From the NCBI GenBank assembly GCA_947462535.1, contig CANHPN010000010.1, positions 1 through 61,674 of the forward strand: 61,674 bases of DNA, in the 5' to 3' direction. Below, piece by piece: positions 1 to 61,674 of this stretch. The stretch is from Akkermansiaceae bacterium (GTDB lineage: Bacteria; Verrucomicrobiota; Verrucomicrobiia; Verrucomicrobiales; Akkermansiaceae). Position numbers and translations under genes: made by a program. Each line of letters begins with the position of its first letter. Position 1 is the stretch's first letter. The notes under the pieces are model-generated. The model saw only the letters and a program-made list of their open reading frames with translations. It searched no databases and had not been told where the DNA came from.

Positions 1-828
1 AAGGCGGTGCACGAATACAGCCCGCGGCGGCAGAAGGAGATGATCACCATCAACTGCGGTGCCATTCCCGAAAACCTGTTGGAAAGCGAGCTTTTCGGTC
101 ACGAAAAAGGCTCGTTCACCGGCGCCATCGCCCGCCGCGCGGGACGCTTCGAGCAGGCGGACGGCGGCACGCTTTTCCTCGACGAGATCGGCGACATGCC
201 GCTTTCCATCCAGGTGAAACTCCTGCGCGTGCTGCAAGACGGGTCGTTCTCCCGCGTCGGAGCCAACGAGACCCTGACCACCGACGTGCGGATCGTGGCC
301 GCCACGCACAAGAATCTATCCGACGAAGTCGCCGCCGGCCGTTTCCGCGAGGATCTCTATTATCGACTCAACGTCGTGGAGATCAAGATCCCCGCGCTGC
401 GCGAACGGCTGGAGGACATTCCGCTGCTGGCCGAGTATTTCCTCCAGCGCATCACCCGCAAGAATGGCATGGCGCGGATCCGCATCTCGGCGGAAGCCAT
501 TGCCACCTTGCAGACCCACAACTGGCCGGGCAACGTCCGCGAGCTGGAGAACACCATCGCCCGCGCCTGTGCGCTCGCCTCGTCGCAAATCCTCCTGCCC
601 GCCGACATCCCGCTCGCCTCGGCACCGCGCAGATCGCCGGCCGGTTTCGCCGCGGCGATGGACCAGTTGATCAACGCCGCCCCCACCGGAGAGGACTTCC
701 TCGCATGGCTCAACGCCGAAATCGCGGCGCGGGTGCTAGAACGCTCCGACGGCGACCTCAAGGAAGCGTCCAACATGTTGAACGTTCCCCTCGCCGAACT
801 CCGCAAACTGCTAGCCCGGAAAAAATAA
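1..828 (+). CDS. sigma-54-dependent transcriptional activator, C-terminal part (5' truncated by window edge)
   Basis: AAA+ activator that remodels sigma-54 RNA polymerase. The open frame runs in from base 1, so the receiver or sensor domain and the Walker A motif lie outside the window. Visible are the sigma-54 contact loop in the variant form GSFTGA (bases 109-126), a Walker B region ([11 protein letters not shown]), an arginine-finger region ([11 protein letters not shown]) and the [10 protein letters not shown] motif. The last ~45 residues resemble a Fis-type helix-turn-helix ([17 protein letters not shown]), though weakly. The family is certain; the signal it senses cannot be judged. It is followed by a TPR gene on the same strand about 120 bases away. 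Confidence 0.93.
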
Positions 829-948
829 AAGGCTGCCCGGCCTCGGCGATGCCGGCGACCGACTTTTCGGAACCTGCCGCTGAGCCGCGGTTTTTCAATG
901 ATCCGGGCTGGCAAAGGCGCGATTCCGCTTTTAGCCTCCGCCCGTCCG

Positions 949-3534
949 ATGAAGTTGTGGCCTCTTTTCCCGCTATTCCTGCTCGCCCAGCAGCCATCCC
1001 TGCTTGGCCAGGGTCTGGCCGCGCTCACGCGACAGGGGGATGAGGCGCTGAGCGACGGATTGTGGGAAGTCGCGGAACTGCATTTCCGGGAGTGCCTCGC
1101 CGCCCCCTCGCTCACCGCCGATGCGAAATCAGCGATCGTTGTCCGCCTCGCCGAATCCCTGATCCGGGCCGGAAATCCCTCGGAAGCCCTGGAGTTGCTT
1201 GAGCAATCAGTGGTGGCGAAAAATCCGGAAACGCCGTTCTGGAAAGCCCAGGCACTTGCCGGGCAAAACCGCTTTTCCGAGGCCGCCGGAATGTTTTCCG
1301 AGCTGCTGGCGAACCCCGCCTCGCCGCATCGCACCGCAACCGGGTTCACCTTGGCGAGCCTCCACATGGCGCTCGGGCAAGCCGACGCCGCGCTCGACTC
1401 GCTTGCCAAACTCATCCCGGAATCCGATGCCGCCACGCGGGTCAAGATCCAGCTCTATCAAGTTGAAATCCTGCTCGATCTCAAGCGCCCGGCGGATGCC
1501 CGCCAAGCCATGCCTGGCAGCCAGGCGCTCGCCGTGAAAGACCGCCCGCTCGCGGCGTTTCTCGATGCCCGACTGCTGCTCGACGAGGGACGCCACACCG
1601 ATGCGGAAGCCGGCTTTCAAGCGCTCGTCAACCACCCGCAAGGCCAATCCCTCACCCACTATCACCTGGCCGCCATCGGCCTCGCGGATGCCATCGACGC
1701 GCAGGGAAATCCGGAAGCCGCCGCCAACTCCCTGCTCGCCTTCCTTGAAGAGCACACCGACTCGCCGCTCCTCGACGCCATCTTCCAGCGGCTCCTCCAG
1801 TGGCTGCCCGAAAAACCCGCCACCAGCGATCCGATCCTCGAGCGCGTCGCCCAATGGATCACGCCGCCGGTCCTGCCCGTCATCGGCCCCGTTGCCACGA
1901 CTCCCACAGACACTGGCTCGGCCGCTGTCGGCGCCTGGCCCACCTACGCCGCGCCTAACGATCTGACAGACCTGCTCGTGTTTTCCATTTACACCCGCGC
2001 CATCGGGCTCCATCGCATGACCACTCCGGAATCCCGGGGCGAGGCCAAGCACTTGCTGGGCCGCCTGCTCGTTGAATATCCCGACCATCGGGCAGCCAAC
2101 CGCGCGCTCTACCAGCTTGCGCGCTGGTTTCTCGACGACGGCTCCACCGACCAGGCGTTCGCGATTCTCGACACCTTCCTGGACACCGCGAAGTCCCCCG
2201 CCCTCAAGGGCGAAGCCGTATTTCTCAAGGCCCGTGTCGCCGCCAAGAACGGAGATTTCAAACAAGCCATCCAGTTGTTCGACGAGGCCGCGCTCGCCCT
2301 AACCGACGATCAGGCGCGGGCCGCGAAGCTGCAAGCCGCCATCGCGCGACTCCGCAGCGGAGATATCAAAGGAGTCACCCTCATTCAGCAGCAAGGTGCC
2401 CCCCCGGACGCGGCGCTTGAAGCTGACCTCGAACTGGAAAGGGCGCTCTCCTCCACACCTGCGAGTGCCGCCCGATCGGCGATTGAAGAGTTTCTCACCC
2501 GATTTCCGGATCATCCCAGAGCATCCGAAGCACGTCTGGCAGCACTGGAAGCGGCCCTGGCAAGCATCCCTCCCGACCTCGCGTTCGCCAAGGCGCAGCT
2601 GGAAATCCTGTCCGCCGCGGCGGAAAAGTCCATCGCGCTGCCCGCCCCGCGACTCGCCCTGGCCCGGCTTCATATCTCCGATCTCTCTAACGATTCCGCC
2701 GCCACCATCGCCACCGCCCGATCCATCATCGACACCTATCCGGCCGACCCCGCCGCAGCCGAGGCGGCCCTCACTCTCGGACGGAATCTCTTCCAGACCG
2801 GCAGCTACAATCCGGCCCGGCTGGTGCTTGAGAAACTCGCGGCGGCGGACACCGATCCCGCCCGCGCCCAGACGGCATGGTTGTTAGCCGCGCGGGCCGC
2901 AGCGCTTGGCGGCACCCCGCAGTCCAAGGAGGAAGCGCTGATTCTTTTCGACAAGGCGGTCGATTCCAATGGACCGGTCAGCGCCATCGCCGCCCTCGAA
3001 AAAGCCCGCCATCTCATCGACATCTATCGACTCGCGGAAGCCTCGGCGTTTCTCGCGAAATGGACCAGGACACTTCCCGCCGACGACCCGCTGCACCTCC
3101 CCGCCGGGCTACTGCTAGGTGAGGCGCTGTATGCCCAGGGTAGCAGCAATCCGGCATCGCTGGTCGAGGCGCTTGAGGTTTATGACAAGCTCCTCGCCCG
3201 GGCCAAAACCCAACCCGCCCTGCTGAACCGCCTGCAGTATCTCCGCGGCACCACGCTCGAACAACTGCCTGACGAAAAGGACGCTACCAAAAAGCGCGAG
3301 AAACAAGCGTTCCAGGCCTATCACTCCGTGCTCGAAACCCTCACGCCGCCTGCGGAATGGGAATATTTCGAACGCTGCGGTTTCCGCGCCCTCGCCCTTC
3401 TCGAAAAAGCCGAACGCTGGCCGGTCGCCATTACAGTTGCCAAAAAAATCGCTTCCTTCAAAGGTCCCCGCGCTGAAGAAGCCGCCACCCGCGCCAGCCA
3501 GCTCCAGCTCAAACACATGATCTGGGAGGACTGA
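949..3534 (+). CDS. secreted TPR-repeat protein
   Basis: An 861-residue protein built almost entirely of alanine-rich helical pairs typical of tetratricopeptide repeats, so a protein-interaction scaffold in the periplasm or outer membrane is likely. I start it at the ATG at 949, which gives a signal peptide (MKLWPLFPLFLLAQQ); the upstream in-frame ATG at 898 would put 17 charged residues before it. Segments such as AEAALTLGRNLFQTGSYNPA are canonical TPR helices. No catalytic motif is seen. It lies 46 bases upstream of dapB, and no function follows from that. A BamD/YbgF-like role in envelope assembly is possible but unproven. Confidence 0.8.
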   Translation: MKLWPLFPLFLLAQQPSLLGQGLAALTRQGDEALSDGLWEVAELHFRECLAAPSLTADAKSAIVVRLAESLIRAGNPSEALELLEQSVVAKNPETPFWKAQALAGQNRFSEAAGMFSELLANPASPHRTATGFTLASLHMALGQADAALDSLAKLIPESDAATRVKIQLYQVEILLDLKRPADARQAMPGSQALAVKDRPLAAFLDARLLLDEGRHTDAEAGFQALVNHPQGQSLTHYHLAAIGLADAIDAQGNPEAAANSLLAFLEEHTDSPLLDAIFQRLLQWLPEKPATSDPILERVAQWITPPVLPVIGPVATTPTDTGSAAVGAWPTYAAPNDLTDLLVFSIYTRAIGLHRMTTPESRGEAKHLLGRLLVEYPDHRAANRALYQLARWFLDDGSTDQAFAILDTFLDTAKSPALKGEAVFLKARVAAKNGDFKQAIQLFDEAALALTDDQARAAKLQAAIARLRSGDIKGVTLIQQQGAPPDAALEADLELERALSSTPASAARSAIEEFLTRFPDHPRASEARLAALEAALASIPPDLAFAKAQLEILSAAAEKSIALPAPRLALARLHISDLSNDSAATIATARSIIDTYPADPAAAEAALTLGRNLFQTGSYNPARLVLEKLAAADTDPARAQTAWLLAARAAALGGTPQSKEEALILFDKAVDSNGPVSAIAALEKARHLIDIYRLAEASAFLAKWTRTLPADDPLHLPAGLLLGEALYAQGSSNPASLVEALEVYDKLLARAKTQPALLNRLQYLRGTTLEQLPDEKDATKKREKQAFQAYHSVLETLTPPAEWEYFERCGFRALALLEKAERWPVAITVAKKIASFKGPRAEEAATRASQLQLKHMIWED

Positions 3535-3580
3535 TCGGGTAAACGCTCAAATACTGAAAACTTAAAAACTGAAATTCCTT

Positions 3581-4315
3581 ATGCCAAACCTCCTCGTCAC
3601 TGGAAAATCCGGCCGCATGGGCCAAGCCGTCATCGAAGCCGCCGCCCAGGCGCAGCTCACCGTCGCCACCACCCATGACGCCGGCGAGGACCTGGAATCG
3701 GCGATTTCCAAAGCCACCTGCGCCATCGACTTCACGATCCATTCGTTCACCACCACGCTCGTCGAGGCGGCCGTCAGGCACGGCACCAGCCTGGTCATCG
3801 GCACCACCGGCCACACCGACGCCGAGCGCGCGGTGATTTATGAAGCCGCCAAATCCATCCGCATCGTCTATGCCGCGAACTACTCCGTCGGCGTGAACAC
3901 CCTCTTCTGGCTCACCCGCCACGCCGCCCGCATCCTCACCCAGGACCGCTTCGACATCGAAGTCACCGAGATGCACCACAAGCACAAGATCGACGCGCCC
4001 TCCGGCACCGCCCGCCGCATTTTGGAAATCCTCAACGAGGAAACCGGCACTTCCTATCAGGACGACGTCGCCCACGGCCGCTTCGGCAACATCGGCCCGC
4101 GCAAGCCGAGGGAAATCGGCATGCACACCCTCCGCGGCGGCGACGTGGTGGGCGACCACACCGTGGTCTTCGCGGCGGACGGCGAGCGCGTCGAGCTCAC
4201 CCACAAGGCTTCCTCCCGTATGACCTTCGCCGCCGGCGCGGTGCGCGCGGCGTGCTGGTTGGAAGACCAGCCGGTCGGCCTCTACGACATGCAGGACGTG
4301 CTCGGCCTCGCCTAA
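3581..4315 (+). CDS. dapB: 4-hydroxy-tetrahydrodipicolinate reductase
   Basis: DapB reduces 4-hydroxy-tetrahydrodipicolinate with NAD(P)H in the diaminopimelate/lysine pathway, in the cytosol. The 244-residue product has the N-terminal nucleotide-binding motif GKSGRMG (residues 8-14) and the family signature EMHHKHKIDAPSGTA, which carries the catalytic histidine and lysine and the substrate-binding GT. Length is normal for the family. The ATG at 3581 follows a pyrimidine-rich stretch with no Shine-Dalgarno, as with many starts here. It sits alone between a TPR gene and a lipoprotein gene, not in a dap operon. Confidence 0.96.
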   Translation: MPNLLVTGKSGRMGQAVIEAAAQAQLTVATTHDAGEDLESAISKATCAIDFTIHSFTTTLVEAAVRHGTSLVIGTTGHTDAERAVIYEAAKSIRIVYAANYSVGVNTLFWLTRHAARILTQDRFDIEVTEMHHKHKIDAPSGTARRILEILNEETGTSYQDDVAHGRFGNIGPRKPREIGMHTLRGGDVVGDHTVVFAADGERVELTHKASSRMTFAAGAVRAACWLEDQPVGLYDMQDVLGLA

Positions 4316-4350
4316 TCGATTCATCTGTCAGATTTCAAGACTCCCTTCTT

Positions 4351-5877
4351 ATGCACCCGATCCACATGCTTCCCCTGCTGCTCGTCCTCACCGCCTGCGA
4401 GCTGCGGAAATCCGAACCCGCAGTCCGGACACCCGCCCCCCCTGCGGAATCAGTGGCCCCTCCCCGCGCGGATCTCAAGACCTCGGTCGTCCGGATCAAC
4501 TCCACCCAGCAGTCGTGGAATCCCGGCCAGCCTTGGGAAAAAAGCCCGCCGACCCAGCGCCGCGCCCTCGCCGCCATCGTCGGCCCGCAGCGCGTCATCA
4601 CCACTTCGGAACTCGTCGCCAATGCCACCTACCTCGAGTTCGAATCGCCCGACGGCACCCATTTCGCGCAGGCAAAAGTCATCGCCGTGGACTACGAGGC
4701 GAACCTCGCCCTGCTAGGCCCGGCCTCCGAGACGGAAGGAAAGCTCCTGTTCGAAAAAACCACCCCCTTGGAAATCACCGCGCCCCCGAAAATCGGCCAG
4801 GCCCTGGAAATCCTACAAATCGAGGAAAACGGCCAGACGCTCCTCACCCCCGGCAGCCTCCAGAGCATCGACGTCACGTCCAATTTCCTCCCCGGCCACG
4901 GCTTCCTCACCTACCTCGTCAAGGCATCCATGCAGAGCGCCGCTAGCAGTTATTCGCTGCCCGTCGTCCACGATGGGAAACTCACGGGCGTGCTCATCAG
5001 CTATAATTCCAAGGACCAGATCTGCGACGTCGCCTCTACCGACATCATTTCCCGATTCCTCCAGGAAAGCGCGGACGACGACTATCAGGGATTCCCCAGC
5101 CTCGGGATTTCCATCGCCCGCACCGAGGACGCGTCGTTTCGTCAATGGCTGAAACTCGCCGACGACCAGGGCGGAATTTACATCCAATCCGTCCGCAAGG
5201 GCGGCGCTGCCGAGACCGCAGGCGTCAAAAAGGGCGACGTCCTGCTCGCCATCGATGGCCAGGCGATCGACCGCCGCGGATACTATCAGCACCCGCACTA
5301 CGGCAGCCTGTTCTGGGGCCACCTGATCCGCGGCGAGAAGTCCACCGGCGAGTCCGTGACCCTCTCGCTGCTGCGCGAGGGCCAGCTGCTGGAAATCAAA
5401 CCCGTCCTCACCCGCGAAGAGGAGAGCGCGCGCCTGGTGCCCGCTTATAATTTCGGCAAGGCGCCTAACTATCTCATCAAGGGCGGCCTCGTCTTCCAGG
5501 AACTTTCCCGCCCGCTGATGGAAGCCTTCGGCGAGAACTGGCAAAGCCGCGCCCCGCTCAATTTCCTCGACGCCATGGAGAATCCCGAGAAATACGAGGA
5601 CAAGATGAACCGCGTCATCTTCCTCAGCGGTGCCATCCCCACCCCCGCCACCATCGGCTACGAAAGCCTGCGCAACCTCATCGTCCGCAAGGTCAACGGC
5701 AAGGAAATCAAGGACATGAAAAGCCTCATCGCCGCGTTCAATGGCAACATGAACGAGCGCCATTCCATCGAGTTCGCCGAGGAGGACTTCACCGTCTATC
5801 TCGACGAAGCGGTCTCCACCGGCGTGGACGCCCAACTCCTCCAGCGCGGCATCCCCCGCCTGTCCCGCGCGGAGTGA
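4351..5877 (+). CDS. HtrA-like lipoprotein with PDZ domain, probably a pseudoprotease
   Basis: A 508-residue protein. The start at 4351 gives a lipoprotein signal (MHPIHMLPLLLVLTAC, lipobox LTAC, Cys16). A trypsin-like region follows (roughly residues 50-230), then a PDZ domain (about 250-345: GIYIQSVRKGGAAETAGVKK) and a C-terminal region that may hold a second, weaker PDZ. Compared with DegP/HtrA the catalytic positions look lost: VITTSELVA stands where TNHHV is expected (no His), DYEANLALL where the Asp should be, and SSYSLPVV where GNSGGPLV is expected. I infer a non-catalytic binding protein in the periplasm. The in-frame extension upstream to 4252 overlaps dapB and is rejected. Confidence 0.8.
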   Translation: MHPIHMLPLLLVLTACELRKSEPAVRTPAPPAESVAPPRADLKTSVVRINSTQQSWNPGQPWEKSPPTQRRALAAIVGPQRVITTSELVANATYLEFESPDGTHFAQAKVIAVDYEANLALLGPASETEGKLLFEKTTPLEITAPPKIGQALEILQIEENGQTLLTPGSLQSIDVTSNFLPGHGFLTYLVKASMQSAASSYSLPVVHDGKLTGVLISYNSKDQICDVASTDIISRFLQESADDDYQGFPSLGISIARTEDASFRQWLKLADDQGGIYIQSVRKGGAAETAGVKKGDVLLAIDGQAIDRRGYYQHPHYGSLFWGHLIRGEKSTGESVTLSLLREGQLLEIKPVLTREEESARLVPAYNFGKAPNYLIKGGLVFQELSRPLMEAFGENWQSRAPLNFLDAMENPEKYEDKMNRVIFLSGAIPTPATIGYESLRNLIVRKVNGKEIKDMKSLIAAFNGNMNERHSIEFAEEDFTVYLDEAVSTGVDAQLLQRGIPRLSRAE

Positions 5878-5957
5878 GCGGTCAAGCTCGGCGGGCGTGA
5901 ACTCACCGAGCTGGTTCGTGTCGCAAAAATGGCAGAATCTCGACATCAGTCCGGAGA

Positions 5958-6030
5958 CGTGATAAGAAAAATCAATTTTCTTTACACGTTCATGGTGACA
6001 CGATAAGAAAAATCACTTTTCTTTACATGT
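5958..6030 (+). promoter_or_regulatory. two direct copies of a palindromic 29-bp element upstream of the fic gene
   Basis: Copy 1 spans 5961-5989 and copy 2 spans 6002-6030; they differ at only two bases and are exactly 41 bp apart, close to four helical turns. Each contains the dyad AAGAAAA/TTTTCTT with a 5-base centre. Copy 2 ends on the ATG of the fic gene (6027). The dyad symmetry, the same-face spacing and the position suggest an operator overlapping the translation start. Autoregulation by the protein's own C-terminal winged helix is an inference. It is AT-rich in an otherwise GC-rich region. Confidence 0.65.
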
Positions 6031-7103
6031 CTTCTCTCCCGCCACTGCCGTTGAAAAATCTCGCCTCGCTGGACACCCGCGAGGTTTGGATGGCGTTGAC
6101 GGAGGCGCACCGGCAGGTGGCCGAGTTGAAAGGCTTGTGCGAATCCCTGCCGAACCACGGAATTCTGCTCGATACGCTGTCCATCCAGGAAGCCAAGGAC
6201 AGCTCGGAGATCGAGAATATCATCACCACCCACGATGAAGTGTTCGCCTCGGACGAGGATTCCGCCGCATCGCCCGCCGCCAAGGAAGTGCGGCACTATG
6301 TTTCGGCCCTGCGGGTGGGATTCTCCGCCGTGCGGAGCGAGGGGCTGATTCGTTTGGAGACCCTGTTGGCAGTGCAGGCGGAGCTGCAACAAAACCGTGC
6401 CGGACTGCGCACGCTGCCCGGCACGGTGCTGAAAAACGAAGCGACCGGCCAAGTTATCTACGAACCACCGCAGGATGCGACCGAAGTGGCTGCGTTGATG
6501 GCGAATCTCATCGATTTCCTCCATGCGGATGACGGACTCGATCCGCTGTTGCGAATGGCGGTCGCGCATCACCAGTTCGAGAGCATCCATCCTTTTTATG
6601 ACGGCAACGGCCGCACGGGTCGCATCCTGAATCTGTTGATCCTCCAGCGCGAGGGGCTGTTGGATCTGCCCGTGCTCTATCTAAGCCGCTACATCACCAC
6701 CACCAAGGCGGATTATTACCGCCTGCTCCAGACGGTCCGGGAGGAGGACCGCTGGGCGGAGTGGAGCCTCTATTTGCTGCGCGGCGTGGCCCTGACCGGG
6801 CGCAGCGCCATTTCTCTGGTGAAGCGGCTCCGTGATCTCATGGCGGAAACGCAGTCGGAACTCCGCAAACAACTGCCCAAGATCTACTCGCAGGATCTTC
6901 TCAACAACCTGTTCCGCTACCCCTACACGAAGATCGAGTTCGTGGAGAAGGAGCTCGGGGTTTCCCGCGTGACAGCGGGCAAGTATCTGGAATTGTTAGC
7001 CACCGCGGGTTTCGTCCGGAAACAGAAAATGGGTAAAACGAATTTTTACATCAACGAGCCATTGCTGGCGCTGTTGAGCAACGTCAGCCTCAACCACGCG
7101 TGA
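6027..7103 (+). CDS. Fic family protein (class II, self-inhibited) with C-terminal winged helix
   Basis: Fic enzymes transfer AMP or other phosphate-containing groups to target proteins. The 358-residue product has the complete Fic core HPFYDGNGRTGR, starting at His188. The N-terminal inhibitory helix motif SSEIEN (residues 59-64) fits the (S/T)xxxE(G/N) consensus, with Glu63 as the inhibitory glutamate. This is the class II arrangement, in which the inhibitor lies in the same chain. The C-terminal ~60 residues (KIEFVEKELGVSRVTAGKYL) form a winged helix-turn-helix. It is a single gene with no partner toxin or antitoxin nearby, preceded by twin palindromes. All catalytic residues look intact; the target is unknown. 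Confidence 0.95.
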   Translation: MSSLPPLPLKNLASLDTREVWMALTEAHRQVAELKGLCESLPNHGILLDTLSIQEAKDSSEIENIITTHDEVFASDEDSAASPAAKEVRHYVSALRVGFSAVRSEGLIRLETLLAVQAELQQNRAGLRTLPGTVLKNEATGQVIYEPPQDATEVAALMANLIDFLHADDGLDPLLRMAVAHHQFESIHPFYDGNGRTGRILNLLILQREGLLDLPVLYLSRYITTTKADYYRLLQTVREEDRWAEWSLYLLRGVALTGRSAISLVKRLRDLMAETQSELRKQLPKIYSQDLLNNLFRYPYTKIEFVEKELGVSRVTAGKYLELLATAGFVRKQKMGKTNFYINEPLLALLSNVSLNHA

Positions 7104-7153
7104 CCCTCACCTAAGACCTTGCTTCCGCCGCCCGCCTTGGCGATTCTCCCATC

Positions 7154-8290
7154 ATGAGCCAAGACGTAGTCTCACTTCTCCAGCAGCTTGTCCGCATTCC
7201 ATCGGTCAATCCCGACAACGCGCCGGGCACCGAGCAGATCGGCGAGGAGACGCTCGCCATCTTTCTCACAGGCTGGCTGGAATCCATCGGCGCGGAGGTG
7301 ACGCTTGAGGAAATCAAGCCCGGCCGGCCGAACCTGATCGCACGCTTCGCGCCGCTCGACGGGCGCCCGCGAATTTTGCTGGGACCGCATCTCGACACGG
7401 TCGGCGTCGGCGGGATGGTCATCGAGCCGTTCGGCGGCGAGATCCGCGACGGGAAAATCTGGGGCCGCGGCGCGTCGGACACGAAAGGGCCGATGGCCGC
7501 GATGCTGTGGGCGCTGCACGACCATCAGGACGTGTTGGCGGATTTGCCGGTGGCGGTGGATTTCGTCGCGTTCATGGGCGAGGAATCCGGCCAGTGGGGA
7601 TCGAAGGATTTCGTGAAACGGCATGGCAAGGATTACACCTTCGCGCTGGTCGGCGAGCCGACGTCGATGCAGGTCGTCCACGTGACGAAAGGCTCGCTGT
7701 GGGCGACCTTGCGGGCGACCGGGAAAGCCGCGCACAGCTCGCAGCCGGAGCGCGGGGAGAACGCGATTCTCAAACTCACCCGCGCGCTCGACCAGCTCGA
7801 CCACCACCTCGGCCACCAACTCGCCACCTTCACCCACCCGGTGCTCGGCCGCTCGACGATGAACGTCGGCATGATCCGCGGCGGCGCGCGCCCCAACATC
7901 GTGCCGGATCTCGCAGAAGCGGAAATCGACATCCGCATCACTCCCGCGCTCGCCGCGGAGGGCGGCGCGCTGAAGCTGCTCACCGAAACCCTCGCGTTTT
8001 TCGACCTGCCGATCGAAATCTTGAACCCACACGAGAACCCGCCGATGGAAACGGCGGCGGATCACCCGATGATCCAAGCGCTGCTCGCCACCGACCCCGT
8101 CACCGGGCTCGCCGGCGCGCCGTGGTTTTCCGACGCCGCGCACCTTTCCAGCGGCGGGATTCCGAGCATCTGCATCGGTCCGGGCTCGATCGACCAGGCG
8201 CACACAGTGGACGAGTTCATCGAAATCTCCGCCCTCGAACAAGGAGCCGCGTTTTTGTCTGCCTTCATCGCGGGCTTGAAACGGAGGTAA
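7154..8290 (+). CDS. M20-family metallopeptidase (ArgE/DapE-like)
   Basis: A 378-residue dinuclear zinc hydrolase of the ArgE/DapE/CPG2 group, which removes acyl groups or cleaves small amide substrates in the cytosol. Zinc ligands are visible: GPHLDTVG (His79, Asp81), GRGASDTKGP, the catalytic glutamates in GEESGQWG, and the C-terminal histidine in DQAHTVDEF. The insert GEPTSMQVVHVTKG and the dimerisation-domain motif GKAAHSSQPERGENA are typical. Motifs alone cannot separate acetylornithine deacetylase, succinyl-diaminopimelate desuccinylase and a dipeptidase. No arg or dap neighbours are adjacent. Confidence 0.9.
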   Translation: MSQDVVSLLQQLVRIPSVNPDNAPGTEQIGEETLAIFLTGWLESIGAEVTLEEIKPGRPNLIARFAPLDGRPRILLGPHLDTVGVGGMVIEPFGGEIRDGKIWGRGASDTKGPMAAMLWALHDHQDVLADLPVAVDFVAFMGEESGQWGSKDFVKRHGKDYTFALVGEPTSMQVVHVTKGSLWATLRATGKAAHSSQPERGENAILKLTRALDQLDHHLGHQLATFTHPVLGRSTMNVGMIRGGARPNIVPDLAEAEIDIRITPALAAEGGALKLLTETLAFFDLPIEILNPHENPPMETAADHPMIQALLATDPVTGLAGAPWFSDAAHLSSGGIPSICIGPGSIDQAHTVDEFIEISALEQGAAFLSAFIAGLKRR

Positions 8291-8465
8291 AGCCGCTGAT
8301 GCCTTTTGGATCCGCCAAACCCGCCTCGTTCTGATGCTTTCGATTACTCCCCAAGGACAACCTCAAGTATCCGCTAGAGCTCTTCCCGCGGCTGGTGACG
8401 GTGGGTCTGGAGACGATGAAGGTGGTGGTGGGACTTCCGAAGCTGGACATTCATAGAGCAGCGCC

Positions 8466-8720
8466 ATGATGAACTACGAAATGACCAAGCACGCACGAAA
8501 GGCGCTCGAGGAACGGGAAATCCTGATCGAGTGGATGGAGCGAGCCTTGTCCGAGCCCGAACTAATCCTTCCCGACCCGGAGGATGCCACGGTTGAGCGG
8601 CATTTCCGGTGCATCCCTGAATTTGGCAATCGGGTCTTGCGGGTAGCCGTGAATACGGCAGTTGAACCCAACCGGGTTGTGAGTGTATTCTTTGACCGAA
8701 CGATGAAAGGCAAATTATGA
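8466..8720 (+). CDS. DUF4258 family small protein (putative toxin-like partner)
   Basis: An 84-residue protein that resembles the DUF4258 family (TKHARKALEEREILIEWMER at the N-terminus and a C-terminal RVVSVFFDRTMKG strand). DUF4258 genes are commonly found beside DUF2283 genes, and the pair has been proposed, not proven, to behave as a toxin-antitoxin module. Here the stop overlaps the ATG of the DUF2283 gene (ATGA, 8717-8720), so translation is coupled. Two consecutive ATG codons (8466 and 8469) could start it. No catalytic residues can be assigned from sequence. Confidence 0.75.
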   Translation: MMNYEMTKHARKALEEREILIEWMERALSEPELILPDPEDATVERHFRCIPEFGNRVLRVAVNTAVEPNRVVSVFFDRTMKGKL

Positions 8721-8917
8721 AACTGCATGTAGATCAAGAAGCCGACGCGCTTTATCTGAAGCTGGACGATTCGAAGATCATCGAATCCGAGGAGGTCTCA
8801 CCTGGAATCGTGCTGGATTTCGACGAGCATAATCAAGTGGTGGGCATCGAGGTGCTTCACCTTTCCCGCAGGACCACGAAGCTGAATTTACACGAACTGC
8901 AATACCAGACGGCTTGA
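8717..8917 (+). CDS. DUF2283 family small protein
   Basis: A 66-residue protein with the DUF2283 signature: HVDQEADALYLKL near the N-terminus, then the VSPGIVLDFDEHNQVVGIEV hairpin and a terminal LHLSRR segment. It overlaps the DUF4258 gene by four bases and has an AAAGG-like Shine-Dalgarno within that gene. If the pair is a toxin-antitoxin system, this would be the candidate antitoxin; that is inference from gene order only. Confidence 0.8.
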   Translation: MKLHVDQEADALYLKLDDSKIIESEEVSPGIVLDFDEHNQVVGIEVLHLSRRTTKLNLHELQYQTA

Positions 8918-9027
8918 ATTGAGCTGATCAAATCCGGCGCACTGCTCCGATTGGTTCGGGGGCAGTATCTTGAAACGTCGGTGAAATCCGCGGATTGCGC
9001 GCTGTGAAATGCCGTTTACGATGCGCC

Positions 9028-10011
9028 ATGTTTTTCGCCTGTGAGAACGGCCGCTGCAAGACTCCGTGCTGGATGCGGAGAGTGCTGCTGGTCGCCGGAG
9101 TCTATCATCTGCTGTTTGCTGCCTGGGCGAATTGCTGGCCGCACCTGTGGTTCGACTGGATCGGCATGGAGCAGCCAAACCATCCGATCCTCTGGCGGAC
9201 CGTCGGTTTCCTGATGGGATTCATGGGCCTCGGGTTGGTGCTCGCCGCGAAAGATCCGGTCAAACACTGGGTCATGGTGCTCGTCGGATTCACCAAGTTC
9301 ACGCTCGGGATCATCGCGTTCGGCGTCGGCCTGTTTCAAGGAAACATCCCTCTGCGTTCGATCTGGATGGTGATGATGGCCGACGTCATCTGGTGGGCTC
9401 CTTTCGCGGGCATTCTATGGGCTTCCCTGCGGGCCTACGCCGGGGTGCCACCGATGCGGTCCGAGCCGCTGAGCATCGCAGAGGCGGCTGCAAGCTACTC
9501 GCTTTCCAACGGGAAAACGCTGGCGCAGGCATCCGAGTCCAAGCTGCTGGCTCTCGTTTTCCTCCGCCACTTCGGCTGCACCTTCACCCGCCAGATCCTC
9601 CGCGGCCTTGAGAATATCCAGAAGGAAGCCCATGCCCACGGGGCCGAATTAATACTCGTCCACATGCTGCAAACCGGCAAGGAGACCCGCTACCTCGGCG
9701 AGCGCAGCGGCGTCGCCCGCATCGCCGACCCACGCTGCGAGCTCTATCGGGCCTTCGGCTTGGGGAAAGGCGGCTTCCTCGAACTGTTCGGGCCACACGT
9801 CTGGTGGCGCGGCGCGGTGGCGCTGTTCAAAGGCTGCGGCGTGGGACACCTCGCCGGCGACGGCCTGCAAATGCCGGGCGCGTTCCTTTTCCGCGACGGG
9901 GAAATCATCGCGTCGCAGCCAGCCCACTCGGCCGCGGACTTGCCCGATCTCGCAGGGCTCTTCAAGGCATTGCCCCCGCCGACTGTGAGGAAATGTGGCG
10001 CTTCAACGTGA
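9028..10011 (+). CDS. membrane-anchored SelL-like (AhpC/TSA family) thioredoxin-fold protein
   Basis: Start chosen at ATG 9028 (327 residues); a TTG at 8995 and an ATG at 9073 are alternatives. The N-terminal ~125 residues contain four hydrophobic segments. The C-terminal ~170 residues match the AhpC/TSA antioxidant (SelL/PRXL2-like) family: FLRHFGCTFTRQ, then ELILVHMLQTG and MPGAFLFRDGEI. In that family the active site is usually CPFC or UPFC; here it is Cys184-T-F-Thr187, so the resolving cysteine is missing. The last residues (after LFKALP) are probably not native, because the frame enters an SDR remnant. Thiol-peroxidase activity is therefore uncertain. Confidence 0.75.
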   Translation: MFFACENGRCKTPCWMRRVLLVAGVYHLLFAAWANCWPHLWFDWIGMEQPNHPILWRTVGFLMGFMGLGLVLAAKDPVKHWVMVLVGFTKFTLGIIAFGVGLFQGNIPLRSIWMVMMADVIWWAPFAGILWASLRAYAGVPPMRSEPLSIAEAAASYSLSNGKTLAQASESKLLALVFLRHFGCTFTRQILRGLENIQKEAHAHGAELILVHMLQTGKETRYLGERSGVARIADPRCELYRAFGLGKGGFLELFGPHVWWRGAVALFKGCGVGHLAGDGLQMPGAFLFRDGEIIASQPAHSAADLPDLAGLFKALPPPTVRKCGAST

Positions 10012-10208
10012 TGGCCCTAACTCTTTACTGCCAGCTCTCGCTCAAACCCTTCCCCGCCAGCGGCGGACGCATCGTCAACGTCTCCTCGATGAGCGGCCAC
10101 CGCGTGCCGCCGTCCGGTGGGTTCTACGCACCCACCAAGCTCGCGTTTAGATCGATCACCGACGCGCTGCGCGCCGAGCTCAAGTCGGTGAGATCGGCGA
10201 CATCCTGA
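9981..10208 (+). pseudogene. short-chain dehydrogenase (SDR) remnant
   Basis: This frame encodes an internal piece of a classical SDR: EEMWRFNVMALTLYCQ (NxxV/M helix), GGRIVNVSSMSGH (strand with the catalytic serine) and YAPTK (active-site YxxxK, Tyr codon at 10125), then stops. The Rossmann N-terminus and the C-terminal third are both absent, and no start codon fits. It overlaps the 3' end of the preceding SelL-like gene in another frame, so a deletion probably joined the two. Short-lived debris rather than a functional gene. Confidence 0.8.
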
Positions 10209-10230
10209 TGCGCAGCGCAGAGCAGCAAAT

Positions 10231-10743
10231 ATGAACGCGGCGGAAAAACTGGACAGCCCGGCAGACCCGTTTCACGGTCCGCGCATGGATCTCAAAAACA
10301 TTTTCGCCCTGCGGGGCACCAAGGCCGTGGTCGAGGAAGGCGCGGATTTCTCCCCGAAATTCGACGCCGACGGCCTCGTCCCGGCGCTGGCGATGGACGC
10401 GACGACCCGCGAGCCGCTGATGCTCGCTTACATGAACGAGGAATCCCTGCGGCGGACGCTGGAAATCGGCGAGGCCGTTTATTGGTCACGCTCGCGGCAG
10501 GAATTCTGGCACAAAGGCGCGACCTCCGGCCACATCCAGCGGATCGTGGAAATCCGCACCGACTGCGATCAGGACGCGTTGATTCTCATGGTCGAACAAA
10601 TCGGCGCGGGTGCCTGCCATACCGGCCGGAACTCGTGCTTTTATCGCAAGGTGGTGGCGGCCGTGGGTGGCGAGACGACGAAACTGGAGCTGGTCGGCCC
10701 CGGAAAGTCGTTCGATCCGGCGAATGTTTATGGCAAACCATGA
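10231..10743 (+). CDS. hisI: phosphoribosyl-AMP cyclohydrolase
   Basis: HisI opens the purine ring of phosphoribosyl-AMP, the third step of histidine synthesis. The 170-residue protein carries [29 protein letters not shown], the metal-binding DCDQDALI and the zinc cysteines in [10 protein letters not shown]. It lacks the HisE pyrophosphohydrolase domain seen in fused HisIE, so hisE must lie elsewhere. The first 18 residues precede a second ATG (10285, [11 protein letters not shown]) and are unlike the family; either start is possible. hisG is about 37 kb away, so the pathway genes are dispersed. Confidence 0.95.
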
Positions 10744-10762
10744 ATTTCGAGTGATTTCACGG

Positions 10763-10791
10763 TTGCAATCCCCAAACTGATCCGGTAGCTA
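10763..10791 (+). promoter_or_regulatory. possible sigma-70 promoter of rplS
   Basis: TTGCAA at 10763-10768 and TAGCTA at 10786-10791 are separated by 17 bases, 74 bases upstream of the rplS ATG. The -35 box is good and the -10 box is poor, so this is only a candidate. Confidence 0.3.
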
Positions 10792-10864
10792 TCCGCCCCC
10801 GCGCATCAGGGCACACCGCAAAGACAGCGCAGGCAGCACATTATTTTCCGCGAAGGAGGACTCC

Positions 10865-11215
10865 ATGCACATCATTAAGAAGATCGAATCAGAGCAATTG
10901 AAGCAAGACGTCACCGATTTCAACGTCGGCGACACCGTGAAAGTCCATTGCCGGGTTGTTGAAGGTGGTAAAGAGCGCGTCCAGATCTTCGCTGGCATCG
11001 TTCTCGCCCGCGGCGGTTCCGGCGTGAACGCTGCGTTCACCGTTCGCAAGATCTCCTACGGCGAAGGCGTCGAGCGTGTTTTCCCGCTTCACACGCCGCG
11101 GATCGCGAAAATCGAAGTCACCAACCGTGGCAAAGTGCGCCGCGCCAAGCTGCACTATCTCCGCGAGCGGGTCGGCAAGCGCGCCCTCCTCGTCAAGAGC
11201 GCCGGCAACAACTGA
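10865..11215 (+). CDS. rplS: 50S ribosomal protein L19
   Basis: bL19 sits at the 30S-50S interface. The 116-residue product has the family core [20 protein letters not shown], the [14 protein letters not shown] segment, the [12 protein letters not shown] motif and a basic C-terminal [14 protein letters not shown]. It has one of the clearest Shine-Dalgarno sequences in the window (GGAGGA at 10855-10860, 4 bases before ATG) and a strong intrinsic terminator after it, so it is probably transcribed alone and highly expressed. The usual neighbours rpsP-rimM-trmD are absent here. Confidence 0.98.
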
Positions 11216-11239
11216 TCCCGACAGATCATTTTCCCAAAA

Positions 11240-11276
11240 CGCCCCACCGGATTTCCGGGCGGGGCGCTTTGTTTTT
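11240..11276 (+). terminator. intrinsic terminator of rplS
   Basis: A GC-rich hairpin (CGCCCC-A-CCGG, loop ATTT, CCGG-G-CGGGGCG) is followed by CTTTGTTTTT, 25 bases after the rplS stop. One mismatch lies in the stem. Confidence 0.85.
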
Positions 11277-11332
11277 AGCGAGACCCGAGATTTCCGCTTT
11301 CCGGCAGCGGATGTCCGCGCCACATTGCCGCC

Positions 11333-12256
11333 GTGCGCGTTCCCATCCCAGTGGTCATCCTTCTCGCCTTGGTGGTCGTCGGGGTGGGCTGGTGGGGCGG
11401 CACCCGACATCTGGATTTCACGACGCCGCCTTCGCACGCGCAGCTGAAGGAAATCCGGGTGAAAATCCAGTCCTCGCTGCCGCAAACCGACCGGGTGGAC
11501 GATGCGATTTCAGTCCCCGTCGTGGCTCCACCACCGCCGCCTGTCGAGCCACCCAAACCGGTCATCGAGTTCGGCGACCTCTCGCTTCCACCGACCCTGC
11601 AAGACTACGCGACGCGCTCACCGGAGGGTTCCGCTCATCTCATCGAAATGGCGACGCGGCTTGAAGAAAAAGCCGAATTCCAACGCGCCTTGCTGGCGTG
11701 GGAGCGAGTCATCGATCTCACCCAACCCGATGAAAACCAAGCTGCCAACGCCATTTCAGCGATCAAACGGCTGCGCGCGACCCAGCCGGTTTGGAACGCC
11801 AAACCCGAGACCGCCATCACCCTCTCACTGCGTGCCGGCACGGCCGTAAAACTCGCGAAAACCCTCACTCCCGTCCTTGGAGGCGTCGCCCGTGACCTGG
11901 AGCGAGCATCCTCGGGCATCGTGAAAATCAATACAACGGTCACCGCCCACAAGATCAGCACCACCACCAAGGGACCCCCGCCCATCGCCATTTGGCTCGC
12001 CGGGCCGAACAAAAAATCCCTTTCCACGGAAGTGCGCTCCTTCACCGTGGATTCGCCCCAAACCCTCCGCGACGACGTATTGAAAGCCGTTTTCCAACTC
12101 GTCCAAAGTCACCTGCGACGAGCCACCGCCTACACCCCACCCGCCGACCTGGCGGCTGGCGAAAGCCCGCTGGACGCGCTCAACTACCGGCTCACCCGCC
12201 TGTGCTGGAGCGAATTCGCCACCACGCTGAACCTGCCGCCCAAAAAAGCCGACTGA
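11333..12256 (+). CDS. conserved hypothetical membrane-anchored protein
   Basis: A 307-residue protein starting at GTG 11333. It has an N-terminal membrane anchor (VVILLALVVVGVGWW, residues 8-22), a proline-rich linker (APPPPPVEPPKP, about residues 63-74), a TPR-like helical pair (EEKAEFQRALLAWERVID) and a C-terminal mixed domain of about 150 residues. No family is recognised. One TM followed by a Pro-rich spacer suggests a domain held in the periplasm. It lies between the rplS terminator and the prenyltransferase-repeat gene; a link between them is not evident. Confidence 0.7.
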   Translation: MRVPIPVVILLALVVVGVGWWGGTRHLDFTTPPSHAQLKEIRVKIQSSLPQTDRVDDAISVPVVAPPPPPVEPPKPVIEFGDLSLPPTLQDYATRSPEGSAHLIEMATRLEEKAEFQRALLAWERVIDLTQPDENQAANAISAIKRLRATQPVWNAKPETAITLSLRAGTAVKLAKTLTPVLGGVARDLERASSGIVKINTTVTAHKISTTTKGPPPIAIWLAGPNKKSLSTEVRSFTVDSPQTLRDDVLKAVFQLVQSHLRRATAYTPPADLAAGESPLDALNYRLTRLCWSEFATTLNLPPKKAD

Positions 12257-12358
12257 TCCGCAGTTCGTTCTAAATTTCCAATCACCGCCGAAAGAAACAA
12301 ATATCACCGCGACCATCGCTCATCACCCGAACACCAAGCCTCTCCCAAAATCACGAAA

Positions 12359-13501
12359 TTGCTCACATCCCTCCTCATCCTCGGCACCGCCATCGGCACC
12401 GCCGCCGAAAAAGTCCCGGGCCGCCACGAGTCGCTCAAACAGGAAATCCGCCAGTCGATCGCCCGCGGCAACGCCTGGCTGAAAACCCAGCAGAAGCCTG
12501 AAGGCAACTGGGACGACGAGGGCCTCCCCGCATTCACCGCGCTCGCCCTGACCTCGCTCTCCCGCGACCCGAGCCTCGACCGCAAGGCCCCTTTTCCCGA
12601 GTCCGTCGAAAAAGGCTTCACCTGGCTTCTCGCCCAGCAGAAGGAAGACGGCGGCATCTACAACCGCGGACTATCAACTTATAACACCGCCACTTCCGTG
12701 ACCGCGCTCGTCGCCGCCGGACGCCAAGCCTACGAGCCCGCCATCGTCAAGGCCCGCAAGCACCTCATCGGCGAGCAGTGGGACACCGACAAGAAAAAGG
12801 AAACCGACAACCCGAACGACGGCGGTGTCGGCTACGGCTCCAAGAACGACCGCGCCGACATGTCCAACACCTACCTCGCCATCGAGGCGCTCGCGCTTTC
12901 GAAGAGGGTCATCGAGGACGGCAAACACGGCGACCAGCCGGACCTCGACTGGGACGCCGCAGTCACCTTCCTCTCCCGCTGCCAGAACCTGGAGGAAACC
13001 AACGACAGCGAGTGGGCGTCCAACGACCCGAAGAACAAAGGCGGCTTCATCTACGGTCCTAACGAAACCAAGGCCGGCGAGGAGAAGCTTCCTAACGGCC
13101 GCACCGCGCTCCGCTCCTACGGCTCGATGTCGTATGCCGGACTCCTCTCGTTCATCTACGCCAAGGTCAGCGCCAACGATCCGCGCGTCGTCGCAGTCAA
13201 GGACTGGCTCGCCAAGAACTACACCCTCGCCGAAAACCCCGGACTGGGAACGCAAGGCATCTACTATTACTATCAGACCATGTCCAAGGCGCTCACCGCC
13301 GCCAACATCGACAAACTCAAACTCGCAGACGGCACCGAAGCCGACTGGCGCAACGACCTCGGCCACAAGATCCTTGCCGCCCAGCGCGAGAACGGTTCGT
13401 GGGTCAACGACAACGGCCGCTGGATGGAATCGAATCCGGTTCTGGTGACCGCCTACACAGTGCTTTCACTGGCGCAGATTTACGACTCGATCCCGGACTA
13501 G
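12359..13501 (+). CDS. secreted prenyltransferase/squalene-oxidase repeat protein
   Basis: A 380-residue exported protein with the alpha/alpha toroid repeats seen in squalene cyclases and prenyltransferase beta subunits: GNAWLKTQQKPEGNWDDEG, GFTWLLAQQKEDGGI, YNTATSVTALVAAG and ILAAQRENGSWVND. The catalytic DxDD motif of real cyclases is not seen, so it is probably not a triterpene cyclase; such secreted paralogues are common in Verrucomicrobiota and Planctomycetota and their role is unknown. The annotated start is TTG 12359. Two codons upstream an ACG (12353) sits exactly where an ATG would give a textbook signal peptide (M-K-L-L-T-S-L-L-I-L-G). Confidence 0.8.
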   Translation: MLTSLLILGTAIGTAAEKVPGRHESLKQEIRQSIARGNAWLKTQQKPEGNWDDEGLPAFTALALTSLSRDPSLDRKAPFPESVEKGFTWLLAQQKEDGGIYNRGLSTYNTATSVTALVAAGRQAYEPAIVKARKHLIGEQWDTDKKKETDNPNDGGVGYGSKNDRADMSNTYLAIEALALSKRVIEDGKHGDQPDLDWDAAVTFLSRCQNLEETNDSEWASNDPKNKGGFIYGPNETKAGEEKLPNGRTALRSYGSMSYAGLLSFIYAKVSANDPRVVAVKDWLAKNYTLAENPGLGTQGIYYYYQTMSKALTAANIDKLKLADGTEADWRNDLGHKILAAQRENGSWVNDNGRWMESNPVLVTAYTVLSLAQIYDSIPD

Positions 13502-13507
13502 TTCAAC

Positions 13508-13674
13508 CGTCGCTACGCGACGAAATTTCGGGCCGCGGAATCCGTGGGTTGAAACCCACGGCTAACATCGGGCTGTCACTACGTGACAAGTGGAAGCCTG
13601 ACCCGCCTGACTGGATTCGACCGGAGGTGCCGCTTGCCCGAACACACCTTTTGAACCCTCGTCGCATCGCGACG
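13508..13674 (+). repeat. cluster of short palindromes (REP-like) flanking the RAYT transposase
   Basis: Four perfect or near-perfect palindromes lie between the previous gene and the transposase remnant: CGTCGCTACGCGACG (13508-13522), CCGTGGGTT-GA-AACCCACGG (13542-13561), TGTCACTACGTGACA (13574-13588) and CGTCGCATCGCGACG (13660-13674). The first and last share the arms CGTCG/CGACG. Such imperfect palindromes are the substrate and footprint of RAYT (REP-associated tyrosine) transposases, which matches the gene next door. Copies elsewhere in the genome would be expected. Confidence 0.75.
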
Positions 13675-13714
13675 CTTGAATGCGGGTGCCGGATACGATA
13701 TGGAATCGTTCACG

Positions 13715-14148
13715 ATGGCGAACACCCGCACCTCGCTCCACTGCCATTTCGTCTTCAACAACAAAGCCCGAGAACCGTGGATCCCTGCGGAAATCGAACA
13801 ACACATCTGGTCCTTCATGGGCCGCATCGCCCGTGAAAACAAAATCCGCCCCATCCGGATCGGCTGCGTCGATGATCACGTCCACCTGCTTCTCAACGCG
13901 AACACCACGCTGACTCCCAGCAAAATCTCCCAACTCATCAAAGGCGGCTCCTCCACGTGGATTCACAGGACATTTCCCGACATGAAGGATTTCAAATGGC
14001 AGGACGCTATGGCGCGTTCACCGTTAGTAAATCGTCCGTCCCCGAAGTCACTCGATATATCAAAAATCAACGTGAGCACCACCGCACCCGCTCGTTTCAA
14101 GATGAACACCTCGCATTTCTAGTCCGCCACGAAGTCGGATTCGACTAA
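13715..14148 (+). pseudogene. RAYT / IS200-like Y1 transposase, single-base frameshift
   Basis: Begins at ATG 13715 with the typical RAYT N-terminus (MANTRTSLHCHFVFNNK). It carries the HUH metal motif in DDHVHLLL, ISQLIKGGSS and, in a second frame, the catalytic tyrosine region VTRYIKNQREHH and the SFQDEHLAFL tail ending at 14148. The two frames join near 14006-14010: FKWQD should continue as GYGAF, but one G appears to be missing (CAGGACGCTATGG). It is therefore either a recent pseudogene or a programmed frameshift; the first is more likely. REP-like palindromes lie just upstream. Confidence 0.8.
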
Positions 14149-14177
14149 CGGTTCCTCTGGGAATAACAATCAAGCCA

Positions 14178-15107
14178 GTGACCACCCACACCGCCCCGCT
14201 CACTCCCGCACAGGCGGAAACCCTCCGCCAGGTGCTGGAGCGGCAGGGCTATGATTTCGAAACAAAACCCTACGCCCTGTTCTCCGCGCGCAAGGGCAAG
14301 CTCAACGTCACCGTTTACGAAAAGGGACCCAAAGTCCTGATCCAGGGCAAGGACACGGAAGACTTCATCCGCTTCACGCTCGAACCCGAAGTCACCGGCG
14401 TGGCGAAGTTAGGCTACGAGGAAATTCTGGAGCCGGACAAATTCGAGCCACACTTCGGCATCGATGAGAGCGGCAAGGGTGACTATTTCGGGCCGCTCGT
14501 CATCGCCGGCACCTACACGGACGCCACCATCGCCCGGCGCTTGATCGACGCCGGAATCATGGACTCGAAGCGCGTCACCAGCGCCGCGCGCATCCGCCAG
14601 CTTGCAGCCATCATCCGCGAAACGCCCGGCTGCACCACCGCTGTCATCGCGATCGGGCCGGAACGTTACAACTCGATGTTCTCCTCATTCAAAAACCTCA
14701 ACCGACTGCTCGCCTGGGGCCACGCCCGAGCCATCGAGACGCTCGCCGCCGCACGCCCCGACTGCCCGCGCACCTTGAGCGACCAATTCGCCCGCCCCGA
14801 AATCCTCCAGCGCGCCCTCAAGGAAAAAGGCCTAACCCTCCAACTCGAACAACGCACCAAAGGCGAATCCGACACCGCTGTCGCCGCCGCCTCCATCCTC
14901 GCCCGCGAGCGTTTCATCGACTGGATGGACAAGACCTCGGCCGCCTGCGGCATCAAACTTCCGCTAGGAGCCTCCGACGCCGTCATCCGCGCCGCCCGCG
15001 AACTCGTCGCCCGCGACGGGCCCGAAGTCCTCGCAAAAGTCGCCAAGCTGCATTTTAAAACCACCCACGCCGTGCTCGGAACCACTCCGCCAGATCCATG
15101 CGATTAG
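14178..15107 (+). CDS. rnhC: ribonuclease HIII
   Basis: Cleaves the RNA strand of RNA-DNA hybrids. The 309-residue protein starts at GTG 14178 and has the type III layout: an N-terminal TBP-like substrate-binding domain (about residues 1-85, SARKGKLNVTVYEKGPKVLIQG) and a catalytic domain opening with GIDESGKGDYFGPLVIAG, the acidic pair of the active site. The third and fourth acids lie in IMDSKRV and ESDTAVAAASI. Presence of RNase HIII rather than only HI/HII is seen in Firmicutes, Chlamydiae and some Verrucomicrobiota. It follows the RAYT remnant by 29 bases. Confidence 0.95.
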   Translation: MTTHTAPLTPAQAETLRQVLERQGYDFETKPYALFSARKGKLNVTVYEKGPKVLIQGKDTEDFIRFTLEPEVTGVAKLGYEEILEPDKFEPHFGIDESGKGDYFGPLVIAGTYTDATIARRLIDAGIMDSKRVTSAARIRQLAAIIRETPGCTTAVIAIGPERYNSMFSSFKNLNRLLAWGHARAIETLAAARPDCPRTLSDQFARPEILQRALKEKGLTLQLEQRTKGESDTAVAAASILARERFIDWMDKTSAACGIKLPLGASDAVIRAARELVARDGPEVLAKVAKLHFKTTHAVLGTTPPDPCD

Positions 15108-15163
15108 ACATTCCGGTAGAGTCCGATGCGAATCGTCAGCCGATTTTGCAATTTGTTTCCCCG

Positions 15164-15180
15164 CTGGCACGGAAAGCGCA
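15164..15180 (+). promoter_or_regulatory. possible sigma-54 (-24/-12) promoter upstream of HU gene
   Basis: CTGGCACGGAAAGCGCA matches the -24/-12 consensus YTGGCACGRNNNTTGCW at 15 of 17 positions, including the invariant GG and GC ten bases apart. The -12 side reads GCGC instead of TTGC. It lies about 90 bases before the HU ATG. No activator site was identified, so this remains a candidate. Confidence 0.35.
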
Positions 15181-15270
15181 TTGAATTAAACGATTTTTGA
15201 GGAGACAAAACCGCCTTCCTCGTAGTTCAATCAGCCCGCATCGTTAATTCTCAACACTTTCCCTACCCTC

Positions 15271-15603
15271 ATGGCCACTATCACCAAACGCGAACTCGTC
15301 ATCAAAATCACCGATCAACTCGGTGCCAAGGGAATTGAAATCACCCAGCAGGACGTGCTCGAAGTCGTGCAAACCCTCATCGATGAAATCACGGATTCCC
15401 TCGCCCACGGCAACGCTGTCGTGATGCGGAATTTCGGGGCCTTCCAAGTCCGCGAGATGAAGGCGAAAATCGGCCGCAACCCGAAAGATCCCGCCAAGGA
15501 CGTGCCGATCCCCGCCCGCGCTGCCGTGAAGTTCAAGCCCGGCAAGGAGATGAAGGAAAAAGTCGCCACCACTCTCCACGTCATCCGCAAGCGAAAGTCG
15601 TGA
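15271..15603 (+). CDS. HU/IHF-family DNA-binding protein
   Basis: A 110-residue histone-like protein that bends and compacts DNA. It has the helical dimerisation half (TKRELVIKITDQLG ... VVQTLIDEITDSLAHG), the strand motif VVMRNFGAFQVREMKAKIGRNP and the DNA-binding arm region (PARAAVKFKPGKEMKEKV). Slightly longer than E. coli HU (90 residues) because of extra basic residues at the end (RKRKS). Its stop overlaps the GTG of rlpA, so the two genes are translationally coupled. Confidence 0.95.
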   Translation: MATITKRELVIKITDQLGAKGIEITQQDVLEVVQTLIDEITDSLAHGNAVVMRNFGAFQVREMKAKIGRNPKDPAKDVPIPARAAVKFKPGKEMKEKVATTLHVIRKRKS

Positions 15604-16112
15604 GTCTCAGCTTTCTCAAAAACCCAGCGCTCCGCCTCGCCGCCATCTGCAGCGTGGCGGTTTTTGTTTTCACCTCCTGCGGCGGCTACCGCGGCTATCA
15701 GACCCGCTCCTACACGGTGCGCGGCCAGCACTATCAGCCGATGCCTGTCGATGCGGCGCTCGACTTCGAGGAAACCGGAACCTGCTCCTGGTATAACGAA
15801 TCATCCTTCTTCGGCCTCAAGCGCGGCAACACCTCGCTCGGCGAAAAAGTCATGCCCTGGCACACCACCGGCGCCCATAAAACCCTGCCCCTGCCCTGCC
15901 TCGTCAAGGTCACCAACCTGGAAAACGGCAAGTCCCTCAAAGTCCGCATCAACGACCGCGGCCCCTTCATCGCAGGCCGCCATCTCGACCTCACAACCCG
16001 CGCCGCCAAAAAACTCGGCTTCCGCGAAAACGGCCTCACCCGCACGCACATCAAGGTGCTTTCCGTCGGCGACGGCTCCTACAAGCGCAAGAAGCGCGGC
16101 TGGTTCTTCTAA
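15600..16112 (+). CDS. rlpA: RlpA-family septal/peptidoglycan lipoprotein
   Basis: A 170-residue protein starting at GTG 15600 inside the HU stop codon. It has a lipoprotein signal (AVFVFTSC, Cys25-26 region) and a double-psi beta-barrel: GTCSWYNESSFFGLKRGNTS, then LPLPCLVKVTNLENGKSLKV and the hallmark RINDRGPFIAGRHLDLT. In RlpA the Asp of this motif supports lytic transglycosylase action on naked glycan strands. No SPOR domain is present, so septal targeting must differ from E. coli. Outer-membrane location is inferred. Confidence 0.92.
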   Translation: MSLSFLKNPALRLAAICSVAVFVFTSCGGYRGYQTRSYTVRGQHYQPMPVDAALDFEETGTCSWYNESSFFGLKRGNTSLGEKVMPWHTTGAHKTLPLPCLVKVTNLENGKSLKVRINDRGPFIAGRHLDLTTRAAKKLGFRENGLTRTHIKVLSVGDGSYKRKKRGWFF

Positions 16113-16224
16113 TCTCGTTTACGACATCGTTCGTTGAGAGGTTTCCTGACCATCGGGTTTCCGGACTTGAACAACCTAAAGCTTCGCCCGCAAACTCCAC
16201 CCGCTCCCCGCGAACGCTTTCCCT

Positions 16225-17166
16225 ATGTCCAACTCTCCTGAAATTCGCGTCTTCGCCCCCGCCACGGTGGCCAACGTCGCCTGCGGTTATGACGTCCTCG
16301 GTTTCGCCATCGACTCCCCCGGCGATGAGATCGTCGTGCGGTTCAGCGACAAACCCGGCCTGCACATCACCAAGATCACCGGAGACAACGGCAAGCTGCC
16401 GAAAAACCCCGCGCAAAACTGCGCCGGCGTCGCCGCGCTCGATTTACTCAAGCACCTCGGCATGACCGACCGCGGCATCGAGATGGAAATCCACAAGAAA
16501 ATGCCCTTCGGTTCCGGCCTCGGCTCCTCCTCCGCCTCTTCCGTCGCAGGTGCCTTCGCCGTCAACCAACTGATCGGTAACCCGCTCAGCAAAAAACAGC
16601 TTCTCCCCTTCGCCATGGCCGGCGAGGCCTCGGCCGACGGTGCCTGGCACGCCGACAACGTCGCCCCCTGCCTCTTCGGCGGCATTGTTTTCATCCGCTC
16701 CAACGACGAACTCGACTTCGCCCAGATCCCCGCTCCCAAAAACCTGTGGGCCGCCGTCGTCCACCCGGACATCGAAATCCTAACGAAAGTCGCCCGCGAA
16801 ATCCTGCCCAAGGAAATCCCGCTCGAAAACGCCACCCAACAGATCGGTAACCTCGGCGGCCTGCTCTGCGGCCTCATCCAGGAAGATTACGGCCTGATTT
16901 CCCGCTCCATCCACGACGTCATCGCCGAGCCGCGCCGCCAGAAACTCATTCCGGATTTCTACAAAGCGAAACGCGCCGCCCTCGCCGCCGGTGCCCTCGG
17001 CTTCTCCATCTCCGGTGCCGGCCCGTCCGTCTTCGCCCTCTGCGAAGGCGAGGAAACCGCCCGCAAGGTCGCCGACGCCGTCAGTAAAATCTTCTCCGCG
17101 ATCCCGATTGAAAACCAGGCCTACGTCTCGCGGATCAACCCGCGCGGCGTGCATGTGATTGACTAA
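16225..17166 (+). CDS. thrB: homoserine kinase
   Basis: GHMP-family kinase that phosphorylates homoserine with ATP, the step before threonine synthase. The 313-residue protein has the N-terminal VFAPATVANVACGYDVLGFA, the phosphate-loop motif PFGSGLGSSSAS (residues 94-105) and the C-terminal GAGPSVFAL motif 3. Full length. The next frame, thrC, follows immediately, so the pair is an operon. ATG 16225 follows a pyrimidine-rich stretch (GCTTTCCCT) without Shine-Dalgarno. Confidence 0.96.
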   Translation: MSNSPEIRVFAPATVANVACGYDVLGFAIDSPGDEIVVRFSDKPGLHITKITGDNGKLPKNPAQNCAGVAALDLLKHLGMTDRGIEMEIHKKMPFGSGLGSSSASSVAGAFAVNQLIGNPLSKKQLLPFAMAGEASADGAWHADNVAPCLFGGIVFIRSNDELDFAQIPAPKNLWAAVVHPDIEILTKVAREILPKEIPLENATQQIGNLGGLLCGLIQEDYGLISRSIHDVIAEPRRQKLIPDFYKAKRAALAAGALGFSISGAGPSVFALCEGEETARKVADAVSKIFSAIPIENQAYVSRINPRGVHVID

Positions 17167-17184
17167 TTGACACTTTTCCCCGCC

Positions 17185-18480
17185 GTGCTCTATCACTCCA
17201 CCAACAACCCCGCCCACCGCGTCGGTCTCAAGGAAGCCATCCTGCGCTCGCTGCCGCCGGACAACGGCCTTTACATGCCAGAAAAATTGCCCGTGCTCGG
17301 CGCTGGCTTCTGGGAGATCTGGCGTGAGCTCACCTTCCCGGAAATCGGCATCGCCGTGGCGGACGCGTTCTTCGGCGAGGACGTCCCGCCGCAGGCGATC
17401 GTGGACATCGTGGAAGGCACCGTCACTTTCGAAGCGCCGTTAGTCACCCTCGGCCCGGGCGATCACATTCTCGAGCTTTTCCACGGCCCCACCCTTGCCT
17501 TCAAGGACTTCGGTGCGCGCTTCATGGCCCGCCTGATGGCCTGGCTCACCCGCGGCGAGGACCGCGAACTCACCGTGCTCGTCGCCACCTCCGGCGATAC
17601 CGGCGGCGCGGTCGCCTCCGCCTTTCACAACGTCCCCGGCACCCGCGTGATCATTCTCTATCCGCAGGGAAAGGTTTCCGGGCTCCAGGAAAAGCAGCTC
17701 ACCGCCCTCGGCGGAAACATCACCGCTTTGGAGATCCAAGGCTCGTTCGACGACTGCCAGGCGCTCGTCAAATCCGCCTTCCTCGACCGCGAGCTTTCGG
17801 AGCGGATGAATCTAACGTCCGCCAACTCCATCAACCTCGCGCGCCTCGTGCCGCAGAGTTTCTACTACATCCACGCCGCCCGCCAGCTCCCGGAGGGCGT
17901 CACCCCCACCTTCGTCATCCCGTCGGGAAACTTCGGCAACCTCACCGCCGGACTGCTCGCCATGCAGCTCGGCCTGCCGGTCGATCACTTCGTCGCCGCC
18001 ACTAACCGCAACGACGTGGTCCCCGAATTCCTCCGCTCCGGCCAATACGCACCGCGCCCCAGCGTCCCGACCATTTCCAATGCCATGGACGTGGGCGCGC
18101 CTTCTAACTTCGTCCGTATGCAGGCGCTCTTCGGCGGCTCGTGGGATGCCATCAAAACCCGCATTTCCGGCATGTCCTTCACCGACGACCAGACGCGCGC
18201 CGCCATCCGCACCGTCAAGGCGCTCTACGATTACGAGATCGACCCGCACGGCGCGGTCGGCTGGCTCGCCGCCCAGAAATGGCGCGCCGCCCACCCCGCC
18301 AGCGCCACCGTCACCCTCGAAACCGCGCACCCCGCCAAGTTCCTCGACGTGATGGAAGCCGAGCTCGGCACCAACTGCATCGAAATCCCCGAGCGCCTCG
18401 CCATCCTCGCCCAGCGCGAAAAAGTCGCCACCCTGCTCCCCGCCGACAAGGCGGTCTTCCGCGACTGGCTCACCCGCTGA
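17185..18480 (+). CDS. thrC: threonine synthase
   Basis: PLP enzyme that converts phosphohomoserine to threonine. I prefer the GTG at 17185, which yields the expected N-terminus (LYHSTNN) and 431 residues; a TTG at 17167, just after the thrB stop, would add six. The PLP lysine is Lys107 in TLAFKDFGARF; the phosphate-binding ATSGDTGGAV and the NSINLARLVPQ and IPSGNFGN motifs are present. Longer, E. coli-type form. Operon with thrB. Confidence 0.96.
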   Translation: MLYHSTNNPAHRVGLKEAILRSLPPDNGLYMPEKLPVLGAGFWEIWRELTFPEIGIAVADAFFGEDVPPQAIVDIVEGTVTFEAPLVTLGPGDHILELFHGPTLAFKDFGARFMARLMAWLTRGEDRELTVLVATSGDTGGAVASAFHNVPGTRVIILYPQGKVSGLQEKQLTALGGNITALEIQGSFDDCQALVKSAFLDRELSERMNLTSANSINLARLVPQSFYYIHAARQLPEGVTPTFVIPSGNFGNLTAGLLAMQLGLPVDHFVAATNRNDVVPEFLRSGQYAPRPSVPTISNAMDVGAPSNFVRMQALFGGSWDAIKTRISGMSFTDDQTRAAIRTVKALYDYEIDPHGAVGWLAAQKWRAAHPASATVTLETAHPAKFLDVMEAELGTNCIEIPERLAILAQREKVATLLPADKAVFRDWLTR

Positions 18481-18549
18481 GGCGCGCATTGGGGCGCCCC
18501 CACCATTCCGGCTTGATACTTCGCGGGTAAGAATGAAACCTGCGCCCCC

Positions 18550-19866
18550 ATGTCCGCTGCTGTTCAACACACTCTCGCTGGCCAAGCCACTCTCGAAGGC
18601 ACCTCTCTCCACACCGGACAGAAGGTCACGCTCACGCTCAAGCCCGCGCCGGAAGGTCACGGCTTCAAGTTCCGCCGCATCGATTTACCGGATGAGCCAT
18701 TCATCAACGCCTGCGTCGACAAGGTCCAGACCGTCGAGCGCGCCACCACGCTGGCGGAGGGCTCGGTCAAGGTCCACACCGTCGAACACGTCATTTCCGC
18801 GCTGACCGGCATGGGCGTGGACAACGCGCTGATCGAAATGGACGCCAACGAGCCACCGATCGGCGACGGTTCTTCCCGCCCTTTCGTGGAGCTGATCAAA
18901 AAAGTCGGCACCCTCGCCCAAAACGCGCCACGCAAGGTCTGGGAAATCCGCGAGCCGATCCATTTGGAAACCGGCGACGGCACCATCATCACCATCGTTC
19001 CGTGCAAGACGTTCAAAGTCTCCGTCACCAACGTCGGGCCGGAAGGACGCTTCACCCAGTATTTCTCCAGCGAGGTCACTCCCGCCGCCTACGAGAAGGA
19101 AATCTGCGCCGCCCGCACCTTCGTTTATTACGAGGACGTCAAGCCGCTGCTCGACAAGGGCCTGATCAAAGGCGGCTCGCTGGAAAGCGCCGTGGTCATC
19201 CGCGGCAACGAAATCATGTCGAAGGAGCCCATGCGCTTCACCAACGAGTTCGCCCGCCACAAGGCGCTCGACCTCATCGGCGACCTGATGCTTTCCGGTA
19301 TCAAGATCCTCGGCCACGTCATCGCGGTGAAACCCGGCCACGGCCCTAACACGATGATGGCGGCCAAGCTCAAAACCGAATACGCCCGAATGCGCTCGAT
19401 GGTCCCCGCCCCCGTTTCCATCCCCGACGGCGAGAGCGTGCTCGACATCAACGAGGTGATGAAAATCCTGCCGCACCGCTATCCGTTCCTGATGGTGGAT
19501 CGCATCGTCGATTGCCTCGGCGACAGCAAGTGCATCGCCGTGAAAAACGTCACCATCAACGAGCCCTACTTCGCCGGCCACTTCCCCGGCCACCCGATCA
19601 TGCCCGGCGTGTTGCAGCTTGAGGCGATGGCGCAAGTTTCCTCGGTGCTGATGCTCCGCAAGCCGGAGAACAGCGGAAAAATCGGTTACTTCATGAGCGC
19701 CGACAGCGTCAAATGGCGGCGTCCGGTTTTGCCCGGCGACACGCTCTTCATCGAAACGGAAATCATCAAGATGCGTGGCTCAATCGGCCAGACCCGCGCC
19801 CGCTGCCTCGTCAACGGCGAGGTCGTTTCCGAAGCGGAACTCAAATTCGCGCTGATGGACCGCTGA
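18550..19866 (+). CDS. lpxC/fabZ: bifunctional UDP-3-O-acyl-GlcNAc deacetylase / 3-hydroxyacyl-ACP dehydratase
   Basis: A 438-residue fusion. LpxC part (about residues 1-290) commits lipid A synthesis by zinc-dependent deacetylation; ligands are His76/His80 (HTVEH), His237 and Asp241 ([10 protein letters not shown]), close to the E. coli spacing. FabZ part (about 300-438) dehydrates 3-hydroxyacyl-ACP; catalytic His309 ([12 protein letters not shown]) and Glu358 ([10 protein letters not shown]) are intact. Both enzymes use 3-hydroxyacyl-ACP flow, so fusion balances lipid A and fatty acid synthesis. The same fusion is known from Bacteroidota. No Shine-Dalgarno; C-rich leader. Confidence 0.96.
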
Positions 19867-19910
19867 TCCGGCATCGCCGCACTGTAATTTCCTGTCGAAA
19901 ATTTTTTCCC

Positions 19911-21785
19911 ATGTCCACCGAACGCAAGACTCTCGAAGAACGCCACCAGATGTCAGACATCGAGCGGCTCCGCCACTCGTGTGCCCACGTCCTCGCCACC
20001 GCCATCTGCCGGCTGTGGCCGGACGTCCAACTCGCCGCCGGCCCGCCGGTAGAGAACGGGTTTTACTACGACATGGACCTCAAACACCGCATCTCGCCGG
20101 ACGATTTCCCGCGGATCGAGGAGGAGATGAAAAAAGTGGTGAAGGACAACGACCCCTTCGAGCGCATCACCGTCTCCCGCGCCGAGGCACTGGAACTCGC
20201 CAAAGCCGGCCGCCTCGGCGCGGTCGCCGACCGCGAGATCGAGAGCATTTTCAAAGTCGATCTCCTCAACGACATCCCCGAAGGCGAGGAAATCTCGATC
20301 TTCAAAAACGGCGATTTCTGGGACCTCTGCGCCGGCCCGCACGTCGGACGCACCGGGAATTGCAAAGCATTCAAGGTGATGAGCGTGGCCAGCTCGTATT
20401 ACAAAGGCGACAAGGACCGCCAGTCGCTGCAACGGATTTACGGCACCTGCTTCAAGAACTCCACCGAATTGCTAGAGCACCTCACCCGCCTCGAAGAAGC
20501 GAAGAAGCGCGACCACCGCCGCCTCGGCAAGGAGCTCGGGCTTTTCCACATCGATGAAATGGTCGGCCAGGGCCTCATTCTCTGGAAACCGAAAGGCGCG
20601 CTCGTCCGCCGCTCGCTGCAGGAGTTCATCACCCAGGAGCTCGACAAGCAGGGCTACTCGCAGGTCTTCACCCCGCACATCGGCAAGCTCGACCTCTATC
20701 GGACTTCCGGCCACTTCCCCTACTATCAGGAGAGCCAGTATCCGGCCATCGCCGAGCGCGACGTGTTGGAAAAACTCGCCGACGAGGACGCGACCTGCGC
20801 CACCCTCATCAACGGTCTGTCAGACGGCACCTACGAGGGCTATCTGCTCAAGCCGATGAACTGCCCGCACCACATCAAGATCTACGCGAGCGACCACCAC
20901 TCCTACCGCGACCTGCCGGTCAGGCTGGCCGAGTTCGGCACCGTTTACCGCTGGGAGCAGTCCGGCGAGCTTGGCGGCATGACCCGCGTCCGGGGCTTCA
21001 CCCAGGACGACGCCCATCTTTTCTGCACCCCGGACCAAGTCGCCGCCGAAGTCACCGGCTGCCTCGACCTCGTCAAAAAAGTCCTCAACACGCTGGGCAT
21101 GCACGAATACCGCGTCCGCCTCTCACTCCGCGATCCCGAGTCCGACAAATACGTCGGCTCCGCGGAAAACTGGGACAAGGCGGAAGCCGCCCTCCGCGAG
21201 GCCGTACAAACGCTCGGCGTCGAATACACCGAGGAGATCGGCGAAGCCGCGTTCTACGGCCCAAAGATCGACTTCGTCGTCAAGGACGTCATCGGCCGCG
21301 ACTGGCAGTTAGGCACCGTGCAGGTGGACTACAACCTGCCAGTCCGTTTCGGCCTGACCTACGTCGGCGCGGACAACCAGCCGCACGTGCCGGTGATGAT
21401 CCACCGCGCGCCGTTCGGCTCGCTGGAGCGCTTCACCGGCCTGCTCATCGAGCACTTCGAGGGGAAATTCCCCGCCTGGCTCGCACCCGAGCAAGTCCGC
21501 GTCATCCCGATTTCCGAAAAGACCCTCGAGGCCGCGGAAGCCACCGCCGCCAAGCTCGCCGATGTCGGCGTGCGCGTCTCGGTGGACCGGACTAACGACA
21601 AGATCGGTGCCAAGATCCGGCTCGCCCGCCTCGACCGCGTGCCCTACATGCTAGTGCTCGGCGCGAAGGAAGTGGAAGAGGGAACCGTCTCCGTTCGCCA
21701 CCGCGACAACGAGGATCTCACCACCCTGACGCTGGAGGAATTCACCGCCAGGATCACCACGGAGATCAGGGAGCGGATTCTTTGA
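19911..21785 (+). CDS. thrS: threonyl-tRNA synthetase lacking the N-terminal TGS domain
   Basis: Charges tRNA-Thr. From ATG 19911 the product has 624 residues. It opens almost at once with the editing domain (RLRHSCAHVLATAICRLWP; second motif DLCAGPHVGRTG), so the TGS domain (about 60 residues in E. coli) is missing. The class II core is complete: MNCPHHIKIY with the zinc cysteine, FGTVYRWEQSGELGGMTRVR (motif 2 and loop), APFGSLERF (motif 3) and an anticodon-binding domain. An extra segment (about EDATCATLINGLSDGT) is inserted in the catalytic domain. The upstream frame belongs to lpxC-fabZ, so TGS is not hidden there. Confidence 0.96.
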   Translation: MSTERKTLEERHQMSDIERLRHSCAHVLATAICRLWPDVQLAAGPPVENGFYYDMDLKHRISPDDFPRIEEEMKKVVKDNDPFERITVSRAEALELAKAGRLGAVADREIESIFKVDLLNDIPEGEEISIFKNGDFWDLCAGPHVGRTGNCKAFKVMSVASSYYKGDKDRQSLQRIYGTCFKNSTELLEHLTRLEEAKKRDHRRLGKELGLFHIDEMVGQGLILWKPKGALVRRSLQEFITQELDKQGYSQVFTPHIGKLDLYRTSGHFPYYQESQYPAIAERDVLEKLADEDATCATLINGLSDGTYEGYLLKPMNCPHHIKIYASDHHSYRDLPVRLAEFGTVYRWEQSGELGGMTRVRGFTQDDAHLFCTPDQVAAEVTGCLDLVKKVLNTLGMHEYRVRLSLRDPESDKYVGSAENWDKAEAALREAVQTLGVEYTEEIGEAAFYGPKIDFVVKDVIGRDWQLGTVQVDYNLPVRFGLTYVGADNQPHVPVMIHRAPFGSLERFTGLLIEHFEGKFPAWLAPEQVRVIPISEKTLEAAEATAAKLADVGVRVSVDRTNDKIGAKIRLARLDRVPYMLVLGAKEVEEGTVSVRHRDNEDLTTLTLEEFTARITTEIRERIL

Positions 21786-21812
21786 AGTGATTTTCGACCT
21801 CGAAAAAGAGAC

Positions 21813-21841
21813 TTGCCGATTTTGATCCGCCTCCCTATACA
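21813..21841 (+). promoter_or_regulatory. infC: sigma-70-type promoter of infC
   Basis: TTGCCG (21813-21818), a 17-base spacer, and TATACA (21836-21841). Transcription would begin near 21848, leaving a leader of about 265 nt before the AUC start of infC. This is the best promoter match in the window. Confidence 0.65.
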
Positions 21842-21960
21842 CTGCACCTAGACGCACCCAGAAAGGTTGAAAGAAACAATTTCCGCCACCTTTTTGAAGT
21901 GATGATCTCCGGCACCCGCCGATTCATGATTTCCCAGGAACGATCCGCTATGAACCTTAA

Positions 21961-21981
21961 AACCGATTTTTCCAATCGGTT
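21961..21981 (+). other. hairpin in the infC leader
   Basis: AACCGATT - TTTCC - AATCGGTT, a perfect 8-bp stem followed by TTCTTCCCC. The T content after it is too low for a clear terminator, so it may be an attenuator or a simple RNA structure. Confidence 0.4.
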
Positions 21982-22114
21982 CTTCCCCGCTGTTTGCGAT
22001 CCATGATCCGGCGTTTGGTCCATCGTTCCGCACCCCTCTTCGCACTGATACCGTGCGGCGGCTTTGTCCGTCCGTGCAGCGGCGCGTCGCATCTACCCAC
22101 TGGAGGACAAAACC

Positions 22115-22843
22115 ATCGCTAAGCCACAAAGAGATCCAAACAGGGGTCGTTTCCGCGACATGACGCGGATCAACGACCGAATCCGTGCCCCGAAAGTCCG
22201 TGTCGTTATGGCTAACGGCGATCAGCTAGGCGTGATGAGTTCACGCGAAGCGCTCGCCAAAGCCCAATCGCTCGGACTCGACCTTGTCGAGATTGCCGGC
22301 CAAGTGGACCCGCCGGTCTGTAAGATCGTCGATTACGGGAAATACAAATACGAGCAGGCCAAGCTGAAAAAGCAGAAGTCGAAGAGCGCCACCCGCATGA
22401 AGGAAGTGAAATTCCGCGTCGGCACCGGGCAGCACGACTACAACATCAAGCTCGGTCGCGCCGAAGGTTTCCTCGACACCAACCACAAGTGCCGCTTCGT
22501 GCTGCAGTTCCGCGGTCGTGAAAACGCCCACAAGGATCTCGGTTTCGTGGTGCTCAACCGGATCATCGAGGACCTCAAGTCCATGGCGCAAGTGGACCAA
22601 CCCCCCCGCCTCAACGGCCGCGCCGTGGCGATGATCCTTTCCCCGCTTCCCGCCCACCAGCGCAAGCGCAAGTTCCACCTGTTTCATGGCGAACTGATGG
22701 AGGAAGACGATTTCGAGCACGAAGAAGGCCAGGACGAGGACATCCCGGAGGATGATTTCATCCCGGATGAAGTGCCTGACGAGATTTCCAACGAGGCTCC
22801 TGAGGCCGCGGCGGAGATCGGGAAAGAAGCTTCCAAGTCCTGA
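22115..22843 (+). CDS. infC: translation initiation factor IF-3 with AUC start and acidic tail
   Basis: IF-3 proofreads the start codon on the 30S subunit. The frame is open from 22064, but the only good ribosome site (TGGAGGA, 22101-22107) points to the ATC at 22115, eight bases on, giving 242 residues. Non-AUG starts (AUU, AUC) are the classical basis of infC autoregulation, because IF-3 discriminates against them. The body is normal (RINDRIRAPKVRVV ... FRGREN ... MALILSP-like MAMILSPLP). Residues ~193-242 form an unusual, strongly acidic extension (DDFEHEEGQDEDIPEDD). rpmI and rplT, the usual partners, do not follow. Confidence 0.94.
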   Translation: MAKPQRDPNRGRFRDMTRINDRIRAPKVRVVMANGDQLGVMSSREALAKAQSLGLDLVEIAGQVDPPVCKIVDYGKYKYEQAKLKKQKSKSATRMKEVKFRVGTGQHDYNIKLGRAEGFLDTNHKCRFVLQFRGRENAHKDLGFVVLNRIIEDLKSMAQVDQPPRLNGRAVAMILSPLPAHQRKRKFHLFHGELMEEDDFEHEEGQDEDIPEDDFIPDEVPDEISNEAPEAAAEIGKEASKS

Positions 22844-22859
22844 TTTTTCAATCCTATCT

Positions 22860-22894
22860 TGGCGGCGGGTTTCAATCCGCCGCCACGTTTTTTT
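22860..22894 (+). terminator. intrinsic terminator of infC
   Basis: Perfect 9-bp GC stem TGGCGGCGG / CCGCCGCCA with loop GTTTCAAT, then CGTTTTTTTT. It ends two bases before the ATG of the next gene. Confidence 0.92.
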
Positions 22895-22896
22895 GC

Positions 22897-23556
22897 ATGC
22901 TCTATCTTTTCGACATCGACGGCACGCTGGTGGACACCGGCGGCGCGGGAATGGCGGCCTTGAAGGAGGCGACCCGCGAAATTTTCGGGCACGAAGGTCC
23001 TCCTCTCGATCTGGCGGGCAGCACGGATCTCGGCATTATCGCTAACATTCACGCCCATTTCGAAATCGAGCCGACGCGGGAACGTATCGACGCCTACTTC
23101 GAAGTCTATCACGGCCGGCTGGATTGGAACCTGAACCACGGCGGATTTCCCGGCCGCGTTCTCGACGGCGTGCCGGAATTGCTCGCGGGACTATCAGGGC
23201 ATCCGGACGCGACCATCGGCCTCCTCACCGGAAACACAGCGGTCGGAGCGGCGGCCAAAACGCGCCACTTCGGGCTGGTCGGCCATTTCCCCTTCGGTGC
23301 CTACGGCTGCGACCACGCGGACCGCAACCGGCTCGGCCCGATCGCCCTCGAACGCGCGGCCCGCCACGCGGGCAGGAATTTCACCGCCGCAGAAACCTGG
23401 GTCATCGGCGATACGCCGAAGGACATCGCCTGCGCCCATGCCATCGGGGCCCGCTGCCTGGCGGTGGCGACCGGCCAATTTTCCGCAATGCAGCTCGCGG
23501 ACCACGGCGCGGACCAGGTCGTCGAGACCCTCGGCCGGGCGATCACCTGGGCGTGA
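22897..23556 (+). CDS. HAD-superfamily hydrolase (phosphoglycolate-phosphatase-like)
   Basis: A 219-residue phosphatase with the full HAD set: motif I FDIDGTLVDT (nucleophile Asp6, Asp8), motif II threonine in GLLTGNT, and motif III/IV GDTPKDIACAHAIGA with the metal acids. The cap is of the alpha-helical C1 type. Because motif I starts at residue 5 the ATG at 22897 must be right, yet the infC terminator ends two bases upstream and no Shine-Dalgarno exists. Substrate unknown; Gph-like (2-phosphoglycolate) is plausible. Confidence 0.9.
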   Translation: MLYLFDIDGTLVDTGGAGMAALKEATREIFGHEGPPLDLAGSTDLGIIANIHAHFEIEPTRERIDAYFEVYHGRLDWNLNHGGFPGRVLDGVPELLAGLSGHPDATIGLLTGNTAVGAAAKTRHFGLVGHFPFGAYGCDHADRNRLGPIALERAARHAGRNFTAAETWVIGDTPKDIACAHAIGARCLAVATGQFSAMQLADHGADQVVETLGRAITWA

Positions 23557-23652
23557 TTGAAATCGCGGTGAAATTCTCAAAACAAGCCGTTGCATCGTTG
23601 CCCGATGTCCGGATATTTTTGCGTCGTCCGATAATCAATCTATCTAATTCCT

Positions 23653-23991
23653 ATGAATACCCGTCGCCGTTTCCTGACCCGCCTCGTAGCCACCGCCGGA
23701 ATGCCAGCCCTCTTGTGTGGCCGCGTATTCGCCCAAACGCCGCCTCCTCCGGTCAAGCTTGAGGAGAGCGATCCCGTCGCGACCGCGCTCGGCTACAAGG
23801 AAGATACCACCAAGGTAGACGCCGTGAAATACCCGGCGCACAAGCGCGAGCAGCGCTGCGACAACTGCGCGCTCTATCAGGGGAAACCCGGTGAAGCCAG
23901 CGGCCCTTGCTCCGCATTCGGAGGCAAGCTGGTCACCGCAGCCGGTTGGTGCGCGGTCTATGCGAAAAAGCCGGAGCCGGTGAAGCCGTAA
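23653..23991 (+). CDS. high-potential iron-sulfur protein (HiPIP) with Tat signal
   Basis: A 112-residue exported electron carrier. The N-terminus RRRFLTRLVATAG ends in a hydrophobic stretch and an AQT cleavage site, fitting the twin-arginine pathway used for cofactor-loaded proteins. Four cysteines (CDNC, then 13 residues, C, then 13 residues, C) match the single [4Fe-4S] cluster of HiPIPs, with the aromatic before the last Cys (GWC). HiPIPs donate electrons in the periplasm to cytochrome oxidases or reaction centres; the partner is not in the window. A weak hairpin with a T-run lies at 24024-24052. Confidence 0.92.
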   Translation: MNTRRRFLTRLVATAGMPALLCGRVFAQTPPPPVKLEESDPVATALGYKEDTTKVDAVKYPAHKREQRCDNCALYQGKPGEASGPCSAFGGKLVTAAGWCAVYAKKPEPVKP

Positions 23992-24099
23992 TTCAGTCAG
24001 ACACTTCTATTTCCAACCGCCATCCGCCCCACCCGGCGGAAAGGGATTTTTTCATGCGAATTTCGCGTCGCATGCCCCTCGAATCCCCCTACCTTCCTG

Positions 24100-25431
24100 G
24101 TGATGAGTTCGAGCCCGGCAAGTTCCAACCGCGATCACTGGCTGGCCACCGCCAAACAGGTATCCCGCAAGGTGAATCTCGCCTGGTGGCTCGAAACCCT
24201 CTCCGCGCCCCTGCTCGTTGCCGCCGTTGGCGGTGCCGTGGCGCTGCTGGTCGTGAGGCGCGCCTTTCCGCATATCGAGCCTTGGATGCTGGCGGCCTCC
24301 GCCAGCGGCGTGATCGCATTACTGGCAATCGGCTGCCGGGCGTGGGCGGCACGGAAATTCGAGCGCCCCGAACAATCGCTGGTTAGAATCGAGGCCGCCA
24401 TGCGCTTGAGAAACTCGCTCTCCGCCGCCAGCGCGGGCGTCGCCCCGTGGCCGACGCCGGTGGAGCGGATCGATGCGGGGCTGGCCTGGCAGTGGCCGCG
24501 CCTGCTGATCCCGCCGCTGGGCGCGCTGATCATGTTAACTGCGGGCCTGTTGATCCCCATCACGGGGCGCAGCCTCAATCCTGCGGGTCCGCCGGAACAG
24601 CCCCAGGCCTGGAAACAACTCAGCGCCGAGCTCGACCAACTCACCAAGGAAGATGTCGTCGATGAGGAATATCTCGAGGAAACGCGCAAGAGGCTCGCCG
24701 AGCTGAAATCCCAGGAAGAGGAGCAGTGGTTCAGCCACTCGTCGCTTGAAGCCACCGACTCCTTGAAGAAATCCCACCGCGCCGAGGCCGAGCGCGTCGA
24801 GCGTGAAATCGGTCGCGCGGACAAGGCGCTTGCGACTCTCGAAAAAAACGCCGGAGCCTCTAACCAGGCCGAGAAAAACCGGCTGGTGGAGGAATTCGAC
24901 CAGGCGCTCCAAGGACTTCAAAACGGCGCGATGAAGCCGAACCCGGCGCTGCTCGAACAGATGAAACAACTCGATTTGAAAGACATGGCCAAGCTCACGC
25001 CCGAGCAGATCGAACAGCTTCGTGAAAATTTGAAGAAGCACTCCGAGGCCATGAAAAACGGCAATGGAGAGGGTGAAGGCGAGAATTGGTCGGATGAACT
25101 GCTCGCCGGAGAGGGCGAGGGCGAGGGCGAGGGCGAAGATCCCGGCAAAGGCGGGGTCGACCGCGGGCCGGGCCACTCGCCCGGAGTGCTCGGCACGGAA
25201 AATGACCTGCTAGAAACCGGCGTGCTAACCGGACTCGAAGCTAAAGACCTCTCGCGGACCACTCCCGGCGATTTGCTGGAACTGCAGGACGGCGAGCACG
25301 AGGTGGATCAATCCCCATCGCGAATCTCCCAAGGCGGAAGCACCGAGGCCACCGGCAAAGGCGGCGACCGCGTCTGGCGCGACGCGCTTGATCCCGCCGA
25401 GCAGCGGACTTTGAAGCGGTTTTTCGAGTAG
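24100..25431 (+). CDS. membrane protein with coiled coil and Gly-Glu-rich tail, function unknown
   Basis: A 443-residue protein (GTG 24100 or ATG 24103). Two N-terminal membrane segments (about residues 33-52 and 60-80) are followed by a third near 145-160 (ALIMLTAGLLIPI). Then comes a long charged helical region (about 170-310), probably a coiled coil, and a low-complexity GEGEGEGEGED stretch encoded by a GAGGGC hexamer repeat. The C-terminus ends in RVWRDALDPAEQRTLKRFFE. The layout resembles DUF4175-like and Bat-operon-associated proteins of Planctomycetota/Verrucomicrobiota, but I do not recognise a family with confidence. Confidence 0.7.
   Translation: MMSSSPASSNRDHWLATAKQVSRKVNLAWWLETLSAPLLVAAVGGAVALLVVRRAFPHIEPWMLAASASGVIALLAIGCRAWAARKFERPEQSLVRIEAAMRLRNSLSAASAGVAPWPTPVERIDAGLAWQWPRLLIPPLGALIMLTAGLLIPITGRSLNPAGPPEQPQAWKQLSAELDQLTKEDVVDEEYLEETRKRLAELKSQEEEQWFSHSSLEATDSLKKSHRAEAERVEREIGRADKALATLEKNAGASNQAEKNRLVEEFDQALQGLQNGAMKPNPALLEQMKQLDLKDMAKLTPEQIEQLRENLKKHSEAMKNGNGEGEGENWSDELLAGEGEGEGEGEDPGKGGVDRGPGHSPGVLGTENDLLETGVLTGLEAKDLSRTTPGDLLELQDGEHEVDQSPSRISQGGSTEATGKGGDRVWRDALDPAEQRTLKRFFE
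25111..25134 (+). repeat. 4 x GAGGGC hexamer repeat within the coding region
   Basis: Four tandem copies of GAGGGC encode alternating Glu-Gly. In-frame copy-number changes would only lengthen or shorten the acidic tail. Confidence 0.85.
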
Positions 25432-25470
25432 CACCCTCCGCAAGGGAATCGTCCGCCAGCCAGCGGCATT

Positions 25471-25869
25471 CTATTCGCGCAGCCGTTTCAGCAATTCTGA
25501 ATCGGGAAGCAGACAGTGATTCGCCGGGCCCATGATCCGGTGGCGATTGTCCGCCACCCATTGATAGACCGCGTCGCGCAGCGGCTTGGGGATGAAGCGG
25601 GCGAGCGTGAAAATCCGCCACGCGCCGCCGAGGGCGCGGGCGAGCTCGATCAAGGCGTCGCCACGCAGGAAGACTTGGCCGTCGGATTCGCGAAGGAGGA
25701 CCATCGTGCCGCCGGCTTGGTTAGCGTATTTCGTGAATCCCATTTCCGCGGCAAATTTCCCCTGTAAGGGCGCGAAGGCCACCTGCCGGCGCTTGTCATA
25801 CCTCACGACCCGCCGCACCGACGCCCAGCAGAACGCGCAGTCGCCATCGAAAAAAAGCACCCAGCCCAT
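25471..25869 (-). CDS. DCC-family thiol-disulfide oxidoreductase-like protein (DUF393)
   Basis: A 132-residue thioredoxin-like protein with the family-defining FFDGDCAFCWASV (D-x-x-C-x-x-C, residues 8-14) and the downstream FAPLQG and RGDALIELARALGGAW motifs. The family is predicted to have redox activity. It is the only minus-strand gene in this stretch, with radC diverging from it 87 bases away, so the two may share a regulatory region. Confidence 0.93.
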   Translation of the reverse strand: MGWVLFFDGDCAFCWASVRRVVRYDKRRQVAFAPLQGKFAAEMGFTKYANQAGGTMVLLRESDGQVFLRGDALIELARALGGAWRIFTLARFIPKPLRDAVYQWVADNRHRIMGPANHCLLPDSELLKRLRE

Positions 25870-25956
25870 GCAGGGAGCCTAATCGCCCGCCGCCGGAAAA
25901 ACCAACGCGGGAATTCTATTCCTTGCCAAGCCGGGCCAATTCGTTAGCCTGTTCAA

Positions 25957-26670
25957 ATGAACGATCCCGACCGGCTGAGTCCCCGTATCCAGGACATGCC
26001 ATACGACCAGCGGCCGCGGGAAAAACTCGCGGCGCTCGGGCCCGCCGCCCTGGACAATGCCGAACTGATGGCGCTGTTCATTGCCACCGGGATGAAAGGC
26101 CGCAGCGCGATCGAAATCGGCCGGGAGTTGATCGCGAAATACGGGTCGATGGCCGCGCTCGGCGGTCTGCCGGTCGCTGAGTTGTCGGAAATCAAAGGTC
26201 TTGGCCTGGCAAAAGCCTCGAAACTCGCAGCGGCCTTCGAGCTCGGGACCCGCGTGGCCCGCGAGCAACTGCGGGATGTCTCGCTCGAGACGCCGGAGCT
26301 GATCCATAATTTTTTCGGGCCGCAGCTCCGGCATTTATCCCAGGAACAAGTCGTGGTGGCGGTGCTCGACACGCGCTTGCGGCATGTGGCGACCACGGTC
26401 GTCTCGGTCGGCACCGTCAACGATTCGAGCGCGCATCCGCGGGAAATCCTCCGCCCGGTGATCACCCGCGGCGCTTACGGATTCATTTTGATTCACAACC
26501 ACCCCTCGGGCGATCCCAGCCCCAGCCGCGCGGATGAAATCGTCACGCGGCGGATGGTAGAGGCGGCGAAACTAATGCAGGTTTGCTTCCTCGATCACGT
26601 CATCATCGGCAGACCATCGCCGGGACGGGCGGCTTATTATTCGTTCCGCGAGGCGGGCGTAGTGCCCTGA
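25957..26670 (+). CDS. radC: RadC-family JAB/MPN-domain protein
   Basis: A 237-residue protein with helix-hairpin-helix-like N-terminal motifs (MPYDQRPREKLAALGPAALD and IKGLGLAKASKLAAAFELG) and a C-terminal JAMM metal site (HNHPSGDPSPSRAD plus the upstream glutamate region). RadC is widespread and was once linked to DNA repair, a role now doubted; its activity is unknown. Full length, no unusual features. Confidence 0.94.
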   Translation: MNDPDRLSPRIQDMPYDQRPREKLAALGPAALDNAELMALFIATGMKGRSAIEIGRELIAKYGSMAALGGLPVAELSEIKGLGLAKASKLAAAFELGTRVAREQLRDVSLETPELIHNFFGPQLRHLSQEQVVVAVLDTRLRHVATTVVSVGTVNDSSAHPREILRPVITRGAYGFILIHNHPSGDPSPSRADEIVTRRMVEAAKLMQVCFLDHVIIGRPSPGRAAYYSFREAGVVP

Positions 26671-26715
26671 GTTGCTTTTCGAAATCTGCAGCCCTAGGCT
26701 CCGCCGAAATTCCGC

Positions 26716-29196
26716 ATGTATCGCCTCCACCTCACCCGGAACCTGCGCACTCTCGCATTCCTGCTGATCTTTTCGGCGGTGCTGGGAGTCATCGGCGTCC
26801 TGTGGTGGGCGAATCACACCGGTCTGCCAGAGCCGTGGCGCGCCGCCATCGAGCGCGAAGTCGCGAAACAGGGAGTGCATCTCAAGATCGGTGGTTTGCA
26901 CTACGCCGTCCTGCGCGGAATCATCGCCACCGACGTCAGGGTCTTTTCCGAACCCGAACACCTGCGGGAAATTTCCCGCCTCGAGCGCGTCATCCTCGAC
27001 CTCGACAACACCAAACTCGCGCGCGGCATCATTCACCTCAAGAAGATCCAGCTCGATGACGCCAGACTCGCCCTGGCCGTGGACTCGAACGATCCCGAGT
27101 CCGAAACCCTCGACATCACCGACGCCAACGGGACCGTCTTCATGCCCGGGGACCGGCGTCTGGAAATCCGCGACGCCCATGGGAAAATCGCAGGAATCGA
27201 CATCACCCTCAACGCCCGCCTCATCGGCTATCAGCAACAACGAAACCAGGAGGCCGACGAGTCGGACATGGGCAAGAGACGGATCCTGCTCGCACAAGTG
27301 ATCCACGAGCTGGAGAAATGGAATTTTGATAGAAACCACGCTCCCACCCTGCAAATCACCGCCGAGGGCGACATCAACGACCACTCCTCGATCACCGCGA
27401 AAATCAGCTTGCGGATCAACGGTATTGAGAAAAACGGCCACGTTCTCGACGAGGTCACCGCCGAGGCGGACATGGCCGGCGACGTGCTCACCGTCACCTC
27501 GCTCCGCGCGACCGACTCACGCGGGGTGTTCGAGGGACACATCGACTATAACCTGCGAGACCGCGAGGGTCGCTTCGATGTGTCCTCCTCGCTGGAGGTT
27601 CCACAACTCCTCACCGCATGGCTCGGGCTGCCCGCACTTCACGACGTTTCCATCGGCGGAAAACAATGGTTGGAAGCAGAGGGGGATTTCCAACTGAATG
27701 AAAAAAACGTGCCGCAGATCAAGCTGACCGGCCACGCCCGCTGCGAATCGGTGACGCTGCGGGGAATGCCGTTCGACTCCGTGGAAGGCGCGTTCTCCTG
27801 GCGGGACGGAGACCTGTTCCTGCGCGATCTGCGGCTGATCCGGCGGGACGGCGAGGCCAAGGGAAAGGCGATGATCGAATGGCCCCTTGTCCGGTTAGAA
27901 CTGCACAGCACCCTGCCGGTGCCGGTCTATCGCCCGTTCTTCTTGAAACAGCCGCTGGAGATCGTCCTCAATGATTTTTCCGAGCGCGAGAGCGCGACAG
28001 TCGATGTCAGGCTTGAAGGGGGCTTTGACCTGACTAACAAATTCGCGTGGGCCTACACCGGAAGCGGCGCGGTGAAGAACCTGAACTACAAGGGAGTGCC
28101 GGTGAACTCGGCGGCATGCAAGTTCTCGCTCAATCACAACGAGCTGGATTTCCACGATGGCACGGTGGTTTTCAATTACTCGAATTACGCCCTGCACAAG
28201 ACCTTCAACGGGGCTGCGGAAGGCACCGCGAAGGTGGGCCGCATCCGCTACGACGCACCGAACAAGATCGTGGAAGTCGAGGACGTGCGCGGTGCCATCT
28301 GGGCCGCGCCGATGGTCCGGCTTTTCGCGCCGATGGTGGCGGACACCCTCGAACAATACCGCTTCCACCAACCGCCGGATCTCAAAGGCTCCGGCGTGGT
28401 GGACGTCACCCCACAAGGGCGCACCGCGCTGGACGTCTCCTTCAGCTCCGATCATCCGGCGGACTATCAGTTTCTCGGCGAGAACCTCACCCTCGGACGC
28501 CCCTCCGCGCAGGTCGCCATCCGTGGCGAGCGAACCAGCGTCACCAACCTGAAGCTCGACGCCTTCGACGGACCCGTGGCCGGAAATTTCGAGTATCTCG
28601 GCGGCGGCAAACTCAAGGGCGAGCTGAGCTGGACCAAGCTGTCGATCCCCGGTCTGACCTCCACCTACGGCTTCCAGATGAAAGGCACAGGTAACGTCAC
28701 CGGCCGGATCGATTTCTCCCTCACCGACGGCAAGGTGGAAACTATGGCGGGCGAGGGATTAGTCGCGCTGGAAAAAGCCGAGCTGTTTTCCGTCCCGATG
28801 TTCGGCCCGCTCACCGCGCTGATCGGCGGCGTACTAAATGACGAAAGAGCGGGCTTCCAACGGGCGAAAAGCGCATTCTTCACTTTCAAAATCCAAGACG
28901 GCATCCTCACCAGCAACGATTTCCAGACCGCCACCACCTCGATCGATTTCACCGGCGAGGGCTCGCTCGACCTCAAGGAGCGAACCATCGACATGGCGAT
29001 GCGGATGAACGCCCGCGGCCTGCTCGGACTGATCACCCTGCCGCTGCGGCCGTTTTCCGGTCTGTTCCAATTCCGGGGAACCGGTCCGCTGAAAGAGCCC
29101 AAATGGGAAAATCTCAAGTTCACCGCTCCTCAGGAAACCCAGAAACAAATCCTGCGGGAAGCGCCGAAAGCCAAAGTCATCGACGACGGCGAGTGA
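26716..29196 (+). CDS. large AsmA/YhdP-like envelope protein
   Basis: An 826-residue protein with one N-terminal membrane segment (about residues 12-32: LAFLLIFSAVLGVIGVLWWA) and then repeating beta-rich, alternating-hydrophobic stretches. The C-terminal 250 residues (LKAEL-type LKGELSWTKL, GTGNVTGRIDFSLTDG, GEGSLDLKERTIDMAMRMNARG, FSGLFQFRGTGPLKEPKW) resemble the AsmA-like/DUF3971 region of YhdP and TamB, which bridge inner and outer membrane for phospholipid transport. An inter-membrane lipid-transfer role is likely but inferred from architecture. Confidence 0.75.
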   Translation: MYRLHLTRNLRTLAFLLIFSAVLGVIGVLWWANHTGLPEPWRAAIEREVAKQGVHLKIGGLHYAVLRGIIATDVRVFSEPEHLREISRLERVILDLDNTKLARGIIHLKKIQLDDARLALAVDSNDPESETLDITDANGTVFMPGDRRLEIRDAHGKIAGIDITLNARLIGYQQQRNQEADESDMGKRRILLAQVIHELEKWNFDRNHAPTLQITAEGDINDHSSITAKISLRINGIEKNGHVLDEVTAEADMAGDVLTVTSLRATDSRGVFEGHIDYNLRDREGRFDVSSSLEVPQLLTAWLGLPALHDVSIGGKQWLEAEGDFQLNEKNVPQIKLTGHARCESVTLRGMPFDSVEGAFSWRDGDLFLRDLRLIRRDGEAKGKAMIEWPLVRLELHSTLPVPVYRPFFLKQPLEIVLNDFSERESATVDVRLEGGFDLTNKFAWAYTGSGAVKNLNYKGVPVNSAACKFSLNHNELDFHDGTVVFNYSNYALHKTFNGAAEGTAKVGRIRYDAPNKIVEVEDVRGAIWAAPMVRLFAPMVADTLEQYRFHQPPDLKGSGVVDVTPQGRTALDVSFSSDHPADYQFLGENLTLGRPSAQVAIRGERTSVTNLKLDAFDGPVAGNFEYLGGGKLKGELSWTKLSIPGLTSTYGFQMKGTGNVTGRIDFSLTDGKVETMAGEGLVALEKAELFSVPMFGPLTALIGGVLNDERAGFQRAKSAFFTFKIQDGILTSNDFQTATTSIDFTGEGSLDLKERTIDMAMRMNARGLLGLITLPLRPFSGLFQFRGTGPLKEPKWENLKFTAPQETQKQILREAPKAKVIDDGE

Positions 29197-29302
29197 TCGA
29201 TATTTTTTCAAGTCACATCTTGCGCCCGCCAACAGGAGGGGCTAATTTTTCCTCGACGCGGGTGACTCATGAAGTTTCATCCGCAAACCACAACCAACCC
29301 CC

Positions 29303-29710
29303 ATGAACAATCCATTTTCAGCCGCTGACACCCTCGAACCGGAAGCAGGCTACACCCAGACACCGTCCGTCTCACAGGCCGCCAATGATCTCCGCGCCGC
29401 CGCTGGCGAAAAAGCCCGCGAGTTCGTCCACACCGCCGAGGAAAAAGCCGCTGCGCTCAAAGACCGCGCCGTGGAATCCGCCCAACAGTTCCGCGACACC
29501 GCCGCCGAGCGGGCCAGTCAGTTCAAGGCGACCGCCACGGAAAAGGCTCTACACTTCAAGGAGTCCGCCACCGAACAATGGCAGGACACCCGGGTGAAAG
29601 CCAAGGAGCTGCACATCACGGCCGAAGACTACATCCGCCAAAATCCCACCAAATGCGTCTTGAGTGCCCTCGGTGCCGGATTTCTGATTGGTCTGATCGT
29701 TCGCCGCTAA
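29303..29710 (+). CDS. DUF883/YqjD-ElaB-like membrane-anchored protein
   Basis: A 135-residue protein with a long amphipathic, Ala/Glu-rich helix (about residues 20-105, heptad-like AAERASQFKATATEKALHFK) and a single C-terminal membrane helix just after YIRQNPTKC (SALGAGFLIGLIVRR). This matches E. coli YqjD/ElaB, inner-membrane proteins that bind ribosomes in stationary phase. It is the first of three membrane genes that mirror E. coli yqjD-yqjE-yqjK. Confidence 0.85.
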   Translation: MNNPFSAADTLEPEAGYTQTPSVSQAANDLRAAAGEKAREFVHTAEEKAAALKDRAVESAQQFRDTAAERASQFKATATEKALHFKESATEQWQDTRVKAKELHITAEDYIRQNPTKCVLSALGAGFLIGLIVRR

Positions 29711-29750
29711 GAAAAAGCGCCTCCTGTCAGGTGTGTTTACATCCAGTCTC

Positions 29751-30197
29751 ATGAATTCTTCATCTGACAGCCTGCCTAATTCTCTCGGAGAAACCCCGCA
29801 ACCGGAGTCGCCGCCACAGGATTCCCCTCCCGCGAATTGGCGCGAGGCCTTGATGTCCTTGATCGCCACCCGGCTGGCCTTGGTCGAACTGGAAGCGAAA
29901 GAAGCCGGCAAGGAAGCGGCCAGACGCGGCTCGTCGCTCGCCGCAGCCGTCGGGTGTATCGTTTTCGCATGGGCACTCCTGCTGGCGGGGGGCATTTCAT
30001 GGATTGCGAAATCGACAGACTGCCCATGGGACCAGGTTGCTATCGGCGTCGCCGTGCTCCACATCCTGGCAGGAATCATCCTCGCCCGTCTGGCCAAGCC
30101 ATCGGCCCACACGGCATTTCCCGTCACCCGCGCTGAATTTCAAAAGGACCGCGAATGGATCGAAAACTTCCAAAAAAACAAGAAATCGAACGACTGA
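29751..30197 (+). CDS. YqjE-like (phage-holin-superfamily) membrane protein
   Basis: 148 residues from ATG 29751 (a GTG at 29733 would add six). A Pro/Ser-rich N-terminus, an amphipathic helix (MSLIATRLALVELEAKEAGK) and two membrane segments (AAAVGCIVFAWALLLAGGI; VAIGVAVLHILAGIILA) match YqjE, a holin-like membrane family. It overlaps the next gene by 43 bases and follows the YqjD-like gene by 40, so the three are one operon. Confidence 0.8.
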   Translation: MNSSSDSLPNSLGETPQPESPPQDSPPANWREALMSLIATRLALVELEAKEAGKEAARRGSSLAAAVGCIVFAWALLLAGGISWIAKSTDCPWDQVAIGVAVLHILAGIILARLAKPSAHTAFPVTRAEFQKDREWIENFQKNKKSND

Positions 30198-30556
30198 TCC
30201 GCCTTGGCGAGGCAGCCCGCTCCTGTCTGGGAGACGAGGCGATTTTGCTCAAGCAGCGGCTTGACGTTCCCGCCAGAATCCGTGGCTCCCTCAAAGACCA
30301 CCCGGCGGGCTGGGTTCTGGGCTCCCTGGCCTCCGGCCTCGCCGCCAGCTTGCTTTTCCGCCTCAAACCCCGCGCTACGGAAAAAAAGCACCGGGGCCTG
30401 CCCCTCACCCTGCTCGGTCTCGCCTTGACCGCCGTCCGTCCGGTGGCAAAAGTCTGGCTCACCGACCAAGTGAAAAACTACCTCGCCGGCCACTCACGCG
30501 CCTCCACGACTAAAGCCACTCCGTCAAGTCGGCCTCATCCATCTAATTTTCTATAA
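30155..30556 (+). CDS. small membrane protein, third gene of the yqjDE-like operon
   Basis: A 133-residue basic protein that overlaps the YqjE-like gene by 43 bases in another frame. It has two weak hydrophobic segments (GWVLGSLASGLAASLLF; LPLTLLGLALTAVRPVAKVW). Position matches yqjK of E. coli, but sequence similarity is not obvious. The N-terminal helix (KQEIERLIRLGEAARSCLGDEAILLKQRL) is conserved-looking. Function unknown; membrane association is inferred. Confidence 0.7.
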   Translation: MDRKLPKKQEIERLIRLGEAARSCLGDEAILLKQRLDVPARIRGSLKDHPAGWVLGSLASGLAASLLFRLKPRATEKKHRGLPLTLLGLALTAVRPVAKVWLTDQVKNYLAGHSRASTTKATPSSRPHPSNFL

Positions 30557-30568
30557 ACAAACCCTTCC

Positions 30569-31651
30569 ATGTCTGCACATCAGGTCCTCGACCACGTCGA
30601 TCAATACCTCCAACTCGGCCGCGATTACGATTGCTCTGATCTTCACCTCCCGACCTCCTATCCACCTGCATGGAGACGTTTTGGCCAGCTTTCCCCGATT
30701 TGGACCGATCACGATCCCCTGACCCCCGAGGACACCGAGCGGCTCGCCCGGTCCTTCCTCGGCCCCAAGGAATGGGACCGACTCGAAAAACACGGGGACA
30801 TCGACTTCGCCTACTCCGCGCCCAACGGCCGCTACCGCGCTTCCGTCGTCAAGCAGCGCCTCGGCTACGACATGGCCTTCCGGATCATTAGTGACAAGAT
30901 CAAGTCGATCGAAGACATCGGACTGCCGCTCGAGCACATCCTTCCCCTCACCCGCTATCAGAACGGCCTCGTGCTGGTCACCGGTTCCGTCGGTTCCGGC
31001 AAGTCCACTACCCTCGCCGCCCTCGTCGATTTCATCAACCGCGACCGCGAGGACCACATCCTCACGCTCGAAGACCCGATTGAATACGTCTTCGAATCCA
31101 AAGGCTGCCACGTCAACCAACGCGAGGTCCACAAGCACACCGAGTCCTTCGCCCGGGCGCTCCGTGGCGCACTGCGGGAAGATCCGGACGTCATCATGGT
31201 CGGAGAAATGCGCGACCTCGAGACCATCCAACTCGCCCTAACCGCCGCGGAGACCGGCCACTTGGTTCTCGGCACTCTTCATACCGGAAACGCCCCGCGG
31301 ACCCTCGACCGGGTGCTCGACGTGTTCCCCACCGACCAGCGCGAGCAGATCCGCATCATGGTTTCCGAATCGCTCCGCGGCATCCTCTCCCAGCAACTCG
31401 TCCCCCGCGCCGACGGCACCGGCCGCGTGCTCGCCCTCGAACTCCTCGTCAACACCCCTGCGGTCGCCAACTGCATCCGCGAAGGCAAAACCTTCATGCT
31501 TCCCGGCGTGATGCAGACCGGCAAAAACGTTGGCATGATCACCATGGACGAGTCGCTGCGCCAACTCTACGTGCAGGGTCTCATCTCCAAGGACGAGACA
31601 CTCTTCCGCTCGGATGACAAGAACCAGATGAAAGCGTTCCTGATATCCTGA
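30569..31651 (+). CDS. PilT-type retraction ATPase (first paralogue)
   Basis: A 360-residue type IV pilus ATPase of the PilT/PilU group. It has Walker A in the variant form GSVGSGKST, Walker B/Asp-box VIMVGEMRDLETI, the His-box AETGHLVLGTLHT, and an arginine-finger region. The C-terminal motif normally reading AIRNLIREGK appears as VANCIREGK. The first ~100 residues form the PAS-like N-terminal domain. It is followed 87 bases later by a second PilT, so the two are likely an interacting PilT/PilU pair. No pilin or pilB genes are nearby. Confidence 0.93.
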   Translation: MSAHQVLDHVDQYLQLGRDYDCSDLHLPTSYPPAWRRFGQLSPIWTDHDPLTPEDTERLARSFLGPKEWDRLEKHGDIDFAYSAPNGRYRASVVKQRLGYDMAFRIISDKIKSIEDIGLPLEHILPLTRYQNGLVLVTGSVGSGKSTTLAALVDFINRDREDHILTLEDPIEYVFESKGCHVNQREVHKHTESFARALRGALREDPDVIMVGEMRDLETIQLALTAAETGHLVLGTLHTGNAPRTLDRVLDVFPTDQREQIRIMVSESLRGILSQQLVPRADGTGRVLALELLVNTPAVANCIREGKTFMLPGVMQTGKNVGMITMDESLRQLYVQGLISKDETLFRSDDKNQMKAFLIS

Positions 31652-31670
31652 TATCCTGATATCCTGATAG
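31640..31670 (+). repeat. CTGATATC tandem repeat across the stop codon of the first pilT
   Basis: Three full copies of the 8-bp unit CTGATATC and a partial fourth (CTGATAG). The stop codon (31649-31651) lies in the second copy. Unit length is not a multiple of three, but the reading frame always meets the same TGA if at least two copies exist. Confidence 0.85.
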
Positions 31671-31738
31671 CCACCCGTTCGCCACCTTTCCTCAAAGGAA
31701 AAGCTTCAAAAACCCAAAACCCATCTTTTTCCGCCGCC

Positions 31739-32848
31739 ATGGCCAAAATCGACACTCTCTTCCGCTACTTGATCACCACCAAGGGCTCGGACCTTCACTT
31801 GTCTGAAGGTCAGGTGCCAAAAATCCGCGTCCACGGCTCGGTCGTCGACATCCCCGATCAGGAAGTCCTGCTAGGAGAAAATTTCAGGGATCTTCTCGCC
31901 GAAATCTGTGATGCCAAGGCCTTCCAGCGCTACCTGGAAGACGGCGATCTCGACTTCGCCTACGAAATGGATGTGAACTCCCGTTTCCGCTGCAACTATC
32001 TGAAACAGCAGAATGGCCTCGCCGCGGTGTTCCGCCTGATCCCCACGGAAATCGCCTCGCTCGAAAGCCTCGGAGTGCCGGATGTCGTCAAGGAATTCGG
32101 CCACATGCGCTCCGGCCTCGTCCTCGTCACCGGCCCCACCGGCTCGGGCAAGTCCACCACGCTCGCCGCGCTGCTAGACTACATCAACACCAACTTCAAC
32201 CGCCACATCATCACGGTGGAAGAACCCATCGAGTTCGTCCACCGCAACAAGCACTCCATTATCACCCAGCGTGAAGTGCCGATTCAAACACCCTCCTTCG
32301 CCGACGGCCTGCGCGCCGCCCTGCGGGAGGACTCCGACATCGTGCTCGTCGGAGAAATGCGCGATTTGGAAACCATCTCCCTCGCCCTGACCGCAGCGGA
32401 GACCGGCCTGCTCGTCTTCGGCACCCTCCACACGAACAACGCCCGCAAGACCGTTGACCGGATCATCGACGTGTTCCCCGCCAACCAGCAATCCCAGGTC
32501 CGCACCATGCTCGCCGCCTCGCTCCGTGGCGTCGTCGCCCAGTTACTCTGCAAGCGCGTGGACAAGCCCGGCCGGACCGCCGTGCATGAAATCATGTTCG
32601 CCACCCCCGCCGTCGCCGCGATCATCCGGGAGGGCGCCACCCAGAAACTCTACGACGTCATCACCGGCGGTAAAAACGAAGGCATGCAGTTCATGGACGA
32701 ATCGATCTGGTCAAAACTCTGCGAAGGCATGATCTCGCCGGAGGAAGCCTACATGAAGGCCATCGACAAGACCCGCTTCAAGAAATTCCTGCCAGAGCAC
32801 CTTTCCCGCCTCGGCGAGGCCTCCGGCGAGAACCCGATGACGCACTAA
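31739..32848 (+). CDS. pilT: PilT-type retraction ATPase (second paralogue)
   Basis: A 369-residue hexameric ATPase that powers type IV pilus retraction. Canonical Walker A GPTGSGKST (about residue 131), Walker B IVLVGEMRDLETI and His-box AETGLLVFGTLHTNNA; the PilT C-terminal motif reads VAAIIREG. The N-terminal PAS-like domain begins SDLHLSEGQVPKIRVHGSV. Closer to PilT proper than its neighbour, judging from Walker A. The start ATG lies after CCGCCGCC with no Shine-Dalgarno. Both paralogues probably form one operon. Confidence 0.94.
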   Translation: MAKIDTLFRYLITTKGSDLHLSEGQVPKIRVHGSVVDIPDQEVLLGENFRDLLAEICDAKAFQRYLEDGDLDFAYEMDVNSRFRCNYLKQQNGLAAVFRLIPTEIASLESLGVPDVVKEFGHMRSGLVLVTGPTGSGKSTTLAALLDYINTNFNRHIITVEEPIEFVHRNKHSIITQREVPIQTPSFADGLRAALREDSDIVLVGEMRDLETISLALTAAETGLLVFGTLHTNNARKTVDRIIDVFPANQQSQVRTMLAASLRGVVAQLLCKRVDKPGRTAVHEIMFATPAVAAIIREGATQKLYDVITGGKNEGMQFMDESIWSKLCEGMISPEEAYMKAIDKTRFKKFLPEHLSRLGEASGENPMTH

Positions 32849-33170
32849 CCGGTTGGCGCGACCCGTCACGAGGCCGGTCCCTCGGACTATCAGAACGGCC
32901 CGTCGTCGCGGGTAGTGCTTTGAAACTCCCGAAATCCCCGCAAACGGCCGCCCGTGCCGCTATGGCAGCCCCGTGCCCACCCCCGAAGCCCTACCCACCA
33001 ACGACACCATTCCCTGGCAAATCGCCCGCACCCCCGCCTGATATAAATGGGCGTTGCGCGGCTGCGCGTGGCGCTTTCTTGGAGGAAGATGAAGAATCAT
33101 TTGAACACAAGCGGTACCTGAAACTTTTTTCTCGTCCTTCAGCCCGCCCTTCCCCCACCCTGCCCCCGCA
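32849..33170 (+). other. intergenic region before ychF; no gene supported
   Basis: 322 bases with no convincing gene. The open frame at 32920-33192 is low-complexity Pro/Ala and overlaps ychF. A different frame reads like a protein tail (PVPTPEALPTNDTIPWQIAR, ending at a TGA near 33043) and may be debris. A TATAAA box occurs at about 33041 without a clear -35 partner. Confidence 0.4.
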
Positions 33171-34286
33171 ATGCTCAAGGCCGGAATCGTAGGACTACCC
33201 AATGTCGGTAAATCGACACTCTTCAACGCTGTCACCCGCACTCGCAAGGCGGAGGCTGCCAATTATCCATTCTGCACTATCGATCCGAACGTCGGCATCG
33301 TCATGGTTCCGGACCCGCGCCTTGCCGTGCTCTCGAAGATTTCCGGCTCCCACAAGCTCGTACCGACCGCGATCGAGTTCGTCGATATCGCCGGCCTCGT
33401 GAAGGGCGCGTCCGAAGGCGCAGGCCTCGGCAACCAGTTCCTCGCCAACATCCGGGAAACCGACGCCATCGTGCAGGTCGTCCGTTGCTTCGAAAACGAC
33501 GACATCATCCACGAACTCGGCTCCGTCGATCCCATCCGCGACATCGAAATCATCAACTCCGAACTGATCCTCGCCGACATGGCGTCGCTCGAAAAACGCC
33601 GCCATTCCCGCGAGAAAAAAGCCAAGGGCGGCGACAAGGAAGCGAAGAAGGAAGTAGAGCTCATCGACATCATCATGCCGCATCTCGACCAGGGAAATCC
33701 GGCACTCACCATCGACTTCAGCGAGGATGACAAAGCCATCGTGAAGGACTTCTTCCTGCTTTCCTCCAAGAGAACCATCTACGCCTGCAACGTCGCCGAA
33801 GACGAACTCGCCGGTGCCATCGCCGATCCGGATTCGCACCCGCAAGTCGCCCGCGTCCGCAAGTTCGCCGCCGAACATACCGGCTCCGAAGCCGTCGTCA
33901 TTTCCGCACGCATCGAAGAGGAACTCAGTGACATGCCCGTGGAGGAAGCCAATGAATTCCTCGCCGACATGGGCGTGACCGATTCCGGCGTCTCGGCCCT
34001 GATCCGCGGCGTCTATCACTTGCTAGGACTTCGCACCTACCTGACCACCGGCGTCCAGGAAACCCGCGCCTGGACGATCATCGCAGGAGACAAGGCCCCC
34101 GCTGCGGCCGGGGTGATTCACACGGATTTCGAGCGTGGCTTCATCGCCGCAGAAGTCGTCCACTACGACGATTTGGTGGCCGCAGGCAGCATGTCTGCCG
34201 CCAAGGTCGCAGGAAAAGTCCGCATCGAAGGCAAGCAATACGTCATGAAAGACGGCGACGTGGTGGAGTTCCGCTTCAACGTCTAA
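33171..34286 (+). CDS. ychF: YchF/OLA1-family ribosome-associated ATPase
   Basis: A 371-residue Obg-related P-loop protein that binds ATP rather than GTP and associates with ribosomes. G1 GLPNVGKST (residues 8-16), G2/G3 region FVDIAGLVKGASEGAGLGNQ, and a NVAEDEL segment in place of the GTP-specific NKxD motif, typical of the family. The C-terminal TGS domain (VHTDFERGFIAAEVVHYDDL ... GKQYVMKDGDVVEFRFNV) is complete. Converges with recG; the two stops are only 10 bases apart. Confidence 0.97.
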   Translation: MLKAGIVGLPNVGKSTLFNAVTRTRKAEAANYPFCTIDPNVGIVMVPDPRLAVLSKISGSHKLVPTAIEFVDIAGLVKGASEGAGLGNQFLANIRETDAIVQVVRCFENDDIIHELGSVDPIRDIEIINSELILADMASLEKRRHSREKKAKGGDKEAKKEVELIDIIMPHLDQGNPALTIDFSEDDKAIVKDFFLLSSKRTIYACNVAEDELAGAIADPDSHPQVARVRKFAAEHTGSEAVVISARIEEELSDMPVEEANEFLADMGVTDSGVSALIRGVYHLLGLRTYLTTGVQETRAWTIIAGDKAPAAAGVIHTDFERGFIAAEVVHYDDLVAAGSMSAAKVAGKVRIEGKQYVMKDGDVVEFRFNV

Positions 34287-34296
34287 AGCCTTCGCG

Positions 34297-36348
34297 TCAC
34301 GCGGTGCTCGGCAGATTCGTGTTCTCGTCAGGAGCCTGAATCAGCGTCCGCATTTTCTGATGAATCCCGTCCAAGCGGGAATCCTCAGCTAGCACCTTGT
34401 CCGCCAGAGCACGCGCCTCCCGCAGCAAGACGGTGTCGCCGAGAAAATCCGTGAAGCGGAGATCCGACAAGCCGCTCTGCACCGTGCCGAGCACGTCGCC
34501 GGGACCACGCAGGCGGAGATCGGCCTCGGCGATTTCAAACCCATCAGAACTCTGCTCCAGCACCCGGAGCTTTTCCAACGCCTCGGGATTCTTACCGTCG
34601 GTTAGTAGGACGCAATAACTCTTGTGCCCGCCCCGGCCGATCCGCCCGCGAAGCTGATGGAGCTGAGCCAGCCCGAAGCGCTCGGCGTGGTGAAGAATCA
34701 TCACGTTCGCATTCGGCACGTCCACGCCCACTTCGATGACCGTGGTGGATACAAGCACCGCGGTTTCGCCTTCGCGGAACCGGCGCATCACCGCCTCCTT
34801 TTCCTCCGGCCGCAGCTTCCCGTGGATCAACCCGACCTCATGGGCAGCCAGGCGCTTCTTCCATTTTTCAAACGCCTCGGTGGCGGACTCGGCCCTCAAA
34901 GTCTCGCTCTCCTCCACTAACGGATACACCAGATAGGCCTGACGGCCCAGGGCAAGCTGGTCCTTCACGAACTTGGTCACGTCCGTTTGTTTCGCCGCGA
35001 TCCGCACGGCGGTGATGATTTTGCCACGCCCCGGCGGCTTTTCGTCCAACAGCGACACGTCCAGATCGCCGTAAATCGTCATGGTCAAAGTCCGCGGAAT
35101 GGGAGTGGCGGTCATGACCAGCACGTCCGGCACGATTCCCTGGCGGATCAGCGACGCCCGTTGCGCCACGCCGAATTTATGCTGCTCGTCGATCACCACC
35201 AGCCCGAGATCCCGGAAGGAAACCGAATCATAAAGCAATGCGTGGGTGCCGATGATGATCTGCGGCTCGCCTTCGGTTTCGAGATGATTGCCTTCGTCAC
35301 GATTGCCCGTTCTCAACGCGACGCGGATTCCCAAAGGCCCCAGCCAACGCCGAAACGTCAGATAGTGCTGCTCTGCCAGAATCTGCGTGGGAGCCATCAA
35401 AGCGGCTTGGCAACCCGAGCCGATGGCCAGCAGCATGGCCGCCATCGCCACAAAGGTCTTCCCGGAACCCACGTCGCCCTGCAACAGCCGGTTCATCGGC
35501 CGGGCCGCCCGCATGTCGGCGAGGATTTCTCTGATAGAACGCTTCTGCGCCTCAGTGAGGTCGAACGGAAGACTCGTGTAAAACTGCTTCAGAAACGAAG
35601 TACTCTTCCCCAGCACGCGGCCGGTTTGTTCGCTGTAGCGAGACCGCCGCCAAGCGACGTTGAGCTGCAGGATGAAGAACTCCTCGAACGCAAACCGCCG
35701 ACGGGCGTCCTTGGCCTGCTCCATCGATTCGGGAAAATGCACGTCCTTGAAAGCCCGCGCTCTCGCAAAAGCATCATCGGTTTCATGATCCGCAGCCAGT
35801 GTCGAAGGATCGATTTGCAGCAGTAACAGATGGATGATTTCCCTCAAGCGCCGCTGGGCGATTCCGGAAATGTTCTTGTAGATGGGAACGATCCGTTCGA
35901 GGTGGATGGACGTTTGGTCGTCATCCCTCAGGATTTCGAATTCCGGTTGGTCGATGATGAGCCGTCCGTTCACATCCTTCACTTTTCCATAGAGACTCAC
36001 CTCCTGTCCCGCCGCGACGACCTTCTGGATGAAAGGCATGTTGAACCACCGGCAGGTGATTTTCCCCGAGCCGAAAACACCGCCTGAGCCATCCATCACG
36101 ACCGCTTCATAGTAGCGCCGGCCCGGGCCGGAGTGCCGGAGAGCAGCGTCGATCACCATGCCGCGAAGACACACGGCGGCAGGTGCCGCCTGATTGGGAA
36201 AGGCATCGAAGTGCCGCCGGTCCTCGTAACGCTTCGGGAAATGCGCGAGCACCTCTGCGGCATTGCTGAAGCCGGCCGCGGCGAGCGCCATCACCTCTCG
36301 CTCGGCAAAAAGCGGCAGGGAAGCCAGGTCATTTCGAGCGGAAAACAC
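34297..36348 (-). CDS. recG: ATP-dependent DNA helicase RecG
   Basis: Branch-migration helicase that remodels stalled forks and Holliday junctions. The 683-residue protein has the N-terminal wedge/OB domain (KRYEDRRHFDAF ... CLRGMVIDA), helicase motif I (LLQGDVGSGKT), the DEQH box (VIDEQHKFGV), TATPIPRT, and the C-terminal LHQLRGRIGRG region with motif VI. Normal length. Last gene of a tight minus-strand series; its ATG lies 12 bases from the stop of the DUF971 gene. Confidence 0.97.
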   Translation of the reverse strand: MFSARNDLASLPLFAEREVMALAAAGFSNAAEVLAHFPKRYEDRRHFDAFPNQAAPAAVCLRGMVIDAALRHSGPGRRYYEAVVMDGSGGVFGSGKITCRWFNMPFIQKVVAAGQEVSLYGKVKDVNGRLIIDQPEFEILRDDDQTSIHLERIVPIYKNISGIAQRRLREIIHLLLLQIDPSTLAADHETDDAFARARAFKDVHFPESMEQAKDARRRFAFEEFFILQLNVAWRRSRYSEQTGRVLGKSTSFLKQFYTSLPFDLTEAQKRSIREILADMRAARPMNRLLQGDVGSGKTFVAMAAMLLAIGSGCQAALMAPTQILAEQHYLTFRRWLGPLGIRVALRTGNRDEGNHLETEGEPQIIIGTHALLYDSVSFRDLGLVVIDEQHKFGVAQRASLIRQGIVPDVLVMTATPIPRTLTMTIYGDLDVSLLDEKPPGRGKIITAVRIAAKQTDVTKFVKDQLALGRQAYLVYPLVEESETLRAESATEAFEKWKKRLAAHEVGLIHGKLRPEEKEAVMRRFREGETAVLVSTTVIEVGVDVPNANVMILHHAERFGLAQLHQLRGRIGRGGHKSYCVLLTDGKNPEALEKLRVLEQSSDGFEIAEADLRLRGPGDVLGTVQSGLSDLRFTDFLGDTVLLREARALADKVLAEDSRLDGIHQKMRTLIQAPDENTNLPSTA

Positions 36349-36360
36349 TTCGGAAGGATT

Positions 36361-36678
36361 CTACGCAGGAGGCAGCTCGGCGAGTTTTTGCAGATACGAA
36401 TAACTGAAAATCCCGGTGGAGTGACCGTCGCTCCAAAACAACTGGATGGCATAACCTCCAACCGTCTCGAATTTCTGAAGTTCAAAGGCCCGCGGCCCAT
36501 ACTCCACCATCGGCCGGAGCACGCGCCCCATGGCGTCCGGCTCGCCTTGGCAGCCCGCACAAGGACACGCGCGGCGAAGCATGGGAAGAGCCAGATAGGC
36601 CTCAAACCCGTCCGCAAATGACAGCGCGAGCTCGTTTCCAATCACTGTGGCGTTTTCCAAGATCAAGGTCATGGGCAA
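36361..36678 (-). CDS. DUF971 family protein
   Basis: A 105-residue cytosolic protein of the DUF971/gamma-butyrobetaine-hydroxylase N-terminal-like family. It shows the CPCAGC (Cys-rich) segment after LPMLRRA and the IQLFWSDGHSTGIFSYSYL core. Members occur near Mrp/ApbC and Fe-S genes, and the cysteines suggest zinc or Fe-S binding, which is unproven. It sits between yggS and recG with 9- and 12-base gaps. Confidence 0.88.
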   Translation of the reverse strand: MPMTLILENATVIGNELALSFADGFEAYLALPMLRRACPCAGCQGEPDAMGRVLRPMVEYGPRAFELQKFETVGGYAIQLFWSDGHSTGIFSYSYLQKLAELPPA

Positions 36679-36687
36679 TCTTTGTGC

Positions 36688-37395
36688 TTATCCGAGTTCC
36701 TCGTCCACCCGATAGGAGCGTTTGCCGAAAATCGCGGACCCCACCCTCACGTGCGTGGAACCTTCCTCGATCGCCACCTCGAAATCACCACTCATTCCCA
36801 TGCTGAGCGCGGGAAGCGTCACTCCGAACTCGAGCTCCAGCGCATCGCGCGTTTCCCGGAGCAGTGCAAACCATGACCGGGCGGATTCAGCATCGGGTCC
36901 GGCCGGAGGAATGCACATCAAGCCGATGATCTCCAAACGTCCTAACTTCAAAAGCTGCTCCATTTCCGCACGCAAGACATCGGGCTCAAAGCCGCCTTTC
37001 GTAGCCTCCCCACCAACGTTCACCTGAAGGAAAACTTTGGGAAACAGGCCGAGCTCACCCGCGATTTCATCGGTGTAAGATGCAAGCCTCAGCGAATCAA
37101 TCGCATGAATGATTTCAAAGCTCTGGAGCATCCTGCGCACTTTGTTTCGCTGGACCCTGCCGATGAAATGCCAGTGTAACGAACCCGGTAAGGCGGCGAT
37201 CTTGGGCTCGGCCTCCTGAACCTTGCTTTCACCGAATTGAAGCTGCCCCGCCTCGAATGCTTCCCGCACCGAACCGACAGGAAAGGTTTTGGAGACCGCG
37301 ATGAGCTCGACCGACTTCACATCCCGCCCCGCGCGCAGACACGCGGCGGAGATTTTCCCGGCGATGACCGATAGATTATCTTCAACCTCCAACAT
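36688..37395 (-). CDS. yggS: YggS-family PLP homeostasis protein
   Basis: Binds pyridoxal phosphate and helps keep B6 balanced; no catalytic activity is known. From ATG 37395 the product has 235 residues; the 40-residue upstream extension overlaps the protease gene and is unlike the family. The PLP lysine is in ELIAVSKTFPVG; FGESKVQEAEPK, WHFIGRVQRNKVR and MSMGMSGDFEVAI-like LSMGMSGDFEVAI motifs are complete. The start overlaps the TGA of the protease gene (TGATG), so translation is coupled. Confidence 0.95.
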   Translation of the reverse strand: MLEVEDNLSVIAGKISAACLRAGRDVKSVELIAVSKTFPVGSVREAFEAGQLQFGESKVQEAEPKIAALPGSLHWHFIGRVQRNKVRRMLQSFEIIHAIDSLRLASYTDEIAGELGLFPKVFLQVNVGGEATKGGFEPDVLRAEMEQLLKLGRLEIIGLMCIPPAGPDAESARSWFALLRETRDALELEFGVTLPALSMGMSGDFEVAIEEGSTHVRVGSAIFGKRSYRVDEELG

Positions 37396-39653
37396 CAACG
37401 TATCTCGGCGGTGCCCTTCAACAACCCTGCAAGGCGCGCGTTCTCGGTGGTATCGACCAGGTCCTTGAGCACCGAAATCGATTCGCGTTTCACGGGATCG
37501 AGTCCAGTCGGCCACTTCGGAGTTTCGTCCAAATCCGCGGTTTCATCCTTGGCGCGACGCATGTATTCGCCGCCCTCATCCGCAGGATTGTAGGGTTTGA
37601 GATCCGCGCCTTTTTCGAGATCTTCGAGAGTTAGCTTGAAAAAGCTCATGGTCTTCTTGTCCTCTTCGCTCATCTTGGCAAACCGCACCCGGCGCTCCGC
37701 ATTGCGGCTCTTCTGGAGCGCGTCGGATTCGACAATCTCCTTCTCGCGGGCCGCCTTGTTCAGAGACAGCCGGTTGCTTTTCAAGCGGTCCTTGGCCTTC
37801 ATCACGTCCTCGATCACATAGGAAAAATCCTTGCACGTGTTCAGCCGCTGCTGGCTCAATTCTTTCAGGCGCGGTATGAACAACGATTGGGCATCGAGAG
37901 GCTTGAAATCGCCGGCAGGACGGATGCGGTCGTGCGGCAGCGGATGTTCAAGAAACGCCTCTCCCACATCCAAGGCATCCGCCAAGCTAGGAATAGCTAT
38001 ATTGGCGGCAACGCCGTCCATTTGTGTGGACGACCCCGATGGTCGATAGAATTTCTGAATCGTCACTTTCAAGAATCCAGCCCGGTTACGTGCGGCAAAA
38101 AGCGGCAACATCCTTCCGATGTCCATCGGTTGTTGCACCGTGCCTTTTCCAAACGTCGAGGAATCCCCGACAATCACCGCGCGGTTGAAATCCTGAAGGG
38201 CACCTGCTAGGATTTCACTCGCTGAGGCACTGCTCTTATCTGTCATCACGACCATCGGCCCCGTATAGATCGGCTTGCCGCCATCCGAATCCTTCACCTG
38301 GACCTGGCCAAGTGTGTTCTTCACCTGCACCACCGGTCCGCTCTCGATGAAAAATCCGGTCATCCGTCGGACCTCCTCTAACGAGCCTCCGCCGTTGTTT
38401 CGAAGATCCAAAATCAAACCGTCAATCTTCTCCTCAGTCAAACGCTTGAGGATTCTCTCAACATCGACGGAACAGCGAACTTTCCCTTCCTCGAAATCGG
38501 CATAAAAGGACGGTAATGTGATCACGCCAAGACGGCGACTCGCACCTTTTTCGGCTTTCATCTCGATCAATTCACCGCTCGCCTGTTCATCTTTCATCTC
38601 CACCTTGCCTCGCTGGATGACGACGATCCGAGTCTCTCCGGGAGGACCGCCCGCAGGCTCGACTTTCAGCGCGACCGTCGAGCCCTCTTTCCCACGGATG
38701 TAATCGACCACCTTGTCGATTTTCATGAACATGATATCAGTCATGTCCTCGGCCTTGCCGGTATTGAGACTATCCACAGCCACCACCCGATCATTGAGCT
38801 TGAGAGTTCCTTCGCGATCGGCGGGCCCTCCCACCACGATGCCCTTGATCTTGGTCGCACCATCATCCTCGCCTTGGAGAAGCGCGCCAATTCCCACCAG
38901 TTCGGTTTTCATTCCGTCCTTGAAGCGATTCATTTCCCGGAAACTCATGTAGTCCGTGTGCGGATCATAAGCCCGGGCGATGGAGCTCAGGAAATAGTTG
39001 GCGATTTCCTCGTCATCAACGTCCTTGACGCTATTGAGAAATCGCTTGTAGCGGAGCGAGACTTTGTCCTTCGGTGTCCGATCGGCACTTCCCGGATCAG
39101 GCTTGCCCTGCTCCTTGGACAACTTGGTCAGCAATTGACGCCGCAAGGCTTCCCCGAGAACCGCTTCTTTGATCTGGCGACGCCACAAGTCGGCGGCTTC
39201 TTTGTCATTTTTCGGCCACGGCGCGTCCTTCCGGCTCAACATGACCGACTCGTTCTCGGAAAAATCAAAATCGGCCCCCTCCAACAACTTTTCGGTGAGT
39301 GTCACGCGCTCCTCAACCCGCTTTTCAAAAACCTGGTAAATCTCGGTCGCGGCGGGCATGCTGTTTCCGTGCAACAAAAGCGTGTGGAGCTGATCGCCGT
39401 ATTTCAAAGTGAAACCATCGACGTCACGTTGGGTGAAATAGAGTCGCTGGGAATCAAGATCTTTCAGGAAATCATCCAGAAAACGCCGGCTGAGTTCCGC
39501 ATTGAAAGGCAAGCGGGCGAAATGACTGTTCTGCAACATGATCGCCATCTGCCTGCCAACCTCGTTGAAGTCGGCCTGTTGCGCCCACGCCGAACAGGAA
39601 ATTACAACAAACGCCGCAGCTGCGGCCGCCTTTTGGAAGCAGGAATTTACCAT
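37395..39653 (-). CDS. prc: tail-specific (carboxy-terminal) protease, S41 family
   Basis: A 752-residue periplasmic protease. I choose the ATG at 39653; three residues earlier is another. A signal peptide ends in AWAQ. The N-terminal Prc domain (PFNAELSRRFLDDFLKDLD) is followed by a PDZ domain (KGIVVGGPADREGTLKLNDRV) and the catalytic S41 domain with Ser in DKSSASASEILAGAL and Lys in TFGKGTVQQ. The C-terminal DUF3340-like region (LNTCKDFSYVIEDVMKAKDR) matches long Prc proteins. It trims outer-membrane and peptidoglycan-enzyme substrates in other bacteria. It lies behind polysaccharide-export genes. Confidence 0.95.
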   Translation of the reverse strand: MVNSCFQKAAAAAAFVVISCSAWAQQADFNEVGRQMAIMLQNSHFARLPFNAELSRRFLDDFLKDLDSQRLYFTQRDVDGFTLKYGDQLHTLLLHGNSMPAATEIYQVFEKRVEERVTLTEKLLEGADFDFSENESVMLSRKDAPWPKNDKEAADLWRRQIKEAVLGEALRRQLLTKLSKEQGKPDPGSADRTPKDKVSLRYKRFLNSVKDVDDEEIANYFLSSIARAYDPHTDYMSFREMNRFKDGMKTELVGIGALLQGEDDGATKIKGIVVGGPADREGTLKLNDRVVAVDSLNTGKAEDMTDIMFMKIDKVVDYIRGKEGSTVALKVEPAGGPPGETRIVVIQRGKVEMKDEQASGELIEMKAEKGASRRLGVITLPSFYADFEEGKVRCSVDVERILKRLTEEKIDGLILDLRNNGGGSLEEVRRMTGFFIESGPVVQVKNTLGQVQVKDSDGGKPIYTGPMVVMTDKSSASASEILAGALQDFNRAVIVGDSSTFGKGTVQQPMDIGRMLPLFAARNRAGFLKVTIQKFYRPSGSSTQMDGVAANIAIPSLADALDVGEAFLEHPLPHDRIRPAGDFKPLDAQSLFIPRLKELSQQRLNTCKDFSYVIEDVMKAKDRLKSNRLSLNKAAREKEIVESDALQKSRNAERRVRFAKMSEEDKKTMSFFKLTLEDLEKGADLKPYNPADEGGEYMRRAKDETADLDETPKWPTGLDPVKRESISVLKDLVDTTENARLAGLLKGTAEIR

Positions 39654-39739
39654 AAAAAACAAACGGGATAGAATTAAGAATGTTTCAAGAAAGTGCCACG
39701 ACTTTCAACGATGTCGATTTCTAAAAACTTGGGATCAGT

Positions 39740-40459
39740 TCACTTTTGTGACTTTCGCTGACTCAGCCAACGCCGGAAATAAGCCTCCTTGGCAGCCCGC
39801 TCAGTGGTTTCAGGGTCGAAATTCCGACCGTTGAAATTGAAAAAAGGCATGTCGGCCTGTAACGGCCGCCTCGCCAAGGTGACCTTGCAATCAACCAATC
39901 CGCCGTCCCGGAGGATTTTGAGGTCCACTTTCGTGTTGGGCTTCATCGCCCGGATTTTCTCTCGAAATGGCAGCAAGGCATCCTCGTCATGCCAGACTTT
40001 GCCATCGAGCCCGACAATCAGATCATTCAATTGAATTCCCGCCCGCCGGGCGGGAGTATCCAGCCGCACTTCCGTCACACGGATCCCCTTTCGCAGTTTG
40101 GGATCACCCGGAACATTTGCGATTTCATCCTTCATCGCAATTCCGATAAACCCCTCGCCCTCCCTCGAATACTCGTCGATGACAAGTTCCCGAAGGACAT
40201 CCAGGCATCGCTGCCTCACTTCGGGATCTTCCGCTTCCCGCGACTTCATGAAGAGTTCGGCCATCGCCAGTTTCGGCTGTTTGCGACTCCAGGCGAGCAG
40301 CTCGGACTGGGCGCTCTCCCGGGCCCGGAAATCCCTGGAACCAAGATCAGACAATGTTTTCGAGGGAAGCTCCAACGAAAATCCGAGAATTGACAAGCCG
40401 AGACACGCCGATCCGACAAGAGCCACTCTCGTCAACCTGCCAGTCTCGCTCAGTCGCAT
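39740..40459 (-). CDS. exported PDZ-domain protein
   Basis: A 239-residue protein with a signal peptide (LVGSACLGLSILGFSLE), a helical HEAT-like N-terminal part (SQSELLAW-type SAQSELLAWSRKQPKLAMAE) and one PDZ domain (about residues 100-195: IRVTEVRLDTPARRAGIQLNDL). No protease domain. It lies 17 bases after the Wza-like gene and 86 bases before the protease gene, so it may present substrates to the protease or sense envelope stress; this is inferred from position only. Confidence 0.8.
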   Translation of the reverse strand: MRLSETGRLTRVALVGSACLGLSILGFSLELPSKTLSDLGSRDFRARESAQSELLAWSRKQPKLAMAELFMKSREAEDPEVRQRCLDVLRELVIDEYSREGEGFIGIAMKDEIANVPGDPKLRKGIRVTEVRLDTPARRAGIQLNDLIVGLDGKVWHDEDALLPFREKIRAMKPNTKVDLKILRDGGLVDCKVTLARRPLQADMPFFNFNGRNFDPETTERAAKEAYFRRWLSQRKSQK

Positions 40460-40476
40460 CGAGGCCGCCTTAACAG

Positions 40477-41040
40477 TTAATTACCCAGCAGACCTTTCTG
40501 AGGAACTTCGATCGTGTCGTTCGGCTGAACCGGAACGTTCATGAACTGCGATTTCGACAGATCATACACTATCTGACGACCACCCCGGAACAGCTTGACC
40601 CGCTTCATGCTGCCAAACTCCGTAGCACCTCCAGCCGCTTGGATTGCCTGATAAAGCGTCAAGCCCTTGGTGAAAGCCTTGGGGCCCGGTGCGCGGACCT
40701 GACCTCCAAGAAAGACCGTCTGCTCATCGATACTGTTACCTCGATTCGAAATCACCTGGATCGTTGGATTCGTGTAGATTCCAAGACTTTTATACCGAGA
40801 CTGGAGAGCGATCGCCAGGTCTTCGTTCCTCAAACCCGCGGCGCGCACCGTGTCGATAAAGGGCATGTTGATGAAGCCGGCATCGGAAACCGGATACATT
40901 CCGTCAATGCGCCCCTTTTCATCGGAAGGCACTCCCGAAATGGTAATCTGAATCGCCTTGCCAGTTTCGATCTGCGCGAACAAAGGCAAGGCGAGGCCAA
41001 TCATCAGAAACAATCCAACAAGCGTTTTCTTAATGTTCAT
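40477..41040 (-). CDS. Wza-type polysaccharide export protein (Poly_export/SLBB)
   Basis: A 187-residue outer-membrane or periplasmic protein. ATG 41040 gives a signal peptide (MNIKKTLVGLFLMIGLALPLF). The N-terminal part (QITISGVPSDEKGRIDGMYPVSDAGFINMPFIDTVRAAGL) is the polysaccharide export domain; a single SLBB follows (VFLGGQVRAPGPKAFTKGLTLYQAIQAAGGATEFG). Much shorter than E. coli Wza (about 380 residues), so it cannot form the full octameric channel alone. Co-transcribed with the BY-kinase (22-base gap). Confidence 0.9.
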   Translation of the reverse strand: MNIKKTLVGLFLMIGLALPLFAQIETGKAIQITISGVPSDEKGRIDGMYPVSDAGFINMPFIDTVRAAGLRNEDLAIALQSRYKSLGIYTNPTIQVISNRGNSIDEQTVFLGGQVRAPGPKAFTKGLTLYQAIQAAGGATEFGSMKRVKLFRGGRQIVYDLSKSQFMNVPVQPNDTIEVPQKGLLGN

Positions 41041-41062
41041 GGTGGTCATCAGAATTGGGATT

Positions 41063-43225
41063 TCAATATAATTCAGAATCATTTTCACGCACGCCAGCCT
41101 GGGGCTTGGCAGGACTTGAGGCAACCGGCACTGGTGTTCCTATTTGTGACTCGGCAGGGGCATAGTAAGTGTAATAGCTGGTATAATATTGATACTGGCT
41201 GTCACTCCGAACATCCACGTTGTTGAGCACGACACCAATCACATTGCCTCCCACGTTCTCCACGGCCTGCTTCACGCGAAGAAGCATGTTTCGTGGCAGT
41301 TTCCGGTGCTGCACGACAATCATGGTAAGATCGACCTCACTCGCAAGAACCGACGCGTCGCTGACTCCAAGGATGGGCGGGCTGTCCACCAGCACAAGGT
41401 CGAAACGCTGCTTGACGTCCTGAATCAACTCGGACATCCGCCGCGAGTTGAGAATTCCCGCCGCATCGGTCGGCAAAATACCGGACGGCATGAAATACAG
41501 GTTATCCACTGGGGTCTGAAAAATCACGTCTTCCAACATCAGCTCGGTCGTCAGGTAATTCGTCAGACCAACCGAGTTGTTGATGTCAAAAAAGGTGTGC
41601 AAGCGGGGTCTGCGCAAGTCCGCGTCTATCATCAACGTGGTATAGCCTCCTTGGGCGCAGACATAAGCCAGGTTTACCAGTGTTGTTGATTTGCCCTCAC
41701 CAGCCGCACCCGAAACCAGCGTAATCGCGTTGTCTTCCGGATTCTTCCGATTGAACTCAATGTTTGTCCGCAGGATTCGATACGCTTCCGCATCCGGACT
41801 CGTGCCACTTTGCTTATGAAGAACCCCCATGTCTTTCGGAATGACCGCAAGAACCGGAACCCGAAGATAACGTTCGACGTCCTCGAGACCCTTCACGGAG
41901 GTATCAAGATATTCCAGGAAGAACGCGATCCCGACTCCAAAAATCAAGCCCACCACCGCCCCCAGAACCAGATTGAGAGTCACGTTCGGACTCACCGGAC
42001 TTTGAGATATTTGTGGCTCTTCATGAACGACAATACTTTCATCTGTCATCTTGTCCGTGATGTTCTTGCCGATCTGCTTCAGTTTCATCGACTGTAGCAA
42101 TTGCTGGTCGGTTTCGAAATCCCTTTTTGCATCAACGTAGTCCTGAGCATCAAGCCCGCGCTTGATTGCCTCCTCACGCGAGTCGTCTTTCAAGATCTCG
42201 ACATTCTTCAAACGATCGCTAGCCATTTCCAACTGCGCCTGCAACGTGGCTCTCAAGTTGACGACACCTTCATCAAGTTGATGTTTCATGGTTTTGATTT
42301 GATCCGCCGCAGCCAAAACCGTGGGATGATTAACACCCAAACCGTTAATTTTAAGGGTGGCGAGAGTCCGCTTCGCGTCGTTATACTGGGGAAGAAGGTT
42401 TTTAATGATGTTGTCAGGCAAATTAAGCCCGGCCGCATACACCATCAACTGATCACTATCATATTTCATGAGGCTGTTGATCTGGCTTTCAAGCTGCATT
42501 TTTTCCTGCTCAAGCTGATTATAGGTTTGAAGGGCCGTCCGGGCTCCCTGATCCTCGTCAACGCCTGACTGACCATAAAAGGAATCCTGCCCCTTGTAGA
42601 TAATGCCTTTGGTTCTTACGATTGTGGCAAGCACCTTGCGACGCTCTTCCACCTTGTCCTCTTGGTCTCGAACCGCCTTGTTCAACTCATACAAGCCCTT
42701 GTCCGAATCGCGGCTTTCTATCTCAGTTCGGTAGGCTTTGTAGGCGCGCGCAACCTCGGCGGTGACATTCCGCGCATCTTCCTTGTCGGTGTGGCGCACG
42801 GTGATTGAAATCAAGTCAGTGCCCCGAATGTTCTGGGTGTTGACGATTCCCTTCAGGATCCGAACGGCCGTTTCCTTGTCGACGCTCCATTTGTTCACCA
42901 GTTCCAAGTTCTCCACCACTTTGGCAAGCGAGTTGCTGCTCTTGATTTTCTCGAACTCCGTTCCAAAAAACTGGGCGGTCATCGGACTTGATCCATAGGA
43001 AGGACTGTCCCCCCCCTCAAACGGAGACTGACCCACAGACCTTGGTTTCACCTCGATGGTCGCCGAGCTTTCATACTTCTTCGGCATCACGTAAGTGATC
43101 ACCGCCGCCGTCATAAAGACCAAAAGGAGGGTTAAAAGGATGATTCCATATCGATTCTTGATGACCTGCCAGTAGTCCACGGCGTGCAGCGCGGCCTCGT
43201 TTTGTTGCGGGTTGTTCATGTTCAT
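41063..43225 (-). CDS. Wzc-like chain-length regulator and bacterial tyrosine kinase
   Basis: 720 residues from ATG 43225. Two membrane helices (YGIILLTLLLVFMTAAVITYV near the N-terminus, VTLNLVLGAVVGLIFGVGIAF further on) enclose a large periplasmic Wzz domain with coiled coils. The cytosolic C-terminal kinase has Walker A GAAGEGKSTTLV (Lys near 512), Walker A' LMIDADLRRPRLH and a Walker B-type LVDSPPILG. The extreme C-terminus carries a tyrosine cluster (SQYQYYTSYYTYY) that is the autophosphorylation site in this family. Controls polymerisation and export of a polysaccharide; glycosyltransferases lie outside the window. Confidence 0.95.
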   Translation of the reverse strand: MNMNNPQQNEAALHAVDYWQVIKNRYGIILLTLLLVFMTAAVITYVMPKKYESSATIEVKPRSVGQSPFEGGDSPSYGSSPMTAQFFGTEFEKIKSSNSLAKVVENLELVNKWSVDKETAVRILKGIVNTQNIRGTDLISITVRHTDKEDARNVTAEVARAYKAYRTEIESRDSDKGLYELNKAVRDQEDKVEERRKVLATIVRTKGIIYKGQDSFYGQSGVDEDQGARTALQTYNQLEQEKMQLESQINSLMKYDSDQLMVYAAGLNLPDNIIKNLLPQYNDAKRTLATLKINGLGVNHPTVLAAADQIKTMKHQLDEGVVNLRATLQAQLEMASDRLKNVEILKDDSREEAIKRGLDAQDYVDAKRDFETDQQLLQSMKLKQIGKNITDKMTDESIVVHEEPQISQSPVSPNVTLNLVLGAVVGLIFGVGIAFFLEYLDTSVKGLEDVERYLRVPVLAVIPKDMGVLHKQSGTSPDAEAYRILRTNIEFNRKNPEDNAITLVSGAAGEGKSTTLVNLAYVCAQGGYTTLMIDADLRRPRLHTFFDINNSVGLTNYLTTELMLEDVIFQTPVDNLYFMPSGILPTDAAGILNSRRMSELIQDVKQRFDLVLVDSPPILGVSDASVLASEVDLTMIVVQHRKLPRNMLLRVKQAVENVGGNVIGVVLNNVDVRSDSQYQYYTSYYTYYAPAESQIGTPVPVASSPAKPQAGVRENDSELY

Positions 43226-43263
43226 TAAGGGGACTATTTTACAAATTCGATAAATTTCAAATG

Positions 43264-43295
43264 GAAAAAAAACCCGCAATGATAAATATTGCGGG
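43264..43295 (-). terminator. intrinsic terminator (minus strand) after the barrel gene
   Basis: On the minus strand CCCGCAAT - ATTTATC - ATTGCGGG is followed by TTTTTTTT. It separates the barrel gene from the BY-kinase gene, so they are different transcription units. Confidence 0.9.
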
Positions 43296-43355
43296 TGTCA
43301 CAGCTCGGGCAAGGCCTATTTCGAGCAGGTGGGCAAGCGTCAAATCACGCAACCC

Positions 43356-44591
43356 TTAAAACTCACTACTCAGACCGATATTGACCCTGCTACGACTGTA
43401 GTTGGTTCCCTGGAAATCAGAGTCGGAATTGGTGAAATTATAACCTAGAGAACCGGTAAGATAGTCATTGAGTTTCACAGAAAGCCCCAAATAACCATTG
43501 AAAAGATTTTCGGAACCATCCTCAACCGAAGCCCCACTTACAGTATTGCGCCCCTCTTGATACCAGGTTGGCACATAGTCCAGCCCTCCCAATAAACTGA
43601 GCATGCTTGAAAACGAATAAGTGAAAGACGCTCCCAAACGCAGCGTCCGGCGGTCGTCAAACTGCGCGGATATCCCATCCAGAAAAAGCTGACCAGTGTC
43701 ATTCGCCTCGATTCCGTAACGAAGAAATGACCGAAGGGCAAACTGCTGATTGACCGTCGAATTGAAAGCCAACTCAGCATAGGGACTGGTGGTGTCGACG
43801 GAGTTCCTGTCGGCTTGGTGAAGCTGGGCTCCAAGCCTGAAATTACCAACAGCTGTCGGACTGAAGCGACGCTCGATACCGGCTAGCAAGTAATGATCGG
43901 TGTAGTCCGAGGCATTACCATCCCCAGAAGTTTCACCATAGCGATAATCACCGGTCAAAACACTAGAGGGATCCAACTGATACCTCAACTGGTTGTATAA
44001 CTCCAGCGTCAAACGGTCGTTCTCAGTGCCGTTTTCATAGGTGTTGTTAATGACACGAAAACCTGTGTAGGTTCCGAAACGCTCCGACCAACGCCACCCA
44101 ACAGCTTGGTCGGTGTGCACGAAAGTAATTTCTCCACTCGTCAGAGAAGATGCATACCCATAAGAATAGTCAGGTTGGGCCTCGCGCCTGATCAAATTGG
44201 TTGACACGAAACGAAGACGCTCACTGTAGCGGAAGGTGTAATCAACCATTAAACTGGACTGATTATTCCATTGCTCAGTCCCTATGGCCTCAGGCTCTTC
44301 AAAATAATAAATCCCACCGAGCCTGGCGCTGACATCCCAAGTAGTTTGGGGCGATTTATTGAAAAATGTAAGTCCAACATATGGGGAGATGCCGTAGGAG
44401 CTCTCTTTTTCCGCGCCGACCGCGCCGGCCGCAATGTTGTCGTCATAGCTGAGCGAGCTGCCGACTACCCATTTAAGAGGCACCGACTCATTGAGATCGC
44501 TTCCGGCATAATAGAGACTTTGAGCTGAAACGGAAGAATTACCGGTTGCCAAAAGAACCACAAATAGAGATTTGATAGACTTATTTTTCAT
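43356..44591 (-). CDS. outer-membrane beta-barrel protein (BBP2-like)
   Basis: 411 residues from ATG 44591 (MKNKSIKSLFVVLLATGNSSVSAQ signal). The remainder is a series of alternating-pattern strands (SSLSYDDNIAAGAVGAEKES, LFNGYLGLSVKLNDYLTGSL, SRSRVNIGLSSEF), ending in Phe as outer-membrane barrels do for BAM recognition. Similar proteins of the BBP2 family accompany Wzc/Wza-type exopolysaccharide clusters. The terminator after it shows it is transcribed separately from the kinase. Confidence 0.85.
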   Translation of the reverse strand: MKNKSIKSLFVVLLATGNSSVSAQSLYYAGSDLNESVPLKWVVGSSLSYDDNIAAGAVGAEKESSYGISPYVGLTFFNKSPQTTWDVSARLGGIYYFEEPEAIGTEQWNNQSSLMVDYTFRYSERLRFVSTNLIRREAQPDYSYGYASSLTSGEITFVHTDQAVGWRWSERFGTYTGFRVINNTYENGTENDRLTLELYNQLRYQLDPSSVLTGDYRYGETSGDGNASDYTDHYLLAGIERRFSPTAVGNFRLGAQLHQADRNSVDTTSPYAELAFNSTVNQQFALRSFLRYGIEANDTGQLFLDGISAQFDDRRTLRLGASFTYSFSSMLSLLGGLDYVPTWYQEGRNTVSGASVEDGSENLFNGYLGLSVKLNDYLTGSLGYNFTNSDSDFQGTNYSRSRVNIGLSSEF

Positions 44592-44714
44592 TACAAAAGA
44601 AATTTTGGTGGTTTTGAGATACAGCCCTATGCACCAAAAAGTAATGCTTTCCAAGAAAAGGATCTCATCAACATCCGAAAATAAAGAGAATCACCTGTCG
44701 AAATAATCGGCGGT

Positions 44715-44768
44715 GGGCTAATTGGGAGGATTGGGCTAATTGGGAGGATTGGGCTAATTGGGAGGATT
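44715..44768 (-). repeat. 3 x 18-bp tandem repeat, each unit with an in-frame TAG
   Basis: Three identical copies of the 18-bp unit GGGCTAATTGGGAGGATT (plus strand). On the minus strand each unit reads Asn-Pro-Pro-Asn-stop-Pro in the frame of the preceding gene, whose stop lies in the first unit met. Confidence 0.92.
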
Positions 44769-45605
44769 GACGTTCGTCACCGGCGGTGGATTTACTACCG
44801 GAGGCACGACCGGAATCAGATCATTCCCACCTTGGCCGCCATCTGTCACACCCGAGTTGGAGTCCGAAGAAGAATTATCTCCCGGTGGAAAGCTCAGAAC
44901 ATCGCCTGACACGGCTTCCTTGGCCGCTTGAGCCACAAAAGCAGGGTCCGACTTCACCTGAGTGACTGCTGCCTGAATCTGTGTGGCAGCAATAGGAACC
45001 ATGGACTGGGCAACACTCTGAATGTTTTCGACTTGCGATGGGGCGGATTTACAAGCCTCTTCAACGATGGCTACGACCTGGTCAGGATTTGCGGCATTTC
45101 CACCGATCACTTGAATTGCCGAACGAACCGCCGCCTCAGCCACCTTAGGCGCCGCCAAAACGGCAGCACCGACGATTTCGGCGGATTGAAGAGGAGCGGA
45201 CTTACAGGCGGATTCCGTGATATTCGCAACCGTCTCTGCGGTTGCTGACTTTCCGCCAAAAATTTCAATCGCCGCAACGACTACTTCTGGAGCGTTTAAT
45301 GGAGAAGCAAGCACGGCAGCACCCACAATAGTTGCATACTGTGCGGGAGCTGCTCCACACGCCACCCGCACGATAGCGATTATTGCTTCTTGTGTGCCAT
45401 TCGACTCCTCAATGGCCGCTTGCACCAAGTCTGCGGCCATGAGCGGGTTGGATAATATCTGAGTCCTGAGCAATTGAAGGGAATTGGACGGATTCGACTT
45501 CAGCGCTTCTTTAAACGCCGAGAGCACCGCCGGACTTTCCTGAGCATGAAGCTGGAAAGCACCTAGCACTGCGCTTAACAGGATGACTGCGATTTTTTTT
45601 TTCAC
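44754..45605 (-). CDS. exported alanine-rich helical-repeat protein, unknown function
   Basis: 283 residues from GTG 45605 with a signal peptide (IAVILLSAVLGAFQLHAQ). Three helical repeats of about 54 residues (SACKSAPLQSAEIVGAAVLAAP; ACGAAPAQYATIVGAAVLASP) are followed by a Ser/Gly-rich linker and a Pro-rich tail (PPVVNPPPVTNVNPPN). No family is recognised. The codons after the start contain a run of ten A's (45593-45602). There is no Shine-Dalgarno, and the gene begins 28 bases after tRNA-Gly on the same strand, so it may be read from the tRNA transcript. The repeat architecture suggests a surface or periplasmic adhesin-like role. Confidence 0.75.
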   Translation of the reverse strand: MKKKIAVILLSAVLGAFQLHAQESPAVLSAFKEALKSNPSNSLQLLRTQILSNPLMAADLVQAAIEESNGTQEAIIAIVRVACGAAPAQYATIVGAAVLASPLNAPEVVVAAIEIFGGKSATAETVANITESACKSAPLQSAEIVGAAVLAAPKVAEAAVRSAIQVIGGNAANPDQVVAIVEEACKSAPSQVENIQSVAQSMVPIAATQIQAAVTQVKSDPAFVAQAAKEAVSGDVLSFPPGDNSSSDSNSGVTDGGQGGNDLIPVVPPVVNPPPVTNVNPPN

Positions 45606-45633
45606 AATTTGACTGGTTAAGTTTGTTGAATTT

Positions 45634-45707
45634 TGGAGCGGGCAGCGGGAATCGAACCCGCATGTCTAACTTGGAAGGATAGCGCTTTACCACTAAGCTA
45701 TGCCCGC
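45634..45707 (-). tRNA. tRNA-Gly(TCC)
   Basis: A 74-base cloverleaf on the minus strand. The 7-bp acceptor stem GCGGGCA/TGCCCGC, the anticodon loop CTTCCAA (anticodon TCC), the T-loop GGTTCGATTCC and an encoded 3' CCA are all present. It reads GGA codons. The next gene on the strand starts 28 bases downstream. Confidence 0.97.
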
Positions 45708-46114
45708 AAATCCCTAGGAAATTTAGTCGAGGTTTCCGGCTGTAAGCAAGACTTTTATGGCCTTGAAGCCAAATTAAAACAAAAAGACAATGAGCACCCT
45801 CGCTGAGCGCCGTTGAGCGAGGCGTATGGTGTTTGCTCCGGGGTGGATGCGGGGTGGTCGATTTTCATCCGCTGAGGAGCGGCGCGGCTTCGTCCGGCAG
45901 GCCGGGAAGCAGCTTGCCACCCAGCCGATGCCTGAGCAATCGGGTCAACGGCAACGTCCAGCGTTGGTCCAGGGCTCCATCGCTCGGTGATGGCGAGGAT
46001 GTGATGCAACTAGTTGATGATCAGTCTTAAATATCGGGCGATGGGGTCGCCTTTTTTGACCTGGACGCTGACTTTGACAGGTGCGACGACGGGGTCCCCT
46101 TCGGACAATTCGGC
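45708..46114 (-). other. unexplained intergenic region; a 34-codon frame follows the NIF3-like stop
   Basis: 407 bases with no gene I can defend. On the minus strand the NIF3-like frame continues after its TGA (46115-46117) for 34 codons that look like protein (GDPVVAPVKVSVQVKKGDPIARYL) to a TAG at 46010-46012. The rest (to 45708) has open frames in both directions with no recognisable protein and could be a degraded repeat or transposon remnant. Confidence 0.4.
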
Positions 46115-46870
46115 TCATAAGCCCGTGGGGTGGTGGTGAAACTCCCACGGAATCCCGAACAACTTAGCGACTCGTTCGGCGACCGCCTTAACTCCCGAGG
46201 TTTCCGTGGCATAATGCCCACCGTAGAAAACATTCAATGCGAGCTCCTCGGCAAGCGGATAACTCCAATGGGGACCCTCTCCCGTAATGAAGGAATCCAC
46301 TCCGGATGCGGCGACTTTCACGACCTCGCCGCCCGCCCCGCCCGTGATGATGCCGATTTTTGAAATCTGCTCAGGGCCTGCCGGGCACTGGTGGACCGGT
46401 CCCTCCAGCGCAGCTTGCAGCTGATCGGCAAGATCCTGGCGGGTACCGTCCCAAGCGCCCCGCAGGCCGATTAAAACTCCCTTTTGGTCAAAAAACGGCT
46501 CGGGGTTTAGGATTCCGATCGCGCGTGCGAGGAGAATGTTGTTTCCCAGTTCCGGATGGATATCGAGGGGAAGGTGGGAGGAATAGATGGCGAGGCCCGC
46601 ATCCATGGCGATTTTGAGTTTGCGGTAAAAGGCACCGGTCACGGGCTGCGTGCCCTGCCAAAACATGCCGTGGTGCACAATCAAGAGTCCCGGCCCGCCT
46701 TTTGCGGCGGCCTTGATGACCGGAAGCGATGCGTCCACCGCAGCCGCGACTCTTCCGATTTGTCCGGCGTTGGCCAATTGCAGGCCGTTCATCGCGCCCG
46801 GATAATCCGGGATTGAGCCTGTTTTCAGCTCCTGATCCAAATACGTTACCAATTCATCGAGTGAAACCAT
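46115..46870 (-). CDS. NIF3-like dinuclear-metal protein (YbgI/DUF34)
   Basis: A 251-residue protein of the widespread NIF3/YbgI family, which forms hexameric toroids with a dinuclear metal site; its function is uncertain. Metal-site motifs are visible: LLIVHHGMFW (two His) near residue 65, YSSHLPLD, and the C-terminal GGHYATE with His and Glu. Ends in HHHPTGL, a normal family terminus. Another 34 codons remain open in the same frame after the stop. Confidence 0.93.
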   Translation of the reverse strand: MVSLDELVTYLDQELKTGSIPDYPGAMNGLQLANAGQIGRVAAAVDASLPVIKAAAKGGPGLLIVHHGMFWQGTQPVTGAFYRKLKIAMDAGLAIYSSHLPLDIHPELGNNILLARAIGILNPEPFFDQKGVLIGLRGAWDGTRQDLADQLQAALEGPVHQCPAGPEQISKIGIITGGAGGEVVKVAASGVDSFITGEGPHWSYPLAEELALNVFYGGHYATETSGVKAVAERVAKLFGIPWEFHHHPTGL

Positions 46871-46878
46871 GGCGCACC

Positions 46879-47676
46879 CTAATCATGCCGACTCCAAATG
46901 ACAACGTCGGGAGTCGGGCTGATTTCCCGACCTGCGCAAAATTCCACCAAGTCCTTAGCCAAATCCGCCTCCCAACGGATCGACCGCCCCAACCAACTGA
47001 CCTCAAGACAAGCCGCGTGGAGCGCGTGACGGGGCAAAACCAGCCGCCGCTGCAATTCCGGAGTCCAGCCGGTCGCCATCCATTCCAAATACTCCGAACC
47101 ATCCCCGGAATAGAGCTTGTCGCCCACGATCGAGAAGCCGCAGCTGGCCAAATGAACACGAATCTGGTGCATCCGGCCCGTTTCGGGGAAACAACGAATC
47201 TGCGAAAACCTCCCCTCTCCCCGTTTAAAACGTCGCTCCACTTCAAATCGGGTCACGCAATCCCGCCCACGCGGACTGACCACCTGCCGAACCCAAACGT
47301 CCGATGGCCCCAACTCGCCTGCCCGGATGATCGGCTCAGCACACTCCCAAGCATTCATTTCCGGCCAACCGGTCACGATCGCCAGATATTCCTTCTTCGC
47401 CTGCCGTCTTTCAAAGATCCAGCCGAGTTCGCGCGCCGCCTGCGTGTGCTTGGCCACCAGCACCACTCCGCTGGTCTCCCGATCCAGCCGGGTGATGATG
47501 CCAAGGCGGGCCCCGTTTTGAATCTCATACGCCAGAAGCTGCTCCAGCCCGCCGAGCAGCGTCGGCTCAGGCTTTAAATTCGCCGGATGCACGATCAACG
47601 GCGCGGGTTTGTCCACCACGATCCAGTCATCGGATTCGTCGATCACCCGGAAATTGACGACCACCTGGAGGCTCAT
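46879..47676 (-). CDS. RluA-family pseudouridine synthase
   Basis: A 265-residue RNA modification enzyme. The catalytic Asp is in ITRLDRETSGVVLVAK, followed by KKEYLAIV and the GRMHQIRVHLAS motif, all typical of RluA-type enzymes. No S4 domain is present, and the short N-terminus (VIDESDDWIVVDKPA) fits the RluA/TruC group. The exact target (23S rRNA or tRNA) cannot be told. Its stop lies 8 bases from the NIF3-like start, so the two are probably co-transcribed. Confidence 0.93.
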   Translation of the reverse strand: MSLQVVVNFRVIDESDDWIVVDKPAPLIVHPANLKPEPTLLGGLEQLLAYEIQNGARLGIITRLDRETSGVVLVAKHTQAARELGWIFERRQAKKEYLAIVTGWPEMNAWECAEPIIRAGELGPSDVWVRQVVSPRGRDCVTRFEVERRFKRGEGRFSQIRCFPETGRMHQIRVHLASCGFSIVGDKLYSGDGSEYLEWMATGWTPELQRRLVLPRHALHAACLEVSWLGRSIRWEADLAKDLVEFCAGREISPTPDVVIWSRHD

Positions 47677-47700
47677 GGGAGAAATTACGCTTCAGTGCAC

Positions 47701-47734
47701 AGAAAAGCCAGAGGCCCGCAAGCGAGCCTCTGGC
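47701..47734 (-). terminator. intrinsic terminator of the bS22-like gene (minus strand)
   Basis: Perfect 9-bp stem GCCAGAGGC / GCCTCTGGC with a 10-base loop, followed on the minus strand by TTTTCT, 28 bases after the stop of the small basic protein. Confidence 0.8.
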
Positions 47735-47761
47735 GATTGAAAAACAAACCAATCCCAGTGA

Positions 47762-47866
47762 CTAGGACTTGTAGCGGAGACGCTTCTTGTGGCGGTTCTG
47801 CTTCATGCGCTTTTTGCGCTTGTGCTTGTTGATCTTGGTCTTACGGCGTTTCTTGATGGAGCCCAT
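47762..47866 (-). CDS. bS22-like (AURKAIP1/COX24 domain) 34-residue ribosomal protein
   Basis: An easily missed gene of 34 residues starting at ATG 47866 (MGSIKKRRKTKINKHKRKK). More than half of the residues are Lys or Arg. The pattern K-K-R-R-K-x-K-x-x-K-H-K-x-K-K-R matches the AURKAIP1/COX24 family, to which mitochondrial mS38 and the small mycobacterial ribosomal protein bS22 belong. I therefore infer a small-subunit ribosomal protein. A strong terminator follows, and hisG lies upstream on the same strand (29-base gap). Confidence 0.85.
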   Translation of the reverse strand: MGSIKKRRKTKINKHKRKKRMKQNRHKKRLRYKS

Positions 47867-47895
47867 GGCGTTCGGGGTTAGTTGTGGTGAAAGGA

Positions 47896-48780
47896 TTAGG
47901 GGACGATTTTGTTGAGCGGATATTCAATGATCCCCTCTGCCCCCAGACGCTTCAGTTCGGGGATGATGTCCCTGACGACGATTTCGTCAATCACTGTCTC
48001 AACGGCGACCCAACCTTCTTCGGAAAGCTGGGAAATCGTGGGACGGCGGAGTGACGGGAGTTTTTCCAAAAGCTCGGGCAAACGAGCGTTCGGGAAATTC
48101 ATTTTAAGCCCCACTTTGCCGCGGGCGCAGAGGGCGGCTTTGAGCAGCAGGGCGATGCGGTCCATTTTCTCCTTCTTCCAAGGATCCGCCGCAGCGGCAG
48201 GACTGGCGTAGAAGTGTGGAAACGAAGTCAGCAGCGTATCGACGATACGGAGGCGGTTGGCCTTGATCGAGGAACCCGTTTCGGTGACATCGACGATGGC
48301 ATCGACCAGATCCGGCACTTTGACCTCGGTCGCGCCCCATGAAAATTCGACTTCAGCCTTGATTCCGCGCTCGGCGAGGTAGCGCTGGGTGATTCCCACG
48401 CCTTCGGTGGCGATACGCTTTCCTTCCAGATCCTCGGGCTTGCGGATCGGAGAATCCTCCGGCACCACCAAAACCCATTTCGTAGGGCGGGTGGTCGCAC
48501 GGGAATAGGGCAACTCGCAGAGATCGATCAAATCGACGCCGTTTTCGTAAGCCCAATCATAACCGGTGATCCCGCAATCGATGAAACCCTGCCCCAGATA
48601 GCGGCCGATTTCCTGAGCGCGGATCAAGTAGAGATCCAGTTCCGCATCGTTCGAGCTCGGACGCAGGCCCCGCGACGAGACGTAAATCTCGTAGCCAGCC
48701 TTGGCCAGAAGCTCGATGGTGGGCTCCTGAAGGCTGCCTTTGGGAATCGCGACTTTCAGAGTTCGTGACGGGTCCGGCAT
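47896..48780 (-). CDS. hisG: ATP phosphoribosyltransferase, long form
   Basis: First enzyme of histidine synthesis. The 294-residue length and the C-terminal ~80-residue domain (MDRIALLLKAALCARGKVG ... VETVIDEIVVRDIIPELKRLGAEGI) mark the long, histidine-feedback-regulated form that needs no HisZ. Substrate motifs are present: VAIPKGSLQEPTIELL, FIDCGITGYDW and the PRPP loop DVTETGSSIKAN. Divergent from the amidohydrolase gene; the other his gene in the window, hisI, is far away. Confidence 0.97.
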   Translation of the reverse strand: MPDPSRTLKVAIPKGSLQEPTIELLAKAGYEIYVSSRGLRPSSNDAELDLYLIRAQEIGRYLGQGFIDCGITGYDWAYENGVDLIDLCELPYSRATTRPTKWVLVVPEDSPIRKPEDLEGKRIATEGVGITQRYLAERGIKAEVEFSWGATEVKVPDLVDAIVDVTETGSSIKANRLRIVDTLLTSFPHFYASPAAAADPWKKEKMDRIALLLKAALCARGKVGLKMNFPNARLPELLEKLPSLRRPTISQLSEEGWVAVETVIDEIVVRDIIPELKRLGAEGIIEYPLNKIVP

Positions 48781-48873
48781 GGGGGCGGCGGTTTAGGCCC
48801 CGCTTCTGGAGGAATCAAGCCATGTTTTGAATATTTTCTTCAAAGCCAAGCGCCTCCGCACCATGCTCCGCCC

Positions 48874-49731
48874 ATGCCGCGCCTCGCCCTGCTCCAGTCC
48901 GGAACCTTCGCCTCAAAGTCTGAATCCTTTGATCACCACGAGAAACTCATCCGCAAGGCCGCCGCAGAGGGCGCGAACATCGTCGTTACCCAGGAACTTT
49001 TTCTCACGCCGTATTTCTGCACCGTCGAGGACCCCGCGCTTTTCGATCTCGCCGATCCCCTGCCCGGCCCGGTCACCGACCGCCTCGGAAAAATCGCCGG
49101 CGAGCTCGGCATCGTCCTCATTTCCTCGCTCTTCGAACACCGCGGTCCCGGCCTCTACCACAACACCGCCGCCATCCATGACGCCGACGGCTCACTGATG
49201 GGCCTCTACCGGAAAAGCCACATCCCGCAGGACCCCGGCTTCGAGGAGAAATTCTACTTCACCCCCGGCGACAGCGGTTGGCCGGTCTGGGACACCCGGT
49301 TTGGCAAAATCGGCGTGCTCATTTGCTGGGACCAGTGGTATCCCGAGGCCGCCCGCCTAGTGGCCCTCGGCGGCGCGCAAATCCTCGTTTACCCCACCGC
49401 CATCGGCTGGCTGCCCGAAGAAAAGCCCACCCTCGGCGACGCCCAGCACTGCGCCTGGGAAACCGTCCAGCGCGGCCACGCCGTCGCTAACGGTTGCTAC
49501 CTCGCCGCTGTCAACCGCACCGGCTGCCAAGGCGACACCGAGTTCTGGGGCCGCTCCTTCATCGCCAACCCCTACGGCGAAATCGTCGCCAAAGCCTCCA
49601 CCGACCGCGAGGAAATCCTCCACCACGACCTCGACCTCCGAGCCGTCGAGGATTTCCGCCGCATCTGGCCCTTCTTCCGCGACCGCCGCATCGACGCTTA
49701 CGGGGACCTCACCAAGCGCTGGCGCGTTTGA
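48874..49731 (+). CDS. aguB: N-carbamoylputrescine amidase-like carbon-nitrogen hydrolase
   Basis: A 285-residue nitrilase-superfamily enzyme. The Glu-Lys-Cys triad is visible in TQELFLTPYFC (Glu), YRKSHIPQDPGF (Lys) and LICWDQWYPEAARL (Cys). The CWDQWYPE motif and FEEKFYFTPGDSGWPVW are typical of AguB, which hydrolyses N-carbamoylputrescine to putrescine. Agmatine deiminase (aguA) is not in view, so the pathway assignment is by family only. Confidence 0.9.
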   Translation: MPRLALLQSGTFASKSESFDHHEKLIRKAAAEGANIVVTQELFLTPYFCTVEDPALFDLADPLPGPVTDRLGKIAGELGIVLISSLFEHRGPGLYHNTAAIHDADGSLMGLYRKSHIPQDPGFEEKFYFTPGDSGWPVWDTRFGKIGVLICWDQWYPEAARLVALGGAQILVYPTAIGWLPEEKPTLGDAQHCAWETVQRGHAVANGCYLAAVNRTGCQGDTEFWGRSFIANPYGEIVAKASTDREEILHHDLDLRAVEDFRRIWPFFRDRRIDAYGDLTKRWRV

Positions 49732-49739
49732 GCTTCCCC

Positions 49740-49963
49740 ATGAACTGGCTCCACGGGTCGTTGCTCTCCGCATTTTTTGCCGTTCTGACCGGGATTCTGG
49801 CGAAGGTCGGCGTGACGGGTGTGGATTCGAATCTCGCCCCGAGCTGAGCGTGGTCATCGTGATCCTACTCGCCGCCTCCCTATAAAATCCGCTCGGCGGG
49901 TTCCTGATTATATCCGGCGCGGTGGTTCTCGCTTGGAAAAAGGGCAGGGCTGTCGGGGCTTGA
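49740..49963 (+). pseudogene. EamA-family (DMT) transporter remnant with internal deletion
   Basis: The N-terminal ~35 codons (MNWLHGSLLSAFFAVLTGIL, then AKVGVTGVDSNLA) are the typical start of a short EamA transporter. A second frame from about 49846 gives its end (LSVVIVILLAASL, stop, NPLGGFLIISGAVVLAWKK), ending in TGA at 49961-49963. The middle (perhaps 60 codons) is missing, the frame shifts at GCCCC, and an internal TAA is present. A decayed gene. It separates the amidase from the LTA-synthase-like gene. Confidence 0.85.
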
Positions 49964-50030
49964 CGTGCCGCCCCAACCACGGCTTCTTTCGCGAGTCGCC
50001 GAAGCTACTTCCGCTTTCCTACCCCACTCC

Positions 50031-51968
50031 ATGCGTCAACTCTTCCGCTCCGCTCCGGCTCGCCTTGCCCTTGTCGCATTCAGCCTGTTTTTTTCACTCT
50101 CCCTGTTGTCCCGCCTGGCGCTTTTGTTCACAGCCCGCCATGACGTGATTTGGGATGTTTCAGTCCTTGGAATCCTTGGCTGCGGAATTTTCTACGACGC
50201 CGCTGCCGGGCTCTTCGCGGCAGCCCCATGGTTGCTCCTTGGAATCATCGCTCCGGTTCGCAGCTTGAGATCTCGGGTCGGCCAGTGGCTCATCGCCGGG
50301 TTGATGCTTGTTTTCGCGAGTATTTTCATCTTCATCTCCACCTCGGAATGGTTTTTCTGGGACGAGTTCAACGTGCGTTTCAACTTCATCGCCGTGGATT
50401 ACCTCATCTGGACGCAGGAAGTCCTTGGAAACATTTCCGAGTCCTATCCGATGGTGCCCATTCTGGGCGGAATCGTCCTTGCGGGGGGCCTGGTCTCATG
50501 GGCGATGAAACGGAAAGGCGTGTTTGCTTGGACCGCTAACGGCACCACCACCTGGGCCGACCGCAGCGGCGGAATAGTCGCGGGGCTGGGCCTCACCTCG
50601 CTGACGTTTCTGTTTGTCAGCCAGTCGGCGCTGCCCGCCTTCGCCAACCAATTCCACAGCGAGCTCGCCAAGAACGGATGCTGGTCGTTCTTCGCCGCCT
50701 TCAAACAGATGGAACTGGATTACACCAAGTGGTATCCCAAGCTGCCGCAGGATGAGGCGCTCGCCACCACGAGAAAACTCCTCGTCACCCCCAACGAGAC
50801 CGCCGCCTCTCCTGCCAACGACGATCTCCGCCGCACCATCACGCGCACCGGACCCGAGCAGCGCTGGAACGTCATCCTCATCTGCATGGAAAGCCTCGGC
50901 GCGGACTTCATGACTTACGGCGGCAACGACCGCCACATCACTCCGAACCTCGACCGCCTCGCCAACGAATCGGTCTTCTTCGAAAACCTCTACGCCACCG
51001 GCACCCGCACCGTCCGCGGCATGGAAGCGCTCACGCTGAACCTTCCGCCCACCCCGGGCCAGGCGATCATCTATCGGCCGGAAGGCACGGATCTCGTCAC
51101 CAGTTTCAGCCCGTTTTTGAAACGCGGTTACGATTGCGGATTCTTCTACGGCGGCGACGGCCGGTTCGACTTCATGAACCGCTATTTCACCACCGCAGGA
51201 TGCCGCCGGATGGATGTCGGGGCTTGGGAAAAAAGCGACGTCTCCTTCAAGACCTCATGGGGTGCCTGCGACGAGGACCTGTTCAACAAAACCATTTCCG
51301 AAGCAGACAAGGCCGATGCCGCGGGAAAACCCTTCCACTACTTCTGCATGACCACCAGCAACCATCGTCCCTACGATTTCCCTGCCGGACGAATCGACAT
51401 GCCATCACACACCGGACGCAACGCTGCCGTGAAATACTCCGACTGGGCCGTGCAGGACCTGATCAACAAGGCCAGCAAGCGCCCTTGGTTCAAGAACACG
51501 CTCTTCGTCTTCTGCGCGGACCACTGTGCCAGCAGCGCCGGCAAGTCCGAGCTGAACGTCCAGAAATTCCATATCCCCTGCATGATCTACAACCCGCTGC
51601 TCGTGCCCGCCAACAAGATCGACGCGTTGTGCAGCCAGGTCGACGTGATGCCAACGGTCTTCGGCCTGTTGAATTGGAGCCACGACACCCTCGGCTACGG
51701 CTACGACCGACTCGCGCCGGATGCCGCTTCATTGCCGAACCGCGCCTTCATCAGCAACTACCAGAAAATCGGCCTGTTGCAAAACGGCCGGCTTGCGGTC
51801 CTCAAGCCAAAGACCCAGACCTCGCTCTATCAATGCGATCTCAAGACCGGAATCCTCTCGTCAATGAAGCCTGAGGCCGTGGGCGACCTTTTACGCGACA
51901 CCACCGCCTATTACCAAAGCGCGTCCTGGCTTTTCAGCAGCGGCCGCTTGAAAAAATCCTTCCAATAA
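50031..51968 (+). CDS. LTA-synthase-like phosphoglycerol transferase (sulfatase fold)
   Basis: 645 residues from ATG 50031. Five N-terminal membrane segments (about residues 10-210) are followed by an extracytoplasmic sulfatase-fold domain: the metal-binding ILICMESLGADF, the catalytic-threonine motif TGTRTVRGMEALTL, and CADHCASS with the later Asp/His ligands. The family transfers phosphoglycerol or phosphoethanolamine-like groups to polymers (LtaS, OpgB/MdoB). In a diderm an OpgB-like role on periplasmic glucans or another glycan is more likely than teichoic acid synthesis. It is followed 29 bases later by a methyltransferase gene. Confidence 0.9.
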   Translation: MRQLFRSAPARLALVAFSLFFSLSLLSRLALLFTARHDVIWDVSVLGILGCGIFYDAAAGLFAAAPWLLLGIIAPVRSLRSRVGQWLIAGLMLVFASIFIFISTSEWFFWDEFNVRFNFIAVDYLIWTQEVLGNISESYPMVPILGGIVLAGGLVSWAMKRKGVFAWTANGTTTWADRSGGIVAGLGLTSLTFLFVSQSALPAFANQFHSELAKNGCWSFFAAFKQMELDYTKWYPKLPQDEALATTRKLLVTPNETAASPANDDLRRTITRTGPEQRWNVILICMESLGADFMTYGGNDRHITPNLDRLANESVFFENLYATGTRTVRGMEALTLNLPPTPGQAIIYRPEGTDLVTSFSPFLKRGYDCGFFYGGDGRFDFMNRYFTTAGCRRMDVGAWEKSDVSFKTSWGACDEDLFNKTISEADKADAAGKPFHYFCMTTSNHRPYDFPAGRIDMPSHTGRNAAVKYSDWAVQDLINKASKRPWFKNTLFVFCADHCASSAGKSELNVQKFHIPCMIYNPLLVPANKIDALCSQVDVMPTVFGLLNWSHDTLGYGYDRLAPDAASLPNRAFISNYQKIGLLQNGRLAVLKPKTQTSLYQCDLKTGILSSMKPEAVGDLLRDTTAYYQSASWLFSSGRLKKSFQ

Positions 51969-51997
51969 CCACCCCCTCACCCGTCACGCTCCAAATC

Positions 51998-52594
51998 ATG
52001 AAATCAGATCGCCTCAGCGCCCAAGGCTTCGTCAATCTCCATCGCAAGCTGCTCTTCCGCCTCATGGCGGTCGGCCTCGTCGCTTACTTTTTCCTGGTTC
52101 CAGACCCGTTGAAACTTTCCGATTTCGCCATCCTGTCCTTACAAACCGCGGGAGCCTTCCTGATGTTCGCCGGAATTCTCGGCCGCGTGCTCGCCACCAT
52201 TTCCATCGGCGGCCACAAGGACAAGGCCATCATGCAAACAGAGCTCTATTCCGTCTGCCGCAATCCGCTCTACTTCGCATCCTTCCTGATGGCCCTCGGC
52301 TTCGGACTGCTTTCCGGACGCGTGGATTTCACCTTGCTGGCATCGGTCGCCTACCTCGCGATTTTCTATCCGATGATGCGCAACGAGGCGAAATACCTCC
52401 GGGAGAAATTCGACGACTTCGCGGAGTATGAAAAACGGGTCCCGCTCTTCTTCCCGAACTTCGCCCGGTGGCAGGAGCGCAAGTGTTTCGAAATCAATTT
52501 CAGGCTGGTGAGAAAAACTCTGCTAGACGCCTCGCTCGTGCTGCCGCTCATTCCCCTGATGATTCTTGTCCGGGCTTATTTGGCGGCCAAGTGA
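51998..52594 (+). CDS. ICMT/PEMT-type membrane methyltransferase family protein
   Basis: A 198-residue protein with four or five hydrophobic segments and the C-terminal family motif: the SVCRNPLYFASFLMALG segment, then EAKYLREKFDDFAEYEKRVP, which resembles the SAM- and substrate-binding part of isoprenylcysteine and phospholipid methyltransferases. The substrate is unknown. The 29-base gap from the LTA-synthase-like gene suggests an operon and a membrane-lipid or glycan role, which is inference. Confidence 0.85.
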   Translation: MKSDRLSAQGFVNLHRKLLFRLMAVGLVAYFFLVPDPLKLSDFAILSLQTAGAFLMFAGILGRVLATISIGGHKDKAIMQTELYSVCRNPLYFASFLMALGFGLLSGRVDFTLLASVAYLAIFYPMMRNEAKYLREKFDDFAEYEKRVPLFFPNFARWQERKCFEINFRLVRKTLLDASLVLPLIPLMILVRAYLAAK

Positions 52595-52653
52595 GGAAAA
52601 TCCGGCCTGCCGGAAACCTTGCCGAGCGCCGCCGGACTCGTCATGCTCACCCC

Positions 52654-54066
52654 ATGATTCGTCCGCTTTTGCTCCTCTGCTTGCTCGCCGCCGCCTCGCA
52701 CGCGCAGTCCTACGCCCCGCTCAGCGAGCGCCCGCCCGCCCTCGCCCGCGAATTCCGCGGCGCCTGGATCGCCTGCATTTATAACATCGACTGGCCCAGC
52801 TCGCCCGGCCTCAGCGCCGCCAGCCAGCAAGCCGAAATGCGCGGCATCCTCGACAAGCTCGCCGCGCTCAAGATGAACGCCGTCATCTTCCAGGTCCGCC
52901 CGCAGTGCGACGCGGTTTACGCCTCCTCCATCGAACCGTGGAGCTCCAGCCTAACCGGCACCATGGGCCGCTCACCCGGCTACGATCCCCTCGCCTACTG
53001 CATCCAGCAAGCCCACTCCCGCGGGATCGAGGTCCACGCCTGGTTCAACCCGTTCCGCGCCCTTTCCAACAACTCCCAACAGATCGCCCAAAATCACGTC
53101 TGCCGCAGCGCGCCGGGCATCACCAGGAAGTTCGGCACCATGACCTGGTGTGACCCCGCCAGCTCCGACACCCGCTCCCGCGCCCTCAACGTCATCCTCG
53201 ACGTGGTCAAGCGCTACGACATCGACGGTGTCCATCTCGACGACTATTTCTATCCGTATCCATCAGGCAGCCTGCGCTTCCCCGATGGAAAAAGCCCCGC
53301 CGAGCGGCGCAGCTACGTCGATGGCTTCGTCAGCAGCCTCTACTCTTCCGTCAAGCGCCAGAAATCCTGGGTCCGCGTCGGCATCAGCCCCTTCGGCATC
53401 TGGCGGCCCGGCGTCCCCGCGGGCATCGAGGCCGGCATCGACAGCTACGAGCAGCTCGCCGGCGACTCTCGCAAGTGGCTCAAAAACGGCTGGCTCGACT
53501 ACCTCGCTCCCCAGCTCTACTGGCGGGACTCGCCGCAAAAACAAAGCTTCTCCACCCTCCTCAACTGGTGGCGCCAGCAAGGATCGCGCCCCGTCTGGCC
53601 CGGCATCGCCACCACCCGCATCGGCGGCTCGGAAGACAACCGGCCCGCCTCGGAAATCACCCACCAGATCGACATCAGCCGCAAGACCGGCAAAAACTGG
53701 AACGGTCACATCCACTGGAGCGCGAAAAGCCTCGTGAAAAACCAAGGCGGCATTTCCACCAAGCTCGCTAACACCTACACCCAGCCCGCCGCCATTCCGC
53801 CCATGCCATGGGTCAACAACAACGCGCCCGCCGCCCCCGGCGTCAGCGCCTCGATCCAGGACGGCGGCACTTCCATCCGCTGCTCGCCCGGCTCCGGCAC
53901 CGCGAAAATCGCTGTCCAAGCCAAGATTGGCGGCACTTGGCGCACGATGAAAATCGCCCCCGGCGGCACCCAAAGCATCACCATTCCGCGCGCCGACGCC
54001 ATCGCCGTCACCGCCCTCGACCGCTTCGGCAACGCCAGCGCTCCGAAGGTGCTCGGCCTGCAATGA
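52654..54066 (+). CDS. secreted GHL10-type glycoside hydrolase-like protein
   Basis: 470 residues from ATG 52654 with a signal peptide (PLLLLCLLAAASHAQ). The TIM-barrel domain opens with LAREFRGAWIACIYNIDWPS and contains FQVRPQCDAVYAS, GIEVHAWFNPFRAL and YDIDGVHLDDYFYPYP, the GHL10 (YddW/DUF4015-like) signature with the catalytic Asp region. The last ~100 residues form an Ig- or FnIII-like domain (SASIQDGGTSIRCSPGSGTAKI). Family members act on peptidoglycan glycan strands or remain uncharacterised. Codon use is unremarkable. Confidence 0.88.
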   Translation: MIRPLLLLCLLAAASHAQSYAPLSERPPALAREFRGAWIACIYNIDWPSSPGLSAASQQAEMRGILDKLAALKMNAVIFQVRPQCDAVYASSIEPWSSSLTGTMGRSPGYDPLAYCIQQAHSRGIEVHAWFNPFRALSNNSQQIAQNHVCRSAPGITRKFGTMTWCDPASSDTRSRALNVILDVVKRYDIDGVHLDDYFYPYPSGSLRFPDGKSPAERRSYVDGFVSSLYSSVKRQKSWVRVGISPFGIWRPGVPAGIEAGIDSYEQLAGDSRKWLKNGWLDYLAPQLYWRDSPQKQSFSTLLNWWRQQGSRPVWPGIATTRIGGSEDNRPASEITHQIDISRKTGKNWNGHIHWSAKSLVKNQGGISTKLANTYTQPAAIPPMPWVNNNAPAAPGVSASIQDGGTSIRCSPGSGTAKIAVQAKIGGTWRTMKIAPGGTQSITIPRADAIAVTALDRFGNASAPKVLGLQ

Positions 54067-54088
54067 ACCCACCTGAAAATCAGCCCTC

Positions 54089-54721
54089 TTGAAAACCCGC
54101 CCTAACCTGCTCCTCCTAACCGCCATCAGCCCGTGGATCGCTTGGTCCGCGTGGCAACCATTCGACCGGCCCACCTGGTGGATGGAAGTGCTGCCGGTTT
54201 TCCTCGGCTTCATCGCGCTGCTCATCGCCCAGGCCAAGGGCTGGCGGTTTTCCAATCTCGCGCTTTCCCTGATCGGATTTCACATGATGGTGCTGCTGGT
54301 CGGCGGTCATTACACCTACGCCCTGGTGCCGCTCGGCGACTGGGTGAGCGCGTTTTTCGGAGCGGATCGAAACCACTACGACCGCCTCGGCCACCTCACC
54401 CAAGGCTTCGTGCCCGCGATCGTCTGCCGCGAGATTTTCGTCCGCACCGGCGTGCTCGCCCGCCGCGCCTGGCTCGGCTTCTGCGTGATCTCATTCTGCC
54501 TTGCCTTCAGCGCCACCTACGAACTCATCGAGTGGCTGGCCGCCCTAGTTTCTGCCGAAGCGTCAGAGTCATTTCTCGGCACCCAAGGCGACGTATGGGA
54601 TACCCAGTGGGACATATTTTTGGCGGGAATAGGAGCCTTGTCCGCGTTTATCTTCCTGTCCCGCGCGCATGACCGGTCCATCGCCCGGTTGGGAGAATTC
54701 GGCCAGCCCCCGACAATTTAA
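54089..54721 (+). CDS. DUF2238 (YjdF-like) membrane protein
   Basis: A 210-residue protein starting at TTG 54089, with five or six membrane segments. The motif GADRNHYDRLGHLTQGFVPA and the late ATYELIEWL, then LGTQGDVWDTQWD, are the conserved residues of DUF2238. Function unknown; the acidic and His residues in loops could bind a metal. It begins 22 bases after the glycosidase stop. Confidence 0.88.
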   Translation: MKTRPNLLLLTAISPWIAWSAWQPFDRPTWWMEVLPVFLGFIALLIAQAKGWRFSNLALSLIGFHMMVLLVGGHYTYALVPLGDWVSAFFGADRNHYDRLGHLTQGFVPAIVCREIFVRTGVLARRAWLGFCVISFCLAFSATYELIEWLAALVSAEASESFLGTQGDVWDTQWDIFLAGIGALSAFIFLSRAHDRSIARLGEFGQPPTI

Positions 54722-54806
54722 CCGATCACCCGGATTTCCCGCGTCTCCGCCCTTGCCACGCGGCGGATCAGCGCGTTGACTTTCCGCCATTCCAATTTTC
54801 CCCACT

Positions 54807-55307
54807 GTGAAAGCTCACGAACTCTATTCCGCCGTCGATCCCGCCATTGTCACTCAAATCCTCGATTGGTTCCGCGCCAATGACAGGAACGTGTATCGGT
54901 CCGCCGTCGCCACCCTTGCCGCCAACCGCAAGCTGCGCCCCGTCTTCATCGAGAAAAAATCCATGGCCGACCAATACGCATGGATTCACAAAACCCTCAA
55001 AATCAACGCCTGCGACACCATCGGCGAGCACCTGCTGCAAGCCTATCTGATGGCCGGCCAGCAATCGCTCCTCGCCATGTTCTGCGACGGCATGGGCATC
55101 CCGCACGACGGCAAGGGCTCCGTCGTCGGCAACCTGCCCAAGAAACTCGATACCGAGCGCCTCAACTCCACCATCGAGCGCCTCGTCGATATTTTCGAAC
55201 CCAAGCTGCTCGCCGTTTACCTCCACTGCTTCAACATGCAGGTCCCCGGCGGCTGGCCCGAGCTCAGCGAAAAGCTCGCCTCCGACGAGCACCTCAAGCT
55301 GGCTTGA
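54807..55307 (+). CDS. hypothetical protein, no family recognised
   Basis: A 166-residue, soluble, largely helical protein starting at GTG 54807. It has no signal peptide and no membrane segment. Conserved-looking blocks are YAWIHKTLKINACDTIGEHLL, AMFCDGMGIPHDGKGSVVG and KLLAVYLHCFNMQVPGGWPEL. Composition and codon use match the neighbours, so I believe it is real. The DGMGIPHD block could hold a ligand or metal site. Likely a lineage-restricted protein. Confidence 0.7.
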   Translation: MKAHELYSAVDPAIVTQILDWFRANDRNVYRSAVATLAANRKLRPVFIEKKSMADQYAWIHKTLKINACDTIGEHLLQAYLMAGQQSLLAMFCDGMGIPHDGKGSVVGNLPKKLDTERLNSTIERLVDIFEPKLLAVYLHCFNMQVPGGWPELSEKLASDEHLKLA

Positions 55308-55358
55308 GGAACGTTGAGAACCGGCAAGGGCACCTCGCCGGATCACCGTCGCGGCTGT

Positions 55359-58127
55359 TCATTCCGCGAGTAATTTCGCGGTCTCGTCGCGTCCTAACTT
55401 TGCGGCCCGGCCAAGCCAGATCCTGGCAAGGCCTTTCGAAGGAGCCACCCCCACGCCATGGAGCAGGCAACGGCCATATGCGACCAGCCCTTCAGGCCAA
55501 TTAGCCTGTGCTGATTTCCGGTACCAGAACACCGCTTCGACGGGATCCTTGCCCACGCCAATGCCGTTCTCATAACAGCATCCCAGTTCATACTGACCTT
55601 CCGCGTGATCCTTGAGCGCCGCTTTCTCAAAATACTGGCAGGCCTCCGCCGCCTTGGATGGTCCCTGAGCCAGAAGCAGCCGCCCCATCCGCACTTGCGC
55701 CGGTCCATGATTCTGGGCCACGGCCAGCTGCAGCCATTTAGCGGACTCCTCCTCGTTTCGCTCCACACCAAATCCATCCCTGAGGCAGTTCGCATAAGAC
55801 AACTGGCCCTGCGGATCTTTCTTGTCGGCCGCCTTGCGATACCAGGCGGCGGCCTCGGCCGGATCCTTCGTCACGCCGGTGCCGTTCGCGTAACAATCCC
55901 CCAGACTCGCCATCGCCGCGGCACCGCCCAACTCCGCGGACCTGCGCAACAAACCCACGACCTGCGCGGGATCCTTGCTGAACCGCAACGCCTTCTCACG
56001 GATCGCGCCGGCGTTGTTATTTCTCACCAGCGTTTCGATGAACTCCTCCGCCTGCTTGCGGGATTCTGCGTCATCGAGCATCGAAAGCGTGATCGCCTGC
56101 TTGAGCAGCGCCTCGGAATGCCCTTGGCGCGCGGCCTTGCCATACCACTCCGCCGCCTCCTTGATGTCCTTTTCCACGCCGAATCCTTCGGCCAGGCATT
56201 TCGCATAGGCCACCTGGGACTCCCAGAAACCCATCTTCGCCGCTGCCATGTAACTCCGGGCCGCCTGCTTCTCATCTTTTTCAATCGCCACGCCTGAGGC
56301 CAACAAGTCGGCCATGTTATGATAGGCATACGGGCTTTTTTCCTTTTCGAGCGATTTGCGATACCACTTGAGCGCCTCGTTCCCATCGCGGGTAACCCCC
56401 CAGCCGTTCTGATAACAATCCGCCAGATTGAGCATGCCATGGGAACTCCAAGCATCCGCCGCCTTGCGGAAATACTCCACCGCCTTGTTCGCGTCTTTGG
56501 GAAACCCCTGCCCGCGCAGATGCAGCTGGCCGAGATTGCTCATTGCGGTGCTGTTTCCCTGAGCCTCCGCCTTTCGATACCACTGAATGGCTCGGGAATA
56601 GTCCCGCGCCACTCCCTGGCCATTCACGTAAGCCAGCCCAAGGTTGTTCTGCGCGGCGGGGTTCCCCTGTTCCGCCGCCTTGCGATACCACACGGCGGCT
56701 TGCTTCTTGTCCCTAGGCACACCTTTGCCGGTCGCCAGCAAAAGCCCGATTTCGTTCTGGCATCGTGCATCACCCAAGTCCGCGCCTTTCTGGAACCACT
56801 TCGCCGCCGTGCGGACATCGCCACTGTTCAAATGCAGGAACCCCAGATTCTGATGGGCGACATCGAACCCCAAGCCTGCGGCGCGCTCAAAAAGTTGCAC
56901 GCCCTTCTCCAGATCCTTCGGCCGCCCGCTGCCATCACGATAACAGACTCCCAGCAGATTGATCCCCTTCATGTTCCCGGCCAAAACCAGTTTGTCGCAC
57001 ATGTCCGCGGCGACCTGATAATCCCTACCGATCCCAAATCCGTGGAAATGACACCAGGCGAGCATGAACATGCCTTCTTCGACCCCGTGTTCGGCCGCTT
57101 GTGAATACCATCGAAACGAGGCCTCGGGGTCCTTTTCCACCCCCGTTCCGTGCCTATAATAATGCCCCAAGGCATACTCGGCGTTCCCGCAACCGGCATC
57201 CGCCGCAGTTTGGATCATTCGGATGGCTTTCGGTGGGTCCTTCGCCACTCCATTGCCCGACATGTAAGCAAGGCCCAGATTGGTTACCGCATCCATGTCG
57301 CCCTGATCAGCGGCGCGCTGCAGCCAGACCAGCATCTCTTGCAGGTTCTTTTCCACCCCCCACCCTTTTTCAAAGCAAACTCCGTAGCGCCGCTGCGCCA
57401 GACTGTCACCTTTTTCGGCAGCCAGCCTCAACCACTTGGCGGCCTCCGGGTAATCCACCGGAACCCCTTCGCCCAGCGACAGGCAAGTGCCGAGTTTCGC
57501 CTGCGCCCGGGAATGCCCCTGCTCCGCCGCCTTGCGATACCAAGCCACCGCTTCCACCGGCGATTTCTCCAACTCCCCGCCCTCCGCCAGCATGTCGCCG
57601 ACCACCAGCTGGGCCGCCGCGTCACCGGCTTCCGCAGCTTCGCGGTAAAGCCCCAACGCCCCCGCCGCATCCTTGTCGCAACCCCTGCCATGATCCATGC
57701 AGTCTGCCAAGCGCGTCTTCGCCGGGACATCGCCCGCCGCGACCGCCTTACGATACCAGTTCACGGCCTCTTCGGGACGGGCCGCAACGCCGAGGCCCTT
57801 TTCCAGACACTCGCCCCAATACCGCTGGGATGGGACGTCTCCCTGGATCGCGGCTTTTTCACACCACTCCGCGGCTTGCGGCCACTCTCCTTTCCCGAAA
57901 AAGTCATGGGCGTTGCGGACGGTTTGCAGCGCCGCCATCCGCCGAGCCTCCATCGCGGCCACCTCCCGCCGCAGCGTTTCATCGGCCACCTGTTTTCGAT
58001 ATGCCTTGGCGCCAACCGCGCAAATCACCACCACCAGCAATCCCACAATCAAGAATATTGTTAGCGCGCGGTGCTTTTGCTGCTTCCGAGATCCGTCGTT
58101 TTTGGGAAATTCGATTTTCTCTTCCAT
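55359..58127 (-). CDS. very large Sel1-repeat membrane-anchored protein
   Basis: 922 residues with a single N-terminal membrane helix (ALTIFLIVGLLVVVICAVGA, about residues 23-42) and roughly 23 Sel1-like TPR repeats of about 36 residues (A-x-x-G-x-x-x-A-x-x-x-L-G-x-x-Y-x-x-G-x-G-V). Typical units: AQNNLGLAYVNGQGVARDYS, AMSNLGQLHLRGQGFPKDAN. Such proteins are scaffolds for signalling complexes; the location (mainly periplasmic or cytosolic) depends on the topology of the single helix. Positive residues precede the helix, suggesting the repeats are periplasmic. Confidence 0.9.
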   Translation of the reverse strand: MEEKIEFPKNDGSRKQQKHRALTIFLIVGLLVVVICAVGAKAYRKQVADETLRREVAAMEARRMAALQTVRNAHDFFGKGEWPQAAEWCEKAAIQGDVPSQRYWGECLEKGLGVAARPEEAVNWYRKAVAAGDVPAKTRLADCMDHGRGCDKDAAGALGLYREAAEAGDAAAQLVVGDMLAEGGELEKSPVEAVAWYRKAAEQGHSRAQAKLGTCLSLGEGVPVDYPEAAKWLRLAAEKGDSLAQRRYGVCFEKGWGVEKNLQEMLVWLQRAADQGDMDAVTNLGLAYMSGNGVAKDPPKAIRMIQTAADAGCGNAEYALGHYYRHGTGVEKDPEASFRWYSQAAEHGVEEGMFMLAWCHFHGFGIGRDYQVAADMCDKLVLAGNMKGINLLGVCYRDGSGRPKDLEKGVQLFERAAGLGFDVAHQNLGFLHLNSGDVRTAAKWFQKGADLGDARCQNEIGLLLATGKGVPRDKKQAAVWYRKAAEQGNPAAQNNLGLAYVNGQGVARDYSRAIQWYRKAEAQGNSTAMSNLGQLHLRGQGFPKDANKAVEYFRKAADAWSSHGMLNLADCYQNGWGVTRDGNEALKWYRKSLEKEKSPYAYHNMADLLASGVAIEKDEKQAARSYMAAAKMGFWESQVAYAKCLAEGFGVEKDIKEAAEWYGKAARQGHSEALLKQAITLSMLDDAESRKQAEEFIETLVRNNNAGAIREKALRFSKDPAQVVGLLRRSAELGGAAAMASLGDCYANGTGVTKDPAEAAAWYRKAADKKDPQGQLSYANCLRDGFGVERNEEESAKWLQLAVAQNHGPAQVRMGRLLLAQGPSKAAEACQYFEKAALKDHAEGQYELGCCYENGIGVGKDPVEAVFWYRKSAQANWPEGLVAYGRCLLHGVGVAPSKGLARIWLGRAAKLGRDETAKLLAE

Positions 58128-58472
58128 GATGATTCAAACTTTTCCAACCGTCCATCAAGGCTACCCGGAGTCACTGCGGCAAATGGACGCTAAGGTTTTG
58201 AGGTAAAGGTCGCTGACGCCCCCAGCGGGAAGAATCAATTGCGTGAATCGTAGGTTTCCGACCTGCCTTGCCAAGGAGTTTGTTGGCACTGGCAAGCCCG
58301 AGCCGCGGCAGTCAAGCTGCGGCGTAGAACCGTGCGGTGAGATCGTGCAGCGCCTCGGCGTCCTTCGCCGGCAGAATATCGACCCGCTTGACGAAGCGGC
58401 TGAAGTCCTGCGCTTGAGGCCTTGAACCCCCGGACTTTCCTGTCTAGCTTGCGCGCCCGACCCGGAAATTCC
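58128..58472 (-). other. intergenic region between sel1 gene and miaB, with a coding-like tail
   Basis: 345 bases with no complete gene. A minus-strand frame (about 58426 to 58318) reads like the end of a protein (QDFSRFVKRVDILPAKDAEA, then LHDLTARFYAAA and a stop) and may be a remnant. The rest is featureless. The miaB promoter should lie in the last 100 bases but no good box is seen. Confidence 0.4.
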
Positions 58473-59891
58473 ATGCCCAAAGTTTACGTCAAGACCTACG
58501 GATGCCAGATGAACGAGCGCGACTCCGAGCAAGTCGCCCGGATGTTCAGCGAGGGCGGCTACACGGTCACGACCGACGAGAACGAGGCGGACGCCGTGCT
58601 CATCAACACCTGCTCGGTCCGCGACCAGGCGGAGCAAAAGGCACTCGGCAAAATGGGCAACCTCATCCACAAGGGCCGCGACCGCAAACACGTCGTTTAC
58701 GGCTTCATGGGCTGCATGGCCCAGTCGCGCGGCGAGGAGCTTTTCAAAACCCTGCCCAACCTCGATGTCGTCGTCGGCACCCAGAAATACCACAAGGTTT
58801 TCGAATACGTGGACGGCATCCTTCAGCGGCGGTTAGAAGCCCGGATGGACGACCCCGCGTTTTCCCTGCGCGGCACCAGCGTCTGCGACACCGCCGAGGA
58901 GGAAGGCTCGCAAAACACCATCCGCGACCACGTCCCGAAAGCGCACGAGGCGTCCGCCTTCGTCTCGATCATGCAGGGCTGCAACATGCGCTGCTCGTTC
59001 TGCATCGTCCCCGACACCCGCGGCAAGGAACGCGGCCGGCCCATCGCCGAGATCGTCGGCGAGGTCCGCCACCTCGCGGCCAGCGGGGTGAAGGAGATCA
59101 CCCTGCTAGGCCAGATCGTCAACCTTTACGGCCGCACCGAGTTCCCGAAAATCGACGGTAAATCCCCCTTCGTCCAGCTGCTCGAAGCCGTGCACGAAGT
59201 CGATGGCATTGAGCGTATCCGCTTCACCTCGCCGCATCCCATCGGTTACCGGGACGACCTCGTCGCCGCCTTCACCTATCTGCCGAAACTCTGCTCGCAC
59301 ATCCATTTCCCGATGCAGAGCGGCTCCGATAGGATCCTGCGGGAAATGCGCCGGCCCTACAAAAACGAGAAGTTCATCGAGATCTGCGAGAAAATGAAAG
59401 CCGCCCGCCCCAGCCTCGCCATCACCACCGACATGATCGTCGGCTTCCCCGGCGAGACCGAGGAGGATTTCCAGGCCACCATCGACACCGTCGAGCGCCT
59501 CAAGTTCGACAACGCATTCGTCTTCCGCTACTCCAAGCGCCGCAACACCCCTGCCGCCGAAATGGACGGCCAGCTCGACGAGTCCGTGAAGGAAGAGCGC
59601 AACCAACGCCTGCTAGCAGTGGTGGACCGCCTCGCCATCGCCAGCAACGCCGCCGTCGTCGGCACCCGCCAGCAAGTGCTCTGCGAAGGCCCGTCGAAAA
59701 ACAACGCCGCCCGCCTCACCGGCCGCACCCTGCAGAACAAGATCGTCATCTTCGACGGCGACCCCGCCCGGCTCACCGGCCAGATCCTCGACATCCAGAT
59801 CGAGCAATCCACCGGCTTCACGCTCTTCGGGACAGCCTGTCTCGAAGAATGTGTCCCGGTTGTCCCAGCCGGAGCCCACGTCCCCGGCTGA
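58473..59891 (+). CDS. miaB: tRNA-2-methylthio-N6-dimethylallyladenosine synthase
   Basis: Radical-SAM methylthiotransferase acting on i6A37 of tRNAs. From ATG 58473 the product has 472 residues. Three N-terminal cysteines (TYGCQMNE, NTCSVRD, MGCMAQ) bind the auxiliary [4Fe-4S] cluster, and CNMRCSFC binds the radical-SAM cluster. SGSDRILREMRRPY and the C-terminal TRAM domain (GRTLQNKIVIFDGD) complete the family. The last residues (CVPVVPAGAHVPG) are not conserved. A terminator overlaps the stop. Confidence 0.97.
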   Translation: MPKVYVKTYGCQMNERDSEQVARMFSEGGYTVTTDENEADAVLINTCSVRDQAEQKALGKMGNLIHKGRDRKHVVYGFMGCMAQSRGEELFKTLPNLDVVVGTQKYHKVFEYVDGILQRRLEARMDDPAFSLRGTSVCDTAEEEGSQNTIRDHVPKAHEASAFVSIMQGCNMRCSFCIVPDTRGKERGRPIAEIVGEVRHLAASGVKEITLLGQIVNLYGRTEFPKIDGKSPFVQLLEAVHEVDGIERIRFTSPHPIGYRDDLVAAFTYLPKLCSHIHFPMQSGSDRILREMRRPYKNEKFIEICEKMKAARPSLAITTDMIVGFPGETEEDFQATIDTVERLKFDNAFVFRYSKRRNTPAAEMDGQLDESVKEERNQRLLAVVDRLAIASNAAVVGTRQQVLCEGPSKNNAARLTGRTLQNKIVIFDGDPARLTGQILDIQIEQSTGFTLFGTACLEECVPVVPAGAHVPG

Positions 59892-59910
59892 GGCAGCCGG
59901 GACGCTTTTT
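59880..59910 (+). terminator. intrinsic terminator of miaB
   Basis: GTCCCCGGCTG - AGG - CAGCCGGGAC (one bulge), followed by GCTTTTT. The stem overlaps the last codons and the TGA of miaB. Confidence 0.75.
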
Positions 59911-59913
59911 CCA

Positions 59914-61308
59914 TCACATCTCCAACAGCAGGCGGGTTGGCGACTCGAGGCTGTCCTTGATGCGGATCAGGAAGGTGACGGCTTCCTTGCCATCGACTAA
60001 CCGGTGGTCGTAGCTGAGGGCGAGATACATCATCGGGCGAATGACGACCTGGCCGTTGAGGGCGACCGGGCGCTGCTGGATGGTGTGCATGCCGAGGATG
60101 CCGCTTTGGGGCGGGTTGAGGATGGGCGTGCTGAGCAGCGAGCCGTAGGTGCCGCCGTTGGAAATGGTGAAGACGCCACCGTTGAGGTCGTCGATGGTGA
60201 TCTTGCCGTCCTTGGCCTTCTTGGCGTAGTCGAGGATGTCCTTTTCGATCTGGGCGAAGGACTTCTTGTCCACGTCGCGGAGGACGGGAACGATCAGGCC
60301 CTTTTCCGTGCCGATGGCGACGCCGATGTCGTAGAAATGGTTTTCAATGATGTCGGTGCCGTCGATGCGGCCGTTGACGGAAGGCACGTCCTTGAGCGCC
60401 TGCGCGACGGCTTTGATAAAGAACGACATGAAGCCGAGTTTCACGCCGTGCTTTTTCATGAAGTCTTCCTGCACCTGCTTGCGGAGGTCCATCACCGAGC
60501 TCATGTCCACCTCGTTGAAGGTCGTTAGAATCGCCGCGGTGTGCTGGGCGTTGACGAGGTGCGTGGCGATCTTGCGGCGCAGCATCGACATCTTCCTGCG
60601 GGTCGTCCGGCCATCGCTGACTTCGGATAGAGCAACCCGCTCGACCGGGGCGGCGGGGGCGGAGAAATCGGGTTTCGCGGCGGCGGGCGCTGCGACCGGT
60701 GCCGGAGCGGCGGAGGCAACTGCAGGAGCCGGGGCTGGCTTGGCGGGAGCGGGAACCGCACCTGATGTGGCGGCGGTGTCGATGGTGGCGATGATCGCGC
60801 CGATCGAAACTTCCTCGCCTTCCGGCGTGATGATTTTCAAGCGGCCTGATGCGGGAGCTTCGAGTTCGTTGGAGACCTTGTCGGTTTCGAGAGTCACGAG
60901 GACTTCGCCTTGAACTACTTGCTCGCCGTCATTCTTCCGCCATTTCGCGACGTTCGCGGAGGTGATGGATTCGCCGGCGGCTGGGACTTTCAACTCGATG
61001 ACCGCGCCGGACGCGGCGACGGGGGCGGCTGCGGGAGCCTCCACAACCGGCGCTGCGGCGACCGCAGCGGCCTCATCACCGGAAATGCGGGCGATCAAGG
61101 TGCCGATGGAGACTTCCTCGCCTTCGCCGACGAGGATTTCAAGGATGCCATCCGCGGCGGCTTCAAGCTCGTTGGAAACCTTGTCGGTTTCGAGGGTGAC
61201 GAGGACATCTCCCTTTTTGACGGCATCGCCGTTTTTCTTGTGCCAGCGGGCGACGTTGGCGGAGGTGATGGATTCGCCAGCGGCAGGAACTTTGACGTCG
61301 AGTGACAT
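59914..61308 (-). CDS. sucB: 2-oxoglutarate dehydrogenase E2 (dihydrolipoyl succinyltransferase), two lipoyl domains
   Basis: A 464-residue acyltransferase of the TCA cycle. Two lipoyl domains (residues about 1-76 and 103-178) each end in [12 protein letters not shown], with the lipoylated Lys. A Pro/Ala linker leads to the catalytic domain with [10 protein letters not shown] near the C-terminus. The usual peripheral-subunit-binding domain between lipoyl and catalytic parts is not visible: after [14 protein letters not shown] the catalytic part begins directly ([17 protein letters not shown]). Bacterial SucB normally has one lipoyl domain and the binding domain. It follows the E1 gene on the same strand (38-base gap). 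Confidence 0.94.
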
Positions 61309-61346
61309 GGATGAAGCGTGGTGAGAGTTGGGAAAGTTGAATCAAG

Positions 61347-61674
61347 TTAGACTTCGAAGGCTTGGGCGACGAGCGCCTTCTGCTCGCGGTAGTGCATCGC
61401 CTTGGAGCCGGCGGCGGGACTGGAAGCGGCCCCCCGGCCGGCGTAGCGGATCTTGCTGCCGACGGCGCGCTCGAGCCGCGGGGAAATGTAGGACCAGGCA
61501 CCCATGTTGAGCGGCTCTTCCTGGCACCAGACGAAGTGCGAGGCGCTTGAATACTGGCTGATGATGGCCTCAACCATTTCGCGGTGAAACGGATAGAGCT
61601 GCTCGATGCGGATGATGGCCGCGTTCTCGATGCCCTTTTCCTGACGATAGGCCATGAGGTCGTAGTAAACCTTG
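61347..61674 (-). CDS. sucA: 2-oxoglutarate dehydrogenase E1, C-terminal end (truncated by window edge)
   Basis: The last ~108 residues of SucA, the thiamine-diphosphate E1 component, run off the right edge. Recognisable are KVYYDLMAYRQEKG, IIRIEQLYPFH, WCQEEPLNMGAWSYI and the YAGRGAASSPAAGSKAMHY end. It precedes sucB, the standard arrangement. Dihydrolipoamide dehydrogenase is not in the window. Confidence 0.95.
   Translation of the reverse strand, partial: KVYYDLMAYRQEKGIENAAIIRIEQLYPFHREMVEAIISQYSSASHFVWCQEEPLNMGAWSYISPRLERAVGSKIRYAGRGAASSPAAGSKAMHYREQKALVAQAFEV

What the first reader, a model, noticed from the sequence alone, without database searches (positions are those of the whole stretch)
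5958..6030. Twin 29-bp palindromic elements, 41 bp apart, ending on the fic start codon
Two nearly identical copies with dyad arms AAGAAAA/TTTTCTT sit four helical turns apart, and the second ends on the ATG. This looks like a cooperative operator that also blocks translation initiation. The Fic protein itself carries a C-terminal winged helix, so direct autoregulation, possibly altered by AMPylation state, is an attractive untested model.
Basis: partly seen in the sequence, partly recalled or inferred. Interest (0 to 1): 0.6.

Follow-up and report, generated by a model that had tools for sequence, protein, structure and literature searches.

The report
Self-operator array beside a Fic toxin
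Two (probably three) near-identical DNA palindromes in front of an anti-phage Fic toxin gene belong to a precisely spaced array that accompanies this toxin in several bacterial phyla, most likely the docking sites by which the toxin's own DNA-binding tail keeps its gene switched off.

Summary
The twin palindromes are real: site 1 at 5959-5987, site 2 at 6000-6028, 41 bp apart, with no other match within 3 mismatches in the assembled 2.8 Mb genome. A degenerate third site (5918-5946) lies in the same 41-bp register. The gene is a SoFic-type class II Fic protein (PADLOC SoFic E 6e-109) with a C-terminal winged helix.

The element is conserved. 78 of 114 relatives from several phyla carry the same 29-bp operator (consensus ATGTATAGAAAA-N5-TTTTCTATACAT) near the gene start. 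Of 90 neighbouring pairs, 81 are 40-42 bp apart. A profile trained on one taxonomic group finds it in the others. Seventeen further loci (lenient test) carry such an array just 3' of fic, several beside restriction-modification genes.

Best explanation: a cis-acting operator array bound by Fic's own winged helix for negative autoregulation. This was shown experimentally for another class II Fic protein, CccR, so the model is not wholly untested. Translation block is not supported.

New here: the fixed 41-bp period, its breadth across phyla, and the array's switch between the 5' and 3' side of the gene. Binding by Fic itself is inferred, not shown; recognition-helix covariation was inconclusive.

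The parts
5918..5946 (.). putative third, degenerate operator site (site 0), 41 bp upstream of site 1
   Evidence: family-profile score -3.0, third highest of all positions in the 290-bp region and exactly in register; only 6 of 12 arm pairs
5959..5987 (.). operator site 1, 29 bp, 10 of 12 arm pairs
   Evidence: profile score 29.3 (the profile was trained on loci that include this one)
5988..5999 (.). 12-bp linker between sites 1 and 2
   Evidence: follows from the 41-bp period of 29-bp sites
6000..6028 (.). operator site 2, 29 bp, 9 of 12 arm pairs, last two bases are the AT of the start codon
   Evidence: profile score 23.4; same start-codon overlap called in 9 of 18 clade members
6027..7103 (+). 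fic gene, SoFic-type class II Fic protein, 358 aa
   Evidence: Pfam Fic_N, Fic, SoFic-like_C; PADLOC SoFic E 6e-109; AF2 model matches SoFic 3eqx at Z 45.6, rmsd 1.7, 351 aligned
6201..6218 (+). inhibitory-helix motif SSEIEN (residues 59-64; [S/T]xxxE[G/N] recalled as the class II motif)
   Evidence: S59, S60, E63, N64 invariant in 42 sequences
6588..6623 (+). Fic catalytic motif HPFYDGNGRTGR (residues 188-199)
   Evidence: sequence; conserved
6837..7064 (+). C-terminal winged-helix domain (SoFic-like_C, residues 271-346), the proposed reader of the operator
   Evidence: Pfam PF21248 E 1.5e-22; AF2 helices 303-310 and 314-327 followed by strands 331-335 and 338-342

Best explanation
The repeats are the operator array of the fic gene itself. 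Each 29-bp palindrome offers two inverted half-sites (ATGTAWAGAAAA-like) to winged-helix domains of Fic. Neighbouring palindromes are held at a 41-bp period (12-bp linker, 3.9 turns), so Fic dimers bound to adjacent sites lie on one face of the DNA and can touch or bridge. Occupation of the array, which here lies between the upstream gene's stop (5877) and the ATG, represses transcription of this potentially toxic AMP-transferase in proportion to its own amount. Shown here: the array, its period, its conservation with fic across phyla, and that in 12 other genomes the motif occurs away from fic only at background level. Inferred: that Fic is the binder, that binding represses, and that adjacent dimers cooperate.
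For: Conservation: 78 of 114 SoFic-like loci exceed the 99% shuffle level in -220 to +30 of the match start, against 0 of 107 far-upstream and 4 of 111 downstream controls (profile trained on these loci). Hold-out: a profile trained on 40 Verrucomicrobiota-side loci finds 50 of 74 others (downstream 5 of 72); the reverse finds 30 of 40 (1 of 39), seeded in both cases with the window's two sites. Period: 81 of 90 adjacent site pairs lie at 40-42 bp and 5 at 82-83; 44 of 47 and 17 of 19 held-out pairs; a profile-free palindrome test peaks at 41 (z 5.6, 62 loci). Separate set: 13 of 16 plasmid loci have a 5' site above the same score within 260 bp. Specificity: in 12 genomes, 16 of 22 forward matches within 3 mismatches lie at fic, including all 12 within 2 mismatches (places compared); the 6 others are at background (5 in the reversed-pattern control); one genome (that of L063) has none at fic. 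Hosts of 5' arrays include Verrucomicrobiota, Proteobacteria and Bacteroidota (record titles): the shared factor is the cassette itself. dsDNA rather than RNA target: GU-type 70 vs AC-type 85 mismatches, p 0.26. Precedent: CccR autorepresses through its C-terminal HTH on palindromic boxes.
Against: No binding data for this family: a 2023 paper states that DNA binding by SoFic had not been shown (PMC10628234). Operator variants do not track recognition-helix residues clearly better than the rest of the protein. Seventeen loci carry the array 3' of fic instead (lenient test), two loci (L121, L214) between convergent genes, where simple promoter repression of fic does not apply. Fourteen of 114 had neither by that test. 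No promoter was found in 5860-6060, and arm asymmetry gives no sign of embedded -35/-10 boxes. CccR's boxes are arranged differently (10-bp boxes, 26-bp gap). The control with distant Fic loci (0 of 49 upstream) is weak: only 23 of the 49 matches begin within the first 59 query residues, so in the other 26 the stretch scanned lies partly or wholly inside the gene.
Confidence: 0.78

Rival explanations
1. A host transcription factor, not Fic, binds the palindromes and regulates fic.
For: No direct evidence that Fic binds; recognition-helix covariation was inconclusive.
Against: The same 29-bp operator and 41-bp period accompany fic in several phyla and on plasmids, and in 12 genomes tested they occur away from fic only at background level. 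A host regulator whose one target is this gene in every phylum is improbable.
Confidence: 0.07
2. The array acts at RNA level: hairpins in the fic mRNA hide the start codon or form an RNA antitoxin like the repeat arrays of type III toxin-antitoxin systems (recalled).
For: Folded as RNA, 5953-6035 forms a structure around the ATG (-23 kcal/mol, z -3.95); arrays beside toxin genes recall ToxI (recalled); 3' arrays could lie in the fic mRNA.
Against: Sense-strand mismatches show no GU excess (70 GU vs 85 AC in 119 sites; 13 vs 14 in 36 3'-sites). Site 2 alone folds weakly (-2.9 kcal/mol). The start-codon overlap is called in only 9 of 18 members of the window's clade (other clades not examined for it). 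A constant period near four helical turns points to DNA.
Confidence: 0.06
3. The array is a DNA cofactor of the toxin as well as, or rather than, a promoter operator: Fic docked on it is held as an inactive or deAMPylating dimer, so that losing the array DNA releases toxicity.
For: The array is kept while its side changes at least 7 times on the tree (3 forced by well-supported branches). 3' arrays occur between convergent genes (L121, L214). DNA binding by the Fic protein CbFic2, which has a C-terminal wHTH, shifts it towards deAMPylation, and its authors speculate likewise for CccR (PMC10628234).
Against: The CccR authors found regulation and toxicity independent. Most 3' arrays precede another same-strand open frame and may simply be that gene's operator (15 of 17). 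No activity data for this family.
Confidence: 0.15
4. A chance duplication or a dispersed repeat element (REP or MITE like) that happens to lie before fic.
For: Tandem palindromes are common in dispersed elements (general knowledge).
Against: No further copies in the genome at the limits searched; conserved with fic across phyla with fixed period.
Confidence: 0.01

Closest known systems
CccR of Yersinia pseudotuberculosis (PMC9755527; passages and section 10 part 1 read)
   Same: Class II Fic protein with C-terminal HTH; negative autoregulation by its own binding to palindromic boxes at its promoter; the box ATGATAATCT shares TGATAA with the window half-site GTGATAAGAAAA.
   Different: CccR boxes are 10 bp with a 26-bp gap (46-nt footprint); here 29-bp palindromes repeat at 41 bp in arrays mostly of 2-3, on either side of the gene. 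CccR is a T6SS effector; no such system was looked for here. Its protein sequence was not compared.
SoFic anti-phage defence protein (EcSofic PMC12249575, parts 1-2 of 4 read; structures 3eqx, 3zcn, 3zec)
   Same: Same domain build and fold (PADLOC SoFic E 6e-109; Z 45.6); the authors infer that leaky expression of EcSofic is toxic, so tight repression is needed.
   Different: EcSofic has a small antitoxin gene AS1 downstream; in the window the next gene is an M20 peptidase at 7154. In the parts read no operator is described.
CbFic2 of Coxiella burnetii (PMC10628234; passages read)
   Same: wHTH Fic protein whose DNA binding regulates its enzyme activity.
   Different: Low sequence similarity (8cil E 8.5e-8); in the passages read it binds DNA without a known operator.

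Membership tests
SoFic-type class II Fic proteins | Fic_N + Fic + SoFic-like C-terminal domain | tested here: met
   (all three above gathering score); PADLOC SoFic E 6e-109
SoFic-type class II Fic proteins | catalytic HPFx(D/E)GNGR motif and N-terminal inhibitory motif | tested here: met
   HPFYDGNGRTGR 188-199 and SSEIEN 59-64, conserved
SoFic-type class II Fic proteins | score above NCBI's equivalog cut-off for SoFic | tested here: not met
   NF046030 357.8 bits against a cut-off of 550; it is a family member, not the SoFic equivalog
SoFic-type class II Fic proteins | protects against phage / AMPylates a target | not testable with these tools
   no assay possible
CccR-like autoregulated Fic repressors | C-terminal HTH domain | tested here: met
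CccR-like autoregulated Fic repressors | palindromic operator next to the own gene | tested here: met
CccR-like autoregulated Fic repressors | AGATAATCAT-N26-ATGATAATCT arrangement | tested here: not met
   29-bp palindromes at 41-bp period instead
CccR-like autoregulated Fic repressors | binding and repression by Fic itself | not testable with these tools
   needs gel shift and promoter fusion
type III toxin-antitoxin (RNA repeat antitoxin; recalled) | repeats act as RNA, so GU pairs should be tolerated on the sense strand | tested here: not met
   GU 70 vs AC 85, p 0.26; an indirect test

The most novel reading that the evidence does not exclude
The array is a DNA antitoxin: a mobile, side-independent docking strip that travels with the SoFic toxin and holds it in a safe, dimeric, DNA-bound state. 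Events that remove or mask the strip during phage attack (host DNA breakdown, or a phage DNA-binding protein) would release active toxin. Beside restriction-modification genes the same strip would couple release of the toxin to expression of the downstream hsdS/hsdR genes.
Probability: 0.15. Interest if true: 0.85.

Novelty: new variant of a known kind. Interest (0 to 1): 0.6.

Why it matters
SoFic is a single-gene anti-phage system found in defence islands that appears toxic when leaky, and how it is kept silent is open (PMC12249575, parts 1-2 read). A conserved operator, identified here with its consensus, its 41-bp period and a list of loci, makes direct binding, cooperativity and DNA control of AMPylation testable with a short DNA and one protein. 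The array's switch between the two sides of the gene suggests that its role may go beyond promoter repression. The period is also a handle for finding SoFic-like cassettes and their regulated neighbours.

Tried and rejected
Recognition-helix covariation: mutual information between four operator positions and protein columns (74 loci with sites, 53-72 usable per position) was no higher in the wHTH than elsewhere for three positions and slightly higher for position 1 (mean z 0.73 against 0.60; helix and wing 1.04; not tested further). Phylogeny dominates, so it neither helps nor hurts. Embedded promoter: although some loci read TTGACA-16-TATACT in register (L105), TATAAT-like left arms (35) and mirrored right arms (30), and TTGACA-like arms (31 vs 34), hardly differ over 148 sites. 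The sigma-70 scan of 5860-6060 found nothing. RNA hairpin selection: no GU excess. Empty site: homology of the flanks to relatives reaches 5881 and resumes at 7141, but the two flanking genes lie about 127 kb apart in G254, so no empty site could be shown. A stringent palindrome search of 387 genomes of the window's phylum hit 6 genomes (reversed control 5): the three hits with a 5-bp spacer are all at fic; the three others (L042-L044, spacers 6, 4, 7) show no fic gene in their ORF lists and look like background, though L043 lies just after an hsdS-like frame. Published description of this array: not seen in searches (listings only; open-access library). The SoFic-type structures 9tb0, 9tc4, 9tch, 9tcl and 9vjc were seen as sequence matches only and may bear on DNA binding.

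Full report
OBSERVATION. The window holds two near-identical 29-bp palindromes, 5959-5987 and 6000-6028, 41 bp apart, the second ending on the ATG of the fic gene at 6027. They are unique in the window (0 of 100 shuffles) and, within 3 mismatches, in the assembled 2.82 Mb genome. A third, weaker copy, 5918-5946, lies exactly one period upstream. It is third in profile score of all positions in the region but has only 6 of 12 arm pairs, so I call it putative.

THE GENE. The 358-aa protein has Fic_N, Fic and SoFic-like_C domains, matches the PADLOC SoFic model at E 6e-109, stays below NCBI's SoFic equivalog cut-off, and its AlphaFold model (pLDDT 86.9) superposes on SoFic 3eqx at Z 45.6, rmsd 1.7 over 351 residues. 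The catalytic motif and the inhibitory motif are intact. Of the three other genomes of its genus in the sample, one has an orthologue (82% identity) and two have no match at E 1e-30. Flanking homology to five relatives on each side stops at 5881 at the latest and resumes at 7141 at the earliest, so array plus fic sit in the non-shared stretch. The phylum is not named by the tools; I take it as Verrucomicrobiota because nearest named relatives are Verrucomicrobia and two same-phylum loci coincide with named Kiritimatiellae-type MAG contigs (L012/L104, L013/L123).

CONSERVATION. I collected 116 loci: the window and the best 29 others of its phylum (87 of 387 genomes had a match), 6 viral contigs (L033, cut at its 5' end, was dropped) and 80 named genome loci (the best 80 of 575 found, itself a capped list). 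After removing two duplicates 114 remained; near-copies such as L013/L123 are still in. A symmetric profile converged on ATGTATAGAAAA-N5-TTTTCTATACAT. From -220 to +30 of the match start, 78 of 114 loci exceed the 99% level of dinucleotide shuffles, against 0 of 107 far-upstream and 4 of 111 downstream stretches. Some of the downstream hits may be real 3' arrays, see below. Held-out tests: 50 of 74 and 30 of 40, with downstream controls 5 of 72 and 1 of 39; both runs were seeded with the window's two sites. A separate sample of 16 plasmid loci (of 40 rows listed, 261 records with a match) gave 13 with a 5' site above the same score, one with a 3' array (L214), and two below the score (L209, L211).

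PERIOD. With a lower score cut, loci carry 0 (31), 1 (18), 2 (42), 3 (21) or 4 (2) sites. Of 90 neighbouring pairs 64 are 41 bp apart, 81 are 40-42, and 5 are 82-83. The period is not built into the profile, survives hold-out (44 of 47 and 17 of 19) and appears without any profile (62 loci). Arrays of three sites at 41 bp argue that the period reflects contacts between bound proteins rather than one promoter's geometry (inference).

SPECIFICITY. In 12 whole genomes the palindrome within 3 mismatches gave 22 forward matches: 16 at the fic arrays and 6 elsewhere, against 5 for the reversed control pattern; all 12 matches within 2 mismatches are at fic; the genome of L063 has none at fic (places compared). 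In 387 genomes of the phylum the stringent palindrome occurs in 6 (reversed control 5); the three with a 5-bp spacer are all just upstream of fic. Among 49 distant Fic loci none has a site in the 450 bp before the match (2 of 46 downstream, L150 and L166), but only 23 of the 49 matches begin within the first 59 query residues, so this control is weak.

THE OTHER SIDE OF THE GENE. Loci without a 5' array often have one directly after the stop codon, with the same kind of arms and a 41-42 bp period. By a lenient pair test 83 loci are 5', 17 are 3' only and 14 neither; one of the 83 (L125) has a clear 3' array and only a weak 5' pair. Some 3' calls (L028, L082, the near-copies L091/L096, L098) are weak, and repeats visible in L022, L110 and L117 were not counted. 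By a stricter test 10 loci have a 3' array and none of the 78 profile-positive loci does; downstream it gave 11 locus-lag counts at lags 40-42 and 5 at the 13 other lags from 34 to 49. On a FastTree of 124 proteins (11 of the 16 plasmid loci added; 88 labelled 5', 19 labelled 3') the side changes at least 7 times, 3 forced by well-supported branches, against 17.7 in shuffles. Neighbours of 3' arrays include hsdM before and hsdS after fic (L079, and L117 whose pair is below the cut), a DNA methylase before and a res-type subunit after (L098), hsdR after (L118), an Eco57I-type methylase after (L125) and an N6 methylase with specificity domain after (L111, pair below the lenient cut, called by the strict test). 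So 3' arrays may be operators of restriction genes. In L121 (convergent ALA dehydratase gene) and L214 (convergent hydrolase gene) they lie between gene ends.

MECHANISM. The simplest account is negative autoregulation by the Fic winged helix. What these hosts share is the cassette, and CccR, a class II Fic protein with C-terminal HTH, does exactly this (promoter activity 3.3 times higher in the mutant, footprint on paired boxes, binding lost with mutated boxes). EcSofic appears toxic when leaky and is dimeric, so a tight self-repressor makes sense. Half-sites of neighbouring palindromes face away from each other across a 12-bp linker; a Fic dimer with DNA-binding helices about 70 A apart (value for CccR) could bridge them, which would explain the period (inference). 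Translation block is unlikely as a general feature: the start-codon overlap is called in 9 of 18 clade members, and mismatch counts show no RNA selection.

LIMITS. Nothing here shows binding. Covariation with the recognition helix was inconclusive and promoter position is unknown. A 2023 paper states that SoFic DNA binding was not yet shown. Further SoFic structures were seen only as sequence hits.

Noticed in passing
L079, L117, L098, L118, L125, L111: SoFic-like fic genes lie beside restriction-modification genes, with a palindrome array after fic and before the next restriction gene (the pair in L117 is below the cut).
   Followed up: partly
L214:2586-2656 and L121:4061-4171: Palindrome arrays between the 3' end of fic and a convergent gene, where they cannot be that gene's promoter; in L214 both 30-bp palindromes have 12 of 12 arm pairs and are 41 bp apart.
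   Followed up: partly
window 8466-8917: Overlapping small genes DUF4258 (84 aa) and DUF2283 (66 aa), resembling a toxin-antitoxin pair, just after the M20 peptidase gene that follows fic (reading as a pair is recalled).
   Followed up: no
window 5953-6035: As RNA the two tandem palindromes cross-pair into a long structure that includes the ATG (-23 kcal/mol, z -3.95); probably a by-product of the repeats.
   Followed up: partly
L087, L090, L024: In several 3' arrays the palindrome is 30 bp with a 6-bp spacer and the period is 42, so the 12-bp linker seems to be the constant; seen by eye, not tested.
   Followed up: no
L081, L085, L053, L048: Distal sites in some loci carry outer arms such as GACA or GACAC instead of TACA, like the putative third site of the window.
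   Followed up: no
L043:1501-1522: A perfect palindrome TAAAGAAAATCGATTTTCTTTA (4-bp spacer) just after an hsdS-like open frame in a genome of the same phylum, with no fic gene in the ORF list.
   Followed up: no
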